From assembly GCA_944359365.1 (NCBI GenBank), contig CALVST010000016.1, positions 1 to 42,733 on the forward strand: a stretch of DNA of 42,733 bases. Direction: 5' to 3'. The notes under the pieces were generated by a model. It searched no databases. It was not told the origin of the DNA and was given only the letters and a program-made list of their open reading frames with translations. Source of the DNA: an uncultured Clostridia bacterium. Lineage in GTDB: Bacteria > Bacillota > Clostridia > Christensenellales > Borkfalkiaceae. Positions 1-42,733 of this stretch are shown here, piece by piece. Made by a program: the position numbers and the translations under genes. Position 1 is the first letter of the stretch, and each line of letters begins with the position of its first letter.

Positions 1-33
1 CCTTTCCAAACAATATAACCAAAGTAATGTTGC

Positions 34-51
34 TGACCCGTAGAACGGTCA
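34..51. promoter_or_regulatory. inverted repeat upstream of the Hsp20 gene
   Basis: TGACC and GGTCA face each other across 8 bases, 26 bases before the first start codon. The pair could be an operator or a weak hairpin in the leader. It is not a CIRCE element. A possible -10 (TATAAC, 14-19) lies before it, but the -35 would fall outside the window. Confidence 0.2.
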
Positions 52-76
52 AATCCAAACAACATTATTATACGAG

Positions 77-493
77 ATGATAAATATGAAAAATGAACTG
101 ACAAGGCGCAACGATTATGATTTCTTTGACGATTTCTTTCCTGCATTTTACGGCGGCAAACATTCGCAGAAGTATATGCGCACGGACATCAAAGAAGATG
201 AAAACAGCTATCTGATGGAAGTGGAGATTCCGGGCGCGGATAAGAAAGATATACACGTCGATTTGAACGACGGGTATCTGAACATATCCGTGAACAAGAG
301 CGAAAAGTCAGTGGGCGGCAAGAAGGACAATTATATCCACCGCGAACGCAGTTTCTCGTGCAGCCGCAGTTACTACGTCGGCGACGTGAAGAAAGAGGAT
401 ATCAAGGCGAAGTACGAAAACGGTATCCTGAACGTCACGATCCCGAAGGCAGCGGAAAAGAAAGCGGCAGAGAGCCGTATCGAAATCGAATAA
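77..493 (+). CDS. Hsp20/alpha-crystallin family small heat shock protein
   Basis: This is a 138-residue ATP-independent holdase that binds unfolding proteins in the cytoplasm and forms oligomers. A short variable N-terminus (about residues 1-35) precedes an alpha-crystallin domain (about 36-128). That domain contains the family signatures VEIPGADKKDI and NGILNVTIPK, the latter being the conserved G-[IV]-L strand. The C-terminal tail ESRIEIE carries an I-x-I motif used for oligomer assembly. The length is typical of the bacterial family. Two in-frame ATG codons are available (77 and 86); neither has a strong Shine-Dalgarno site, and 86 is equally plausible. The gene stands alone and is closed by a strong intrinsic terminator. 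Its promoter lies mostly outside the window. Confidence 0.95.
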   Translation: MINMKNELTRRNDYDFFDDFFPAFYGGKHSQKYMRTDIKEDENSYLMEVEIPGADKKDIHVDLNDGYLNISVNKSEKSVGGKKDNYIHRERSFSCSRSYYVGDVKKEDIKAKYENGILNVTIPKAAEKKAAESRIEIE

Positions 494-507
494 CGGCGTA
501 AACAAAG

Positions 508-540
508 AAAGGGGGAAGGCGTGAGCCTTTCCCCTTTTTG
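508..540 (+). terminator. intrinsic terminator of the Hsp20 gene
   Basis: A 13-bp stem (508-520 with 525-537, one G-U pair) closes a GTGA loop and runs into five T residues. It lies 15 bases after the Hsp20 stop codon. Confidence 0.92.
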
Positions 541-575
541 GACGTTTGGATTTTTTGTTCCTTGTTTTCAAGCGA

Positions 576-603
576 TTGAAAATTTTTCTGAATGTGCTAT
601 AAT
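576..603 (+). promoter_or_regulatory. sigma-A promoter of the 614-2406 operon
   Basis: The -35 TTGAAA (576-581) and -10 TATAAT (598-603) are separated by 16 bases. The predicted transcription start is near 610, only a few bases before the first ATG at 614. Confidence 0.8.
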
Positions 604-613
604 AGAAAGCGTT

Positions 614-1072
614 ATGGAAAAGATGCCGCCGAAAGAAAAAATATATGAAGCATACAGCGCAATCGCAGACAGCCGCGTCGAAATGGGTGCAGGAAGAGCG
701 AGAGTATTGTCTTCGGACAGCTCAAAGACATATACCGTGACCTGGGAAGGAGAGGAATACCGTTCAGACGATAACGCGACTTATTGGCAGGGGTATTCAG
801 GGTATCCGGTCATCGCCGTGCTTATGTTGCAGGGGAAACTGCCGTTCCGAGCGGAAACCGCAGCAATGTTTTCAGGGATCGGGTGGAAGAAGCTGAATGA
901 AAGACACAAGCGTAATTACGAAGCAGCGGTTAAAGAGGTGTTTGAAGCGTTGCCTTGCGGCCGCGATGAAAAAGAAAGAATCCTTTCCGATACCGAAAAG
1001 ATTTATGCGGAATTGAAGCGGATGACAATCACGGTGAAGAGAAGCAAAAGGCAGAGTAGCAAAAGGAAATGA
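614..1072 (+). CDS. hypothetical protein, first gene of a four-gene operon
   Basis: I do not recognise this 152-residue protein. It reads as a soluble cytoplasmic protein. Residues 1-60 hold charged helical sequence, followed by a strand-rich part (KTYTVTWEGEEYR). A hydrophobic stretch (YPVIAVLMLQGKLPF) comes next, then a helical region rich in Lys and Glu, and a very basic C-terminus (KRSKRQSSKRK) that could touch nucleic acid or membrane. The frame stays open back to 521, but that part lies inside the previous terminator and upstream of the promoter, so ATG 614 is preferred. ATG 623 is the alternative. The predicted leader is about 4 bases long, so the message may be read leaderless. The stop codon overlaps the next start (ATGA). 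Confidence 0.7.
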   Translation: MEKMPPKEKIYEAYSAIADSRVEMGAGRARVLSSDSSKTYTVTWEGEEYRSDDNATYWQGYSGYPVIAVLMLQGKLPFRAETAAMFSGIGWKKLNERHKRNYEAAVKEVFEALPCGRDEKERILSDTEKIYAELKRMTITVKRSKRQSSKRK

Positions 1073-1230
1073 ACGACACAAAAGTTTGCCCGCAATGCGG
1101 GGCGCGCAACGAGGGACTGAACTTACAGGAAACGGACGGGTTATATATCTGCTGTAAGTGCGAAGCGGTCATCGGCACGAAGAAAAGCAGTACAGAAAAT
1201 AACAGGGAGGCAGAACATGAAAAACAATAA
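1069..1230 (+). CDS. 53-residue zinc-ribbon protein
   Basis: This small gene starts at an ATG that overlaps the previous stop codon (ATGA) and has AAAAGGAA directly before it. The product has a CPQC knuckle (residues 8-11) and a second cluster CCKC (28-31) separated by 16 residues. This is the pattern of a two-knuckle zinc ribbon. The C-terminus is hydrophilic and its last codons overlap the start of the DUF1003 gene at 1217, in another frame. The tight overlap on both sides suggests translational coupling within the operon. The function is unknown. A metal-binding adaptor or regulatory microprotein is possible, but this is inference. Confidence 0.72.
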   Translation: MNDTKVCPQCGARNEGLNLQETDGLYICCKCEAVIGTKKSSTENNREAEHEKQ

Positions 1231-1768
1231 AGAGTTGATCAGCGAGATCATTAAGGACATCAAGCACGATATGACGGACGAGGAAATTCTCGCATTATTG
1301 GCGGGAAGTAAAATATCGGTGAATCCCGCAAAAGAGGCGAAAGGCAAAGTCTCGTTCGGGCAGCGCGCGGCGGACGCGATCGCAAAATTTGCGGGGAGCT
1401 GGGCGTTCATCGGTTCGTTCGTCGGGGTGTTATTATTGTGGATGATCCTGAATATCTGCCTGGCGGCAAACGCCTTCGATCCGTACCCGTTTATCTTGCT
1501 CAACCTCGTATTGTCCTGCGTGGCGGCGATACAGGCGCCCCTCATCATGATGAGCCAGAACCGGCAGGAGGAAAAAGACCGTCAAAGAGCGGAAAACGAT
1601 TATAAAGTCAATCTCAAAACGGAGATACTGATCGAGGACTTGTATAAGAAAGTAAACCGCATACTTGCGCGGCAGGAGGCAATACAAAAATCTATGGAAG
1701 GACGAGAATACATAGATAGGGACGAAGAAAAACTTCAAAAAGCGGAGAAGAATGACAAATTGAAATGA
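1217..1768 (+). CDS. DUF1003 family membrane protein
   Basis: This 183-residue protein matches the DUF1003 family. It has a charged N-terminal region (1-55), two transmembrane helices (about 60-82 and 92-112), and then the family hallmark QAPLIMMSQNRQEEKDRQRAEND, given here as QAPLIMMSQNR followed by EEKDR. A long charged, probably coiled-coil, C-terminus follows (DYKVNLKTEILIEDL). The biochemical role of the family is not known. The start has a good ribosome site (AGGGAGG, 7 bases before ATG). It sits between a zinc-ribbon microprotein and a histidine phosphatase, and overlaps both, so the genes are probably co-translated. Confidence 0.88.
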   Translation: MKNNKELISEIIKDIKHDMTDEEILALLAGSKISVNPAKEAKGKVSFGQRAADAIAKFAGSWAFIGSFVGVLLLWMILNICLAANAFDPYPFILLNLVLSCVAAIQAPLIMMSQNRQEEKDRQRAENDYKVNLKTEILIEDLYKKVNRILARQEAIQKSMEGREYIDRDEEKLQKAEKNDKLK

Positions 1769-2406
1769 AGACAACATTGCTATTTGTCCGCCATGGTCAA
1801 AGCATAGCGAACGAGAACGGAATTTTTGCCGGGCATCTCGATGTGCCGCTCTCTGAATTGGGGCAGAAACAGGCAGTCGAGCTAAAGGATTATCTTTTGA
1901 GCCGATATAAAATCGATGCCATATATTCGAGCGATTTGTCTCGCGCGTATGCAACGGTTTTACCGACGGCGGAGGCAATTAAAATACCGATTCAAAAAGA
2001 TACGGCATTGCGAGAAATCGACGGCGGGAAGTGGGAAGGGATGCTGCAAAAGGAAATAGCAGTCGAATATCCGCAGGATTACGCTGTTTGGCACAATAAT
2101 ACCGGCCTTTCCCGGTGCACGGGCGGCGAGTCAATGCAGGAAGTGCAAAGCAGAGGTATAGCCGCTGTGGAGCGCATTGCGAACAAGCATTTGGGGCAAA
2201 CGGTTTTGATCGCAACGCATGCAGGATTTTTGCGTGCAATGCAGTGTTATTGGAAAAAGTTGCCACTGTCAAAGATGAAAGACATAACATGGGTGCCCAA
2301 CGCTTCGGTAACAGAAGTGCGGTATAGTAACGACGATTATAAACTCGTTCGTTTAGGTGAGTCGGCTTTTTTAAAAGAAGATGTGACAAACCTTGTTAAT
2401 ATATAA
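1765..2406 (+). CDS. histidine phosphatase superfamily protein (phosphoglycerate mutase-like)
   Basis: This 213-residue cytoplasmic enzyme belongs to the branch-1 histidine phosphatases. The phosphohistidine motif FVRHGQ is at residues 7-12, followed by the substrate-loop pattern FAGHLDVPLSELGQKQA. It also has the YSSDLSRAYATVLPTA block, an acidic EIDGGKWEG segment with the proton-donor Glu, and the second catalytic His in ATHAGFLRAM. The fold is shared by cofactor-dependent phosphoglycerate mutases, alpha-ribazole phosphatase (CobC) and broad phosphatases. The length and the EIDGGKWEG block suit a general phosphatase, but the substrate cannot be read from the sequence. The start overlaps the previous stop (ATGA), so it is the last gene of the operon. 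Confidence 0.9.
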   Translation: MKTTLLFVRHGQSIANENGIFAGHLDVPLSELGQKQAVELKDYLLSRYKIDAIYSSDLSRAYATVLPTAEAIKIPIQKDTALREIDGGKWEGMLQKEIAVEYPQDYAVWHNNTGLSRCTGGESMQEVQSRGIAAVERIANKHLGQTVLIATHAGFLRAMQCYWKKLPLSKMKDITWVPNASVTEVRYSNDDYKLVRLGESAFLKEDVTNLVNI

Positions 2407-2449
2407 TTTGTCGTTGCTTAATAAAAGCACTAATATTCCATAACATAAA

Positions 2450-2480
2450 GGGAAAGACAGAGTCAAACCCTGTCTTTCCA
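2450..2480. terminator. hairpin between convergent genes
   Basis: A perfect 10-bp stem (2451-2460 with 2470-2479) closes a 9-base loop between the phosphatase gene and the minus-strand kinase fragment. The T-tract is poor on both sides, so termination may be partial or Rho-assisted. Confidence 0.55.
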
Positions 2481-2518
2481 TTCATCATTCATCTTCTATG
2501 TCCGAATAATTATCTGAA

Positions 2519-2803
2519 TTAAAGTTTTTCGACGGTTTTAAGTTTTTGGATCAGTTCGCGCGCCCGTTCCTTCAAATCTTCCGGCGAACCGTTATTATCG
2601 ATATAATAGTCATATGTGATATCGAACACGCCTGCGTCGGCCATATTGGAAGTGATGTGTGGGATCGAGTCGCGCCGTACCAAAACGGATTTGGCTCCGT
2701 ATTCTTTTTGGGCTCTTTCGATTTGCTCTTTTTCTCGCATATCGATGCATAGCAAGTCGAAGGAAGTTTCGCGCGTTCTGAATGCCTGCATAAGTTCAGC
2801 CAT
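2519..2803 (-). CDS. C-terminal half of a P-loop nucleotide kinase-like protein, probably truncated
   Basis: This 94-residue product resembles the C-terminal half of deoxynucleoside-monophosphate or dephospho-CoA-kinase-like P-loop kinases. It has a substrate/LID-type segment (LLCIDMREKEQIERA), a strand ending in VLVRR, and the block SNMADAGVFDITYDYYIDNN. It ends in a helix that starts SPEDLKERA. A full member would be about 180-200 residues and would begin with a GxxxxGK[ST] loop, which is absent here. An in-frame stop lies four codons upstream of the ATG, so the loss is real and not a start-choice error. It is nevertheless preceded by a consensus promoter. It is either a relic or a short regulatory form. 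The family assignment is from memory and is tentative. Confidence 0.5.
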   Translation of the reverse strand: MAELMQAFRTRETSFDLLCIDMREKEQIERAQKEYGAKSVLVRRDSIPHITSNMADAGVFDITYDYYIDNNGSPEDLKERARELIQKLKTVEKL

Positions 2804-2809
2804 GGATTT

Positions 2810-2838
2810 ATTTTAGCAAAAATTATATCTAATGTCAA
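2810..2838 (-). promoter_or_regulatory. sigma-A promoter for the kinase-like fragment
   Basis: Read on the minus strand, TTGACA (2838-2833) and TAAAAT (2815-2810) are 17 bases apart. The predicted start site falls on or next to the ATG at 2803, so the message would be leaderless. Confidence 0.7.
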
Positions 2839-3202
2839 TAAGAAGCATCAGCTCTTCTTGTTAGTTCTTTTTTATGTTGTCGATTTACGGTAACTATGCT
2901 GAACCGCTTGGCGATCCACCCTTATCTCCCGTGCGGCTGTATTTGAGTTGTAGTGCTAATGTATACCGTCGGTATCCTTATATCGGCGGTTTTTCGCTGT
3001 TTGTATACTTGCAGTATCGGAAAGTGTCGGTTTTGCTACGTAAAGTATACTTTCACCTACTCACGCTTAAAGCGAAAAACAGTGTATAATTTCAAGTGCC
3101 GAAACGGAGAAAAAGCCAGTGTGCAAATAAAATTGTAAAATTTTCCGCTTAGACCCTTGCTTTTTGCCGTTTTCGAGCCTAAATAGTGAGCCAAGACCAA
3201 AC
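2839..3202. other. gene-poor strip downstream of the tRNA-Ser 3' end
   Basis: No credible gene is visible on either strand. The strip holds short inverted repeats and broken short frames. It lies on the 3' side of tRNA-Ser, the usual place for integrated elements, and may be the scar of one. No second copy of the tRNA 3' end was seen in it, and no integrase remains. Confidence 0.4.
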
Positions 3203-3219
3203 GCCCCAAGGGGCTTTTT
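3203..3219 (+). terminator. short intrinsic terminator with no gene before it
   Basis: GCCCC-AA-GGGGC followed by five T residues. It ends no recognisable gene, so it is probably left over from a lost gene. Confidence 0.55.
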
Positions 3220-3384
3220 GTTTGCCGTTGGCAAATAGCCTACCATACGCCTTTCTCACATCAAGCGGCTTTTGCGGCATAAACCGTCCGCTTGTATGCG
3301 ATTGACCAAATATCAATACAAACGGCTACAAGCCGATATAGGCGGTTTGACGACGATATATGCAATAATAAAAGCGGAAAAGAA

Positions 3385-3426
3385 TAAAGAAAAAGAACCT
3401 AAACCGAGGGTTCGATTTAGGTTCTT
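3385..3426 (-). terminator. intrinsic terminator of tRNA-Ser
   Basis: A 15-bp near-perfect stem (3393-3407 with 3412-3426) closes a four-base loop. On the minus strand it is followed by TTTCTTTATTC. It begins three bases after the tRNA CCA end. Confidence 0.9.
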
Positions 3427-3428
3427 AC

Positions 3429-3516
3429 TGGCGGAAGGTGAGGGATTCGAACCCCCGGACCCTTGCAGGTCTTCAGTTTTCAAGACTGACGCCATCGACC
3501 ACTCTGCCAACCTTCC
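3429..3516 (-). tRNA. tRNA-Ser(TGA)
   Basis: Read on the minus strand this is an 88-base tRNA with the CCA end encoded. The acceptor stem GGAAGGT pairs with ACCTTCC and is followed by the discriminator G and CCA. The anticodon stem TCAGT/ACTGA closes the loop CTTGAAA, giving anticodon TGA, which reads serine codon UCA. A long variable arm follows (GACCTGCAAGGGTC), as expected for a class II serine tRNA, and then a T-arm with GGTTCGAATCC. It has its own promoter and terminator. The opposite-strand reading frames across it are artefacts. Confidence 0.96.
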
Positions 3517-3555
3517 TTGTGGGGAACCGGCGCTTTTTTGTTCAAAGCATTTCTT

Positions 3556-3584
3556 ATTTTAACAGACATTTGCGCGTTTGTCAA
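3556..3584 (-). promoter_or_regulatory. sigma-A promoter of tRNA-Ser
   Basis: On the minus strand TTGACA (3584-3579) and TAAAAT (3561-3556) are separated by 17 bases. The promoter sits about 40 bases before the mature tRNA 5' end. Confidence 0.88.
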
Positions 3585-3622
3585 TCGTTTATTTTTCATA
3601 GTGTCCCGAAGAGGCGATTTTC

Positions 3623-3651
3623 TTGACAAAATCTGCGTTTTGGGCTATACT
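3623..3651 (+). promoter_or_regulatory. sigma-A promoter of tyrA
   Basis: TTGACA (3623-3628), 17 bases, TATACT (3646-3651). The leader of about 75 bases contains mutually exclusive GC hairpins (3688-3704 or 3701-3718). Confidence 0.88.
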
Positions 3652-3735
3652 TCTCTTCATAGTCATCAATAGGCGGCGGATCGTCGCGGCGCAGTGAAAG
3701 CGCCGAAAAAATCCGGCGCCCGAAGGAATAATGCG

Positions 3736-4551
3736 ATGGGAATTTTAATTGCGGGATTAGGGCTGATCGGCGGCTCTATGGCAAAATCTTTGAAACGAGC
3801 AGGATACATTGCGGACGGATTCGACAGGCAAGAGGTCGCCGTCCGTGCGGTAGGGCAGGGCGCCGTGCGAGCGGTCGCGTCCGATTTTTCCGTATACGAT
3901 TTGGTGTTTGTTGCGCTTCCGCCCGATGCCGCGATGCAATTCATCGGAAGCGGACATTTTAAGGACGGCGCCGTCGTTGCGGATATTTGCGGCGTAAAGG
4001 GCGCCTTGGAGCGCTTTGTATTTGAAAAACCGCGCAATTTTCGCTACGTCGGATGTCATCCTATGGCGGGCAAAGAAGTTTCGGGTTTTGAAAATTCCTG
4101 TGAAGATCTTTTCGACGGCGCGAGCGTCGTCATAACGGAAAACGCGCAGACGGATAAAAGCGCGGTCAAAATGCTCGAAGAGATATTTTCGCAAATGGGG
4201 TTCGCTTTTGTTCGCCGTTGTTCGGCTGAGTATCACGATCGAAAAATCGCCTATACTTCTCAGCTTGCGCACATCGTGAGCAACGCTTATGTAAAAAGCA
4301 AAACGGCGTGCGGCTATGCGGGGTTTACGGGCGGCAGTTTTCAGGACATGACGCGCATTGCGGGCGTCGACGAAAAAATATGGACGCGTTTATATTTTCT
4401 CAACCGAAAGAACATCGCTGACGAGCTCGGCTGTCTGATAGGCGAACTGCAAAAGTATGAGACTGCGCTCCTTTCCGGTGACGAGCAGACGCTTTCCGGC
4501 CTTTTGAAAGAGGGGCGGCTGTGCAAGGAATGTCTTGACGGGCAAAATTAA
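3736..4551 (+). CDS. tyrA: prephenate dehydrogenase
   Basis: It oxidatively decarboxylates prephenate to 4-hydroxyphenylpyruvate with NAD(P), the committed step to tyrosine, in the cytoplasm. The 271 residues start directly with the dinucleotide-binding loop GLGLIGGS (residues 6-13). The family block CHPMAGKE comes in the middle, and the helix TSQLAHIVSNAYV carries the catalytic-region His. The helical dimerisation domain follows. There is no C-terminal ACT domain, unlike the roughly 370-residue Bacillus enzyme, so direct tyrosine feedback through ACT is not expected. ATG 3736 is chosen over the upstream in-frame GTG 3694 because it has GAAGGA at the right distance and sits at the beta-alpha-beta start. 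It is transcribed from its own promoter and lies just ahead of the shikimate operon, in the same direction. Confidence 0.92.
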   Translation: MGILIAGLGLIGGSMAKSLKRAGYIADGFDRQEVAVRAVGQGAVRAVASDFSVYDLVFVALPPDAAMQFIGSGHFKDGAVVADICGVKGALERFVFEKPRNFRYVGCHPMAGKEVSGFENSCEDLFDGASVVITENAQTDKSAVKMLEEIFSQMGFAFVRRCSAEYHDRKIAYTSQLAHIVSNAYVKSKTACGYAGFTGGSFQDMTRIAGVDEKIWTRLYFLNRKNIADELGCLIGELQKYETALLSGDEQTLSGLLKEGRLCKECLDGQN

Positions 4552-4586
4552 GGTCTTGAAGGACGGCGCACTTCGGGCGCATTTGT

Positions 4587-4615
4587 TTTACAAAATATCA
4601 AAATCATGGTATAAT
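4587..4615 (+). promoter_or_regulatory. sigma-A promoter of the rho-shikimate operon
   Basis: TTTACA (4587-4592), 17 bases, TATAAT (4610-4615). The predicted start near 4622 coincides with the first base of a GC-rich hairpin. Confidence 0.88.
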
Positions 4616-4621
4616 AAAAAA

Positions 4622-4648
4622 GCGGCAGGCTGTTGTGTGCCGTGCCGC
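4622..4648 (+). promoter_or_regulatory. 5'-terminal GC hairpin in the leader of the rho-shikimate operon
   Basis: GCGGCA (4622-4627) pairs with TGCCGC (4643-4648), with GGC/GCC able to extend the stem inward. It sits at the predicted 5' end of the mRNA and 12 bases before the first start codon. It could stabilise the message or act as an attenuator. Confidence 0.6.
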
Positions 4649-4660
4649 CTTAAAATTTTC

Positions 4661-5065
4661 ATGCAAAAATTTAAAATTTATTTGAGAACGGAATCGGAAG
4701 AAGGGGCGGAGTGTTTTTCCGCCGATGCCGAGGCTCGGGGCGAGGAAGGCGGAACGACGTTTCTCTTTTCGGGCGAAGACGGCGCTTACCGCGTGCATAT
4801 CGGCGGCAGTGCTTATATAGAACGCTCGGGCGACATCGCGTACAAGCTGTGCCTCACGGAAAAAGCAAGCGTATGTATCCGCACTGCTTACGGCGATATA
4901 TATGCGGAAGTTTTGCCCGAGTCCTTTTCCGCGGAAAACCGCGGCGATCAATGTTTTCTTGAAACTGTTTACGTTTTGAAATTCCCGAATTTTTCGCAAA
5001 GGCATAAAATCATTTTCAAGGCAAAAGCGTGCGGAGCACCCGCCGCGGATAAAGATAGGATATAG
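4661..5065 (+). CDS. DUF1934 (YwiB-like) beta-barrel protein
   Basis: This 134-residue protein resembles the DUF1934 family of small calycin-like beta-barrels found next to basic Firmicute genes. The function is not established. Alternating strand sequence runs through the whole length (FKIYLRTES, TTFLFSGEDGAYRVHIGG, YKLCLTEKASVCIRTAYG, FLETVYVLKFPNFSQRHKI). There is no signal peptide or membrane segment. ATG 4661 is chosen because the longer frame would begin inside tyrA and upstream of the promoter. It has no clear Shine-Dalgarno sequence, and the leader hairpin ends just ahead of it, so expression may be controlled here. It is the first gene of the long operon. Confidence 0.75.
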   Translation: MQKFKIYLRTESEEGAECFSADAEARGEEGGTTFLFSGEDGAYRVHIGGSAYIERSGDIAYKLCLTEKASVCIRTAYGDIYAEVLPESFSAENRGDQCFLETVYVLKFPNFSQRHKIIFKAKACGAPAADKDRI

Positions 5066-5073
5066 GAGGGAAT

Positions 5074-5715
5074 ATGATCAGAATCGAATACTACGGGCAT
5101 TCCTGCTTTTTGCTGACAACCGGAGGAATGCGCATCCTGACGGATCCGTTTACGGGCATCGGTTATGAACTGCCGCCCGTATCGGCGGATCTTGTAACGG
5201 TCAGTCACGGACACTTCGACCACAATTATTTGGAAGGCGTGAGCGGGGCGAAAAAAGTGCTGACGCAGGCTGGCGAATATGCGGAGAGCGGCGTAAAAAT
5301 AACGGGCACCGCGTGTTGGCACGATGAGGCGCACGGCGCAAAGCGCGGCGCGGTGACGGCGTTCACTTTCGATTTCGGCGACGTTACCGTTTGCCATCTC
5401 GGCGATCTCGGCGAAAGGTTTTCTCCGGAGCGTGCCGCGATTTTCGGACATCCCGATATACTGCTCATTCCCGTTGGAGGGAATTATACGATAGACGCGC
5501 GCGAGGCGGTCCGCTATATCGGCGAAATACGCCCCAAGGTCGTCATACCCATGCATTACAGGACGAAAGAGTGCGCGCTCGATATTGCGCCGCTTTCCGA
5601 ATTTGCCGAGGCGTTCGGCAAAGACCGCTTGGTGTCGATTTCGGCTTTTGACAGCAAGGAGACAGAGGCTTTTAAGGGCAAAGCCGTGATACCGGAGGTG
5701 AAGCGACATGGATGA
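5074..5715 (+). CDS. metallo-beta-lactamase-fold hydrolase (UPF0173/UlaG-like)
   Basis: This 213-residue cytoplasmic hydrolase has the MBL signature SHGHFDHN (residues 49-56), whose His and Asp residues bind two metals. Further metal ligands are the His in HLGDLGE and the His in VVIPMHYRT. The N-terminus IEYYGHSCFLL is characteristic of the UPF0173 subgroup. The physiological substrate is unknown. A strong ribosome site (TAGGAGGG) precedes ATG 5074, eight bases after the upstream stop. The 3' end overlaps the start of rho by eight bases, so the two are probably coupled. Confidence 0.9.
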   Translation: MIRIEYYGHSCFLLTTGGMRILTDPFTGIGYELPPVSADLVTVSHGHFDHNYLEGVSGAKKVLTQAGEYAESGVKITGTACWHDEAHGAKRGAVTAFTFDFGDVTVCHLGDLGERFSPERAAIFGHPDILLIPVGGNYTIDAREAVRYIGEIRPKVVIPMHYRTKECALDIAPLSEFAEAFGKDRLVSISAFDSKETEAFKGKAVIPEVKRHG

Positions 5716-7177
5716 TATCGCAAAAAAATTCAGTGCTGCATACGAGTACATGGACGGTCTCAGTGTATACGAGGTACGCAATATTGCGCGTGAAATGGGC
5801 ATCCGTTCCCCTACGACGGAGAAAAAAGGGGAGCTGATCGATCAGATCATCAGCGTGGAAGCAGGGCTGTATTCGCCCGCAGTAAAAACGAGCAATAAAG
5901 GCGCCCCGACGAAGGCGGCAAAGGTACCCGAGGCTGTCATTCGCGATATAAAAAGGCTGATCGCCGAAGGAAGGCAGATCGAACCTTATCCCGCGCCGAG
6001 CGGGGGCGGAGGCGTCAGCATAACGTTCCGCGATTCCGATCCCGCGCCTTCCGGTTACGGCGACGGCATTTACGGAGGCATTTTAGAAATGCATCCGCAG
6101 GGATACGGTTTTTTGCGCGCGGAAAATTGCGAACCCGGAAAAAAAGACGTGTTCGTTTCCGCACCCGTGATCCACAAATTCAAGCTCAAAAGCGGCGATC
6201 AGGTGCAGTGCTATGTCAAGCAGAACCGCGACAGCGGTTCGCCCGCGCTCGAACGGCTTGCGGCAGTCAACGGAAGGATGCCGTCGGGCCCCGTTGAACG
6301 CCCCGATTTCGACGACCTTACGCCGCGTTATCCCGATGAAAGGATCCTTCTCGGCGAGAGCGGAAAACTTTCTTTGCGGTGCATCGATCTGATGTGCCCG
6401 ATCGGGAAGGGACAGCGCGGGCTGATCGTTTCTCCCCCGAAGGCGGGCAAGACGACGCTTTTGAAGGATATAGCCCGCTCTATTGCGGAAGAACATACGA
6501 ATATCCACCTCATTATTCTGCTCATCGACGAGCGCCCGGAAGAGGTAACGGATATGCAGGAGAGCATTCCGCAGGCGGAGATCGTATATTCCACCTTTGA
6601 CGAGTCTGCAGAGCACCACGTCGAGGTGTCGCGCCTGATCCTCGACAGGGCAAAGCGCATTGCGGAAAGCGGCGGAGACGTCGTTATCCTGCTCGATTCG
6701 ATCACCAAGCTGACGCGCGCATATAACAACGTAGTGCCGTCTTCGGGGAAAATTTTATCGGGCGGGCTGGATCCCGCGGCGCTCGGCGGACCGAAAAAGT
6801 TTTTCGGTTCTGCGCGCAGTTTCGGCAAAGAAGGTTCTCTTACCATACTTGCAACCGCTTTGGTGGATACGGGCAGCAGGATGGACGACGTTATCTATGA
6901 AGAGTTCAAGGGCACCGGGAATATGGAGATACATCTTTCCCGCGACCTTGCCGAAAGGCGCGTGTTCCCCGCAATAGATATATATCGGTCTGGCACGCGG
7001 AAGGAAGAGCTTTTGCTCGGCGAACAGGAACTCGCCTGTTCTTATGCGATACGCCGCACCTTTGCTAAAGAGAATGCGACCGAACTGTTGTTCGAACTGA
7101 TGAAAAAGACGAAAAGCAATGAAGAGCTCGCCGCAACGGCGGGTGAATGGTCAAAAACATATAAAGCACAGAGGTAA
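5708..7177 (+). CDS. rho: transcription termination factor Rho
   Basis: This is the hexameric RNA-dependent ATPase that ends transcription at Rho-dependent sites. It has 489 residues. An N-terminal Rho_N-type helical domain (about 5-60) is followed by a Gly/Pro-rich linker and a cold-shock-like primary RNA-binding domain (about 118-185, GILEMHPQGYGFLRA). The RecA-type motor has Walker A PPKAGKTT (243-250), Walker B VVILLDSITKL, and the Q- and R-loop region with GGPKKFFGSARSFGKEGS. The length is slightly above that of E. coli Rho because of the linker. GGAGGTGAAG precedes the start. It is encoded inside an operon of metabolic genes, so its own level may feed back on the shikimate genes through termination; that is inference. 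Confidence 0.97.
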   Translation: MDDIAKKFSAAYEYMDGLSVYEVRNIAREMGIRSPTTEKKGELIDQIISVEAGLYSPAVKTSNKGAPTKAAKVPEAVIRDIKRLIAEGRQIEPYPAPSGGGGVSITFRDSDPAPSGYGDGIYGGILEMHPQGYGFLRAENCEPGKKDVFVSAPVIHKFKLKSGDQVQCYVKQNRDSGSPALERLAAVNGRMPSGPVERPDFDDLTPRYPDERILLGESGKLSLRCIDLMCPIGKGQRGLIVSPPKAGKTTLLKDIARSIAEEHTNIHLIILLIDERPEEVTDMQESIPQAEIVYSTFDESAEHHVEVSRLILDRAKRIAESGGDVVILLDSITKLTRAYNNVVPSSGKILSGGLDPAALGGPKKFFGSARSFGKEGSLTILATALVDTGSRMDDVIYEEFKGTGNMEIHLSRDLAERRVFPAIDIYRSGTRKEELLLGEQELACSYAIRRTFAKENATELLFELMKKTKSNEELAATAGEWSKTYKAQR

Positions 7178-7185
7178 CTGCAATT

Positions 7186-8148
7186 ATGGCACAGTACTAT
7201 GTAGGCATCGATTTCGGCGGCATGAGCGCTAAGGCGGGGCTTTTTGATGCCGGTTCGCGCATGATCGCCAAAGACACTGTAAAAACATCGAAAGACGACG
7301 CGTATGCGACGACGGTCGCAAAAATGGCGCAGCTTGTGAAAAAGCTCTGTCAGGACAATTCCGTCCCCCTCAACAGCGTAAAGCGGGTGGGGTTGGCGTC
7401 TCCCGGCGTTATCGACAGCAAGGAAGGCGTAGTCGTCCGTTGGGGCAATTACAGTTGGGAGGATAAACCTCTCGCAAAAGATATGAAGGCGGCGCTCGGC
7501 ATCGATGTGCGCGTGGTGAACGACGCGAATGCCGCCGCTTACGGCGAGGCTGTTTACGGCGCGGCGAAAGACTTCAAAGACAGTATTTTCATCACCCTGG
7601 GTACGGGTGTCGGCAGCGGCATCATCCTCGGAGGGAAACTCTTTGAAGGTGTTTGCGGCGCGGGCGCTGAGGCGGGGCACATGGTCATTCAGGTCGGCGG
7701 CATTCCCTGCGGCTGCGGCAGAAGGGGGTGCTTCGAACAGTACGCATCCGCATCCGCGCTCATCCGCGATACTAAGCGGGCGATGTTCGAGCATAAAGAC
7801 AGCCTCATGTGGGAGCTCGTCGGGCGCGATCCCGAAAAGGTAGACGGCAAAACGGCTTTCGCGGCATCCAAAGAAGGGGACGCTGCCGCGCAGACCGTCG
7901 TCAAAAATTACATCATGTATTTGGGTGAAGGGATACTCAACCTAGTCAGCATTTTCCGTCCCGAGGCGGTCATTCTCGGCGGCGGCGTCTGCAACGAAGG
8001 GGAATATCTCCTTGCGCCCCTGCGCAAATACGTCGCCGAGCGGCTGTATGTCGGCTGCGACAGAGTGCCGCTCACGCTCAACCGCGCGGTGCTCGGCAAC
8101 GACGCGGGCATTTACGGCGCGCTCGCGTTCGCGATGGACGAATCGTAA
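7186..8148 (+). CDS. ROK family sugar kinase (glucokinase-like)
   Basis: This 320-residue ATP-dependent sugar kinase has the phosphate-1 loop GIDFGGMSAKAG at the N-terminus. Substrate and catalytic residues lie in VVNDANAAAYGE, where the Asp is the base. The phosphate-2 loop is ITLGTGVGSGII. The ROK zinc signature CGCGRRGCFEQYAS, preceded by EAGHM, distinguishes ROK kinases from other hexokinase folds. A final adenosine motif (VILGGGVCNEG) is near the C-terminus. Most Clostridia use a ROK enzyme as glucokinase, so glucose is the likely substrate, but this cannot be proven from sequence. It lies nine bases after rho with AGAGG before the ATG. Confidence 0.93.
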   Translation: MAQYYVGIDFGGMSAKAGLFDAGSRMIAKDTVKTSKDDAYATTVAKMAQLVKKLCQDNSVPLNSVKRVGLASPGVIDSKEGVVVRWGNYSWEDKPLAKDMKAALGIDVRVVNDANAAAYGEAVYGAAKDFKDSIFITLGTGVGSGIILGGKLFEGVCGAGAEAGHMVIQVGGIPCGCGRRGCFEQYASASALIRDTKRAMFEHKDSLMWELVGRDPEKVDGKTAFAASKEGDAAAQTVVKNYIMYLGEGILNLVSIFRPEAVILGGGVCNEGEYLLAPLRKYVAERLYVGCDRVPLTLNRAVLGNDAGIYGALAFAMDES

Positions 8149-8151
8149 AAT

Positions 8152-8916
8152 ATGTTTTCAGGCAAAAAGGGCATTTCCCTCGCGCTCGGCAGCGGCGGGG
8201 CAAAGGGCTTGGCGCATATAGGCGCGCTCAAAGCGCTGGAAGAGTGCGGGCTGCGCTTTTGCGCGGTCGCGGGAACATCGATCGGCAGTATCGTCGGCGC
8301 GCTGTACGCGAAGGGGTATTCCCCGACGGATATCGCAGAGCTCTTGCGGCGTTTTGATTTGAAGGGCATGGCGCTCTCCGTGCTCGCGGCGGGCACCGTC
8401 GCGCCCGTGCGCGACGCGCTCGATTCCATGCTCGACGAAAACGTTTTTTCCGAACTGCGCCTGCCGTTCGCTGCAATCGCAACGGATGCCGACAGCGGCG
8501 AAGAAGTCGTCCTTCGTTCGGGCAAAGTTGCCGACGCGGTGCTTGCGTCTTCGGCGATGCCGCCCTTTTTTAAGGGGATACGGTTGGATGACAGGCTGTT
8601 GTGCGACGGCGCTTTTACGAACGCCGTTCCCGGCGACGTGGCAAGGGCGCTCGGCGGCGATTTCGTGATCGGCATATCCCTTTCCCCTGCGGAAAATTAT
8701 GCCTGCACGCGCTTTCTTGCAAGAAACGGCAAGGAAATAGAGTGCCGTCAGCGCGGCATCAAAAGTTGCGATTTCATGTTGGAGCCTGACCTTTCGCAAT
8801 TTTCCGCGACTGACATAACGTCTGCGGCGGTAATGTACGATATCGGTTACGAATGCGCGCACAGCCGCGCGGGCGAGCTTTTGGACGCGCTGCGCGCTCA
8901 TCATATAAAAATCTGA
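8152..8916 (+). CDS. patatin-like phospholipase family protein
   Basis: This 254-residue protein is a patatin-type serine lipid hydrolase. The oxyanion-hole glycine run is GSGGAKG (13-19). The nucleophile elbow GTSIG has Ser43, and the catalytic Asp of the dyad is Asp152 in DGAFTN. There is no signal peptide or transmembrane segment, so it acts on membrane lipids from the cytosol or is peripheral. The closest bacterial type is the RssA/YchK group, whose substrate is poorly known. It starts three bases after the ROK kinase stop without an obvious Shine-Dalgarno site, so it may depend on translational coupling. Confidence 0.92.
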   Translation: MFSGKKGISLALGSGGAKGLAHIGALKALEECGLRFCAVAGTSIGSIVGALYAKGYSPTDIAELLRRFDLKGMALSVLAAGTVAPVRDALDSMLDENVFSELRLPFAAIATDADSGEEVVLRSGKVADAVLASSAMPPFFKGIRLDDRLLCDGAFTNAVPGDVARALGGDFVIGISLSPAENYACTRFLARNGKEIECRQRGIKSCDFMLEPDLSQFSATDITSAAVMYDIGYECAHSRAGELLDALRAHHIKI

Positions 8917-8935
8917 ACAAAAGAGGCTTTTTCGA

Positions 8936-10045
8936 ATGAGCGGTAAGGATGCCGCCGTCCGCGAAGCCGCGGGCGGAAAGAAAAGCAAAAGATCGAAAAA
9001 ACTGCGCATATTGGCGCTCTGCCTTGCGGGCATACTGCTCATCTCACTCGCGCTCGTTCTTATACACTTCCTGTATTGCCCGATCAATTATCTTTGGGTA
9101 AAGTTTTCCAATCCCGATATCCCGGCGCGGCGCGAAGGGGAACTGCGCGTTCATTTTATCGACGTGGGGCAGGGCGATGCGATCGCCGCGGAACTTCCCG
9201 ACGGCAAAACCATGCTCATAGACGGCGGCGACGAAACGCACGGCGCAAAGAGCGCGCTTTTGCGTTACGCCAACGCGCTCGGCATAGATGAATTTGATTA
9301 TGTTTTGCTGACGCATCCCGATTCCGACCATGCCGGCGGCATGGACGACGTACTCAGATGTTTCGGCGCGAAAAAGGCGTTTATACCGTATTCGCGCAAT
9401 TATGCGCCCGGCTCTTCCTATGACGATTTTCTCGGCGCGCTTGCGGATGTGGGCTGCGCAACGGAAATATCGCACACATTCGGCGCAGCGCTTTCCGAAA
9501 GCGAGGAATATTTTTACTACATGATGTTCCTTTCGCCCTTCGGTCCCGGTCTTGCGGGGAGCTATTACGATATCGCCAATGCGGAAGGCGCTACCGATAC
9601 CGACGTGAACAACGCATCCGCCGTCATGTGGATGGAATATGCGGGGCGCGGTATCCTGTTTACGGGCGACATTACGTCCGAAACGGAAGAAAAACTCCTT
9701 TCCGACTATGAAGTTTTGGGCGCAGACTGTTTCAAACAGGTCTGCGAAACTTCGTGGGGCGAAAAAGTGACGCTTGCGCCCGCACTCGATTCTTTGGACT
9801 TTCTGAAAGTCGCGCATCACGGCTCGGCATATTCTACGTCGGCAGATTTTTTGGAACTTACCTCGCCCGAGGCCGCGTTTATCAGTGTGGGCGCGGGCAA
9901 CGCTTACGGGCACCCTTCGCAGGAAACGGCGGCGCGCCTTGCTGAGGCGGGCGCGGAAATATACCGAACGGACGAACTCGGCAGCATCATGCTCACGATA
10001 TGTGCCGACGGAACTTATACGATAGACTATCTCGGCCGCACATAG
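8936..10045 (+). CDS. membrane-anchored metallo-beta-lactamase-fold hydrolase, ComEC C-terminal type
   Basis: This 369-residue protein has a Lys/Arg-rich cytoplasmic tail (1-22), one transmembrane anchor (about 24-46) and an extracytoplasmic MBL domain. The domain follows the ComEC/Rec2 C-terminal pattern: HFIDVGQGDAI, LLTHPDSDHAGGM, GILFTGDI, KVAHHGSAYSTS and GHPSQET. These hold the histidines and aspartates of a two-metal site. Unlike full ComEC it lacks the competence channel domain. Stand-alone proteins of this type are common in Firmicutes, with proposed nuclease or hydrolase roles. An insertion (about 170-215) between the metal motifs is longer than usual. AGAGG precedes the ATG. aroC follows after 21 bases. 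Confidence 0.9.
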   Translation: MSGKDAAVREAAGGKKSKRSKKLRILALCLAGILLISLALVLIHFLYCPINYLWVKFSNPDIPARREGELRVHFIDVGQGDAIAAELPDGKTMLIDGGDETHGAKSALLRYANALGIDEFDYVLLTHPDSDHAGGMDDVLRCFGAKKAFIPYSRNYAPGSSYDDFLGALADVGCATEISHTFGAALSESEEYFYYMMFLSPFGPGLAGSYYDIANAEGATDTDVNNASAVMWMEYAGRGILFTGDITSETEEKLLSDYEVLGADCFKQVCETSWGEKVTLAPALDSLDFLKVAHHGSAYSTSADFLELTSPEAAFISVGAGNAYGHPSQETAARLAEAGAEIYRTDELGSIMLTICADGTYTIDYLGRT

Positions 10046-10066
10046 CGGCTTTTTCGGAGGATAAAT

Positions 10067-11200
10067 ATGTTGAAATTGACGACGGCAGGCGAATCGCACG
10101 GCAGGGCGCTCCTCGCCGTTATAGAGGGGCTGCCCTCGAACCTGACGGTGGAAAAGGAAGAGATCGACTACTACCTTGCGCTCCGCCAGAGCGGTTACGG
10201 GCGCGGCGCGCGGCAGAAGATCGAAACAGACCGCGTCGAAATTCTTACGGGCGTAAGGAACAAACTTACGCTCGGCAGTCCGCTCAGCCTGATGGTCGAA
10301 AATAAGGACTATAAAAATTGGGAAGAATATATGTCGCCCTACGGCGCCGACGTCACCAAGCGCCGCCTTACCCGCGTGCGGCCGGGGCACGCAGACCTTA
10401 CGGGGCTTTTCAAATACGACCAGACGGACGCGCGCAATATTTTGGAGCGCGCCTCTGCGAGGGAAACCGCCGTGCGCGTAGCCGCGGGCACCGTCGCGCG
10501 CATGTTCCTGCGCGAATTGGGCGTAGAGGTCGCGGGGTATGTGAAGAGCGTGGAAGGCGTATCCGACGATAAGCATTACACCTTTGAAGAGGTCAAAGCG
10601 GCGAAGTCCTCCGAATTGTTCATGCCGGACGCGGCTCTGTGCGAGTGCGCAAAAAAGCGCATCGATGAAATCAAAGAGGCAAAGGACACGGCAGGGGGCA
10701 TCATAGAACTGCGCGTAAAGGGCATGAAGAGCGGTTTCGGCAGCTGTATGTCCTATGCCGAAAAGCTGGACGCGCACCTCGCTTTTGCCGTCATGAGCGT
10801 GCAGGCAATAAAGGGCGTAGAGATCGGGCTGGGGTTTGAGGCGGCAAGGCGCCCGGGCAGCCGCGTGCACGACGAAATATACTATCAAGGCGGCTCCTTC
10901 TTCCGCAAAACGAACAATGCGGGCGGCATAGAGGGCGGCATGTCGAACGGGCAGGAGATCGTGCTCCGCGCCGCAATGAAACCTATCCCCACGCTCATGC
11001 GCGGGTTGGATACCGTCGATTTCGAAACGAAAGAGGCGTGCCGCGCGGCGACCGAGCGGAGCGACGTCTGTTCCGTTGCGGCGTGCGACGTTATTCTGGA
11101 AAGCTCCGTCTGTTTCGCGCTCGCACAGAAAATTTTGGAACGGTTGGGCGGCGACAATATGCGCGAAGTTAAAGAACGCTGGGAAAAGCTCCCGCAATAA
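10067..11200 (+). CDS. aroC: chorismate synthase
   Basis: It converts 5-enolpyruvylshikimate 3-phosphate to chorismate using reduced FMN, the last step of the shikimate pathway. The 377 residues include the three family signatures. These are GESHGRALLAVIEGLP (8-23), the Arg-rich substrate block RRLTRVRPGHADLTG followed by RASARETAVRVAAG, and the C-terminal block starting GGIEGGMSNGQ. The length is normal. GGAGG lies at the right distance before ATG 10067. It is first in the ordered aro block, with aroB 9 bases downstream. Confidence 0.97.
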   Translation: MLKLTTAGESHGRALLAVIEGLPSNLTVEKEEIDYYLALRQSGYGRGARQKIETDRVEILTGVRNKLTLGSPLSLMVENKDYKNWEEYMSPYGADVTKRRLTRVRPGHADLTGLFKYDQTDARNILERASARETAVRVAAGTVARMFLRELGVEVAGYVKSVEGVSDDKHYTFEEVKAAKSSELFMPDAALCECAKKRIDEIKEAKDTAGGIIELRVKGMKSGFGSCMSYAEKLDAHLAFAVMSVQAIKGVEIGLGFEAARRPGSRVHDEIYYQGGSFFRKTNNAGGIEGGMSNGQEIVLRAAMKPIPTLMRGLDTVDFETKEACRAATERSDVCSVAACDVILESSVCFALAQKILERLGGDNMREVKERWEKLPQ

Positions 11201-11209
11201 GGATAAAAG

Positions 11210-12265
11210 ATGCAAACGATAGAAGTTCATACAAAGTCGCGCCCGAGTACCGTTTACTGCGGCGCGGGTGCGGCGGAAAAACTCAAAACGATCATCGAGG
11301 GCAAAGACGTATTCGTTGTGACCGATTCCAATGTGTTCGGTTTATATAAAGACTTTATACAGAACACCTTCGGCTCCGCGCCCGTTTGCGTGCTCCCCGC
11401 GGGGGAGCGGCACAAAAACCGCAATTCCCTGTTTATGATCCTCGACAAAATGTTGCAGGCGCGGCTCAGGCGCAACAGCACGCTCGTTGCGTTCGGCGGC
11501 GGCGTAGTCGGAGATATGGGAGGGTTGGCGGCGTCTTTATATATGCGCGGCATTCACGCGGTGCAGGTGCCCACCACGCTTTTGGCGCAGGTGGATTCCT
11601 CCGTCGGGGGAAAAACGGCGATCGACCACCGCGGCGTAAAAAACGTGATCGGCACATTTTATCAGCCCGAATACGTCGTCTGCGATCCGATGTTTCTGAA
11701 AACTTTGCCTCCGCGCGAGATCAGGTGCGGGCTCGGCGAGATCATCAAAACGGGCGCGCTCGACGCTGAAATTTTGGATAAACTCGAACGGAATGCGGAA
11801 AGGCTTTTCGACCTTGCGTTTTTGGAAGAGATCACCGCAGACTGCGTGCGTTTCAAGGCGGGCGTGGTGGAAAAAGACGAGTGCGAGCGGAGCGGGCTGC
11901 GCAAGTGCCTGAACATGGGGCACACGACGGGGCACGCGCTCGAACTCTTTTATAAAAGGCGTTCGCACGGGGAATATGTGCTCATCGGCATGCTGCTTGA
12001 AAGCTATATAGCGGAAAAATTCGACATTTGCGCGCACGATTATGCCGAAGAGCTGCGCGCACTGATCGGAAAGGTCTTAAAGCGCGTGCCGCGCTTTGAA
12101 AATATCGCGGATGCCGCGGGCGTGGCTCTGTACGACAAGAAAAACCAAGGAGAAAACGAGGTCTCTCTCATTGTGCCAGCAAAGCGCGGTGAATTTGCCG
12201 AACTCAGGCTTACCGATGAAGACTATGTCGGTTATATCGAGGAGATCGCCGGAGGACTTGCATGA
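11210..12265 (+). CDS. aroB: 3-dehydroquinate synthase
   Basis: It cyclises DAHP to 3-dehydroquinate using NAD and a metal ion in the cytoplasm. The 351 residues show an NAD-binding N-domain (FGGGVVGDMGGLAAS) and the signature TTLLAQVDSSVGGKTAID with the catalytic Lys. The metal ligands are Glu in GLGEIIKTG and the histidines of NMGHTTGHALE and SHGEYV. AAGGAT precedes the ATG. The stop overlaps the start of aroA by four bases. Confidence 0.97.
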   Translation: MQTIEVHTKSRPSTVYCGAGAAEKLKTIIEGKDVFVVTDSNVFGLYKDFIQNTFGSAPVCVLPAGERHKNRNSLFMILDKMLQARLRRNSTLVAFGGGVVGDMGGLAASLYMRGIHAVQVPTTLLAQVDSSVGGKTAIDHRGVKNVIGTFYQPEYVVCDPMFLKTLPPREIRCGLGEIIKTGALDAEILDKLERNAERLFDLAFLEEITADCVRFKAGVVEKDECERSGLRKCLNMGHTTGHALELFYKRRSHGEYVLIGMLLESYIAEKFDICAHDYAEELRALIGKVLKRVPRFENIADAAGVALYDKKNQGENEVSLIVPAKRGEFAELRLTDEDYVGYIEEIAGGLA

Positions 12266-13500
12266 AGATATTGCCGAGAAAAAGTTTTACGGGAGAATTT
12301 GCCATTCCCGGCGATAAATCTATCACGCATCGCGCGATCATGTTCAATGCCATAGCGGAGGGCGAGGCGGATATAACGGGCGCCCTTCTCGGGGAAGACT
12401 GCCTTTCCACGGCGGCGTGTATGCGCGCGCTCGGCGCCAAGGTGGAAATAGAGGAAGGTCGCGTACACGTCTGCGGGGCGGAAACGTTGCAGGACGCTTC
12501 GCTCGACTGCGGCAACAGCGGCACGACCATGCGCCTGCTGATGGGGCTGTGTGCCGGCAAACGCGTGAGCGTTACGCTCACGGGGGATGCGTCCCTCTCC
12601 AAGCGGCCGATGGAGCGGGTGGCAAAACCTCTGCGCCTGTTCGGCGCGGATATACACACGACGCAAGGGTGCGCGCCCGTGACCGTGCGCGCGGCGAAAC
12701 TTTCGGGCAGAGAGGTAGACACGGCGTCCGCAAGCGCACAGGTCAAAAGCGCGCTGCTGCTGGCGGCGCTCGGCGCCGACGGCGAAAGTTTCGTGCACGA
12801 ATCTGTCAAAACGCGCGACCACACCGAGCGTATGCTCGCGGCGATGGGGGCAGATATCCGCGTGCTCGGCAATATGATCCGCGTGAAAAAGAGCAGGCTC
12901 AAATGCTGCGACGTGGAAGTGCCCGGCGATATTTCGAGCGCTGCCTATTTTATGGCGCTGGGCGCATTGCTCGGCGAAACGCTCTGCAAAAACGTGGGGG
13001 TGAACCCCACGCGCACGGGCATTTTGACCGTGTTCGATAAAATGGGCGTCGAATACCGCATAGAGAACGAGCGCACCGTCTGTGGCGAGCCGGTCGCGGA
13101 TATCCGCGTGAAAAAGTCCGGATTAAAAGCGATCTCTCTGACAAAAGAGATCATGCCTTCGCTCATAGACGAGCTGCCCGTCATCGCGGTGCTGTGCGCC
13201 TTTGCCGAGGGCGAAAGCGTCATTTCGGGCGCGGAAGAGCTGCGCATCAAAGAGAGCGACAGGATCAGGACGACTGCCGACATGATAAACGGATTGGGCG
13301 GCGACGTCATGACGCGCGCGGACGGATTCGTCATACGCGGCAAAAGCAGCCTTGCGGGGGGCAACGTCGATCCCTGCATGGATCACCGCATCGCGATGAG
13401 CGCGGCGGTGGCGCTGATGGCGAGCGAGAAGGGCGGCGAGATCAAGAACGCGGAATGCGTCAACATCTCGTTCCCCGGTTTTTACGATATGCTCGGCTGA
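12262..13500 (+). CDS. aroA: 3-phosphoshikimate 1-carboxyvinyltransferase (EPSP synthase)
   Basis: It transfers enolpyruvate from PEP to shikimate 3-phosphate. The 412 residues contain the substrate motif GDKSITHRAIMFNAIAEG near the N-terminus, the NSGTTMRLLMGL block, Lys/Glu residues of the PEP site in ELRIKESDRI, and the C-terminal DHRIAMS. The N-terminal residues and loop spacing resemble the Firmicute enzymes. The glyphosate-sensitivity class is not something I can settle by eye. GGAGG lies before ATG 12262, which overlaps the aroB stop. Confidence 0.97.
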   Translation: MKILPRKSFTGEFAIPGDKSITHRAIMFNAIAEGEADITGALLGEDCLSTAACMRALGAKVEIEEGRVHVCGAETLQDASLDCGNSGTTMRLLMGLCAGKRVSVTLTGDASLSKRPMERVAKPLRLFGADIHTTQGCAPVTVRAAKLSGREVDTASASAQVKSALLLAALGADGESFVHESVKTRDHTERMLAAMGADIRVLGNMIRVKKSRLKCCDVEVPGDISSAAYFMALGALLGETLCKNVGVNPTRTGILTVFDKMGVEYRIENERTVCGEPVADIRVKKSGLKAISLTKEIMPSLIDELPVIAVLCAFAEGESVISGAEELRIKESDRIRTTADMINGLGGDVMTRADGFVIRGKSSLAGGNVDPCMDHRIAMSAAVALMASEKGGEIKNAECVNISFPGFYDMLG

Positions 13501-13517
13501 ATTGCCGCAGAAAGAAG

Positions 13518-13533
13518 GCGGCGCTCGCGCCGC
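13518..13533 (+). promoter_or_regulatory. GC hairpin before aroE
   Basis: GCGGCGC (13518-13524) faces GCGCCGC (13527-13533) in the 45-base gap between aroA and aroE, just before the AGGGAG ribosome site. It may tune aroE translation or protect the downstream RNA. Confidence 0.5.
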
Positions 13534-13545
13534 AGGGAGAATTAT

Positions 13546-14340
13546 ATGCTGAAACTTGCAGTGATCGGGAAAGACGTTTCAAAATCAGACAGCGGCAGGA
13601 TGCACACCTTTATCCTGCGCGGGCTCGGCGAAGATTGCACTTACGAACACATTTCAAGCACTGCCGAAGCGTTCGACGAAAATGCGAAAAAATTGCTTTC
13701 CGAATATGACGCGTTCAACGTTACAATACCGTATAAGCTGGATATCATTCCGTATCTGAAAAGGATAGAGGGCGACGCGGTCGCGTTCGGGGCGGTCAAT
13801 ACCGTCAAAGACGGCGTAGGGTACAATACGGACGGGGAAGGCTTTGCCCTCATGCTCAAAAACAACGGCATCGAGCCTGCGGGCGAAAAAGTTTTGGTGC
13901 TCGGCGCGGGCGGCGCCGGCAGGAGCGTAGTCAAAAAATTGCTGGACGCGGGCGCGGAGGTGTATCTGTACGACCTGAAACGCGAAAGCGCCGAAGAGGT
14001 CTGCAAAGAATTTCACGGCTGCAACCTGCTCGAAAAAGTTTTGCCTGCCCCGTATTACATGATCGTGAACGTTACGGGCGTGGGGATGCACAAAACGGAA
14101 GGGCTTTCGCCCGTCGGAGAAGACATCATCGGGTGCTGCCGCGTGGCGGTGGATCTTATTTATTGGCCGCGCAAGAGCGAATTTTTACGCATCGCCGAAT
14201 CCCTCGGCAAAAAGATCGTCAACGGAGAGGGGATGCTCTTCTATCAGGCGTATTTTGCAGACTGCATTTACCTCGGGCGCCGGCCTTCCGCCAAGGAAGC
14301 GGGCGCACTGTTCGAAAAGTATATGGAGGAAAGACAATGA
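13546..14340 (+). CDS. aroE: shikimate dehydrogenase
   Basis: It reduces 3-dehydroshikimate to shikimate with NADPH. The 264-residue protein has the catalytic Lys in NVTIPYK, the Asn/Asp pair in YNTDGEGF, and the Rossmann loop LGAGGAGRSVV, followed by YDLKRES at the cofactor-selecting end. There is a conserved C-terminal GEGMLFYQA helix. The N-terminal substrate block has VIGKDVSKSDS, where the usual S-x-S reads SKSDS; this is within family variation. AGGGAGAA precedes the ATG. The stop overlaps the aroQ start. Confidence 0.95.
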   Translation: MLKLAVIGKDVSKSDSGRMHTFILRGLGEDCTYEHISSTAEAFDENAKKLLSEYDAFNVTIPYKLDIIPYLKRIEGDAVAFGAVNTVKDGVGYNTDGEGFALMLKNNGIEPAGEKVLVLGAGGAGRSVVKKLLDAGAEVYLYDLKRESAEEVCKEFHGCNLLEKVLPAPYYMIVNVTGVGMHKTEGLSPVGEDIIGCCRVAVDLIYWPRKSEFLRIAESLGKKIVNGEGMLFYQAYFADCIYLGRRPSAKEAGALFEKYMEERQ

Positions 14341-14753
14341 AACTGCTCATATTGAACGGCGTCAACCTGAACATGACGGGAGTGCGCGAAAAGTCTGTGT
14401 ACGGCAGCGAAACGCTGGACGACATCAACAGAGAGATCGAGGCATTCTGCAAAGCGCGCGGCGCCGAATGCGAATTTTTTCAGAGCAATCTGGAAGGGGA
14501 ACTGTGCACGCAGATACAGCAGTCGGATGCGGACGGCATCATACTCAACGCGGGCGCGTTCACCCATTACAGCTATGCCCTGCGCGACGCGATCGCATCC
14601 GTCAAAACGCCCGTCGTCGAAGTGCATATGTCGAACGTGCACGCGCGGGAAGAATTCCGGCATAAGTCGGTCATCTCCGAGGTATGCAAAGGCACAGTGC
14701 TCGGGTTCGGCAAAAAGAGCTATATTCTCGCGGCGGAGAGCTTTTTGATATGA
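14337..14753 (+). CDS. aroQ: type II 3-dehydroquinate dehydratase
   Basis: It dehydrates 3-dehydroquinate to 3-dehydroshikimate. The enzyme is a flavodoxin-like dodecamer of 138 residues, which is the normal size. Motifs are LNGVNLNMTGVRE, the catalytic Tyr22 in SVYGSE, NAGAFTHYSYALRDA, and EVHMSNVHAREEFRHKS with the catalytic His region. ATG 14337 overlaps the aroE stop and follows GGAGGAAAG. A longer open frame upstream lies inside aroE and is not used. Confidence 0.95.
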   Translation: MKLLILNGVNLNMTGVREKSVYGSETLDDINREIEAFCKARGAECEFFQSNLEGELCTQIQQSDADGIILNAGAFTHYSYALRDAIASVKTPVVEVHMSNVHAREEFRHKSVISEVCKGTVLGFGKKSYILAAESFLI

Positions 14754-15262
14754 ACATCGTACTTTGCGGAATGATGGGCGCGGGCAAGACGAGCGTCGGG
14801 ATCAAAATATCCGATCTTACGGGGATGCGGTGGTATGATACGGACGATTTGATCGTGCAAAAATACGGCAGGATACCCGCCATCTTTGAATTTTACGGCG
14901 AAGAGCGTTTCCGCGAGATGGAAACGGAGATCGTAAAGAAGGTGTCCGACGAAGACAATATCGTCATTTCGACGGGCGGCGGCTGCGTTTTGCGCCCCGA
15001 AAACAGCGCCGCGCTCAAAAAATACGGAAAGATCGTATTTTTGAAGGTGGATATTCAGACGCTTTTCGATCGCACGGGGCACACGAGCGACGAGCGCCCC
15101 CTGCTCAAAAACACGACGTTCGAAAAGATGAAGGAACTGCTCGACTACCGCACGCCGATCTATGAAAGCTGCGCGGATTTCACCGTAGATACCAACGGCA
15201 AGACCGTGGAAGAGGTCGCAAGGGAAGTGTGCGCCGTCTGCGGGGCGGAGATAAAGGAATGA
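14750..15262 (+). CDS. aroK: shikimate kinase
   Basis: It phosphorylates shikimate at the 3-hydroxyl with ATP. The 170-residue P-loop kinase has Walker A GMMGAGKTS (6-14) and shikimate-binding YDTDD with a downstream Arg (RFREME). It also has the STGGGCVLRPEN block and a LID starting RTGHTSDERPLL. ATG 14750 overlaps the aroQ stop and gives the standard N-terminus, and GGAGAG lies upstream. The six aro genes from aroC to aroK cover all pathway steps after DAHP synthase. Confidence 0.95.
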   Translation: MNIVLCGMMGAGKTSVGIKISDLTGMRWYDTDDLIVQKYGRIPAIFEFYGEERFREMETEIVKKVSDEDNIVISTGGGCVLRPENSAALKKYGKIVFLKVDIQTLFDRTGHTSDERPLLKNTTFEKMKELLDYRTPIYESCADFTVDTNGKTVEEVAREVCAVCGAEIKE

Positions 15263-15972
15263 GCACGGTGCTCGTTACGGGCGGCTCGCGCGGGATAGGC
15301 AGGGCGGTGTGTCTGGCCTTTGCAAAGGCAGGCTACGACGTCGCTTTCTGCTACTCTAAAGACAGTGCGGGCGCGGAACAGACCTGCCGCATGATCGAGA
15401 GCGCGGGCGCGGGCGCGCAGCCCTTTTTGTGCGATGTTTCCGACGAGTCTGCCGTGAGAGAGATGTTTTCTTCCGTTTACGGGTTGGAAGTGCTCGTGAA
15501 CAACGCTGGAAGGGCGCATTTTGCGCAGATACAGGATACGCCTTTATCTGCATGGAACGAAGTCTTTTCCGTCAACGCGGGCGGCGCTTTTTTGTGCACG
15601 CGCGAAGCCGTGCCCAAGTTTTTGAAGCGGGGCGGCGGGTGCATCGTGAACATATCTTCCTTATGGGGGGAAACGGGCGCATCCTGCGAGGCGGCATATT
15701 CCGCGAGCAAGGCGGCGCTCATCGGGTTTACAAAAGCCGCCGCAAAGGAGTTGGCGCCTTCGAACATACGCGTCAACTGCGTTTCCGCAGGCATGATCGC
15801 AACCGACATGAACGCGCGCTTTACGGAGGAGGAACGTGCGGCTTTCGTCGCATCTCAGCCGCTTGCGCGGGAGGGATATCCCGAAGAAGTTGCCGCCGCG
15901 GCGCTGTTTCTTGCAAGGCATAAATATATCACGGGCGAAGTGCTGCGCGTAAACGGCGGAGCGCTCATTTAG
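15259..15972 (+). CDS. short-chain dehydrogenase/reductase, FabG-like
   Basis: This 237-residue Rossmann-fold NAD(P)-dependent oxidoreductase has the classical SDR motifs: cofactor loop TGGSRGIG (7-14), VNNAGRA, the catalytic Ser in NISSLWGETG, and the Y-x-x-x-K pair in AYSASKAAL. The C-terminus (GEVLRVNGG) resembles 3-oxoacyl-ACP reductase. A role in fatty acid synthesis is possible, but no other fab genes are nearby. ATG 15259 overlaps the aroK stop and has AAAGGA before it. It is the last gene of the operon. Confidence 0.9.
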   Translation: MSTVLVTGGSRGIGRAVCLAFAKAGYDVAFCYSKDSAGAEQTCRMIESAGAGAQPFLCDVSDESAVREMFSSVYGLEVLVNNAGRAHFAQIQDTPLSAWNEVFSVNAGGAFLCTREAVPKFLKRGGGCIVNISSLWGETGASCEAAYSASKAALIGFTKAAAKELAPSNIRVNCVSAGMIATDMNARFTEEERAAFVASQPLAREGYPEEVAAAALFLARHKYITGEVLRVNGGALI

Positions 15973-15974
15973 CG

Positions 15975-15993
15975 CCGAAAAAAATTTTTTCGG
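15975..15993 (+). terminator. possible terminator after the shikimate operon
   Basis: CCGAAAAAA pairs with TTTTTTCGG across one base, so the real loop is larger. It starts three bases after the SDR stop. The stem is AT-rich and no T-tract follows directly, so termination is uncertain. Confidence 0.4.
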
Positions 15994-16061
15994 ATATTGG
16001 CACGGAAAAAAGGTTTTTTTGCAGTTTTGTCTAATTTATAAATAGCGGGTATGTGTTGTTT

Positions 16062-16082
16062 CGCGGCAAATTTCCTGCCGCG
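16062..16082 (+). promoter_or_regulatory. GC hairpin in the dgt leader
   Basis: CGCGGCA (16062-16068) pairs with TGCCGCG (16076-16082) around a 7-base loop and is followed by TTTTGCTTTTT. It could be an attenuator or a protective leader hairpin. A weak -10 (TATAAA, 16037-16042) lies ahead of it. Confidence 0.5.
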
Positions 16083-16114
16083 GTTTTGCTTTTTATGGAG
16101 CCCGTTTATGCGCA

Positions 16115-17149
16115 ATGAAGTTATCCGATTCCGTCAAACAGCGCACTTACGAAAAAGAGCGCGCGTTTTTTTCGCCCTATGCGCAGCTTTCGGAAAAATC
16201 GAAGGGAAGGCGGCGCACGGAAGAGCCGTGCAATATGCGCACGGACTTTCAAAGGGACAGGGACCGCATCATTTACAGCAAGGCGTTTCTTCGCCTGAAA
16301 AACAAGACGCAGGTGTTCTTCTCGCCGGAAGGAGATCATTTCCGCACGCGCATGACGCACACCATCGACGTTTCGCAGATCGCCCGTTCGATCGCGCGCA
16401 GCCTCGCCCTGAACGAAGATCTGACCGAGGCGATCGCTTTGGGGCACGATCTGGGACATACGCCGTTCGGCCATGCGGGCGAGCGGGTGCTCAACAGCCT
16501 GTCGCCCCTCGGGTTTGCGCACAACGAACAGTCTTTACGGGTGGTAGACGTGCTCGAAAAGGACGGAAAGGGGCTGAACCTCACCTACGAGGTGCGCGAC
16601 GGCATCGTAAACCATAAAAAGAGCGGGCATCCTGCCACGCTCGAAGGCAAAGCGGTATCGCTTGCCGACCGCATCGCTTACGTCAACCACGACATCGAGG
16701 ACGCCATCCGCGCAGGGCTTTTAAAAGAGAACGAACTGCCGAAAAGGGATATCCAGATCCTCGGCGGTTCCTCGCGCGACAGGATCAATACGATGATCAC
16801 TTCCATCTACCGAAACAGCGTGGGGAAAAACGAAGTGATGATGGGAAAGGCTGAGGCGGAAGCGCTGGAAGATCTCCGTTCCTTTATGTTCGAAAGGGTG
16901 TACATAACCGAACTGTCTTTGAAGGAAGAGGAGCGTGCCAAACGTATGCTCTCCGCCATGTTCGACTATTTTCAAAGCGATAAGGACAAGCTGCCGCCAT
17001 TTTATTTGCGGCTTTCGGAAATATATCCGCTCGAACAGGCGATATGCGACTATCTTTCGTCCATGACCGATAAATTCGCCGTGGCGGTTTTCAACAGCAT
17101 ATTCATTCCCAAAAGCTGGGCGCTGCGGGAAGAAGATATAGAAATGTAG
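16115..17149 (+). CDS. dgt: deoxyguanosinetriphosphate triphosphohydrolase-like HD-domain protein
   Basis: This 344-residue HD-superfamily dNTP triphosphohydrolase removes the triphosphate as one unit and controls dNTP pools. Metal ligands are visible in RMTHTIDVSQIARSIAR, in LGHDLGHTPFGH (the HD pair) and in the Asp of ADRIAYVNHDIEDAI. The N-terminus SPYAQLSEKSKGRRRTEEP is typical of the Firmicute type-2 enzymes found just upstream of dnaG. ATG 16115 has no good Shine-Dalgarno site. A better placed ATG at 16108 is in another frame, so the start is the least certain part. It is followed by dnaG after 36 bases. Confidence 0.93.
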   Translation: MKLSDSVKQRTYEKERAFFSPYAQLSEKSKGRRRTEEPCNMRTDFQRDRDRIIYSKAFLRLKNKTQVFFSPEGDHFRTRMTHTIDVSQIARSIARSLALNEDLTEAIALGHDLGHTPFGHAGERVLNSLSPLGFAHNEQSLRVVDVLEKDGKGLNLTYEVRDGIVNHKKSGHPATLEGKAVSLADRIAYVNHDIEDAIRAGLLKENELPKRDIQILGGSSRDRINTMITSIYRNSVGKNEVMMGKAEAEALEDLRSFMFERVYITELSLKEEERAKRMLSAMFDYFQSDKDKLPPFYLRLSEIYPLEQAICDYLSSMTDKFAVAVFNSIFIPKSWALREEDIEM

Positions 17150-17154
17150 GCAAA

Positions 17155-17171
17155 GCCGCGTATGCCGCGGC
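17155..17171 (+). promoter_or_regulatory. GC hairpin before dnaG
   Basis: GCCGCG (17155-17160) pairs with CGCGGC (17166-17171) around a 5-base loop, directly before the AAGGTG ribosome site of dnaG. It may lower dnaG translation relative to its neighbours. Confidence 0.5.
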
Positions 17172-17185
17172 GATAAGGTGAAAAG

Positions 17186-18961
17186 ATGGCGAAGGGGCTT
17201 GACGGAGAATTTCTCGCACAACTGAAAAGCAAGAACGACATTGCGGAAGTGATCGGCTCGTATGTGCATCTGGAAAGGAAGGGCACCAACTATTGGGCGT
17301 GCTGTCCTTTTCATCACGAAAAAACGCCGTCTTTTTCCGTGAATACGCTCGACCAATATTATCACTGTTTCGGCTGCGGCGCGAGCGGCGACGTGATAAC
17401 CTTCGTGCGGGAGATCGAATCGGTCGACTTCATCGATGCCGTCAAAATTCTTGCCGAGCGGGTTAAAATGCCGTTGCCCGATATGAATTTCGATTCGGAA
17501 AAGACGCTGGAACAAAAGCGAAAGCGCGATCAGATACTCAAAATACTCAACGCATCGGCGCATTTTTATTTGGACAACCTCAATTCCGGCAAGGCAGACG
17601 CGCATATCCAATACATTCTTGACAGAAAACTTTCCTCGCCGACCGTGCGCCGGTTCGGGTTGGGCGCCTCGCTCGACTTTAAATCTTTGCCGCAGTATTT
17701 GTTGGACAAGGGGTTCCGCCGCGACGATATTTTGGAAAGCGGCGCCGTTACCGCATCCGACAGCGGCAAACTTACCGATGCGCAGGGCGGGCGGCTGATC
17801 TTTCCCATCATCAACGCCTTTGACGACGTTGTCGCCTTCGGCGGCAGGGTGTTGGAAAAGACGGATTTTGCAAAATACAAGAACACGAAAGAGACGCTCG
17901 TTTTCAACAAGAGCAAAAACCTGTACAACATCAACCTCGTAAAAAAGCAAAAGAAGGCGGAAGGGATAAAAAATCTCGTCATGACGGAGGGGTACATGGA
18001 TACCATTTCGCTCTGGCAGGCGGGGTTTCATAATGTGGTCGCAAGCATGGGTACCTCGCTCACCAAGGAGCAGGCGCGGCTTGCGAAACGGTATGCGGAC
18101 GATGTGCTCATCAGTTATGACGGCGACTTTGCCGGGCAGAAGGGCGCTATCCGCGGGTTGGAGATCTTGCGCGACGAAGGCATAAACGTGCGCGTGGTGG
18201 CGCTTCCCGAAGGGCTGGACCCCGACGACGTCGTCAAAAGATACGGCACCGAGGGGTATCAGAAGTGCTTGGACGAAGCGATGCCTCTCATCGACTTCAA
18301 GCTCACCGTATTGGAGAGAGGGAAAGACCTTTCCAAAACGGAGGAAAAGCGGGAATTTATCGCGCAGGCGCTCAAAGTCATCCGCGAGGAAGACAGCGCG
18401 AGCGTGCGCGAAGATCTTCTGAAAACGCTGCGTAATAAAACGGGCGTAACATACGAATCGCTTCGCCGCGATCTGGAAAACGAGCCGCAGCGCCCCGCCG
18501 AGCATGAGATTAAGGAGCCTGTAAGGAGTGAAGACGGCGCCGATAAATACGTCAAAGCCTGCCGTTTTATTCTCGCTTCCGTACTTTTTAATGCAAAATA
18601 TGCGCGCAATTTCGATATTTCGCGTGTCAAATTTGACAATACTGTGCATAATATCATCGCAGAGTACATCGCTCTGCGGCAAAAGGGCGGGGAAAATGTC
18701 CGCGCGAGCGATCTTTTCGAAATTTTTGACGAAAGCACGCCCGAACTTTCCGCCATCCTCGATTTAAGTCTCGGCGACGGGTTTTCCAGCCCGGAATCGG
18801 AAAAATATTTTAACGACAGCGTAAAAACTCTTTCGCGCCGCAAAATAGAAGAGGAGCTGAAAGCCCTGAGCGCCAAATGCGACCGGGAAACGGAGCTCGA
18901 AAAGAAAAAGCAATATACGCGGCGCATTCTTGAACTTACCATTCAGCTCAAAAATTTTTAA
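17186..18961 (+). CDS. dnaG: DNA primase
   Basis: It makes RNA primers at the replication fork with the DnaB helicase. The 591 residues show the CHC2 zinc ribbon first, with ligands Cys40, His43, Cys61 and Cys64. The RNA-polymerase core follows, with the TOPRIM acidic residues in EGYMD (Glu268) and DGD (Asp312, Asp314). A C-terminal helicase-binding region (about 440-591) is rich in coiled-coil sequence. AAGGTG precedes ATG 17186. The genes form the classical Firmicute dgt-dnaG-rpoD block. Confidence 0.97.
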   Translation: MAKGLDGEFLAQLKSKNDIAEVIGSYVHLERKGTNYWACCPFHHEKTPSFSVNTLDQYYHCFGCGASGDVITFVREIESVDFIDAVKILAERVKMPLPDMNFDSEKTLEQKRKRDQILKILNASAHFYLDNLNSGKADAHIQYILDRKLSSPTVRRFGLGASLDFKSLPQYLLDKGFRRDDILESGAVTASDSGKLTDAQGGRLIFPIINAFDDVVAFGGRVLEKTDFAKYKNTKETLVFNKSKNLYNINLVKKQKKAEGIKNLVMTEGYMDTISLWQAGFHNVVASMGTSLTKEQARLAKRYADDVLISYDGDFAGQKGAIRGLEILRDEGINVRVVALPEGLDPDDVVKRYGTEGYQKCLDEAMPLIDFKLTVLERGKDLSKTEEKREFIAQALKVIREEDSASVREDLLKTLRNKTGVTYESLRRDLENEPQRPAEHEIKEPVRSEDGADKYVKACRFILASVLFNAKYARNFDISRVKFDNTVHNIIAEYIALRQKGGENVRASDLFEIFDESTPELSAILDLSLGDGFSSPESEKYFNDSVKTLSRRKIEEELKALSAKCDRETELEKKKQYTRRILELTIQLKNF

Positions 18962-18985
18962 CATAAGCGGAGGATCATTTTTAAG

Positions 18986-20041
18986 ATGAGCGTTTCCGAA
19001 CAGAAACTCAACGAAATACTCAAACAGATCGTCGCAGAATACCGTCAGAAGGGCAGCATTTCCACGAACGCCCTCTGCGATATACTCGAAAAGATCGACA
19101 CGAACCCCGATCAGATCGATTACATTTACAAATCGATCGGCGAGGCGGGCATTCAGATCGTAGACGAGGACGAGCGCGACAAAGAGCTGTTTGAACAGGC
19201 TCTGCGCGACATCGGGCTTGACGATCCCGTCAAGATGTACCTGAAAGACATAGGTAAAGTGCCGCTCTTGTCTGCGGACGAAGAGATCGACCTTGCGCGC
19301 CGCATGAGCGAAGGGGACGAGGCCGCCAAAAAGCGGCTTTCCGAGGCGAACCTGCGCCTTGTCGTATCCATTGCAAAGCGCTACGTCGGGCGAGGTATGC
19401 TGTTCCTTGACCTTATACAGGAAGGCAACCTCGGGCTGATGAAGGCGGTGGAAAAATTCGATTATCAGAAGGGCTTCAAGTTTTCGACTTATGCGACGTG
19501 GTGGATCCGTCAGGCAATAACGAGAGCGATCGCCGATCAGGCGCGCACCATCCGCATCCCCGTGCACATGGTGGAAACCATAAACCGCCTTACGCGCGCC
19601 TCGCGCGTGCTTTTGCAGCAGCTCGGGCGCGAGCCTACCCCTTCGGAGATCGCTAAAGAACTGAATATGCCCGAAGACAGGGTGCGCGAAATACAGAAGA
19701 TAGCGCAGGATCCCGTTTCCTTGGAAACGCCTATCGGCGAGGAAGAAGATTCCCACCTCGGCGATTTTATAGAAGACGACCGCGCGACGACGCCGAGCGA
19801 TTCCGTGGCGTTTACCATGCTCAAAGAACAGCTTTTGGGCGTACTCGATACGCTTACGCCGCGCGAAGAGAAGGTTTTGCGCCTTCGCTACGGCATAGAC
19901 GACGGAAAGCCCCGCACCCTCGAAGAAGTGGGCAAGGAATTCAACGTTACGAGGGAGCGTATCCGTCAGATAGAGGCGAAGGCATTGCGCAAGCTGCGCC
20001 ATCCGAGCCGCAGCAAAAAGCTGAAGGATTTTCTTGACTGA
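18986..20041 (+). CDS. rpoD: RNA polymerase primary sigma factor
   Basis: This is the housekeeping sigma-A of 351 residues. A short region 1.1 (about 1-70) precedes 1.2 ([11 protein letters not shown]). Region 2 has [18 protein letters not shown] and the -10 recognition helix [13 protein letters not shown]. Region 3 follows ([12 protein letters not shown]). Region 4.2 has the helix-turn-helix [20 protein letters not shown] for the -35. These residues match a factor that reads TTGACA-17-TATAAT, which agrees with the promoters seen in this window. There is no large nonconserved insert, as expected for Firmicutes. GGAGG precedes the ATG at 18986. Confidence 0.98.
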
Positions 20042-20715
20042 TGAAGCTGACGGGAAGGCTCTCCGTTCTCTGTAAAGAGTTGGAATCGTGCACAACTTTT
20101 GCCGACGTCGGATGCGATCACGGTTACTGCACGCTTTACATGCTCGAAAGCGGGCTGTGCCGCACGGCGCAGATCTCGGATATCAGCGAAAAGAGCCTGA
20201 AAAAAGCGGAAACGCTCCTTTCGGCATACATAGCGGAAGGAAGAGTGCGCCCCGTCGTATGCGACGGGCTTGCAGGTATAGACAGCCAAACGGAACAGGT
20301 GCTCATTGCGGGCATGGGCGGCGAAGAGATCGTAAAAATCCTTTCGGACGGCTTTCTGCCGCCGAAATTGCTGTTGCAGCCGATGAAGAATGCCGAAAAA
20401 GTGCGTGTATTCCTTTTGCGGCACGGCTATGCGCTTTTGCGCGATCATACCTTTTATGCCGATAAAAAGTTTTACGACGTTATAAAGGCCGAAAGAGGCG
20501 GAGTGCAGGAAGAATACAGCGAAGACATGCTCATGTTCGGGCGCGGCAATATCCTTTTCCCTTCTGCGGATTTTGCAAAGATGCTCGAAAGGGATATCGA
20601 AAGGTGCAGGGTATGGCAGGAAAGCGCAAAGGAAGGGCGCGCCGAAATTTGCGCGCGCCTGCAAAAGTTGGAGGGGCTTTACGATGAAACTTGCAGACGT
20701 TTACGCGGTCATTGA
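20041..20715 (+). CDS. trmK: tRNA (adenine(22)-N1)-methyltransferase
   Basis: This 224-residue SAM-dependent enzyme methylates N1 of A22 in tRNA. It has the class I SAM loop FADVGCDHGYCTLYM (20-34), the acidic motif II SDISEKSL, and the family block IAGMGGEEIVKIL, where the catalytic residues lie. The C-terminal coiled-coil (about 185-224) is typical. The ATG shares one base with the rpoD stop. It is a standard neighbour of rpoD and the NIF3 gene in Firmicutes. Confidence 0.93.
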   Translation: MKLTGRLSVLCKELESCTTFADVGCDHGYCTLYMLESGLCRTAQISDISEKSLKKAETLLSAYIAEGRVRPVVCDGLAGIDSQTEQVLIAGMGGEEIVKILSDGFLPPKLLLQPMKNAEKVRVFLLRHGYALLRDHTFYADKKFYDVIKAERGGVQEEYSEDMLMFGRGNILFPSADFAKMLERDIERCRVWQESAKEGRAEICARLQKLEGLYDETCRRLRGH

Positions 20716-21466
20716 CGCGGCGTATCCGAAAAAACTGAGCGACGATTATGTAAAGGCGTGCGGCGGGCACGACAACAGCGGCATGCTCGTAGACGTCGGC
20801 GACGAAATAAAGGGCGCCGTGTTTTCGTTGGATCTTTCGCAAGGGGCGATCGCCGCGGCGAAGGAGCGCGGGGCGAATCTTATCGTAACGCACCATCCCG
20901 CCATATTCTATCCCGTATCCGACCTTCGCGTGCAGAATGCTTTGGGGAGCCGGCTCGTTTCCTGCGTGCGCGCGGGGATAGGCGTCATTTCCATGCATCT
21001 GAATCTTGATTTTGCGCCCGAAGGCATCGATTATTTTTTGGCAAAGGGCATCGGCGGCAAAGATCTTTCGAATACATATGAAAACATAGAGGGCGGAGGT
21101 TACGGGCGCATCTGTGACGTAAAGCGGCAGAGCTTTTCAGATCTTTGCTCTCACATGGAAAAAGAGTTCGGCACACGCCGGCTTTTGCGTTACGGCGGCG
21201 ACGGCGATATTTCGCGCGTGGCATCCTTTTGCGGCGCAGGAGTAGACGGCGGCGCCGTTATGGCGGCAAAAAGGAACGGGGCAGACGTCATCGTTTCTTC
21301 CGACGTAAAGCACAATTATATCTGCGATATTCTCGAATCGGGTATGCGGCTCATCGTATTGACGCATTACGCGAGCGAAAATTACGGTTTTAAGAAAATT
21401 TATCAAGATCTAAGCGGAAAACTCGGCATTCCTTCATGGTATCATGAAGACGATTTCATGCTTTGA
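20684..21466 (+). CDS. NIF3-like dinuclear metal centre hexameric protein
   Basis: This 260-residue protein belongs to the NIF3/YqfO family of toroidal hexamers with two metals per subunit. Metal ligands are visible in VTHHPAIF, in SMHLNLDFAPEGID, and near the C-terminus in the His of LTHYASE. Roles in cofactor or nucleotide metabolism have been proposed, but none is settled. The short form lacks the central PII-like insert found in Bacillus YqfO. ATG 20684 is preferred because TTGGAGGGG lies eight bases before it. The gene overlaps the end of trmK by 32 bases in another frame, so the two are translationally coupled. Confidence 0.92.
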   Translation: MKLADVYAVIDAAYPKKLSDDYVKACGGHDNSGMLVDVGDEIKGAVFSLDLSQGAIAAAKERGANLIVTHHPAIFYPVSDLRVQNALGSRLVSCVRAGIGVISMHLNLDFAPEGIDYFLAKGIGGKDLSNTYENIEGGGYGRICDVKRQSFSDLCSHMEKEFGTRRLLRYGGDGDISRVASFCGAGVDGGAVMAAKRNGADVIVSSDVKHNYICDILESGMRLIVLTHYASENYGFKKIYQDLSGKLGIPSWYHEDDFML

Positions 21467-21483
21467 TCTGAGGAGGTTATAAG

Positions 21484-22185
21484 ATGATAGACGAATTGCT
21501 CAAATATCAGGAAGCGGACGGAAAACTGCGTGCGATCGAACAGGAGATCGTCTCCACGGACGAGCGCAAAAAGTACATGAGCGCGCGTAAATTTTTGGAA
21601 AAGGCACCCGAAAAGTTAGAGGCGCTGGATGCCCGCGCGACGGAATTCCGCCTGATGTTTGAAAGGCTTGAAAAGAAGTACGCCGAAATTGCGGATACCA
21701 TTAAAGATTATGAAAATCTCGACGAGATGGTGGACGAGCAGGGCGGCGAAATATCCTTTTACAAGAAGAACGCGGCTGCGATCGCGGATAATCTGAAAAA
21801 TCTGAAAGCAGAGATCAACAAATTGGTTTCGCAGATAGAAAAGACCTCCGCCGAGTATGCCGCGGCAAAAAAACAGACGATCGCTATGCAGCGGCAGTAT
21901 AAAGAATACAAGGAAAAGTATGCCGCGGTAAAGGAGACGCGCGCCGCAGAAGTCGCGGCGATCGAGGCGGAACTTGCAAAAATAGGCAAAGAGGTCCCCG
22001 CAGAAACGCTCGCGAAATACAAGGCGAAACGCAAAGAAAAGGTCTTTCCCGTCGTTGTGGAAGTGTCCGGCAACCGATGCCCGCAATGCGGTATGGAACT
22101 TTCCATTGCGGATATCTCAAAATTGTCGGACGGCAGTTTTATCGAGTGCGACAGTTGCCGCCGCATTTTGTTCAAAAGAAAATAG
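21484..22185 (+). CDS. coiled-coil protein with C4-type zinc ribbon (CT398-like)
   Basis: This 233-residue protein consists of a long antiparallel coiled coil (about 1-190, very rich in Lys, Glu and Ala). A C-terminal zinc ribbon follows, with knuckles CPQCGM (about 198) and CDSCRR (about 223). This arrangement is the conserved C4-zinc-ribbon family that follows the NIF3 gene in many bacteria; the molecular role is unknown, with nucleic-acid or secretion-ATPase contacts suggested for relatives. AGGAGG precedes the ATG. It ends the dgt-dnaG-rpoD run at a strong terminator. Confidence 0.88.
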   Translation: MIDELLKYQEADGKLRAIEQEIVSTDERKKYMSARKFLEKAPEKLEALDARATEFRLMFERLEKKYAEIADTIKDYENLDEMVDEQGGEISFYKKNAAAIADNLKNLKAEINKLVSQIEKTSAEYAAAKKQTIAMQRQYKEYKEKYAAVKETRAAEVAAIEAELAKIGKEVPAETLAKYKAKRKEKVFPVVVEVSGNRCPQCGMELSIADISKLSDGSFIECDSCRRILFKRK

Positions 22186-22193
22186 TTATTGTG

Positions 22194-22230
22194 AAAAGCG
22201 GCGGCTCTTTTGAAGAGCCGCCGCTTTTTT
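22194..22230 (+). terminator. intrinsic terminator of the dnaG-rpoD operon
   Basis: A 15-bp GC-rich stem with a four-base loop is followed by six T residues. It begins nine bases after the zinc-ribbon gene stop. Confidence 0.95.
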
Positions 22231-22269
22231 CCTGTCACCGTAATTAATGCTGAGATAAATCAAAATGAA

Positions 22270-22312
22270 CTGCCCGAAAAGCAACTTGCTTTTCGGGCAG
22301 CTTTATTTTTAT
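22270..22312. terminator. bidirectional terminator between convergent genes
   Basis: A perfect 15-bp inverted repeat (22270-22284 with 22286-22300) has CTTTATTTTTAT on the plus side and TTCATTTTG on the minus side. It probably ends the large lipoprotein mRNA and backs up the rpoD operon terminator. Confidence 0.85.
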
Positions 22313-22338
22313 AGTTTGATCACTGCGGGGCGGAAAAC

Positions 22339-25300
22339 TTATTTATTTTCGCCGTCTTCATCTTTTTTGTCTGAGCTATCCGATTCGTCTGCATAAGGAT
22401 CGGTGTCTTCCGGCGTATTTTCTGTATCTTCCACGCGGTAGATATCTTCCTCGGTGATCTCGTCGTCATCGTCGGGGAGAACATCATCCTCGGGCTTATC
22501 ATCGGCGTCGTCAGATTCTTCGGCAAGCTTCAGTTTTCTTACATAGCGGGAACGCTGTGCGTTGTACTGCGGCGTGTTGCGTACCTTGTTCTTGCGGATG
22601 TTTGCAAGCAGACGCTTCACAAGCAGGGAGATGAGAGTTACGAACAATGCCGCCGCCAAGATAATAGAGGGGATAAGCAGCCAAAGGTTGGTTTCGGAAC
22701 CGCCGCCCGCCGTATCTTCCGTCGTGTCGTCGTCGGTAGAACCGTCGCTCGTTGCTACGTCGATCTCGCTTGCGCCGTAGTTGATATAAGCGGTGTATTC
22801 GAGCGCTTCGCTGTCGCTGAACTTCAAGTATGCGACGGTATCCGAATAAGAGGAAGCATCGTAATCTGCGTAGGGATCGGACTCTCTTGTTTCAAGGTCA
22901 TTATTTTCGTCATAAGGCGCGTAATTCAGACTGTCGAACAGAGAGAAGTGGTAGTAGATAAGCGATGTAGCGCTGTCGGCAGTGCCGATGAATGCGGTGG
23001 GATCTTCTTTATACGCTTCGAGGATGTCGTCCGTCGTCGTATAATTTTCGCCGAATGCGCCGTTCCTGCCGAGCGTCTGCAGATCTTCTTCTACAAGAGC
23101 GTCAAAAGTCGTTTGGTTGAGTTCGGTATATCCCGCCTGATCGAATATGACGTAACTTTCGCCTGCCATCTGCGTTTGATTGTCGCGCGAGCCGCTCCAA
23201 ACTTCGAGGCGGTAGGTCTTTTCTTCAGCTCCGTTCGCGATGAGGAAACTCACGTTGATCCATTTGTTTGCGTTTTCGGGAGTTCCCTTGATGACCTGTA
23301 CAAGTTCTTTGCTCTGCTCGCTCTGCAGCGTCGCCGCGGCGAGCCTGTCCGCATCTACCTGTGCGTTTTTGAAGTCGTTCACGCGGACGCTGTAAGTGTC
23401 GTTATCTTCGTTATGATACCTATAGAAGGCGCCGTCGTGCAGGTAATATACGATGTTGCCGTCAGAGTCGATATAGTTGCCGTCGTCGTCCGTGTCATAG
23501 TTGGAAAGATTTGCGTAATATACATCGCCGCTGTGCCTTTCCGTCGTCGACCACAGCCCGTTGTCTTGCTTATAGAAGAGGGTATCGGTATCGGCGTCAA
23601 AATCTTTATCGTCGGGATCTTTTGTCACGACGTTGCCGTCTTCATCATATCTGTAAGAGATGCCCGAAGAATAGGTGAGATTTTCGCTGTACTTTCTCGT
23701 TTCCGCGCTGCTTTCGGTAGACGCGTCGATGAGATAGATATAAGCTGTTGCATTCGCACTCATTTTGACGCGGAGCGTTACCTGCGCGTAGGAGGATGCC
23801 GATATTGTGGTTTCGGCGCCGATATAGCCGAACGAGCGAGCTGCCGTTTCGACTGTGTTGACGATGAGCAGAGGCTGCGTCGTTTCATTGCCGAATACCG
23901 TGTTCCACCAATTGGATTTGGTCAAAGCGTTCGCGTAGCAGGTGTTTATCGTAGACAGCCAATCTGCGGCAGGGGAGTTTTCATCGGATCCCCAATAGTT
24001 GTCCGCATATTTTTTATTGATAAGCCCGGACGTTGAGGCGGTCTTTTCGCCCGACGTGTCGATGGACGAGCCGCCGACGTATTCGGAACCGCCGTAAACG
24101 CCTTTATAGTTGCGCGGATCCGCAAAGCCGCTTTCGATAGCCGCCGAACCTTCGGTGCCATCGGTATAAGCGGGATCGTCGAACACTACGGAAGAATCCG
24201 CATTGTCGGGATCGTCCGTAAGCGCCACGTTCACTGCGTAGGTGCCGGTCGAAGCGAGGGATGCTTCTTCGGCGCTCAGATAGGTGTATTCAAAGCCCGT
24301 GAACGCCGCATAGCCGTCTGCATAGGCGGAGAAAGCCGTGTCTACGATGTTGGTAGGGCCGAAGTTGAATTCTAAGGTAAAGGTGATCTCGTCCTTGTCG
24401 GTGTCATTGGAAACAAAGAAGTAGCACTGCTGCCATCCGTCGAAAATATCTTCGGTAGTGCCGTTATCATCGGAAATGTCTACGGTCGAAAGGGTGGTCG
24501 TATCTACCGCGCCGATGGCGGTGTTCGTTTCATAATTGACGAGCGTGACCGTACCGCCGGTAGCGCCGTTCATCGCCGAAGTCTTCACCCAGAAACGGAT
24601 CATGAGCGTTTCGTCTTTCGCTACGGTGAACAGCTCGTTCTGTACGTTTGCCGTGCTGCCCTGCTCCGTGCCGTCGTTGAGTACCGCTTTATAGGGGGCG
24701 CCTTTGGCGCTGTAAAGCATAAGGATCTGCGTGTCTGCGCCGAACAGGTCGTTGAACTTCGCAAAATCGTCTACGACGGACTGCGCATAACCTGCCGCCG
24801 TCGTGATGGAGGAAGAGGAGATGACGCCCGATTTATTGATATCGTCCGATTTATTGATATCGTCCGCCTGCGTCGCGGTCAGAAGCGCCGCGTTGTCCGC
24901 CCCGATATAATCGGCAAGGGTATAGGTCTTTCCGTTTCTTTCCGCATCCGTCACGGCAGGTTTGACGCCTGCAGCAAGGTCGATCTGATCGACGCCCGCA
25001 TTGTTGCCTTCATAAAGGCCGAACACGTCGCAGTCGAGCGCGTAATTCCTGACAGAACTGAACGCTCCCGAGATCGCATCGAATTTTTTGTCGCTGCCGT
25101 CGGTGCTGAGTACATCCAAATATGTTTCATGCGCGCCCGATTCGCTGACGGCTGCGTCATATTCGGATGCCGTCATGACTTCGTATTTGAGGTCGTCGAA
25201 GAAGGCATAGCCCTGCACATATTCGTATTGGTTGTCGTCTACGCTGTTCGTTCTGCCGAGACCGAGATATACGGTAAAGGTGGTGGACGCATAGGAAGAA

Positions 25301-26151
25301 GCCTTCAAATAAACGGTGTACTGCACCCAACCGTAATCGTTGTTTTGCGTATTGAGCTTTTGCGTGTCGATATTCTGTATGACGAGGGGATCCTGTTCCT
25401 CGCCGACGGTGTTTGCAATTTCGATGTACGCGCCGCGGTTGCCGTCAACATCCGTATTGTTATTGTATTTTAAGCCGTAAGTTTTTACCCATACGGAAAC
25501 TTTGACCGCCGAACCCGCGGGTACGGTAACGGAAGAAGAAGCGTAACGGGCCGCCGTGCCGCTGTCGCTCGTGCTCGTGCGGTAGTTGTGCAGCATGAGC
25601 ACGTGCGTTTCCTCGTCTTTCTTTTCGTCGTCGGCGGCATAATGCGTGCCGGGGTTGACTGCGTCTATCTCTGCATTGGAGATGGTCTCGTAGGTCAGAT
25701 CCTCGTCATCCTCGCCGAGTTTTGCGTTGGCAAGATCCCACCCGGGCATATCGTGGTCGTCCTCGATATCGGTGAAATAATCTTCCGTGTCTTCCTCGGT
25801 GCTGTCTTCGTCCTGCAATATCTCGTATTGCCGGCGGGCAAGTTTGAACTGTTCGCCCCAGTTCATGGACGTATCCACGATGCCCGACTTCGCGGCGGAA
25901 GCGCTGCCCTGCGAGGAAAGCGTCCAATTGTCGGGGCTGGCGATAAGGTTCGTGCCGTCGCTGTCGTCGAAGAACTCGAAATTCGCGTTCGAAAAAGTCT
26001 GCGTGTCCGTCGGAGTCTCCGTCGTGTCGTCTTCATTGTCTGTGGTACCCGAACAAGCCGAAAGGATCATACCGCAGGATGCAAGCAGCATGATGAATGC
26101 CAAGATCCATGTCGTGAGCCTCAGTTTGCCGAGTTGTCTGTTTTTTGCCAT
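22339..26151 (-). CDS. very large acidic lipoprotein with three jelly-roll-like modules and a C-terminal transmembrane helix
   Basis: I do not recognise this 1270-residue protein. It opens with a lipoprotein signal (about 1-33) that holds two lipobox candidates, LASC (Cys26) and LSAC (Cys33). A Thr/Asp-rich linker follows. Three similar strand-rich modules come next, near residues 200-335, 500-630 and 780-1018. Each has a [FV]WVKT or LRVKM-type strand and closes with an FFDDLKYE-, FTGFEYTYL- or VIFDQAGYT-like segment before a T/S-x-x-E/T turn. They resemble carbohydrate-binding jelly rolls. A transmembrane helix (about 1152-1180) and a basic then strongly acidic tail end the protein. ATG 26151 is chosen because the GTG three codons earlier is part of the AAAGGTG ribosome site. 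A surface glycan-binding role is inference. Confidence 0.8.
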   Translation of the reverse strand: MAKNRQLGKLRLTTWILAFIMLLASCGMILSACSGTTDNEDDTTETPTDTQTFSNANFEFFDDSDGTNLIASPDNWTLSSQGSASAAKSGIVDTSMNWGEQFKLARRQYEILQDEDSTEEDTEDYFTDIEDDHDMPGWDLANAKLGEDDEDLTYETISNAEIDAVNPGTHYAADDEKKDEETHVLMLHNYRTSTSDSGTAARYASSSVTVPAGSAVKVSVWVKTYGLKYNNNTDVDGNRGAYIEIANTVGEEQDPLVIQNIDTQKLNTQNNDYGWVQYTVYLKASSYASTTFTVYLGLGRTNSVDDNQYEYVQGYAFFDDLKYEVMTASEYDAAVSESGAHETYLDVLSTDGSDKKFDAISGAFSSVRNYALDCDVFGLYEGNNAGVDQIDLAAGVKPAVTDAERNGKTYTLADYIGADNAALLTATQADDINKSDDINKSGVISSSSITTAAGYAQSVVDDFAKFNDLFGADTQILMLYSAKGAPYKAVLNDGTEQGSTANVQNELFTVAKDETLMIRFWVKTSAMNGATGGTVTLVNYETNTAIGAVDTTTLSTVDISDDNGTTEDIFDGWQQCYFFVSNDTDKDEITFTLEFNFGPTNIVDTAFSAYADGYAAFTGFEYTYLSAEEASLASTGTYAVNVALTDDPDNADSSVVFDDPAYTDGTEGSAAIESGFADPRNYKGVYGGSEYVGGSSIDTSGEKTASTSGLINKKYADNYWGSDENSPAADWLSTINTCYANALTKSNWWNTVFGNETTQPLLIVNTVETAARSFGYIGAETTISASSYAQVTLRVKMSANATAYIYLIDASTESSAETRKYSENLTYSSGISYRYDEDGNVVTKDPDDKDFDADTDTLFYKQDNGLWSTTERHSGDVYYANLSNYDTDDDGNYIDSDGNIVYYLHDGAFYRYHNEDNDTYSVRVNDFKNAQVDADRLAAATLQSEQSKELVQVIKGTPENANKWINVSFLIANGAEEKTYRLEVWSGSRDNQTQMAGESYVIFDQAGYTELNQTTFDALVEEDLQTLGRNGAFGENYTTTDDILEAYKEDPTAFIGTADSATSLIYYHFSLFDSLNYAPYDENNDLETRESDPYADYDASSYSDTVAYLKFSDSEALEYTAYINYGASEIDVATSDGSTDDDTTEDTAGGGSETNLWLLIPSIILAAALFVTLISLLVKRLLANIRKNKVRNTPQYNAQRSRYVRKLKLAEESDDADDKPEDDVLPDDDDEITEEDIYRVEDTENTPEDTDPYADESDSSDKKDEDGENK
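24830..24865 (-). repeat. 18-bp perfect in-frame tandem duplication in the lipoprotein gene
   Basis: GATTTATTGATATCGTCC occurs twice in a row (24830-24847 and 24848-24865, plus-strand reading). It adds six residues (DDINKS twice) without a frameshift, so it looks like a slippage product. Confidence 0.9.
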
Positions 26152-26350
26152 ATCAAACACCTTTACTGTAATATTGGAGAATTGAACCGAAGAAAATGCT
26201 TTATCGGTAAATTCAAAATCGTACTATCTTATTCTAATATAAATGTCGATTAAAAGCAAGCGATAACGGTTAAAAAAACGTGAAATTTGAATTAATTTTT
26301 CTCCGATAGGGGTAAACTATCCTATATATAGGGAAAAAGGAGAGTGCGAT
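26152..26350. promoter_or_regulatory. AT-rich divergent intergenic region
   Basis: This 199-base gap separates two divergent genes and must hold both promoters, but neither has a clear consensus pair. The palindrome CCTATATATAGG (26321-26332), 18 bases before the TauE start, overlaps a possible -10 and could be an operator. Confidence 0.4.
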
Positions 26351-26713
26351 ATGGCGGATATGAAGAACGAGCGTATACTTTTGGCGGGCGGCTTGCTTAC
26401 GGGCGCGGTAAACGGTCTGTTCGGAGGCGGCGGGGGCATGATCGTCGTGCCCTTCCTGACGGGCATAGCGAAAAAGCCGCCGCTCGCGGCGCACGCGACG
26501 GCGATACTGATCATCCTGCCCGTCAGCTTTGTGAGCGCGGTGCTGTACCTTATCAACGGCTACTTCGATGCGGAGCTGTTTATCGCCGTTTCGTTGGGCG
26601 TGACCTTCGGGGGCTTTCTCGGGGCGCGGGCGCTCAATCTGATGTCTGCGGGGGAGGCGACGCTGCTGTTTGCCGCCGTCATGTTCGCGGCAGGAATCCG
26701 GATGATCTTTTGA
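26351..26713 (+). CDS. TauE/SafE family half-transporter, N-terminal type
   Basis: This 120-residue membrane protein has four predicted helices (about 8-34, 46-68, 73-92 and 98-118). The helix-1 glycine motif NGLFGGGGGM marks the TauE/SafE family of anion exporters (sulfite, sulfoacetate and related). A full-length family member has about eight helices made of two homologous halves, and here each half is a separate gene. AAGGAGAG precedes the ATG. The partner half begins 28 bases after the stop. The exported substrate is unknown. Confidence 0.85.
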   Translation: MADMKNERILLAGGLLTGAVNGLFGGGGGMIVVPFLTGIAKKPPLAAHATAILIILPVSFVSAVLYLINGYFDAELFIAVSLGVTFGGFLGARALNLMSAGEATLLFAAVMFAAGIRMIF

Positions 26714-26741
26714 TCGCGAAGAAAAACAAAGGGAGATATAT

Positions 26742-27134
26742 ATGCGTTTTCTTATCTATCTTATAGCGGGCATCGCGGGCGGCGTGCTCGGCGGCATGGG
26801 CATGGGCGGCGGCACCGTGCTTATACCTATCCTTACGATTTTCTGCGGCGTGGAACAGCATCTCGCGCAGTCGGTCAATCTGTTTTCCTTTCTGCCGATG
26901 GCGCTTTTGTCTTTGAAGGTGCATTTTTCCAACGGGCTCGTCGATACCAAAGGGATCGCGTGGATGATCGTGCCGGCGGTGCTGCTTTCGGGCGTAGGCA
27001 GCTTTTTCGTGAAAGAGCTGTCGGGACCTGTTTTGCGCTCGGCGTTCGGCGTGTTTTTGTGCATGCTCTCCGTCTGGCAGGCGTATCAGGGAGTGCGGCA
27101 GATCAGGCAAAAACGCGCGAAAAAGGCGGCATAA
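26742..27134 (+). CDS. TauE/SafE family half-transporter, second half
   Basis: This 130-residue protein also has four predicted helices and its own glycine motif GGMGMGGGTVLIP in helix 1, followed by SVNLFSFLPMA. The C-terminus is basic (RQIRQKRAKKAA), placing it in the cytoplasm. It has an independent ribosome site (AGGGAG). I therefore read the pair as two genuine subunits that form a heterodimer, not as a frameshifted gene. It ends 58 bases before the rnf promoter. Confidence 0.85.
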   Translation: MRFLIYLIAGIAGGVLGGMGMGGGTVLIPILTIFCGVEQHLAQSVNLFSFLPMALLSLKVHFSNGLVDTKGIAWMIVPAVLLSGVGSFFVKELSGPVLRSAFGVFLCMLSVWQAYQGVRQIRQKRAKKAA

Positions 27135-27191
27135 CAGTTAATTATAGTCGTGTAAGAAATTATTATATTTGCAAAATTTGTCGGCTTTTTC

Positions 27192-27220
27192 TTTACAATC
27201 TCGGCAAAAAATGGTAAAAT
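27192..27220 (+). promoter_or_regulatory. sigma-A promoter of the rnf operon
   Basis: TTTACA (27192-27197), 17 bases, TAAAAT (27215-27220). The predicted start is near 27227. Confidence 0.82.
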
Positions 27221-27237
27221 TTTTTTGAATTAAGTAA

Positions 27238-27251
27238 GCCGCAAGGGCGGC
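27238..27251 (+). promoter_or_regulatory. GC hairpin in the rnf leader
   Basis: GCCGC-AAGG-GCGGC. The same 14 bases occur again in the leader at 41292-41305. It lies between the promoter and the AGGAGG ribosome site of rnfC. Confidence 0.6.
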
Positions 27252-27272
27252 GGACGGCAGGAGGCTGTATTT

Positions 27273-28598
27273 TTGTTAGGATTTTCAAACGGCGTGCATC
27301 CGAAAGGGCGCAAAACGCTCACGGCAGGTGAAAAAATTGGGCGAGGTCCCGAACCCGATGCGGTATACGTCCCGCTCTTGCAGCACATAGGAAGCCCCGC
27401 CGTTCCCGTTGTGGAAGAGGGGCAGCGCGTCCTGTGCGGCGAGCTGATCGCAAAGGCTGCGGAAGGGCTTTCCGCAAACGTCTATTCGCCCGTTGCGGGC
27501 ACGGTGAAGGGCGTCGTCGGGCACATCACCCTTTCGGGCAAAAAGGCGGATCATATCCTGATAGAAAATGACCGCACGGACGAGAGGGCGTTTTTGCCGC
27601 CGCTTGCAGACAGGTCGCGCGAGAGTATTTTGGCGCGCATCGCGGAAGCGGGCATCGCAGGCATGGGCGGCGCGGCATTCCCTACGGCGGTGAAGCTCGG
27701 CACGGATAAAAAAATAGACGTTCTCGTCGTCAACGGCGCGGAATGCGAACCGTACATCACCTGCGACCATCGCATCATGTTGGAATTCGCGGAACAGGTC
27801 GTAAAGGGGATACGTCTCTGCATGGCGGCTTGCGGCGCGGACAGGGCAGTTATAGGCATAGAAAACAATAAAAAGGACGCCGCCGCGGCTTTGGCGCCCT
27901 TTGCGGAAAATATACGCATAAAACTGCTCAAAACCAAATACCCGCAGGGGGCGGAAAAGCAGCTCGTTTACGGCTGCACGGGGCGGACGATCCCCGAAGG
28001 CGCTTTGCCTGCCGACGCGGGCGTGCTTGTTGTCAACGTGCATACGGCGCTCGCCGTATATAAGGCGGTGGAAGAGGATACGCCCTGTTACGAACGGGTG
28101 ATGACGGTGAGCGGCGGCGCCGTTGAAAAGCCCTGCAACATATGGGTGAAAAACGGGACGCCTTACCGCGACATCGCTGCGTTTTGCGGCGGGCGGGAAG
28201 ACTGTGCCCGCATCGTATCGGGCGGGCCGATGATGGGCGAGCCGGTATTTTCTTTGAAGATATGCACAGCCAAGGGCACTTCCGCGCTTTTGTTTTTGAA
28301 CGAAGACGAATGCGTCAGCAAAAAGGCGGAGCCATGCATAGGCTGCGGCAGGTGCGTGCAGGCGTGCCCGATGGGGCTGTCGCCCGTCTTTATCGAACGG
28401 GCGGCTTTCGATAAAAAATATGAAGAGGCGGCGGTGTACGGCGCGGAACAGTGCATCGGCTGCGGCTGTTGTTCGTACGTGTGCCCCGCAAAGCGTTTCC
28501 TCGTGCAGAGCGTGAAACTTGCAAAAAAGGTGCTCAAAGGGTGGCGCGAGAAAGAGCGGGCGAAAAATAACGGAGAAGGAGCTGAGAAAAATGGCTGA
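27273..28598 (+). CDS. rnfC: electron transport complex subunit RnfC
   Basis: RnfC is the NADH-binding iron-sulfur subunit on the cytoplasmic face of the ferredoxin:NAD oxidoreductase. The 441 residues show an N-terminal biotinyl/barrel-like domain (VEEGQRVLCGELIA) and a Complex I 51-kDa-like NAD/FMN fold with GMGGAAFPTAVKLG and VNGAECEPYITCDHR. Two [4Fe-4S] motifs follow, CxxCxxCxxxC at Cys355-Cys365 and at Cys394-Cys404. Translation starts at TTG 27273 with AGGAGG at the correct distance; no ATG fits. It is the first gene of the rnf operon. Confidence 0.95.
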   Translation: MLGFSNGVHPKGRKTLTAGEKIGRGPEPDAVYVPLLQHIGSPAVPVVEEGQRVLCGELIAKAAEGLSANVYSPVAGTVKGVVGHITLSGKKADHILIENDRTDERAFLPPLADRSRESILARIAEAGIAGMGGAAFPTAVKLGTDKKIDVLVVNGAECEPYITCDHRIMLEFAEQVVKGIRLCMAACGADRAVIGIENNKKDAAAALAPFAENIRIKLLKTKYPQGAEKQLVYGCTGRTIPEGALPADAGVLVVNVHTALAVYKAVEEDTPCYERVMTVSGGAVEKPCNIWVKNGTPYRDIAAFCGGREDCARIVSGGPMMGEPVFSLKICTAKGTSALLFLNEDECVSKKAEPCIGCGRCVQACPMGLSPVFIERAAFDKKYEEAAVYGAEQCIGCGCCSYVCPAKRFLVQSVKLAKKVLKGWREKERAKNNGEGAEKNG

Positions 28599-31149
28599 GA
28601 TCGCCAATTATAAAGTTGCGGCTTCTCCGCACGAACTCGACAACGCATCTACCCGCCGCATCATGCTCGACGTGCTCATCGCGCTCGTGCCCTGTCTGGT
28701 CATGGGCGTCGTGTACTTCGGGCTGTATGCGCTCATGCTCGTGGCGATCTGCATGGCTGTCTGCTTTGCGAGCGAACAGATATATAATTTGATCCGTAAA
28801 AAGCCTTTGACTTTCGACCTGTCGGCATTGGTCACGGGGCTTATCCTCGGGCTGAACCTTCCGCCGCGCGCGCCCTGGTACATCCCCGTCATCGGCGGCG
28901 TGTTCGCCATCATCGTCGTAAAGATGCTTTTCGGCGGCTTGGGCAGGAATTTTGCGAACCCCGCCGCAGCGGCGCGGGTATTCCTCCTGCTCGCTTACAG
29001 CAGTACGATGTCCTCGTTCATCGGGGCGGATATCCCCGGCAACATTCTCGCCGGCGACGTTTCTACGGGCGGGACATATCTCGGCGGCGGTCTTGCCGCG
29101 CTCGGCGAAGGATTCCTCGGCGCGGAAGGGTATTGGGGCTATGTATTGCAGCTGTTTTTCGGAAATGTCGGCGGGAGCATCGGCGAAACGTGCAAAAAAG
29201 CCGTACTCGTCGGCGGCGTTTACCTCATCGCCCGCAGGGTGATCGATTGGCGCATCCCCGCGGTCTGCCTGCTTACGTCGGCGATGTTCGCGCTCTTCTT
29301 CTGGAACAGCGCGCAGGAAATTTTGTTACAGCTCTTTTCGGGCGGGCTGATGTTCGGCGCTTTCTTTATGGCGACGGATTATGCAACCTCTCCCAAATGG
29401 AAATATAACCGCGTGTTTTATGCGTTCGGCATAGGCGCGCTCACGATGGTCATTCGCCGGTTCGGCTCTTATCCCGAAGGCATGTCGCTCGCCATCCTGT
29501 TCATGAACCTGCTCGTCCCCGCGATGGACAGATTTATTCTTCCCGTGCGTTTCGGTCAGCAAACGAAAAAGGGAAAGAAGAAGCCGCATATCGCCAAATG
29601 GACGGCGCGCGGGCTCGCCGCCGCCATGCTTTTGGCGCTCGCGGTGGGAACGCCCGTCATTGCGGTGGCGGAATACAGGCGTCCCGCCGAGATCGAGCTT
29701 GCGGCAGCGTACCGCTATATTCAGAGTGCCTCGCGCGACAGGAACGGCAAATATTATTTTGACGTGCAGGGCGGCGCGGCGATCACGGACGAATATACGC
29801 AGCAGCTCGAATATACCGTCACGATAGACAGCGTATCGGGCACGGTTGCGGAAATTGTGCCGATCACGCAGAGCACGATGGGATATACCGCGGACCTCAC
29901 ATTGTTCGCGGGAAAGACGTATGCCGAAGTTGCGGCTCTTTCCGACCTTTCGTCTACGGATGTTCCGCCCGATTCTGATACGAGCGCGACAAAGACGAAT
30001 ACCGCGCTCAAAGGGATGGTCGAAGAGTGCTTTATCGCCGCCGATGCGGCGGAGCACGCGCAGGAACTGCCTTTGACGACCTTCAACTATATCAGGGGCA
30101 TTGCCGATTCTTCCCTGTTCGAAGGCAGGGCGTATCTCGTATCGGGAAGCGCTGAGATCACCGATGCGTATACGCAACAGCTCTTGTATTATGCGGTCGT
30201 GAATGAAGGGACGGTGACGGACATCGTGCCGCTCGTGCAGAGCACGATGGGCTATACCGCCGACCTCACGCTGTTCGAGGGGAAAGGGTATGCCGAAATT
30301 GCGGCTCTTTCCGACCTCTCTTCCACGGATATCCCCACAGATGCGGACACGAGCGCTACAAAGACGAACACGGCACTCAAAGCCATGCTCGAAGAGTGCC
30401 TGCTCGAATACGATACGTCGGCGGCTCCGCTCTCCCTTCCCGAAAACCTTTCTTATGTGAAAGCGGCGGGCGATTCGTCGCTGTACGAGGGCAGGGCGTA
30501 TCTCGTGGCAGGAAGCGCTGCGATCACCGATGCGTATACGCAGCAGCTCATTTATTACGTCGTCGCCGACGGCGGCATCGTAACGGAGATCATTCCCGTG
30601 CGCCAGAGCACGATGGATTATACGGCAGATCTCACGCTGTTTGAAGGGAAGGGGTATGCCGAAATTGCGGCGCTTTCCGACCTCTCATCCACGGATATCC
30701 CGCCGGACGCGGACACGAGCGCGACAAAGACGAACACGGCTCTTAAAGCCATGCTCGAAGAGTGCCTGCTTACGGACGACGTGCTGTCGGGTTCCGTACA
30801 GCTGCCCGCGGGGCTTTCGTATGTAGGGGCGGCGGGGGATTCGCAGCTGTTCGGCGGAAGGTCGTATTTGGCGTCGGGCTATGCAGACCTTTCGGAATAC
30901 GATTACCGCCAGCCGCTGCTGTTCTATATAAACATTCAGGACGGGAAAGTCGCGCAGATATTGCCTCTGCGCCAGAGCACGATGGGCTATACGGCGGAAA
31001 TATCCCTCTTTATCGGGAAGACGGCGGAAGAAGTCGAAGGGATATTACAGCTTTCCGCAGACACCGAAACGAGCGCGACACGCACGAATACGGCGCTGAA
31101 AGCGATGATACTCGAATGTTTTGCGGCGCAGGGAGGTGATGCGGCATGA
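28591..31149 (+). CDS. rnfD: RnfD fused to a second membrane anchor and four tandem FMN_bind-like repeats
   Basis: Residues 1-325 are a normal RnfD: a polytopic membrane subunit with the blocks LTFDLSALVTGLILGLNLPP and GRNFANPAAAARV. Its candidate covalent-FMN loop is STGGT (Thr162), with Gly where SGAT has Ala. An ordinary RnfD ends here. This one continues through a Lys-rich linker, an extra transmembrane helix (about 341-360) and four repeats (383-508, 509-630, 631-752, 753-852). Each repeat has a strand core, a QSTMGYTA- or QSTMDYTA-type turn and a closing motif DTSAT (ETSAT in repeat 4). The last Thr of that motif (467, 590, 712, 830) is placed like the residue flavinylated by ApbE in RnfG and NqrC. 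ATG 28591 follows AAGGAG and overlaps rnfC by eight bases. The function of the extension is inferred. Confidence 0.9.
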   Translation: MAEIANYKVAASPHELDNASTRRIMLDVLIALVPCLVMGVVYFGLYALMLVAICMAVCFASEQIYNLIRKKPLTFDLSALVTGLILGLNLPPRAPWYIPVIGGVFAIIVVKMLFGGLGRNFANPAAAARVFLLLAYSSTMSSFIGADIPGNILAGDVSTGGTYLGGGLAALGEGFLGAEGYWGYVLQLFFGNVGGSIGETCKKAVLVGGVYLIARRVIDWRIPAVCLLTSAMFALFFWNSAQEILLQLFSGGLMFGAFFMATDYATSPKWKYNRVFYAFGIGALTMVIRRFGSYPEGMSLAILFMNLLVPAMDRFILPVRFGQQTKKGKKKPHIAKWTARGLAAAMLLALAVGTPVIAVAEYRRPAEIELAAAYRYIQSASRDRNGKYYFDVQGGAAITDEYTQQLEYTVTIDSVSGTVAEIVPITQSTMGYTADLTLFAGKTYAEVAALSDLSSTDVPPDSDTSATKTNTALKGMVEECFIAADAAEHAQELPLTTFNYIRGIADSSLFEGRAYLVSGSAEITDAYTQQLLYYAVVNEGTVTDIVPLVQSTMGYTADLTLFEGKGYAEIAALSDLSSTDIPTDADTSATKTNTALKAMLEECLLEYDTSAAPLSLPENLSYVKAAGDSSLYEGRAYLVAGSAAITDAYTQQLIYYVVADGGIVTEIIPVRQSTMDYTADLTLFEGKGYAEIAALSDLSSTDIPPDADTSATKTNTALKAMLEECLLTDDVLSGSVQLPAGLSYVGAAGDSQLFGGRSYLASGYADLSEYDYRQPLLFYINIQDGKVAQILPLRQSTMGYTAEISLFIGKTAEEVEGILQLSADTETSATRTNTALKAMILECFAAQGGDAA
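29737..31146 (+). repeat. four tandem FMN_bind-like coding repeats inside rnfD
   Basis: Repeat boundaries are about 29737-30114, 30115-30480, 30481-30846 and 30847-31146. Repeats 2 and 3 have exactly the same length (366 bases) and are nearly identical in DNA across their second halves, which points to a recent duplication. Repeats 1 and 4 are more diverged. Confidence 0.88.
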
Positions 31150-31688
31150 GCGGCAAAGTCAGATCGATGATACAGGGCGTTGCGGTGCTTGCATGTATCG
31201 CGCTTGTATGCGGGCTGTTGCTCGGCGCGGTCAATTATTTCACCTATGTCGATCCGCTGCAGCCCACGCTCGACCGTTTCACGTCGGATACGGGGGCGAC
31301 TTTCCCCGAAATGACGGACGAGGACGGGCAGGAATTTGAAAACGGGCGTATCGTCTATTACGCCCGCTCCGCAGACGGGGCATATGACGCATTTCTCGCC
31401 GCGGGCGGCGGCGGATGGGGCGGCGAAGTACAGCTTTACGTCTACCTGCAAGGCGGGGTGATACAAAAAGTCGTTCTCGGCGACAATTCGGAAACGCTCT
31501 GGGATACCTTTGAATCGGACTTTTTCGATCAGTTTACGGGGCTGGACGTTTGCTCAGCCGATTCTTTTACGGAATCCGACGTGTCGACGGGCGCGACGGC
31601 GTCCAGGACCATCCGCGCGGTTGCCCGCGCGATAGACGCCGTTGTCGCATATTATAACGCAAATTTGGAGGGAGGGAGCAATGGATAA
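31146..31688 (+). CDS. rnfG: electron transport complex subunit RnfG
   Basis: RnfG is the extracytoplasmic flavoprotein subunit of Rnf, held by one N-terminal helix (about 8-30). The 180 residues include a strand-rich FMN_bind domain (GEVQLYVYLQGGVIQKVVL) and the flavinylation motif DVSTGATAS, where Thr151 would receive FMN from ApbE through a phosphoester bond. The NSETLWD turn corresponds to the family SETPG segment. The start overlaps the rnfD stop (ATGA), and AGGGAGG precedes it. This is a complete ordinary RnfG, so the rnfD extension is additional and not a displaced RnfG. Confidence 0.94.
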   Translation: MSGKVRSMIQGVAVLACIALVCGLLLGAVNYFTYVDPLQPTLDRFTSDTGATFPEMTDEDGQEFENGRIVYYARSADGAYDAFLAAGGGGWGGEVQLYVYLQGGVIQKVVLGDNSETLWDTFESDFFDQFTGLDVCSADSFTESDVSTGATASRTIRAVARAIDAVVAYYNANLEGGSNG

Positions 31689-32358
31689 AGCGAAAATAAA
31701 AGAGACCGTGCTCGGCGGCATCATCAAGAACAACCCGACCTTCGTACTCGTTTTGGGTACCTGCCCGACCATCGCCATGACGACCAGCCTTTCGCAGGCG
31801 TTTGCGATGGGCGTGGCGACGACGTTCGTGCTCATCTTTTCCAATCTGTTCATCAGCCTGCTGCGCGGGCTGATCCCCGACAAGGTGCGCATTCCCTGTT
31901 ACATCGTCATCATATCTACCTTCGTTACGATCGTCAGGATGGTCATGCAGAGGTTCATGCCCGACCTGTACGGCACGATGCGGGCGTTCATAGACCTCAT
32001 CGTCGTGAACTGCATCATTTTGGCGCGGGCGGAAAGCTTTGCCTCCTGCAACAAGCCGCTGTACGCCGCATTGGACGGCGTTTCGGTGGGGTTAGGATTC
32101 ACGGGCGCGCTCTGCCTGATCGGCATCGTGCGCGAATTCCTTGCGGGCGGTTCGTTCGCGGGCATTGCCATACCCGGGTTCCCCGCAATGTCGGGCACGG
32201 GCGCAAGCGCATTCGGGTTCATCGTTTTCGGCTGCCTGATGGCGCTGTTCAATTTTATTATTCAGAAGTTGGAAGCGCGCAAGGAAAAGATGAAGCGCGC
32301 CTCTCTTCCGCTTTTTGACGGCAAAGCAGAAATCGTCAAGGAGGGCACGGAAAAATGA
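31681..32358 (+). CDS. rnfE: electron transport complex subunit RnfE
   Basis: RnfE is a polytopic membrane subunit of about six helices that pairs with RnfA in the ion-translocating core. The 225 residues contain LGTCPTIAMTTSL in the first helix, with the Cys that holds a membrane iron-sulfur centre. The second homologous stretch is IVVNCIILARAESFAS. The family block GVSVGLGFTGALCLIGIVREF follows. ATG 31681 is chosen because GGAGGGAGGG lies before it. It overlaps rnfG by eight bases. Confidence 0.95.
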   Translation: MDKAKIKETVLGGIIKNNPTFVLVLGTCPTIAMTTSLSQAFAMGVATTFVLIFSNLFISLLRGLIPDKVRIPCYIVIISTFVTIVRMVMQRFMPDLYGTMRAFIDLIVVNCIILARAESFASCNKPLYAALDGVSVGLGFTGALCLIGIVREFLAGGSFAGIAIPGFPAMSGTGASAFGFIVFGCLMALFNFIIQKLEARKEKMKRASLPLFDGKAEIVKEGTEK

Positions 32359-32939
32359 CAGTTTCCATTCTTTCCGTCATGTTTGCGGCGGTCATTTCCG
32401 ACAACATCGTACTTTCGCAGTATCAGGGGATCTGTCCTTTCCTCGGCGTATCCAAAAAGATCTCCAGCGCGGCAGGCATGGGGTTTGCAGTCATATTCGT
32501 CATGGCGGTCTCTTCCGTATTTACATGGCTCGCGTACAACTATATCCTTCTGCCGCTTGAATTGGATTATCTGTATATCATCGCTTTCATCCTCATCATA
32601 GCCAGCCTTGTGCAGCTTACCGAGATCATCGTCAAACGTTTTTCGCCCACGCTGTACAGCGCGTTGGGTGTGTATCTGCCGCTCATTACGACCAACTGCG
32701 CCATTTTCGGAACGGCAAACAGCGCGGTCGTTTACAGTTCGTATGCCTTTATCGAAACGTTTGCGGTTTCGGTGGCGACGGGCGTAGGGTTCCTGCTCGC
32801 CATCGTTCTGCTCGCCTGCGTGCGGCTGAAATCAGACAGGGCAGACATCCCGAAGTGTTTCAAGGGCTTTCCCATCACGCTGGTCACGGCGGCGATCATG
32901 GCGCTCGCTTTTGCGGGCTTTGCCGGCATTCTCGCATAA
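32355..32939 (+). CDS. rnfA: electron transport complex subunit RnfA
   Basis: RnfA is a six-helix membrane protein, homologous to RnfE but inserted in the opposite orientation. The 194 residues include the start-proximal block SDNIVLSQYQGICPFLGVSKK and the mirrored LPLITTNCAIFGTA. Each contains a Cys that coordinates the intramembrane iron-sulfur cluster shared with RnfE. The length is typical. The start overlaps the rnfE stop (ATGA), with AAGGAGGG upstream. Confidence 0.96.
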   Translation: MTVSILSVMFAAVISDNIVLSQYQGICPFLGVSKKISSAAGMGFAVIFVMAVSSVFTWLAYNYILLPLELDYLYIIAFILIIASLVQLTEIIVKRFSPTLYSALGVYLPLITTNCAIFGTANSAVVYSSYAFIETFAVSVATGVGFLLAIVLLACVRLKSDRADIPKCFKGFPITLVTAAIMALAFAGFAGILA

Positions 32940-32948
32940 GGAGCGCAA

Positions 32949-33743
32949 ATGGAAGTATTCGTTCAGATTTTGATAGCGGGCGGAATATTGCTCGCCATAG
33001 CGCTTGTTTTCGGCATTATCCTCGTCATCTGTTCCAATGTATTTGCGGTGAAGAAGGACGAACGCGTAGGACAGGTGGAAAAACTTTTGGCAAATTCGAA
33101 TTGCGGCGGCTGCGGCAGGGCGGGCTGTGCGCAGTTTGCCGAGGCGCTCGTGAAGGGCGAGGCAAAACTTTCCGACTGCAAAGCCACGCCTTCGGCAAAT
33201 AAGGAAAAGATCGCCGAACTTTTGGGCGGCGGCGATATCGGCGAAGAGACGGTAGCCGTCGTGCACTGCAACGGCGGAAATGCCTGTTACAACAAATACG
33301 ATTATCAGGGCTACGGCAACTGCGCCTCGTGCGAGCTGATCGCGGGCGGCGTAAAGGCGTGCCCCGTGGGGTGCATCGGCAAAAAGACGTGCGCAGACGT
33401 CTGCCCGCACTATGCCATCGACCTCGGCGACGGCGGCTATTCCGTTGTGGATAAGGAAAAGTGCATATCCTGCGGCGTATGTATAGATAACTGCCCCAAG
33501 CACATCATCGGGCGCATCCCGAAAAACGCGAAGGTTTTCATCGCCTGTTCCAACCACGGCAAGGGCAAAGAGGTCATGGAGCTGTGCAAAAACGGCTGTA
33601 TTGCCTGCGGCATCTGTGCGAAGAACTGCCCCGAAGGCGCCATAACGATGAAGGACGGGATCCCGGAAATAGATTATAAAAAATGCACGGGCTGTTTGAC
33701 CTGCGTGCATAAGTGCCCCCGCCATTGCATCAAGGAACACTGA
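32949..33743 (+). CDS. rnfB: electron transport complex subunit RnfB
   Basis: RnfB is the ferredoxin-accepting iron-sulfur subunit. The 264 residues begin with one membrane anchor (about 4-32). The Fe-S domain NCGGCGRAGC follows, with ligands Cys52, Cys55, Cys60 and Cys77. A Cys-rich middle section then leads to [4Fe-4S] motifs including CISCGVCIDNCP, CIACGICAKNCP and CTGCLTCVHKCP. An additional Cys group, CPVGCIGKKTCADVCP, precedes these. AAGGAG lies before the ATG. It completes the operon rnfC-D-G-E-A-B. Confidence 0.96.
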   Translation: MEVFVQILIAGGILLAIALVFGIILVICSNVFAVKKDERVGQVEKLLANSNCGGCGRAGCAQFAEALVKGEAKLSDCKATPSANKEKIAELLGGGDIGEETVAVVHCNGGNACYNKYDYQGYGNCASCELIAGGVKACPVGCIGKKTCADVCPHYAIDLGDGGYSVVDKEKCISCGVCIDNCPKHIIGRIPKNAKVFIACSNHGKGKEVMELCKNGCIACGICAKNCPEGAITMKDGIPEIDYKKCTGCLTCVHKCPRHCIKEH

Positions 33744-33744
33744 T

Positions 33745-34401
33745 ATGCCTTACGATTTTATACTTTTCGATTTTGACGGAACGCTGTTCGATACGAGCGA
33801 GGGGATACTGACGGGCATACGCCTTGCCTTGGAAAACGCGGGCATCTTTGTCGAAAGCGACAGGGAACTGCATAAGTTTATGGGGCCGCCCGTCGTGCAG
33901 GCGCTCAAAGAGTTTTACGGCATGACGGAAGAAGAGGCACAGCGAACGAAAAAAGTCTACCGCGAATATTACGCGAAAGAGGGGGTGTTTCTCTGCAAAC
34001 CCATAGACGGCGCGGAGAAATGCCTGCAAGGGCTGTTGAAAGCGGGCAAAACGCTCGCAGTTGCGACTTCGAAACCTGAGCCGTTCGCCCGTTCGATACT
34101 CGAGCGTTTCGGTTATCTCCGATATTTTGCGGCGGTTGCGGGCGGCAATTTGGACGAGACTCGTTCCAAAAAGAGCGAAGTGATCAGCGCGGTGCTGCAA
34201 GAGCTCGGCATAACGGATCTTTCCCGTGCGGTGATGGTCGGCGACAGGAAGTACGATGTTCTCGGGGCGAAAGAGGCGGGGCTTGGCTGCATCGGGCTGA
34301 ATACGGGATTTTCCGAGCCGTGCGAACTGGAAACCGCGGGCGCGATCGCCGTCGTTCACAATTACGACGAACTCGGACAATTATTGTCCTTCAAAAAATA
34401 G
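33745..34401 (+). CDS. HAD-superfamily hydrolase, phosphoglycolate phosphatase-like
   Basis: This 218-residue cytoplasmic phosphatase belongs to the HAD subfamily with a C1-type helical cap. Motif I is FDFDGTLFDT (nucleophile Asp9), motif II the Thr of VATSKPE, motif III the Lys in DETRSKKSEV, and motif IV MVGDRKYDVLGA. The cap (about 15-85) is the size found in phosphoglycolate phosphatase and pyrophosphatase PpaX. The substrate is not determinable. It starts one base after the rnfB stop, so it is probably co-transcribed with rnf, though a functional link is not evident. A hairpin follows the stop. Confidence 0.9.
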   Translation: MPYDFILFDFDGTLFDTSEGILTGIRLALENAGIFVESDRELHKFMGPPVVQALKEFYGMTEEEAQRTKKVYREYYAKEGVFLCKPIDGAEKCLQGLLKAGKTLAVATSKPEPFARSILERFGYLRYFAAVAGGNLDETRSKKSEVISAVLQELGITDLSRAVMVGDRKYDVLGAKEAGLGCIGLNTGFSEPCELETAGAIAVVHNYDELGQLLSFKK

Positions 34402-34423
34402 ATCGGGACGATTTGCATTTTAT

Positions 34424-34472
34424 AAAAGGGGAGAGTTTGTGCATTTTGTACACTCTCCTTTTCGCTTGATTT
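34424..34472 (+). terminator. terminator after the rnf-HAD operon
   Basis: An imperfect stem pairs AAAAGGGGAGAGT with ACTCTCCTTTT-type sequence around an A/T-rich apex and runs into TTTTCGCTTGATTTTGG. Confidence 0.7.
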
Positions 34473-34712
34473 TGGTAAAATTTGACATACATTTTCAAAT
34501 TGTTGAAATATTTTAACAAAATTAACGTTATTCTTCATTTAATAATAGAAATCACGCTATTTTTGAAAAAAAATGCACAAAAATGTGAAAAGGGACTGTA
34601 CAAACGAGCAAAACAATGATATAATGATTTTGGTTAAGTTTATATAATAGAGAAATAAGGGTTTCTCGGTGAAAATGAGAGAGAGTTCTATTATCAGTAA
34701 AGAGGTATCAAC
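34473..34712 (+). promoter_or_regulatory. AT-rich control region and leader of ppx
   Basis: The promoter TGTACA (34597-34602), 17 bases, TATAAT (34620-34625) gives a leader of about 80 bases. Upstream, TTTCAA and TTGAAA form an inverted repeat across four bases (34493-34508). In the leader ATAATAGA (34644-34651) can pair with TCTATTAT (34687-34694), enclosing a GAGAAA/TTTCTC-type inner stem and bringing the ribosome site AGAGG close to the helix. Confidence 0.6.
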
Positions 34713-36227
34713 GTGGAAAAGATCGGCATCATCGATTTAGGATCGAATTCGGCAAGGCTCGTCATCGTCGAGTTGTTCGGCGAGGGGCATTTTATGGTCG
34801 TGGACGAGCTGAAAGAGAGCGTCAGGCTCGGGCAGGATATGGAAAGGGACGGCTTTTTAAAGCCGCAGCGTGTGGCGGAGACCATCAAGACGCTGAAAAT
34901 GTTCAAAAAACTGTGCGACGCGAGCAAGGTAGACCGCATCATAGCGGTGGCGACGGCTGCCGTGCGCAGGGCGAAGAATCAGCGCAGCTTTTTAGACGAA
35001 TTGCAGGCTACCTGCGGCATCAAAGTAAAGGTGCTCAGCGAGGAAGAAGAGGCAACGCTCGTCTATCGCGGCGTCATCAATTCGATGGACATTCCCAAGG
35101 GCATCATCCTCGAGATCGGCGGCGGCAGCACCAAGATCGTCTATTACAACCGCAGGAATATGCTCAATTATGCGACGCTCCCGTTCGGCGCCGTCACGCT
35201 TACAGACCTTTTCAAAGGCGATGCTCTCACGCCCGAACAGCAGGCGGAAAAGGTGGAGGAGTTTTTCACAGAACAGCTCTCGCAGATCGATTGGCTTTCG
35301 GAGGTAGATCCCGACGCGCAGATGATAGGCGTGGGCGGTTCCTTCCGCAACATCTTTAAAATCAGCAAACTCGTGCGCAAATATCCCTTGGATACGGTGC
35401 ACAATTACAGCCTTCCCGTGGAAAACTTCGAGTACATTTACGACATGATAAAGGTGCTCGACCTCGATAAAAAGAAGAAAATAAAGGGGCTTTCTTCGGG
35501 CAGGGCGGATATCCTTCCCGCGGCGCTCGCGGTCGTGAAGTCTTTCGTGCATTATATGCACTTTGAAAACTTCATCATCGGCGGTTCGGGGCTGAGAGAG
35601 GGCATCATGTTCAATCAGGCGCTCCCCATCACCCTCGAAAAACCGATATCCGACATCTTGGGGTACAGCCTCAACTGCCTTGTCGAATATTACGAGTGCG
35701 ACAAAGCGCACGTCGAGCATGTGGTCAACCTTTCGGTGCAACTTTTCAAACAGCTGCGCGTGCTGCATAAATTCCCGCGCCAATATCTGAAAATTTTGAA
35801 AGTCGCGGCTACGCTGCACGACTGCGGTACCCGCGTGAAATTCTATAACCATCAGAAGCACAGCTGTTATATGATCCTCAATTCCACGCTGTACGGCATT
35901 ACGCACAGGGAGATCGTGCTTGCGGCGTTCGTTGCGGGGTGTCATAAAAAAGAGGACATCAATGCGGCGGATTGGGCAAAGTATAAAGACATCGTGCTCG
36001 AAGATGATTTCGATGCGGTCAAAAAGCTCGGGGTGATGCTCCGCATTGCGGAAAGCCTTGACAGGAGCAGTTCCGGCACCGTAAAGGGCATCAATTGCGA
36101 CGTGCTCGGCGATTCCGTCATCATGAAGACGGAAGTGGACGGCGACGCTTCGCTCGAAATACGCGACGCTCTCACCGCCAATGCGGAATTCAGAAAATCC
36201 TTCCGCAAAAATCTGGAAATACTTTGA
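34713..36227 (+). CDS. ppx: Ppx/GppA family phosphatase with HD-like C-terminal domain
   Basis: This 504-residue protein belongs to the ASKHA-fold exopolyphosphatase / guanosine pentaphosphate phosphatase family. It releases phosphate from polyphosphate or pppGpp. Phosphate-binding loops are DLGSNSARLVIVEL (8-21) and EIGGGSTKIVYY. The acidic catalytic region lies in VLSEEEEATLVYRG. The C-terminal half (about 315-504) is an HD-type helical domain with ATLHDCG and a downstream His-rich helix. Translation starts at GTG 34713 with AGAGG at the proper distance. Whether polyphosphate or pppGpp is the main substrate cannot be decided here. Confidence 0.93.
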   Translation: MEKIGIIDLGSNSARLVIVELFGEGHFMVVDELKESVRLGQDMERDGFLKPQRVAETIKTLKMFKKLCDASKVDRIIAVATAAVRRAKNQRSFLDELQATCGIKVKVLSEEEEATLVYRGVINSMDIPKGIILEIGGGSTKIVYYNRRNMLNYATLPFGAVTLTDLFKGDALTPEQQAEKVEEFFTEQLSQIDWLSEVDPDAQMIGVGGSFRNIFKISKLVRKYPLDTVHNYSLPVENFEYIYDMIKVLDLDKKKKIKGLSSGRADILPAALAVVKSFVHYMHFENFIIGGSGLREGIMFNQALPITLEKPISDILGYSLNCLVEYYECDKAHVEHVVNLSVQLFKQLRVLHKFPRQYLKILKVAATLHDCGTRVKFYNHQKHSCYMILNSTLYGITHREIVLAAFVAGCHKKEDINAADWAKYKDIVLEDDFDAVKKLGVMLRIAESLDRSSSGTVKGINCDVLGDSVIMKTEVDGDASLEIRDALTANAEFRKSFRKNLEIL

Positions 36228-36233
36228 TCCGAG

Positions 36234-36259
36234 TTGCCGCAAAATATTTTTTGCGGCAA
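36234..36259 (+). promoter_or_regulatory. perfect 11-bp hairpin between ppx and maf
   Basis: TTGCCGCAAAA (36234-36244) pairs exactly with TTTTGCGGCAA (36249-36259) around TATT. It begins six bases after the ppx stop and ends 19 bases before maf. It could be a partial terminator or an RNA-processing or stability element. Confidence 0.65.
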
Positions 36260-36278
36260 TCGTCGCGTTTGGAACAGG

Positions 36279-36839
36279 ATGAAACTGATACTTGCGAGCG
36301 CGTCCCCGCGCAGAAAAGAGATATTGTCGCGTATTGCGGAAACATTCGAGGTATACCCTTCCCGCGCGGACGAAAATATCGACGGCGATCTTTCACCGCG
36401 AGAGGCGGCTTTGCTTTTGGCACGGCGCAAGGCGGAAAGCGTGTTTTCGCTCTTTCCCGACGCCGTCGTGCTGGGGGCGGATACCGTCGTCGCGTTCGGC
36501 GGGCGCATTCTGGGTAAGCCGAAAGACAAGGAAGACGCGATGCGAACGCTCGCGCTACTGAGCGGAAAAGTACACGAAGTGTATACCGGTTGGTGCCTTC
36601 TGTCTTCAAAAAAGCGTGCGGAAGGCGCCGTGCGTTCCGAAGTGGAATTCAACAGGCTCGGCGACGCGTTTATCCGCGAATATGCGGAGAGCGGCAAGCC
36701 GCTTGACAAGGCGGGCAGTTACGGCATACAGGACGATGTACGCATCGTAAAGAGATACGAGGGGAGTTATACGAATATCGTGGGGCTTCCCGAAGAAGAA
36801 ATAAAAATACAGTTGGAAAAGTTTGGGTTACGCAAATGA
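36279..36839 (+). CDS. maf: Maf-like nucleotide pyrophosphatase
   Basis: This 186-residue house-cleaning enzyme hydrolyses dTTP/UTP or modified nucleotides and is linked to septum formation. Hallmarks are the N-terminal LASASPRRKEIL, the ADTVVAFGGRILGKPKD block with the catalytic Asp, the GKVHEVYTG segment, and the C-terminal DKAGSYGIQ and GSYTNIVGLP. These agree with the dTTP/UTP pyrophosphatase (YhdE-like) group. ATG 36279 is used, with GGAACAGG directly upstream. The stop overlaps the following MreB-like gene by four bases. Confidence 0.94.
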   Translation: MKLILASASPRRKEILSRIAETFEVYPSRADENIDGDLSPREAALLLARRKAESVFSLFPDAVVLGADTVVAFGGRILGKPKDKEDAMRTLALLSGKVHEVYTGWCLLSSKKRAEGAVRSEVEFNRLGDAFIREYAESGKPLDKAGSYGIQDDVRIVKRYEGSYTNIVGLPEEEIKIQLEKFGLRK

Positions 36840-37834
36840 TCAAATTAGCCATCGATCTCGGTTCATCCGTAACAAAAATATTCAGCATCGGCAGCGGCAT
36901 CGTGCTTGCCGAACCTTCCTGCGTGGCGGTCGCCTCGGGGACGAATACGGTCAAGGCGATCGGCGAAGAGGCAAAACAGCTCATCGGCAAAACGGCGGAA
37001 TATACGACCATCGTGTCCCCCGTGTTTGAGGCGGATATCGTCAACGAAGACATGGCGGCGGTCATGCTCTCTTATTTTTTGGGCAAAATAGAGATCGGGC
37101 CTTCCCGCGCACGGAAAGCGGAAGTCGTTTTTGCGGTGCCCTGCGGCGCGTCGGAAGAACTGCTCGACAAGTACTACCGCCTTGCGGACGCCTGCAAACT
37201 CGGCAGCATACGGTTTGCGGAAGTGCCGTTTTTGTCCGCGTTCGGGCAAAATTTGACGCTGAGCGAAACGAATCCCGTCTTTGTCATCGATATCGGCGGC
37301 GGATGCACGAACATTGCGGCCTTTTCGCTCGACGGCATCATCGCGGGCATTTCCCTCAACATCGGCGGGGGAAATATAGACAGTCACATCATCGACAAGA
37401 TCGCCGAATCCTTCAATTTAAAGATAGGGCTCCTTACGAGCGAAAAGATCAAGAATACCGTTGGCAGCTTATATAAGAACGACAACGACCGCATGGTCAT
37501 CAACGGGCGCGACATTTCGGGCGGCCGCCCGCGTTCGGTCGCCATCTCTTCGCCGGACGTATACGAATGTATGAAGGTGTTTGCGGATAAGATCGTCGAA
37601 TACACGGGCATGGTGCTTGCAAAACTTCCCGCGGAAGTTTCCGCGTCCGTATGGCATACGGGCATATATCTTTCGGGCGGGGTGGCAAAACTGATCGGGC
37701 TGGACGACTACCTTGCTTCTGCCTTGCAGATGGACGTGTACGTTGCCGACGAGCCGCAAATGGCGGTCATCCTCGGCGGCGGTTCCGCCGTCGGGAATGA
37801 GGATGTTTTGGAGACGATCCGCATAGATTACTGA
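36836..37834 (+). CDS. MreB/Mbl-like actin-fold protein
   Basis: This 332-residue protein has the actin/Hsp70 ATPase motifs. Phosphate 1 is AIDLGSSVTKIF (5-16), phosphate 2 is FVIDIGGGCTNIAAFSLDGI, and the adenosine motif is GIYLSGGVAKLIGLDDYLA. The IGGGNIDSHII segment is close to the MreB pattern, and the length fits MreB. Phosphate 1 departs from the usual IDLGTANT form, so it may be a divergent paralogue. Pairing with maf is common for MreB genes in Firmicutes, but mreC and mreD do not follow here. It probably polymerises on the membrane to guide wall synthesis; this is inference from the family. Confidence 0.82.
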   Translation: MIKLAIDLGSSVTKIFSIGSGIVLAEPSCVAVASGTNTVKAIGEEAKQLIGKTAEYTTIVSPVFEADIVNEDMAAVMLSYFLGKIEIGPSRARKAEVVFAVPCGASEELLDKYYRLADACKLGSIRFAEVPFLSAFGQNLTLSETNPVFVIDIGGGCTNIAAFSLDGIIAGISLNIGGGNIDSHIIDKIAESFNLKIGLLTSEKIKNTVGSLYKNDNDRMVINGRDISGGRPRSVAISSPDVYECMKVFADKIVEYTGMVLAKLPAEVSASVWHTGIYLSGGVAKLIGLDDYLASALQMDVYVADEPQMAVILGGGSAVGNEDVLETIRIDY

Positions 37835-37867
37835 TGTGGCGTTTATAATTCAAAAGGGAGGGAATGT

Positions 37868-39406
37868 ATGAAAAAGTGTTTGCAATGCGGGCACGAAGCG
37901 GAAGACTCTTTGAATTTCTGTGGCTATTGCGGTGCAAGTTTGGGAAAAGAGCCCGGGCAGCGGCCTGACGGCGGCAGAACGGCGGACGCCGAAGGGAAAA
38001 AGGAAAAAAGAGAGAACAGAATTGCGTCAGTCAGGCGCGTCTTTTCGGGTATAGTCATGCCGGCCCTTGCTGCGTTTGTCAGTCTCGTGCTTTTTGTGAG
38101 CGGTTTTTTTATCGGCATCGATTACCATCCCGCCGAACAGGTACAGGCACAGTTTAATGCGATTTCGGGCGATACGGATATTACGGCCGTTCTGGAACAG
38201 ACGCCCGTCGAACAAAACGTGTTCAATGTTTTTGGCGCGTTGTTTACGGGGAAAGATGTTGAAAAGATTACGGAGAAACAGCAGAAAATACAGCAAAAAC
38301 TTTCTGCGAAACTGCAAAACGTCATGCAGGAATACGGTATGCGCATTGCGGAACTTTCGTTGGCGGCCGAAGCCGGAGATCCCGGGGTAGTCGCGGAATT
38401 GTTTGCGCTTTACGAAGAAATAGCCGACGATTACGCATCGGAACTGACCGGCATAAATCTTATACAGAGCGACGTAATTGCAGCGGAACTTGCGCTGAGC
38501 CAGGCGGACGTCTCTGTGGACAGCGGAGATTCTTCTGTCCGGGTGGATAAATGGGTTGCGGATACATATTTCCGTACCGGCATTATGACCGTATACGTTT
38601 TCGGTTATATTTATTTACTGGCGGTTTCGCTGTTGTATTTGTATAGCGCTGTTATCGGATTTGTCAGGCGCAAGGAAAATACACGGGGCGGGAAATTCTT
38701 CCTGATGTACCTTTTGGGGTGTTTCGCGATGCTGGCGGCGGGGCAACTGACTGCAACCTCTTTGAACGCGGTCGGCATATTCTGCTTCGTTTTTGCCGCG
38801 GCGGCCGCGCTTGTTTATTACGCGATGCGTGTATTCTGTACATATAAGTTCGATGCGAAGAGCATTGTCGCGCTCTCGGTGAAAGGCGTTTCAGCAATTT
38901 TTTGTTTTGCCGTGCTTTGTGTTTTAATGGGAAATATATACGATTTCGGAGTGGCCGTCGATAAGATCGGCGCGGTTTTCGGAATGTATGTATTCGGTGA
39001 CGCGTACGGGTTTTCCGAAGGCGTGGCCATTACATTGAGAAATTTCTTTGCCGTGACGATCCCGTATCTTGCGGTCTGTGTGCTTACGGCGATATTGTTT
39101 TTCAGACAGATGTGGTCTGTTTGGGAGAACGGGGCGGATGAATCTTTGTTGTGGTTTGTCGCTCCCGCGGGCTTTGCTTTGGCACAAATGATCGTTTTGT
39201 TTGCTTGTACGGAAGCAGGCGCAGTCGCATTGGTGGAGACGCCGGGTGCGGCGTTTACCGTGTTTTTGCTTTTGGCGGCGGTTGCGGTTTGCTGTGTCGC
39301 GGGGGGTGCGTTAAGCAAGGAACTTTCGCAAAGGGTTGGCAGCGGCGGGAAAGCAGGCTCCGAGGACTGCGTTGCCGATGGAGACGTGCCGCCTGATCGG
39401 ATATAA
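37868..39406 (+). CDS. zinc-ribbon polytopic membrane protein of unknown function
   Basis: I do not recognise the family of this 512-residue protein. It begins with a zinc ribbon (CLQCGHEAEDSLNFCGYCG, two CxxC knuckles, residues 4-22). A charged linker leads to the first transmembrane helix (about 59-82). A roughly 145-residue, probably extracytoplasmic, helical domain follows, with a Gln/Lys-rich coiled-coil stretch. Seven further hydrophobic segments (about 238-505) complete an eight-helix topology. AAGGGAGGG precedes the ATG. It stands between the mreB-like gene and a strong bidirectional terminator. It may be a membrane sensor or envelope protein. Its sequence has less GC-biased wobble than the aro genes. 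Confidence 0.72.
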   Translation: MKKCLQCGHEAEDSLNFCGYCGASLGKEPGQRPDGGRTADAEGKKEKRENRIASVRRVFSGIVMPALAAFVSLVLFVSGFFIGIDYHPAEQVQAQFNAISGDTDITAVLEQTPVEQNVFNVFGALFTGKDVEKITEKQQKIQQKLSAKLQNVMQEYGMRIAELSLAAEAGDPGVVAELFALYEEIADDYASELTGINLIQSDVIAAELALSQADVSVDSGDSSVRVDKWVADTYFRTGIMTVYVFGYIYLLAVSLLYLYSAVIGFVRRKENTRGGKFFLMYLLGCFAMLAAGQLTATSLNAVGIFCFVFAAAAALVYYAMRVFCTYKFDAKSIVALSVKGVSAIFCFAVLCVLMGNIYDFGVAVDKIGAVFGMYVFGDAYGFSEGVAITLRNFFAVTIPYLAVCVLTAILFFRQMWSVWENGADESLLWFVAPAGFALAQMIVLFACTEAGAVALVETPGAAFTVFLLLAAVAVCCVAGGALSKELSQRVGSGGKAGSEDCVADGDVPPDRI

Positions 39407-39418
39407 ATTTACGGAAAT

Positions 39419-39461
39419 GAAAACGGGCGGCTTCTTTTTTAAAAAGGAGCCGCCCGTTTTC
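39419..39461. terminator. bidirectional terminator between convergent genes
   Basis: A perfect 14-bp outer stem (39419-39432 with 39448-39461) has an A/T-rich inner part. It serves the zinc-ribbon gene on the plus strand and the acyl-CoA synthetase on the minus strand. Confidence 0.92.
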
Positions 39462-39472
39462 ATATTTGCCGT

Positions 39473-41137
39473 TTATTCGTGGTGAAAGTCGTTCTCCCTG
39501 ATCTCCACGCGGCGGATCTTTCCGCTGATCGTTTTGGGGAGTTCCTCCACGAATTCGACGATGCGCGGGTATTTATAGGGCGCGGTCGTCTTTTTGACGT
39601 GGTTTTGCAGTTCTTTGACGAGTTCTTCGCTTGCTTCATAACCCTTTGCGAGCACGACGGTCGCCTTTACGATCTGCCCGCGCAACTCGTCCGGCACGGC
39701 GGTTATGGCGCACTCGAGCACGGCGGGGTGCTCCATGAGGGCGCTTTCCACTTCAAAGGGCCCGATGCGGTAGCCGGAGCTTTTGATGATGTCGTCCTTT
39801 CTGCCGACGAACCAATAGTAGCCGTCGCTGTCGCAGAAGGCGAGGTCGCCCATGTGGTAATAACCGTCGTATTTGACCGATTCGGTCAGCGCGTCGTCGA
39901 GGTAATACCCCGAAAACAGCCCTTCCTGCGGTTCGCGCAGGCGGATACAAATTTCACCCGTTTCGCCCTGCTCGACCGGTCTGTCTTCGTTGTTCAAAAG
40001 CTGTACATAATACAGGGGAGAGGGCCTGCCCATCGAGCCGGGGCGTATCTCCATGTATTGCGAAAAGGTGCCGCACACGACCGTCGTTTCCGTCTGTCCG
40101 AACCCTTCGTATATGGCGTGCCCCGTCTTCATCATGATCTGGCGGTAAATTTCGGGATTGAGCGCCTCGCCCGCCGTCATCATGAATTTGATGCTCGAAA
40201 GGTCGTATTTGGATAGGTCAGACTTCATCATAAAACGGTAAACGGTAGGGGGCGCGCAAAAAGTCGTGATGCCGTATTTGGAAACGTGATTGAGGAGCGC
40301 GTCGGGATCAAATTTTCCGTGGAAGTCGTAAACAAAAATAGCCGAACCGCAGAGCCATTGTCCGAACAGTTTGCCCCAGCTTGCCTTTGCCCATCCCGTT
40401 TCCGCGAGGGTAAAATGCAGCCCCTCGTCCATACAGTTGAGCCAATATTTTGCGGTCACGATGTGCCCGAGCGTGTAGCGTTGGGGCAGCGCGACCATCT
40501 TGGGCATACCCGTCGTACCGGAGGTGAAGTAAACCAAAACAATATCGTTTGCGGTCCTCTCCGTTTTGTATGGCGCGGCAAGCGTACTGCTCTGCTTTTC
40601 CGTTTCTTCCGTATAGTCGATAAATCCTTCGCGTTTTCCGACGCACACTGCCTGTACCGGAGAGGAAACCTTTTTTACGGCTTTCAGAATATTTTCGCAC
40701 AGTTCGTCTTCATTCACCGCAACGATCATTTTGATCTGCGCCTTTTCCATGCGGTATGCGATGTCTTTTTCCATCAGCATATGCGTAGCGGGAATGGCGA
40801 TCGCGCCGATTTTTGAAAGCGCCATCAGCGTCGTCCAATATTCCCAACGCCGCTGCAATATGACGAGTACGGTATCGCCTTTGCCGATGCCGCGGGAAAG
40901 GAAAAAGTTCGCGGCCTTGTCGGAAAGGCGTTTTATGTCGGCAAACGAAAAGATGCGTTCGTCCCCGAGATCGTCGCACCAAACGAGCGCGCGCTTTGTA
41001 GGTTCCAGCCTCGCGTATTCGTCTACTACGTCATAGGCATAATTGAAATTGTCGGGAACTTTCAGTTTGAAGTTGTTATAAAAATCGTTGTAATCTTTGA
41101 ACTGCGTTGAATTAGTAAACCGATTCAGAAGATTCAT
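39473..41137 (-). CDS. AMP-forming acyl-CoA synthetase (medium-chain/ACSM-like)
   Basis: This 554-residue enzyme activates a carboxylic acid with ATP to an acyl-adenylate and then to acyl-CoA. ANL-superfamily motifs are present in order. The P-loop is YFTSGTTGMPKM (about 207-218). The adenine-binding motif is GFGQTET and the hinge region is GDLAFCDSDGYYWFVGRKDD. The C-terminal catalytic Lys lies in LPKTISGKIRR. The sequence is closest to medium-chain fatty acid or benzoate-type ligases and not to acetyl-CoA synthetase, which has longer N-terminal sequence. GGAGG lies before ATG 41137. It is divergent from the winged-helix gene pair and shares a control region with three TTTGCAAA sites. Confidence 0.93.
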   Translation of the reverse strand: MNLLNRFTNSTQFKDYNDFYNNFKLKVPDNFNYAYDVVDEYARLEPTKRALVWCDDLGDERIFSFADIKRLSDKAANFFLSRGIGKGDTVLVILQRRWEYWTTLMALSKIGAIAIPATHMLMEKDIAYRMEKAQIKMIVAVNEDELCENILKAVKKVSSPVQAVCVGKREGFIDYTEETEKQSSTLAAPYKTERTANDIVLVYFTSGTTGMPKMVALPQRYTLGHIVTAKYWLNCMDEGLHFTLAETGWAKASWGKLFGQWLCGSAIFVYDFHGKFDPDALLNHVSKYGITTFCAPPTVYRFMMKSDLSKYDLSSIKFMMTAGEALNPEIYRQIMMKTGHAIYEGFGQTETTVVCGTFSQYMEIRPGSMGRPSPLYYVQLLNNEDRPVEQGETGEICIRLREPQEGLFSGYYLDDALTESVKYDGYYHMGDLAFCDSDGYYWFVGRKDDIIKSSGYRIGPFEVESALMEHPAVLECAITAVPDELRGQIVKATVVLAKGYEASEELVKELQNHVKKTTAPYKYPRIVEFVEELPKTISGKIRRVEIRENDFHHE

Positions 41138-41197
41138 AAGTGCGAGGCCTCCGTGTGCCTGTTTTCAATATGCTATCTTTTATATTCTATCATATTT

Positions 41198-41257
41198 TTT
41201 GCAAATAATAAAGTGCTTTTTGCAAATTCTTTTTAAATTTGTATGTTTATTTGCAAA
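41198..41257. promoter_or_regulatory. three helically phased TTTGCAAA palindromes
   Basis: Exact 8-bp palindromes TTTGCAAA begin at 41198, 41219 and 41250, 21 and 31 bases apart, that is about two and three helical turns. The third overlaps the -35 box of the plus-strand promoter. They look like binding sites for a dimeric regulator of the divergent genes. Confidence 0.55.
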
Positions 41258-41279
41258 ATCGGTAAGATAATGGTATAAT
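41251..41279 (+). promoter_or_regulatory. sigma-A promoter of the winged-helix gene pair
   Basis: TTGCAA (41251-41256), 17 bases, TATAAT (41274-41279). Confidence 0.82.
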
Positions 41280-41290
41280 AGCGGTGCGGG

Positions 41291-41306
41291 TGCCGCAAGG
41301 GCGGCA
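41291..41306 (+). promoter_or_regulatory. GC hairpin in the leader of the winged-helix gene
   Basis: TGCCGC-AAGG-GCGGCA, with 14 bases (41292-41305) identical to the rnf leader hairpin. It begins a few bases after the predicted start of transcription. Confidence 0.6.
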
Positions 41307-41330
41307 ATTTGCCCGTGCGGGGACTTTTTT

Positions 41331-41687
41331 ATGTTAGACAAGCTCACCGCCGCCGTGCTCGATGCGGTCAATGCGGGTACCGACGGTTCTTATAAAGTAA
41401 TGGATGCGGACGACTTTTCCGCCGCCCTGCAGGGGGCGGATGCGAACGCGCTCGACAGCGCTCTGAAATACCTTGCCGAGCGCGGTTATATCGATATACG
41501 GTATTCCGACAAGGGAACTTACTGCCTGTGTTCTCTTCCCAAGGGGAGAACATATTCGGAAACGGTCATGCAGGAGAGGACTGTAAAGAAGACGAGGGGC
41601 AGGTTTTGGGCGGTCTTTTTCGGCGCGTTCGCGGGCGGCTTTTTGGGCGCGCTTGCCGCGGGGCTTTTGGCAGCCTTCCTGCTGTGA
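41331..41687 (+). CDS. small winged-helix-like protein with C-terminal transmembrane helix
   Basis: This 118-residue protein has an N-terminal helical part that reads like a winged helix (about 1-68). Three helices include LDSALKYLAERGYIDI, followed by a beta hairpin, IRYSDKGTYCLCSL. A charged linker (KKTRGR) leads to one Gly/Ala-rich transmembrane helix (about 93-117). No DNA-binding role is shown, and tail anchoring would put the domain in the cytoplasm. No strong Shine-Dalgarno site is visible before ATG 41331; GGGGACTTTTTT lies there. It resembles the next protein in layout, so the two may be diverged paralogues acting together. Confidence 0.68.
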   Translation: MLDKLTAAVLDAVNAGTDGSYKVMDADDFSAALQGADANALDSALKYLAERGYIDIRYSDKGTYCLCSLPKGRTYSETVMQERTVKKTRGRFWAVFFGAFAGGFLGALAAGLLAAFLL

Positions 41688-41718
41688 TACGTTGCCGCTG
41701 TAATTCGGGAGATGCACT

Positions 41719-42078
41719 ATGCTGAACAATCAGGAAAACGAAGTGATGAAAGCCGTCTATGAAATGTGCGACGGCAAGGGGAGCTGCCTTGTGAGCCCTA
41801 TGGAGATCATGAGCATCCTTCCCGAAAAAAAGAAATATACGCCGGACAAGGTGGAAAGTATACTCCGTTCCTTGGAGTTGGACGATTATTTTGACCTGAT
41901 CGAGTCGGACAGGAAGGGCGAAAAGATGTACGTCATCACCCTGCACCCGAATGGAGAAGGATATGCGCGCGAACGGCAGCAGATGCGCCGGAGCGTCGCA
42001 TTCAAAATAGGGCTTTCGGTCGCGGGCGCGGTCGTAACATTTGTCGTCGGTCTTATATTAAGGAGCATATTTTCGTAA
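41719..42078 (+). CDS. second small winged-helix-like tail-anchored protein
   Basis: This 119-residue protein repeats the layout of its neighbour. It has an N-terminal helical domain with VMKAVYEMCDGKG and VESILRSLELDDYFDLI. A beta hairpin follows (DRKGEKMYVITLHPNG), then a basic linker (ERQQMRRS) and one C-terminal transmembrane helix (about 94-117). The hairpin and recognition-helix spacing fit a winged-helix fold, but this is only visible at the level of pattern. The genes are separated by 31 bases. The ribosome site CGGGAG lies before ATG 41719. A strong terminator follows directly. Confidence 0.7.
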   Translation: MLNNQENEVMKAVYEMCDGKGSCLVSPMEIMSILPEKKKYTPDKVESILRSLELDDYFDLIESDRKGEKMYVITLHPNGEGYARERQQMRRSVAFKIGLSVAGAVVTFVVGLILRSIFS

Positions 42079-42108
42079 AATGCAATGCTTGCGTTGCATT
42101 TTATTTTT
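42077..42108 (+). terminator. intrinsic terminator after the winged-helix pair
   Basis: AAAATGCAA (42077-42085) pairs with TTGCATTTT (42094-42102) and is followed by ATTTTTGC. The stem starts in the stop codon. Confidence 0.88.
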
Positions 42109-42122
42109 GCCCGCCGCTTTCG

Positions 42123-42151
42123 TTGACAACTCGCCCGATTTGCGATATAAT
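42123..42151 (+). promoter_or_regulatory. sigma-A promoter of uvrB
   Basis: TTGACA (42123-42128), 17 bases, TATAAT (42146-42151), a perfect consensus. No SOS operator (CGAACNNNNGTTYG type) is visible next to it. Confidence 0.92.
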
Positions 42152-42193
42152 ACAGTAAGCAGGAATATAAACATTTGTTTGTAATTTAAAAAG

Positions 42194-42208
42194 CCGCGCG
42201 GGGCGCGG
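42194..42208 (+). promoter_or_regulatory. GC hairpin in the uvrB leader
   Basis: CCGCGC (42194-42199) pairs with GCGCGG (42203-42208) around GGG, 13 bases before the uvrB start. Confidence 0.5.
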
Positions 42209-42221
42209 TATTTCGCGGAAT

Positions 42222-42733
42222 ATGGATAAATTTGAACTTGTATCACCGTATCAGCCGACGGGAGATCAGCCGCAGGCGATAGAAAAACTTACGGAAGGGG
42301 TGCTTGACGGCATCCGCACGCAGGTGCTCGTGGGCGTCACGGGCAGCGGCAAAACGTTTACGATGGCGAACATCATCAAAAACGTCAACCGTCCGACGCT
42401 CGTCATCGCGCACAACAAGACGCTCGCGGCGCAGCTTTGCAATGAGTTCCGCGAGTTTTTTCCGCACAACCGCGTGGAATATTTCGTGTCGTATTATGAC
42501 TATTATCAGCCGGAAAGCTATATCCCGAGCACGGATACTTATATCGAAAAGGATATGTCCGTAAACGACGAGATAGATAAGCTCCGCAACTCTGCCACGG
42601 CATCGCTCGGCGAACGGTCGGATACGCTTGTCGTGGCGAGCGTGTCGTGCATCTATGGCCTCGGTGCGCCCGAAGAGTATTTCAGGCTTTCCCTGTCTTT
42701 GCGCCCGGGCGATCAGATCTCCCGCGACGAGCT
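42222..42733 (+). CDS. uvrB: excinuclease ABC subunit B, 5' part only
   Basis: UvrB is the damage-verification helicase of nucleotide excision repair, acting with UvrA and UvrC. The first 170 residues are present and the window ends inside the gene. Visible hallmarks are the N-terminus [17 protein letters not shown], Walker [15 protein letters not shown] (about 38-51), [14 protein letters not shown], and the beta-hairpin that clamps [32 protein letters not shown] follows. The start ATG 42222 has only a weak ribosome site (GCGGAA). Confidence 0.97.

Follow-up and report, generated by a model that had tools for sequence, protein, structure and literature searches.

Tandem FMN_bind domains on an extracytosolic part of the Rnf complex are known from the multi-flavinylated RnfG proteins encoded in RNF clusters, including those of Christensenellales (Meheust et al. 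2021, PMC8238504), which are the nearest precedent for the protein described here. The authors propose that these open a second, bifurcated route to alternative acceptors on the extracytosolic side and view multi-flavin proteins as flavin analogues of multi-haem wires; what such proteins do is described there as for the most part unclear, and the origin of their electrons is deduced from neighboring genes. Other multi-flavin proteins, such as SaFMN3 and CbFMN4, are stand-alone, and each of their domains comprises three strands and two helices (PMC10339131). In NQR/RNF-like systems, an extra module is found C-terminal to the NqrB/RnfD core, as described in PMC8238504 and PMC11334425, but these systems have two subunits, and the module is an NAD-binding domain on the cytosolic side.

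“Candidatus Borkfalkia,” the genus of the genome analyzed here, belongs to the same order as the multi-flavinylated RnfG proteins and shares with them the tandem FMN_bind-type domains, which are, however, located on RnfD, behind an extra helix and beside a separate short RnfG. No description of a tail on RnfD was met in the literature searched. In the window (the whole 42,733-nucleotide stretch of DNA that was analyzed), the tail-bearing rnfD sits within an rnfCDGEAB cluster (Table 1), and its end overlaps the start of rnfG by 4 nt.

Table 1. Features of the rnf cluster, in window coordinates
Feature	Position	Strand	Evidence
rnfC	27273..28598	+	
rnfD with C-terminal tail, 852 aa	28591..31149	+	Open frame, PF03116, same architecture across genus
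RnfD core, residues 1-340	28591..29610	+	
Extra transmembrane helix, residues 339-363	29605..29679	+	
Tail domain 1, about residues 364-486, Thr467	29680..30048	+	
Tail domain 2, about residues 487-609, Thr590	30049..30417	+	
Tail domain 3, about residues 610-731, Thr712	30418..30783	+	
Tail domain 4, about residues 732-852, Thr830	30784..31146	+	
rnfG, separate, divergent, with DVSTGAT	31146..31688	+	
rnfE	31687..32358	+	PF02508
rnfA	32355..32939	+	PF02508
rnfB	32949..33743	+	FeS and Fer4 domains

The initial annotation had described this gene as one uninterrupted frame of 852 codons that encodes an ordinary RnfD core, a further hydrophobic helix and four tandem repeats with a conserved motif, and all of this holds, with the four Thr residues at the positions it gave. 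Translation reveals no internal stops, and residues 9 to 322 match the NQR2_RnfD_RnfE profile (Pfam ID PF03116) with an E value of 2.4e-103 (346 bits) and TIGR01946 with 271.9 bits (cut-off, 207.05). Residues D156 and T162 (DVSTGGT) occupy the site of the RnfD flavinylation motif and are invariant in all 31 aligned proteins; in two RnfD chains of known structure, T162 pairs with the final Thr of TTAT, which carries FMN there. The extra hydrophobic segment covers residues 339 to 363 by hydropathy, and the helix spans residues 333 to 363 in the AlphaFold2 model. In ordinary RnfD, the C terminus is cytoplasmic. The stretch ahead of the extra helix (residues 320 to 338) contains 7 Lys or Arg residues and no Asp or Glu, whereas the tail has 26 Lys or Arg residues versus 68 Asp or Glu residues. 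This charge pattern and the extra helix are compatible with a tail that probably lies outside the membrane.

The four repeats, about 120 residues each, share the motif D-x-x-T-S-A-T-[KR]-T-N-T-A-L, with Thr467, Thr590, Thr712 and Thr830 as putative acceptor residues. At the DNA level, they are seen as five families of direct repeats with 2 to 4 copies each, 66 to 83% alike to the reference copy and spaced 354 to 375 nt from start to start. Among the 70 tail domains of the genus, two are cut by contig ends; in the alignment of the other 68, the acceptor Thr is conserved in 67, the exception being the third domain of the genome G002 protein. The motif Asp and Ala are found in all 68 domains, and the +2 Thr is found in 62. 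The residue equated here with Thr177 of NqrC, based on the contacts given for the latter in PMC4348036, is present in 57/68. The motif Gly is retained in 15 domains and replaced by Ser in 52, including all four repeats of the window. Both TGAT (tail domains 2 and 3) and TSAT (domains 1 and 4) occur in the protein of genome G026, and RnfG itself carries SSAT in genome G010 and TSAT in genome G033; Ser at this position thus looks tolerated. According to a review (PMC12052999), a Gly-to-Ala change in the motif gives about 50% flavinylation.

The FMN_bind-like nature of the repeats, assumed in the initial annotation, is supported through their relatives, not through the window's own copies. The latter have no match to PF04205 up to an E value of 1 in a search of the 852-residue protein, and the whole genome has none at an E value of ≤0.001. 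By contrast, 20 of the 68 homologous tail domains match this family at an E value of ≤10 (best, 2.9e-5), and the next-best Pfam family matches 4. In hhalign comparisons, the tail domains match the “Candidatus Borkfalkia” RnfG with an E value of 2.4e-5 and a probability of 75 (0.05 for the reversed control) and an FMN_bind alignment, built from 20 of 30 loci, with an E value of 3.1e-4 and a probability of 39 (0.2 for the reversed control). An FMN_bind HMM built here scores at least 5 bits with 26/68 tail domains, versus 1/68 reversed and 5/680 shuffled ones, and gives 1.1 to 6.0 bits for the four repeats of the window. Taken through these relatives, the sequences support the assignment of the tail domains as divergent members of the RnfG/FMN_bind type.

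The predicted fold gives a mixed picture: the order of the strands and the place of the Thr fit the FMN_bind type, whereas the structural matches are not significant. The tail is modeled with four strands, one short helix and one long one, unlike SaFMN3 and CbFMN4 as described in PMC10339131; the strands precede a helix that has the acceptor Thr at its start, and confidence is lowest just ahead of the motif (pLDDT blocks of 55 to 68, some segments below 50). Foldseek finds no PDB match for the single-domain model at an E value of ≤0.001; its top two ranks are SufU chains, and FMN_bind structures appear at E values of 0.43 to 1.3 among unrelated ones. With the full-length model, the core retrieves RnfD/NqrB, and no FMN_bind protein is found among the best 50 matches listed. 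Searches with the tail against PHROGs (families of unknown function; best E value, 0.0013) and against PDB sequences (an antibody chain; E value, 0.34) gave weak matches that were taken as chance.

A search for the same fusion in relatives, as proposed in the initial annotation, found tail domains in every one of the 34 genomes of the genus that have an rnfD match (37 genomes were searched). The 31 complete proteins, each from a different genome, contain one (10 proteins), two (14), three (3), four (3) or five (1) tail domains. The absence of a Pfam match for the window's own repeats might point to a misassembly or to a chance fusion with an unrelated repeat protein. However, 31 genomes each have this architecture in an uninterrupted frame, which contradicts misassembly and, together with the recurrent FMN_bind matches of the relatives, renders this explanation extremely improbable. 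As judged from the genome sequences, the tail-bearing architecture appears to be genus-wide. No RnfD-borne tail was seen among 41 family relatives that have RnfD. A tail-domain profile, run against 396 genomes of the order, matched two “Candidatus Borkfalkia” genomes and, at an E value of 5.9e-4, proteins of genomes G215 and G226. The former is FMN_bind-like (PF04205; E value, 0.00093, below the cut-off), and the latter has no Pfam matches and resembles the former by eye alone. The sole other match, in 391 genomes of the class (E value, 7.8e-4), appears by eye to be an HflX-like GTPase and was taken as chance, so that E values near 1e-3 prove little for this profile.

The tail domains might also be FMN_bind derivatives that no longer carry flavin and act within the cell wall, either as spacers or for docking. 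Such a role would be consistent with the replacement of the motif Gly by Ser, the loss of the acceptor Thr in one domain, the weak Foldseek result and the sequence STMG (STMD in tail domain 3 of the window) instead of ETPG. Near-complete conservation of the acceptor Thr and the motif Asp would not be expected of a spacer. Neither would the dN/dS values: among 13 chosen pairs of tail domains, the 11 between-species pairs give 0.03 to 0.31 (dS exceeds 1 in 7 of them, so these ratios are rough), and two pairs from within one protein give 0.20 and 0.55. These values indicate purifying selection on the tail domains. The spacer role is unlikely.

The separate rnfG is retained in all 34 of these genomes of the genus, which bears out the view of the tail as an addition, not a rearrangement. 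In the window, an rnfG indeed follows and keeps DVSTGAT, but it is hardly the normal one that had been annotated: its scores are weak with both PF04205 (E value, 0.0078; 17.3 bits versus a cut-off of 22) and TIGR01947 (E value, 0.1). The RnfG motif D-x-x-[S/T]-G-A-[S/T] is full in 24/34 genomes and departs in 10. The tail could share the work of RnfG if it were flavinylated but acted inside the complex, as a tethered RnfG-like shuttle or store between RnfG/RnfA-E and RnfD that needs no outside acceptor. A single tail domain suffices in 10/31 complete proteins. Six RnfD-RnfG fusion loci in other Christensenellales families similarly have an FMN_bind domain C-terminal to the RnfD core, indicating that it can sit there in the normal circuit; unlike “Candidatus Borkfalkia,” they have a single domain, and none of the 6 loci shows a separate rnfG within the stretch covered. 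Moreover, searches of the genome with PF04205 (E value, ≤0.001) and full-length PF00890 found no extracytosolic partner; the lone full-length PF00890 match, considered as a fumarate-reductase-like candidate, has nadA- and nadC-like frames as neighbors and resembles NadB. Still, with rnfG always kept and its motif mostly full, the ordinary carrier is not missing, and up to five copies exceed the needs of a shuttle, leaving this alternative less likely than an outside relay.

We favor, with moderate confidence, a variant Rnf complex of “Candidatus Borkfalkia” in which RnfD, ending in one more transmembrane helix and 1 to 5 divergent RnfG/FMN_bind-type domains, tethers an extracytosolic side relay. 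ApbE would attach FMN to one Thr per tail domain (four here); the apbE gene, looked for as proposed, is found in one copy elsewhere in the genome (G000:C1; E value, 1e-52), and its product has, by eye, a lipobox-like start. The tethered flavins might then draw electrons from the flavins of RnfG and RnfD on the extracytosolic side and deliver them to an external acceptor, alongside the usual transfer from ferredoxin to NAD. Of the original interpretation, the FMN_bind identity (via relatives), apbE, the addition and the genus-wide fusion stand, whereas the electron wire is weakened by the complete homologues that have one tail domain. It is tentatively suggested that an RnfD-borne flavin array of variable length might make the fermentative ion pump of these gut bacteria a branch point to acceptors outside the cell. 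The tail is covalently linked to the membrane electron source, which for other multi-flavin proteins is deduced from neighboring genes. Because closely related species attach anything from one to five domains to this core, any length dependence of electron export is directly testable.

The tail domains were probably drawn from the stock of tandem FMN_bind domains found on the RnfG of some family relatives. A possible origin in the RnfD-RnfG fusions seen in other families was considered and dropped: their RnfD cores group apart from those of “Candidatus Borkfalkia,” a placement to be taken with caution given several long branches. An 822-residue frame in genome G292 was rejected as a further fusion, as a TAA stop ends its RnfD and rnfG begins with the codon that follows, in the same frame.

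The rnfD gene is a single open frame of 852 codons uninterrupted by stops, preceded on its 5' side by rnfC and followed 3' by rnfG, rnfE, rnfA, and rnfB. The RnfD core (Pfam) occupies residues 9 to 322 and is followed by an additional hydrophobic segment (residues 339 to 363, from hydropathy) and, C-terminal to it, a tail of four repeats. The loop just ahead of the segment contains 7 Lys/Arg and no Asp/Glu residues, and the tail beyond it has 26 Lys/Arg versus 68 Asp/Glu; the tail would lie outside the membrane. Thr467, Thr590, Thr712, and Thr830, named as flavin acceptors in the initial annotation, are found at exactly these positions; domain 3 has STMD where the others carry STMG. Each domain also contains exactly one cysteine (C480, C603, C725, and C843), 13 residues past the acceptor Thr, and this Cys is kept in 66 of 68 aligned tail domains from the genus; judging by the spacing, its side chain should face the domain core.

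The repeats had been described as FMN_bind-like, and Pfam finds no match of the window's repeats to FMN_bind (PF04205). Across the 68 homologous domains, PF04205 is the top family (20 of 68 at an E value of ≤10, best 2.9e-5), the runner-up having 4 matches. Profile comparisons link the tail to the RnfG of the genus (E = 2.4e-5; reversed control, 0.84) and to the FMN_bind alignment (E = 3.1e-4; reversed control, 0.28). An FMN_bind HMM scores at least 5 bits in 26 of 68 domains; among the controls, that score is reached by 1 of 68 reversed sequences and 5 of 680 shuffled ones, of which 62 and 642, respectively, were actually reported. The flavinylation motif retains Asp and Ala in all 68 domains and Thr in 67, and its glycine position is occupied by Ser (52), Gly (15), or Asn (1). 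According to PMC4348036, the NqrC flavin is held by Thr229, Thr231, Thr177, and Leu180/Gly181; in our alignment, these correspond to tail positions T104, T106, T66, and Y69/T70, with Thr at the first three in 67, 62, and 57 of 68 domains. By sequence comparison, then, the tail domains are homologous to FMN_bind through their relatives.

AlphaFold2 gives a mean pLDDT of 85.9 for a single domain and 77.8 for the full protein, with mostly 78 to 95 in its tail blocks and, in each of the first three domains, a drop to 55 to 68 directly ahead of the motif. In each domain, the acceptor Thr is predicted two residues into the last helix. Foldseek returns no match to the single-domain model at an E value of ≤0.001; CbFMN4 (0.43), SaFMN3 (0.58), NqrC (0.83), and RnfG (1.3) are interspersed with SufU and others.

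Relatives carry the same fusion. Among 61 genomes searched, the protein has a match in 34 of 37 from “Candidatus Borkfalkia” (the window's own included), all 34 with tail domains; the three genomes without a match (G008, G014, and G025) are incomplete assemblies. The tailed RnfD is thus not an accident of a single assembly. It is in pieces, broken by contig ends or frames, in G017, G024, and G033; the 31 uninterrupted proteins have one (10), two (14), three (3), four (3), or five (1) domains. The tail is under constraint, with between-species dN/dS of 0.03 to 0.31 in 11 pairs, 7 of which have dS above 1. A separate rnfG is kept in all 34 genomes. Its product has D-x-x-[S/T]-G-A-[S/T] in 24 of 34 cases and departs from it in 10 (e.g., G022 and G036), with forms such as SSAT, TSAT, (T)TSST, SNAT, and ASAT. 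This variation resembles that of the tail domains, where both Gly and Ser can occur within one protein: in that of B. stercoripullorum (G026), domains 2 and 3 carry TGAT and domains 1 and 4 carry TSAT.

RnfD matches are found in 51 of 101 genomes of the family Borkfalkiaceae: 10 belong to this genus, all tailed, and in the other 41 (fragments in G433 and G454 included) the match stops by residue 352. Beyond these, the tail profile has no convincing match among the 396 genomes searched from the order or the 391 from the class. Scanning two conserved peptides, which reach close relatives only, against one genome per species (84,980 species) yields 34 loci, 6 labeled “Candidatus Borkfalkia” and 28 labeled uncultured Clostridia or Firmicutes. 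Of these, 31 appear to correspond to genus genomes already compared; the other three (L088, L095, and L108) likewise encode RnfD, tail, and rnfG.

Ten Rnf loci of other families, picked mostly for long frames, were examined (L148 and L149, also retrieved, have no rnfD and are not among them). In six (L067 and L143 to L147), which are from other Christensenellales families, RnfD and one RnfG-type FMN_bind domain form a single gene (frames of 526 to 570 aa), and a separate rnfG is absent from the stretch covered. The other four have one four-domain, one two-domain, and two plain RnfG proteins. An RnfG with two further domains is found in two of six family loci inspected (L158 and L163). The tail profile matches these domains weakly (9 to 11 bits each) around an STYG stretch; in L163, F.GKT comes next, the same order as in the tail. 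Borkfalkia probably added domains of the family's multidomain RnfG stock onto RnfD while retaining RnfG. Immediately 3' of rnfB, locus L147 has a 1,153-aa frame in which three FMN_bind-like stretches are clear and as many as six may be present.

Coordinates of the features discussed
Feature	Location	Strand
Tailed rnfD	window 28591-31149	
TauE/SafE half-size gene pair	window 26351-27134	
1,273-aa protein	window 22339-26160	-
apbE	G000:C1:159502-160329 (own genome)	
Multidomain RnfG (two to four domains of FMN_bind type; order and window's family)	L150:4940-7045	
Same	L066:2362-3771	
Same	L158:4742-6121	
Same	L163:3640-5055	
1,153-aa frame	L147:6107-9565	

The anticipated FMN transferase gene, apbE, is present once in the genome, next to NusG_II and Hpre_diP_synt_I genes; we read the start of its product as lipoprotein-like. 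PF04205 has no match at an E value of 0.001 in this assembly (89.7% complete), and as its own rnfG also falls under this line, further divergent FMN_bind proteins could escape the search. At least some of the tail domains are probably flavinylated. PMC8238504 describes RNF clusters, and Christensenellales, with multiflavinylated RnfG; its authors propose a second path to outside acceptors. In the passages covered of that paper and of PMC11334425, the only C-terminal fusion on NqrB/RnfD is a NAD domain. A tail of this kind is absent from the parts seen of PMC12174285 and PMC4014512 and from the matches listed in literature searches (titles and abstract openings, without supplementary tables and with few subscription journals). 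The tail flavins might form an electron branch, and one leading to an outside acceptor has a little under an even chance; a role inside the Rnf complex itself is less likely.

Elsewhere in the window, the 1,273-aa protein has no Pfam match at an E value of 0.01; by eye, its start looks like that of a lipoprotein, and a hydrophobic stretch lies close to its C terminus. In the adjacent pair of half-size TauE/SafE genes, the first gene matches the later half of the profile, and its neighbor matches the earlier half.
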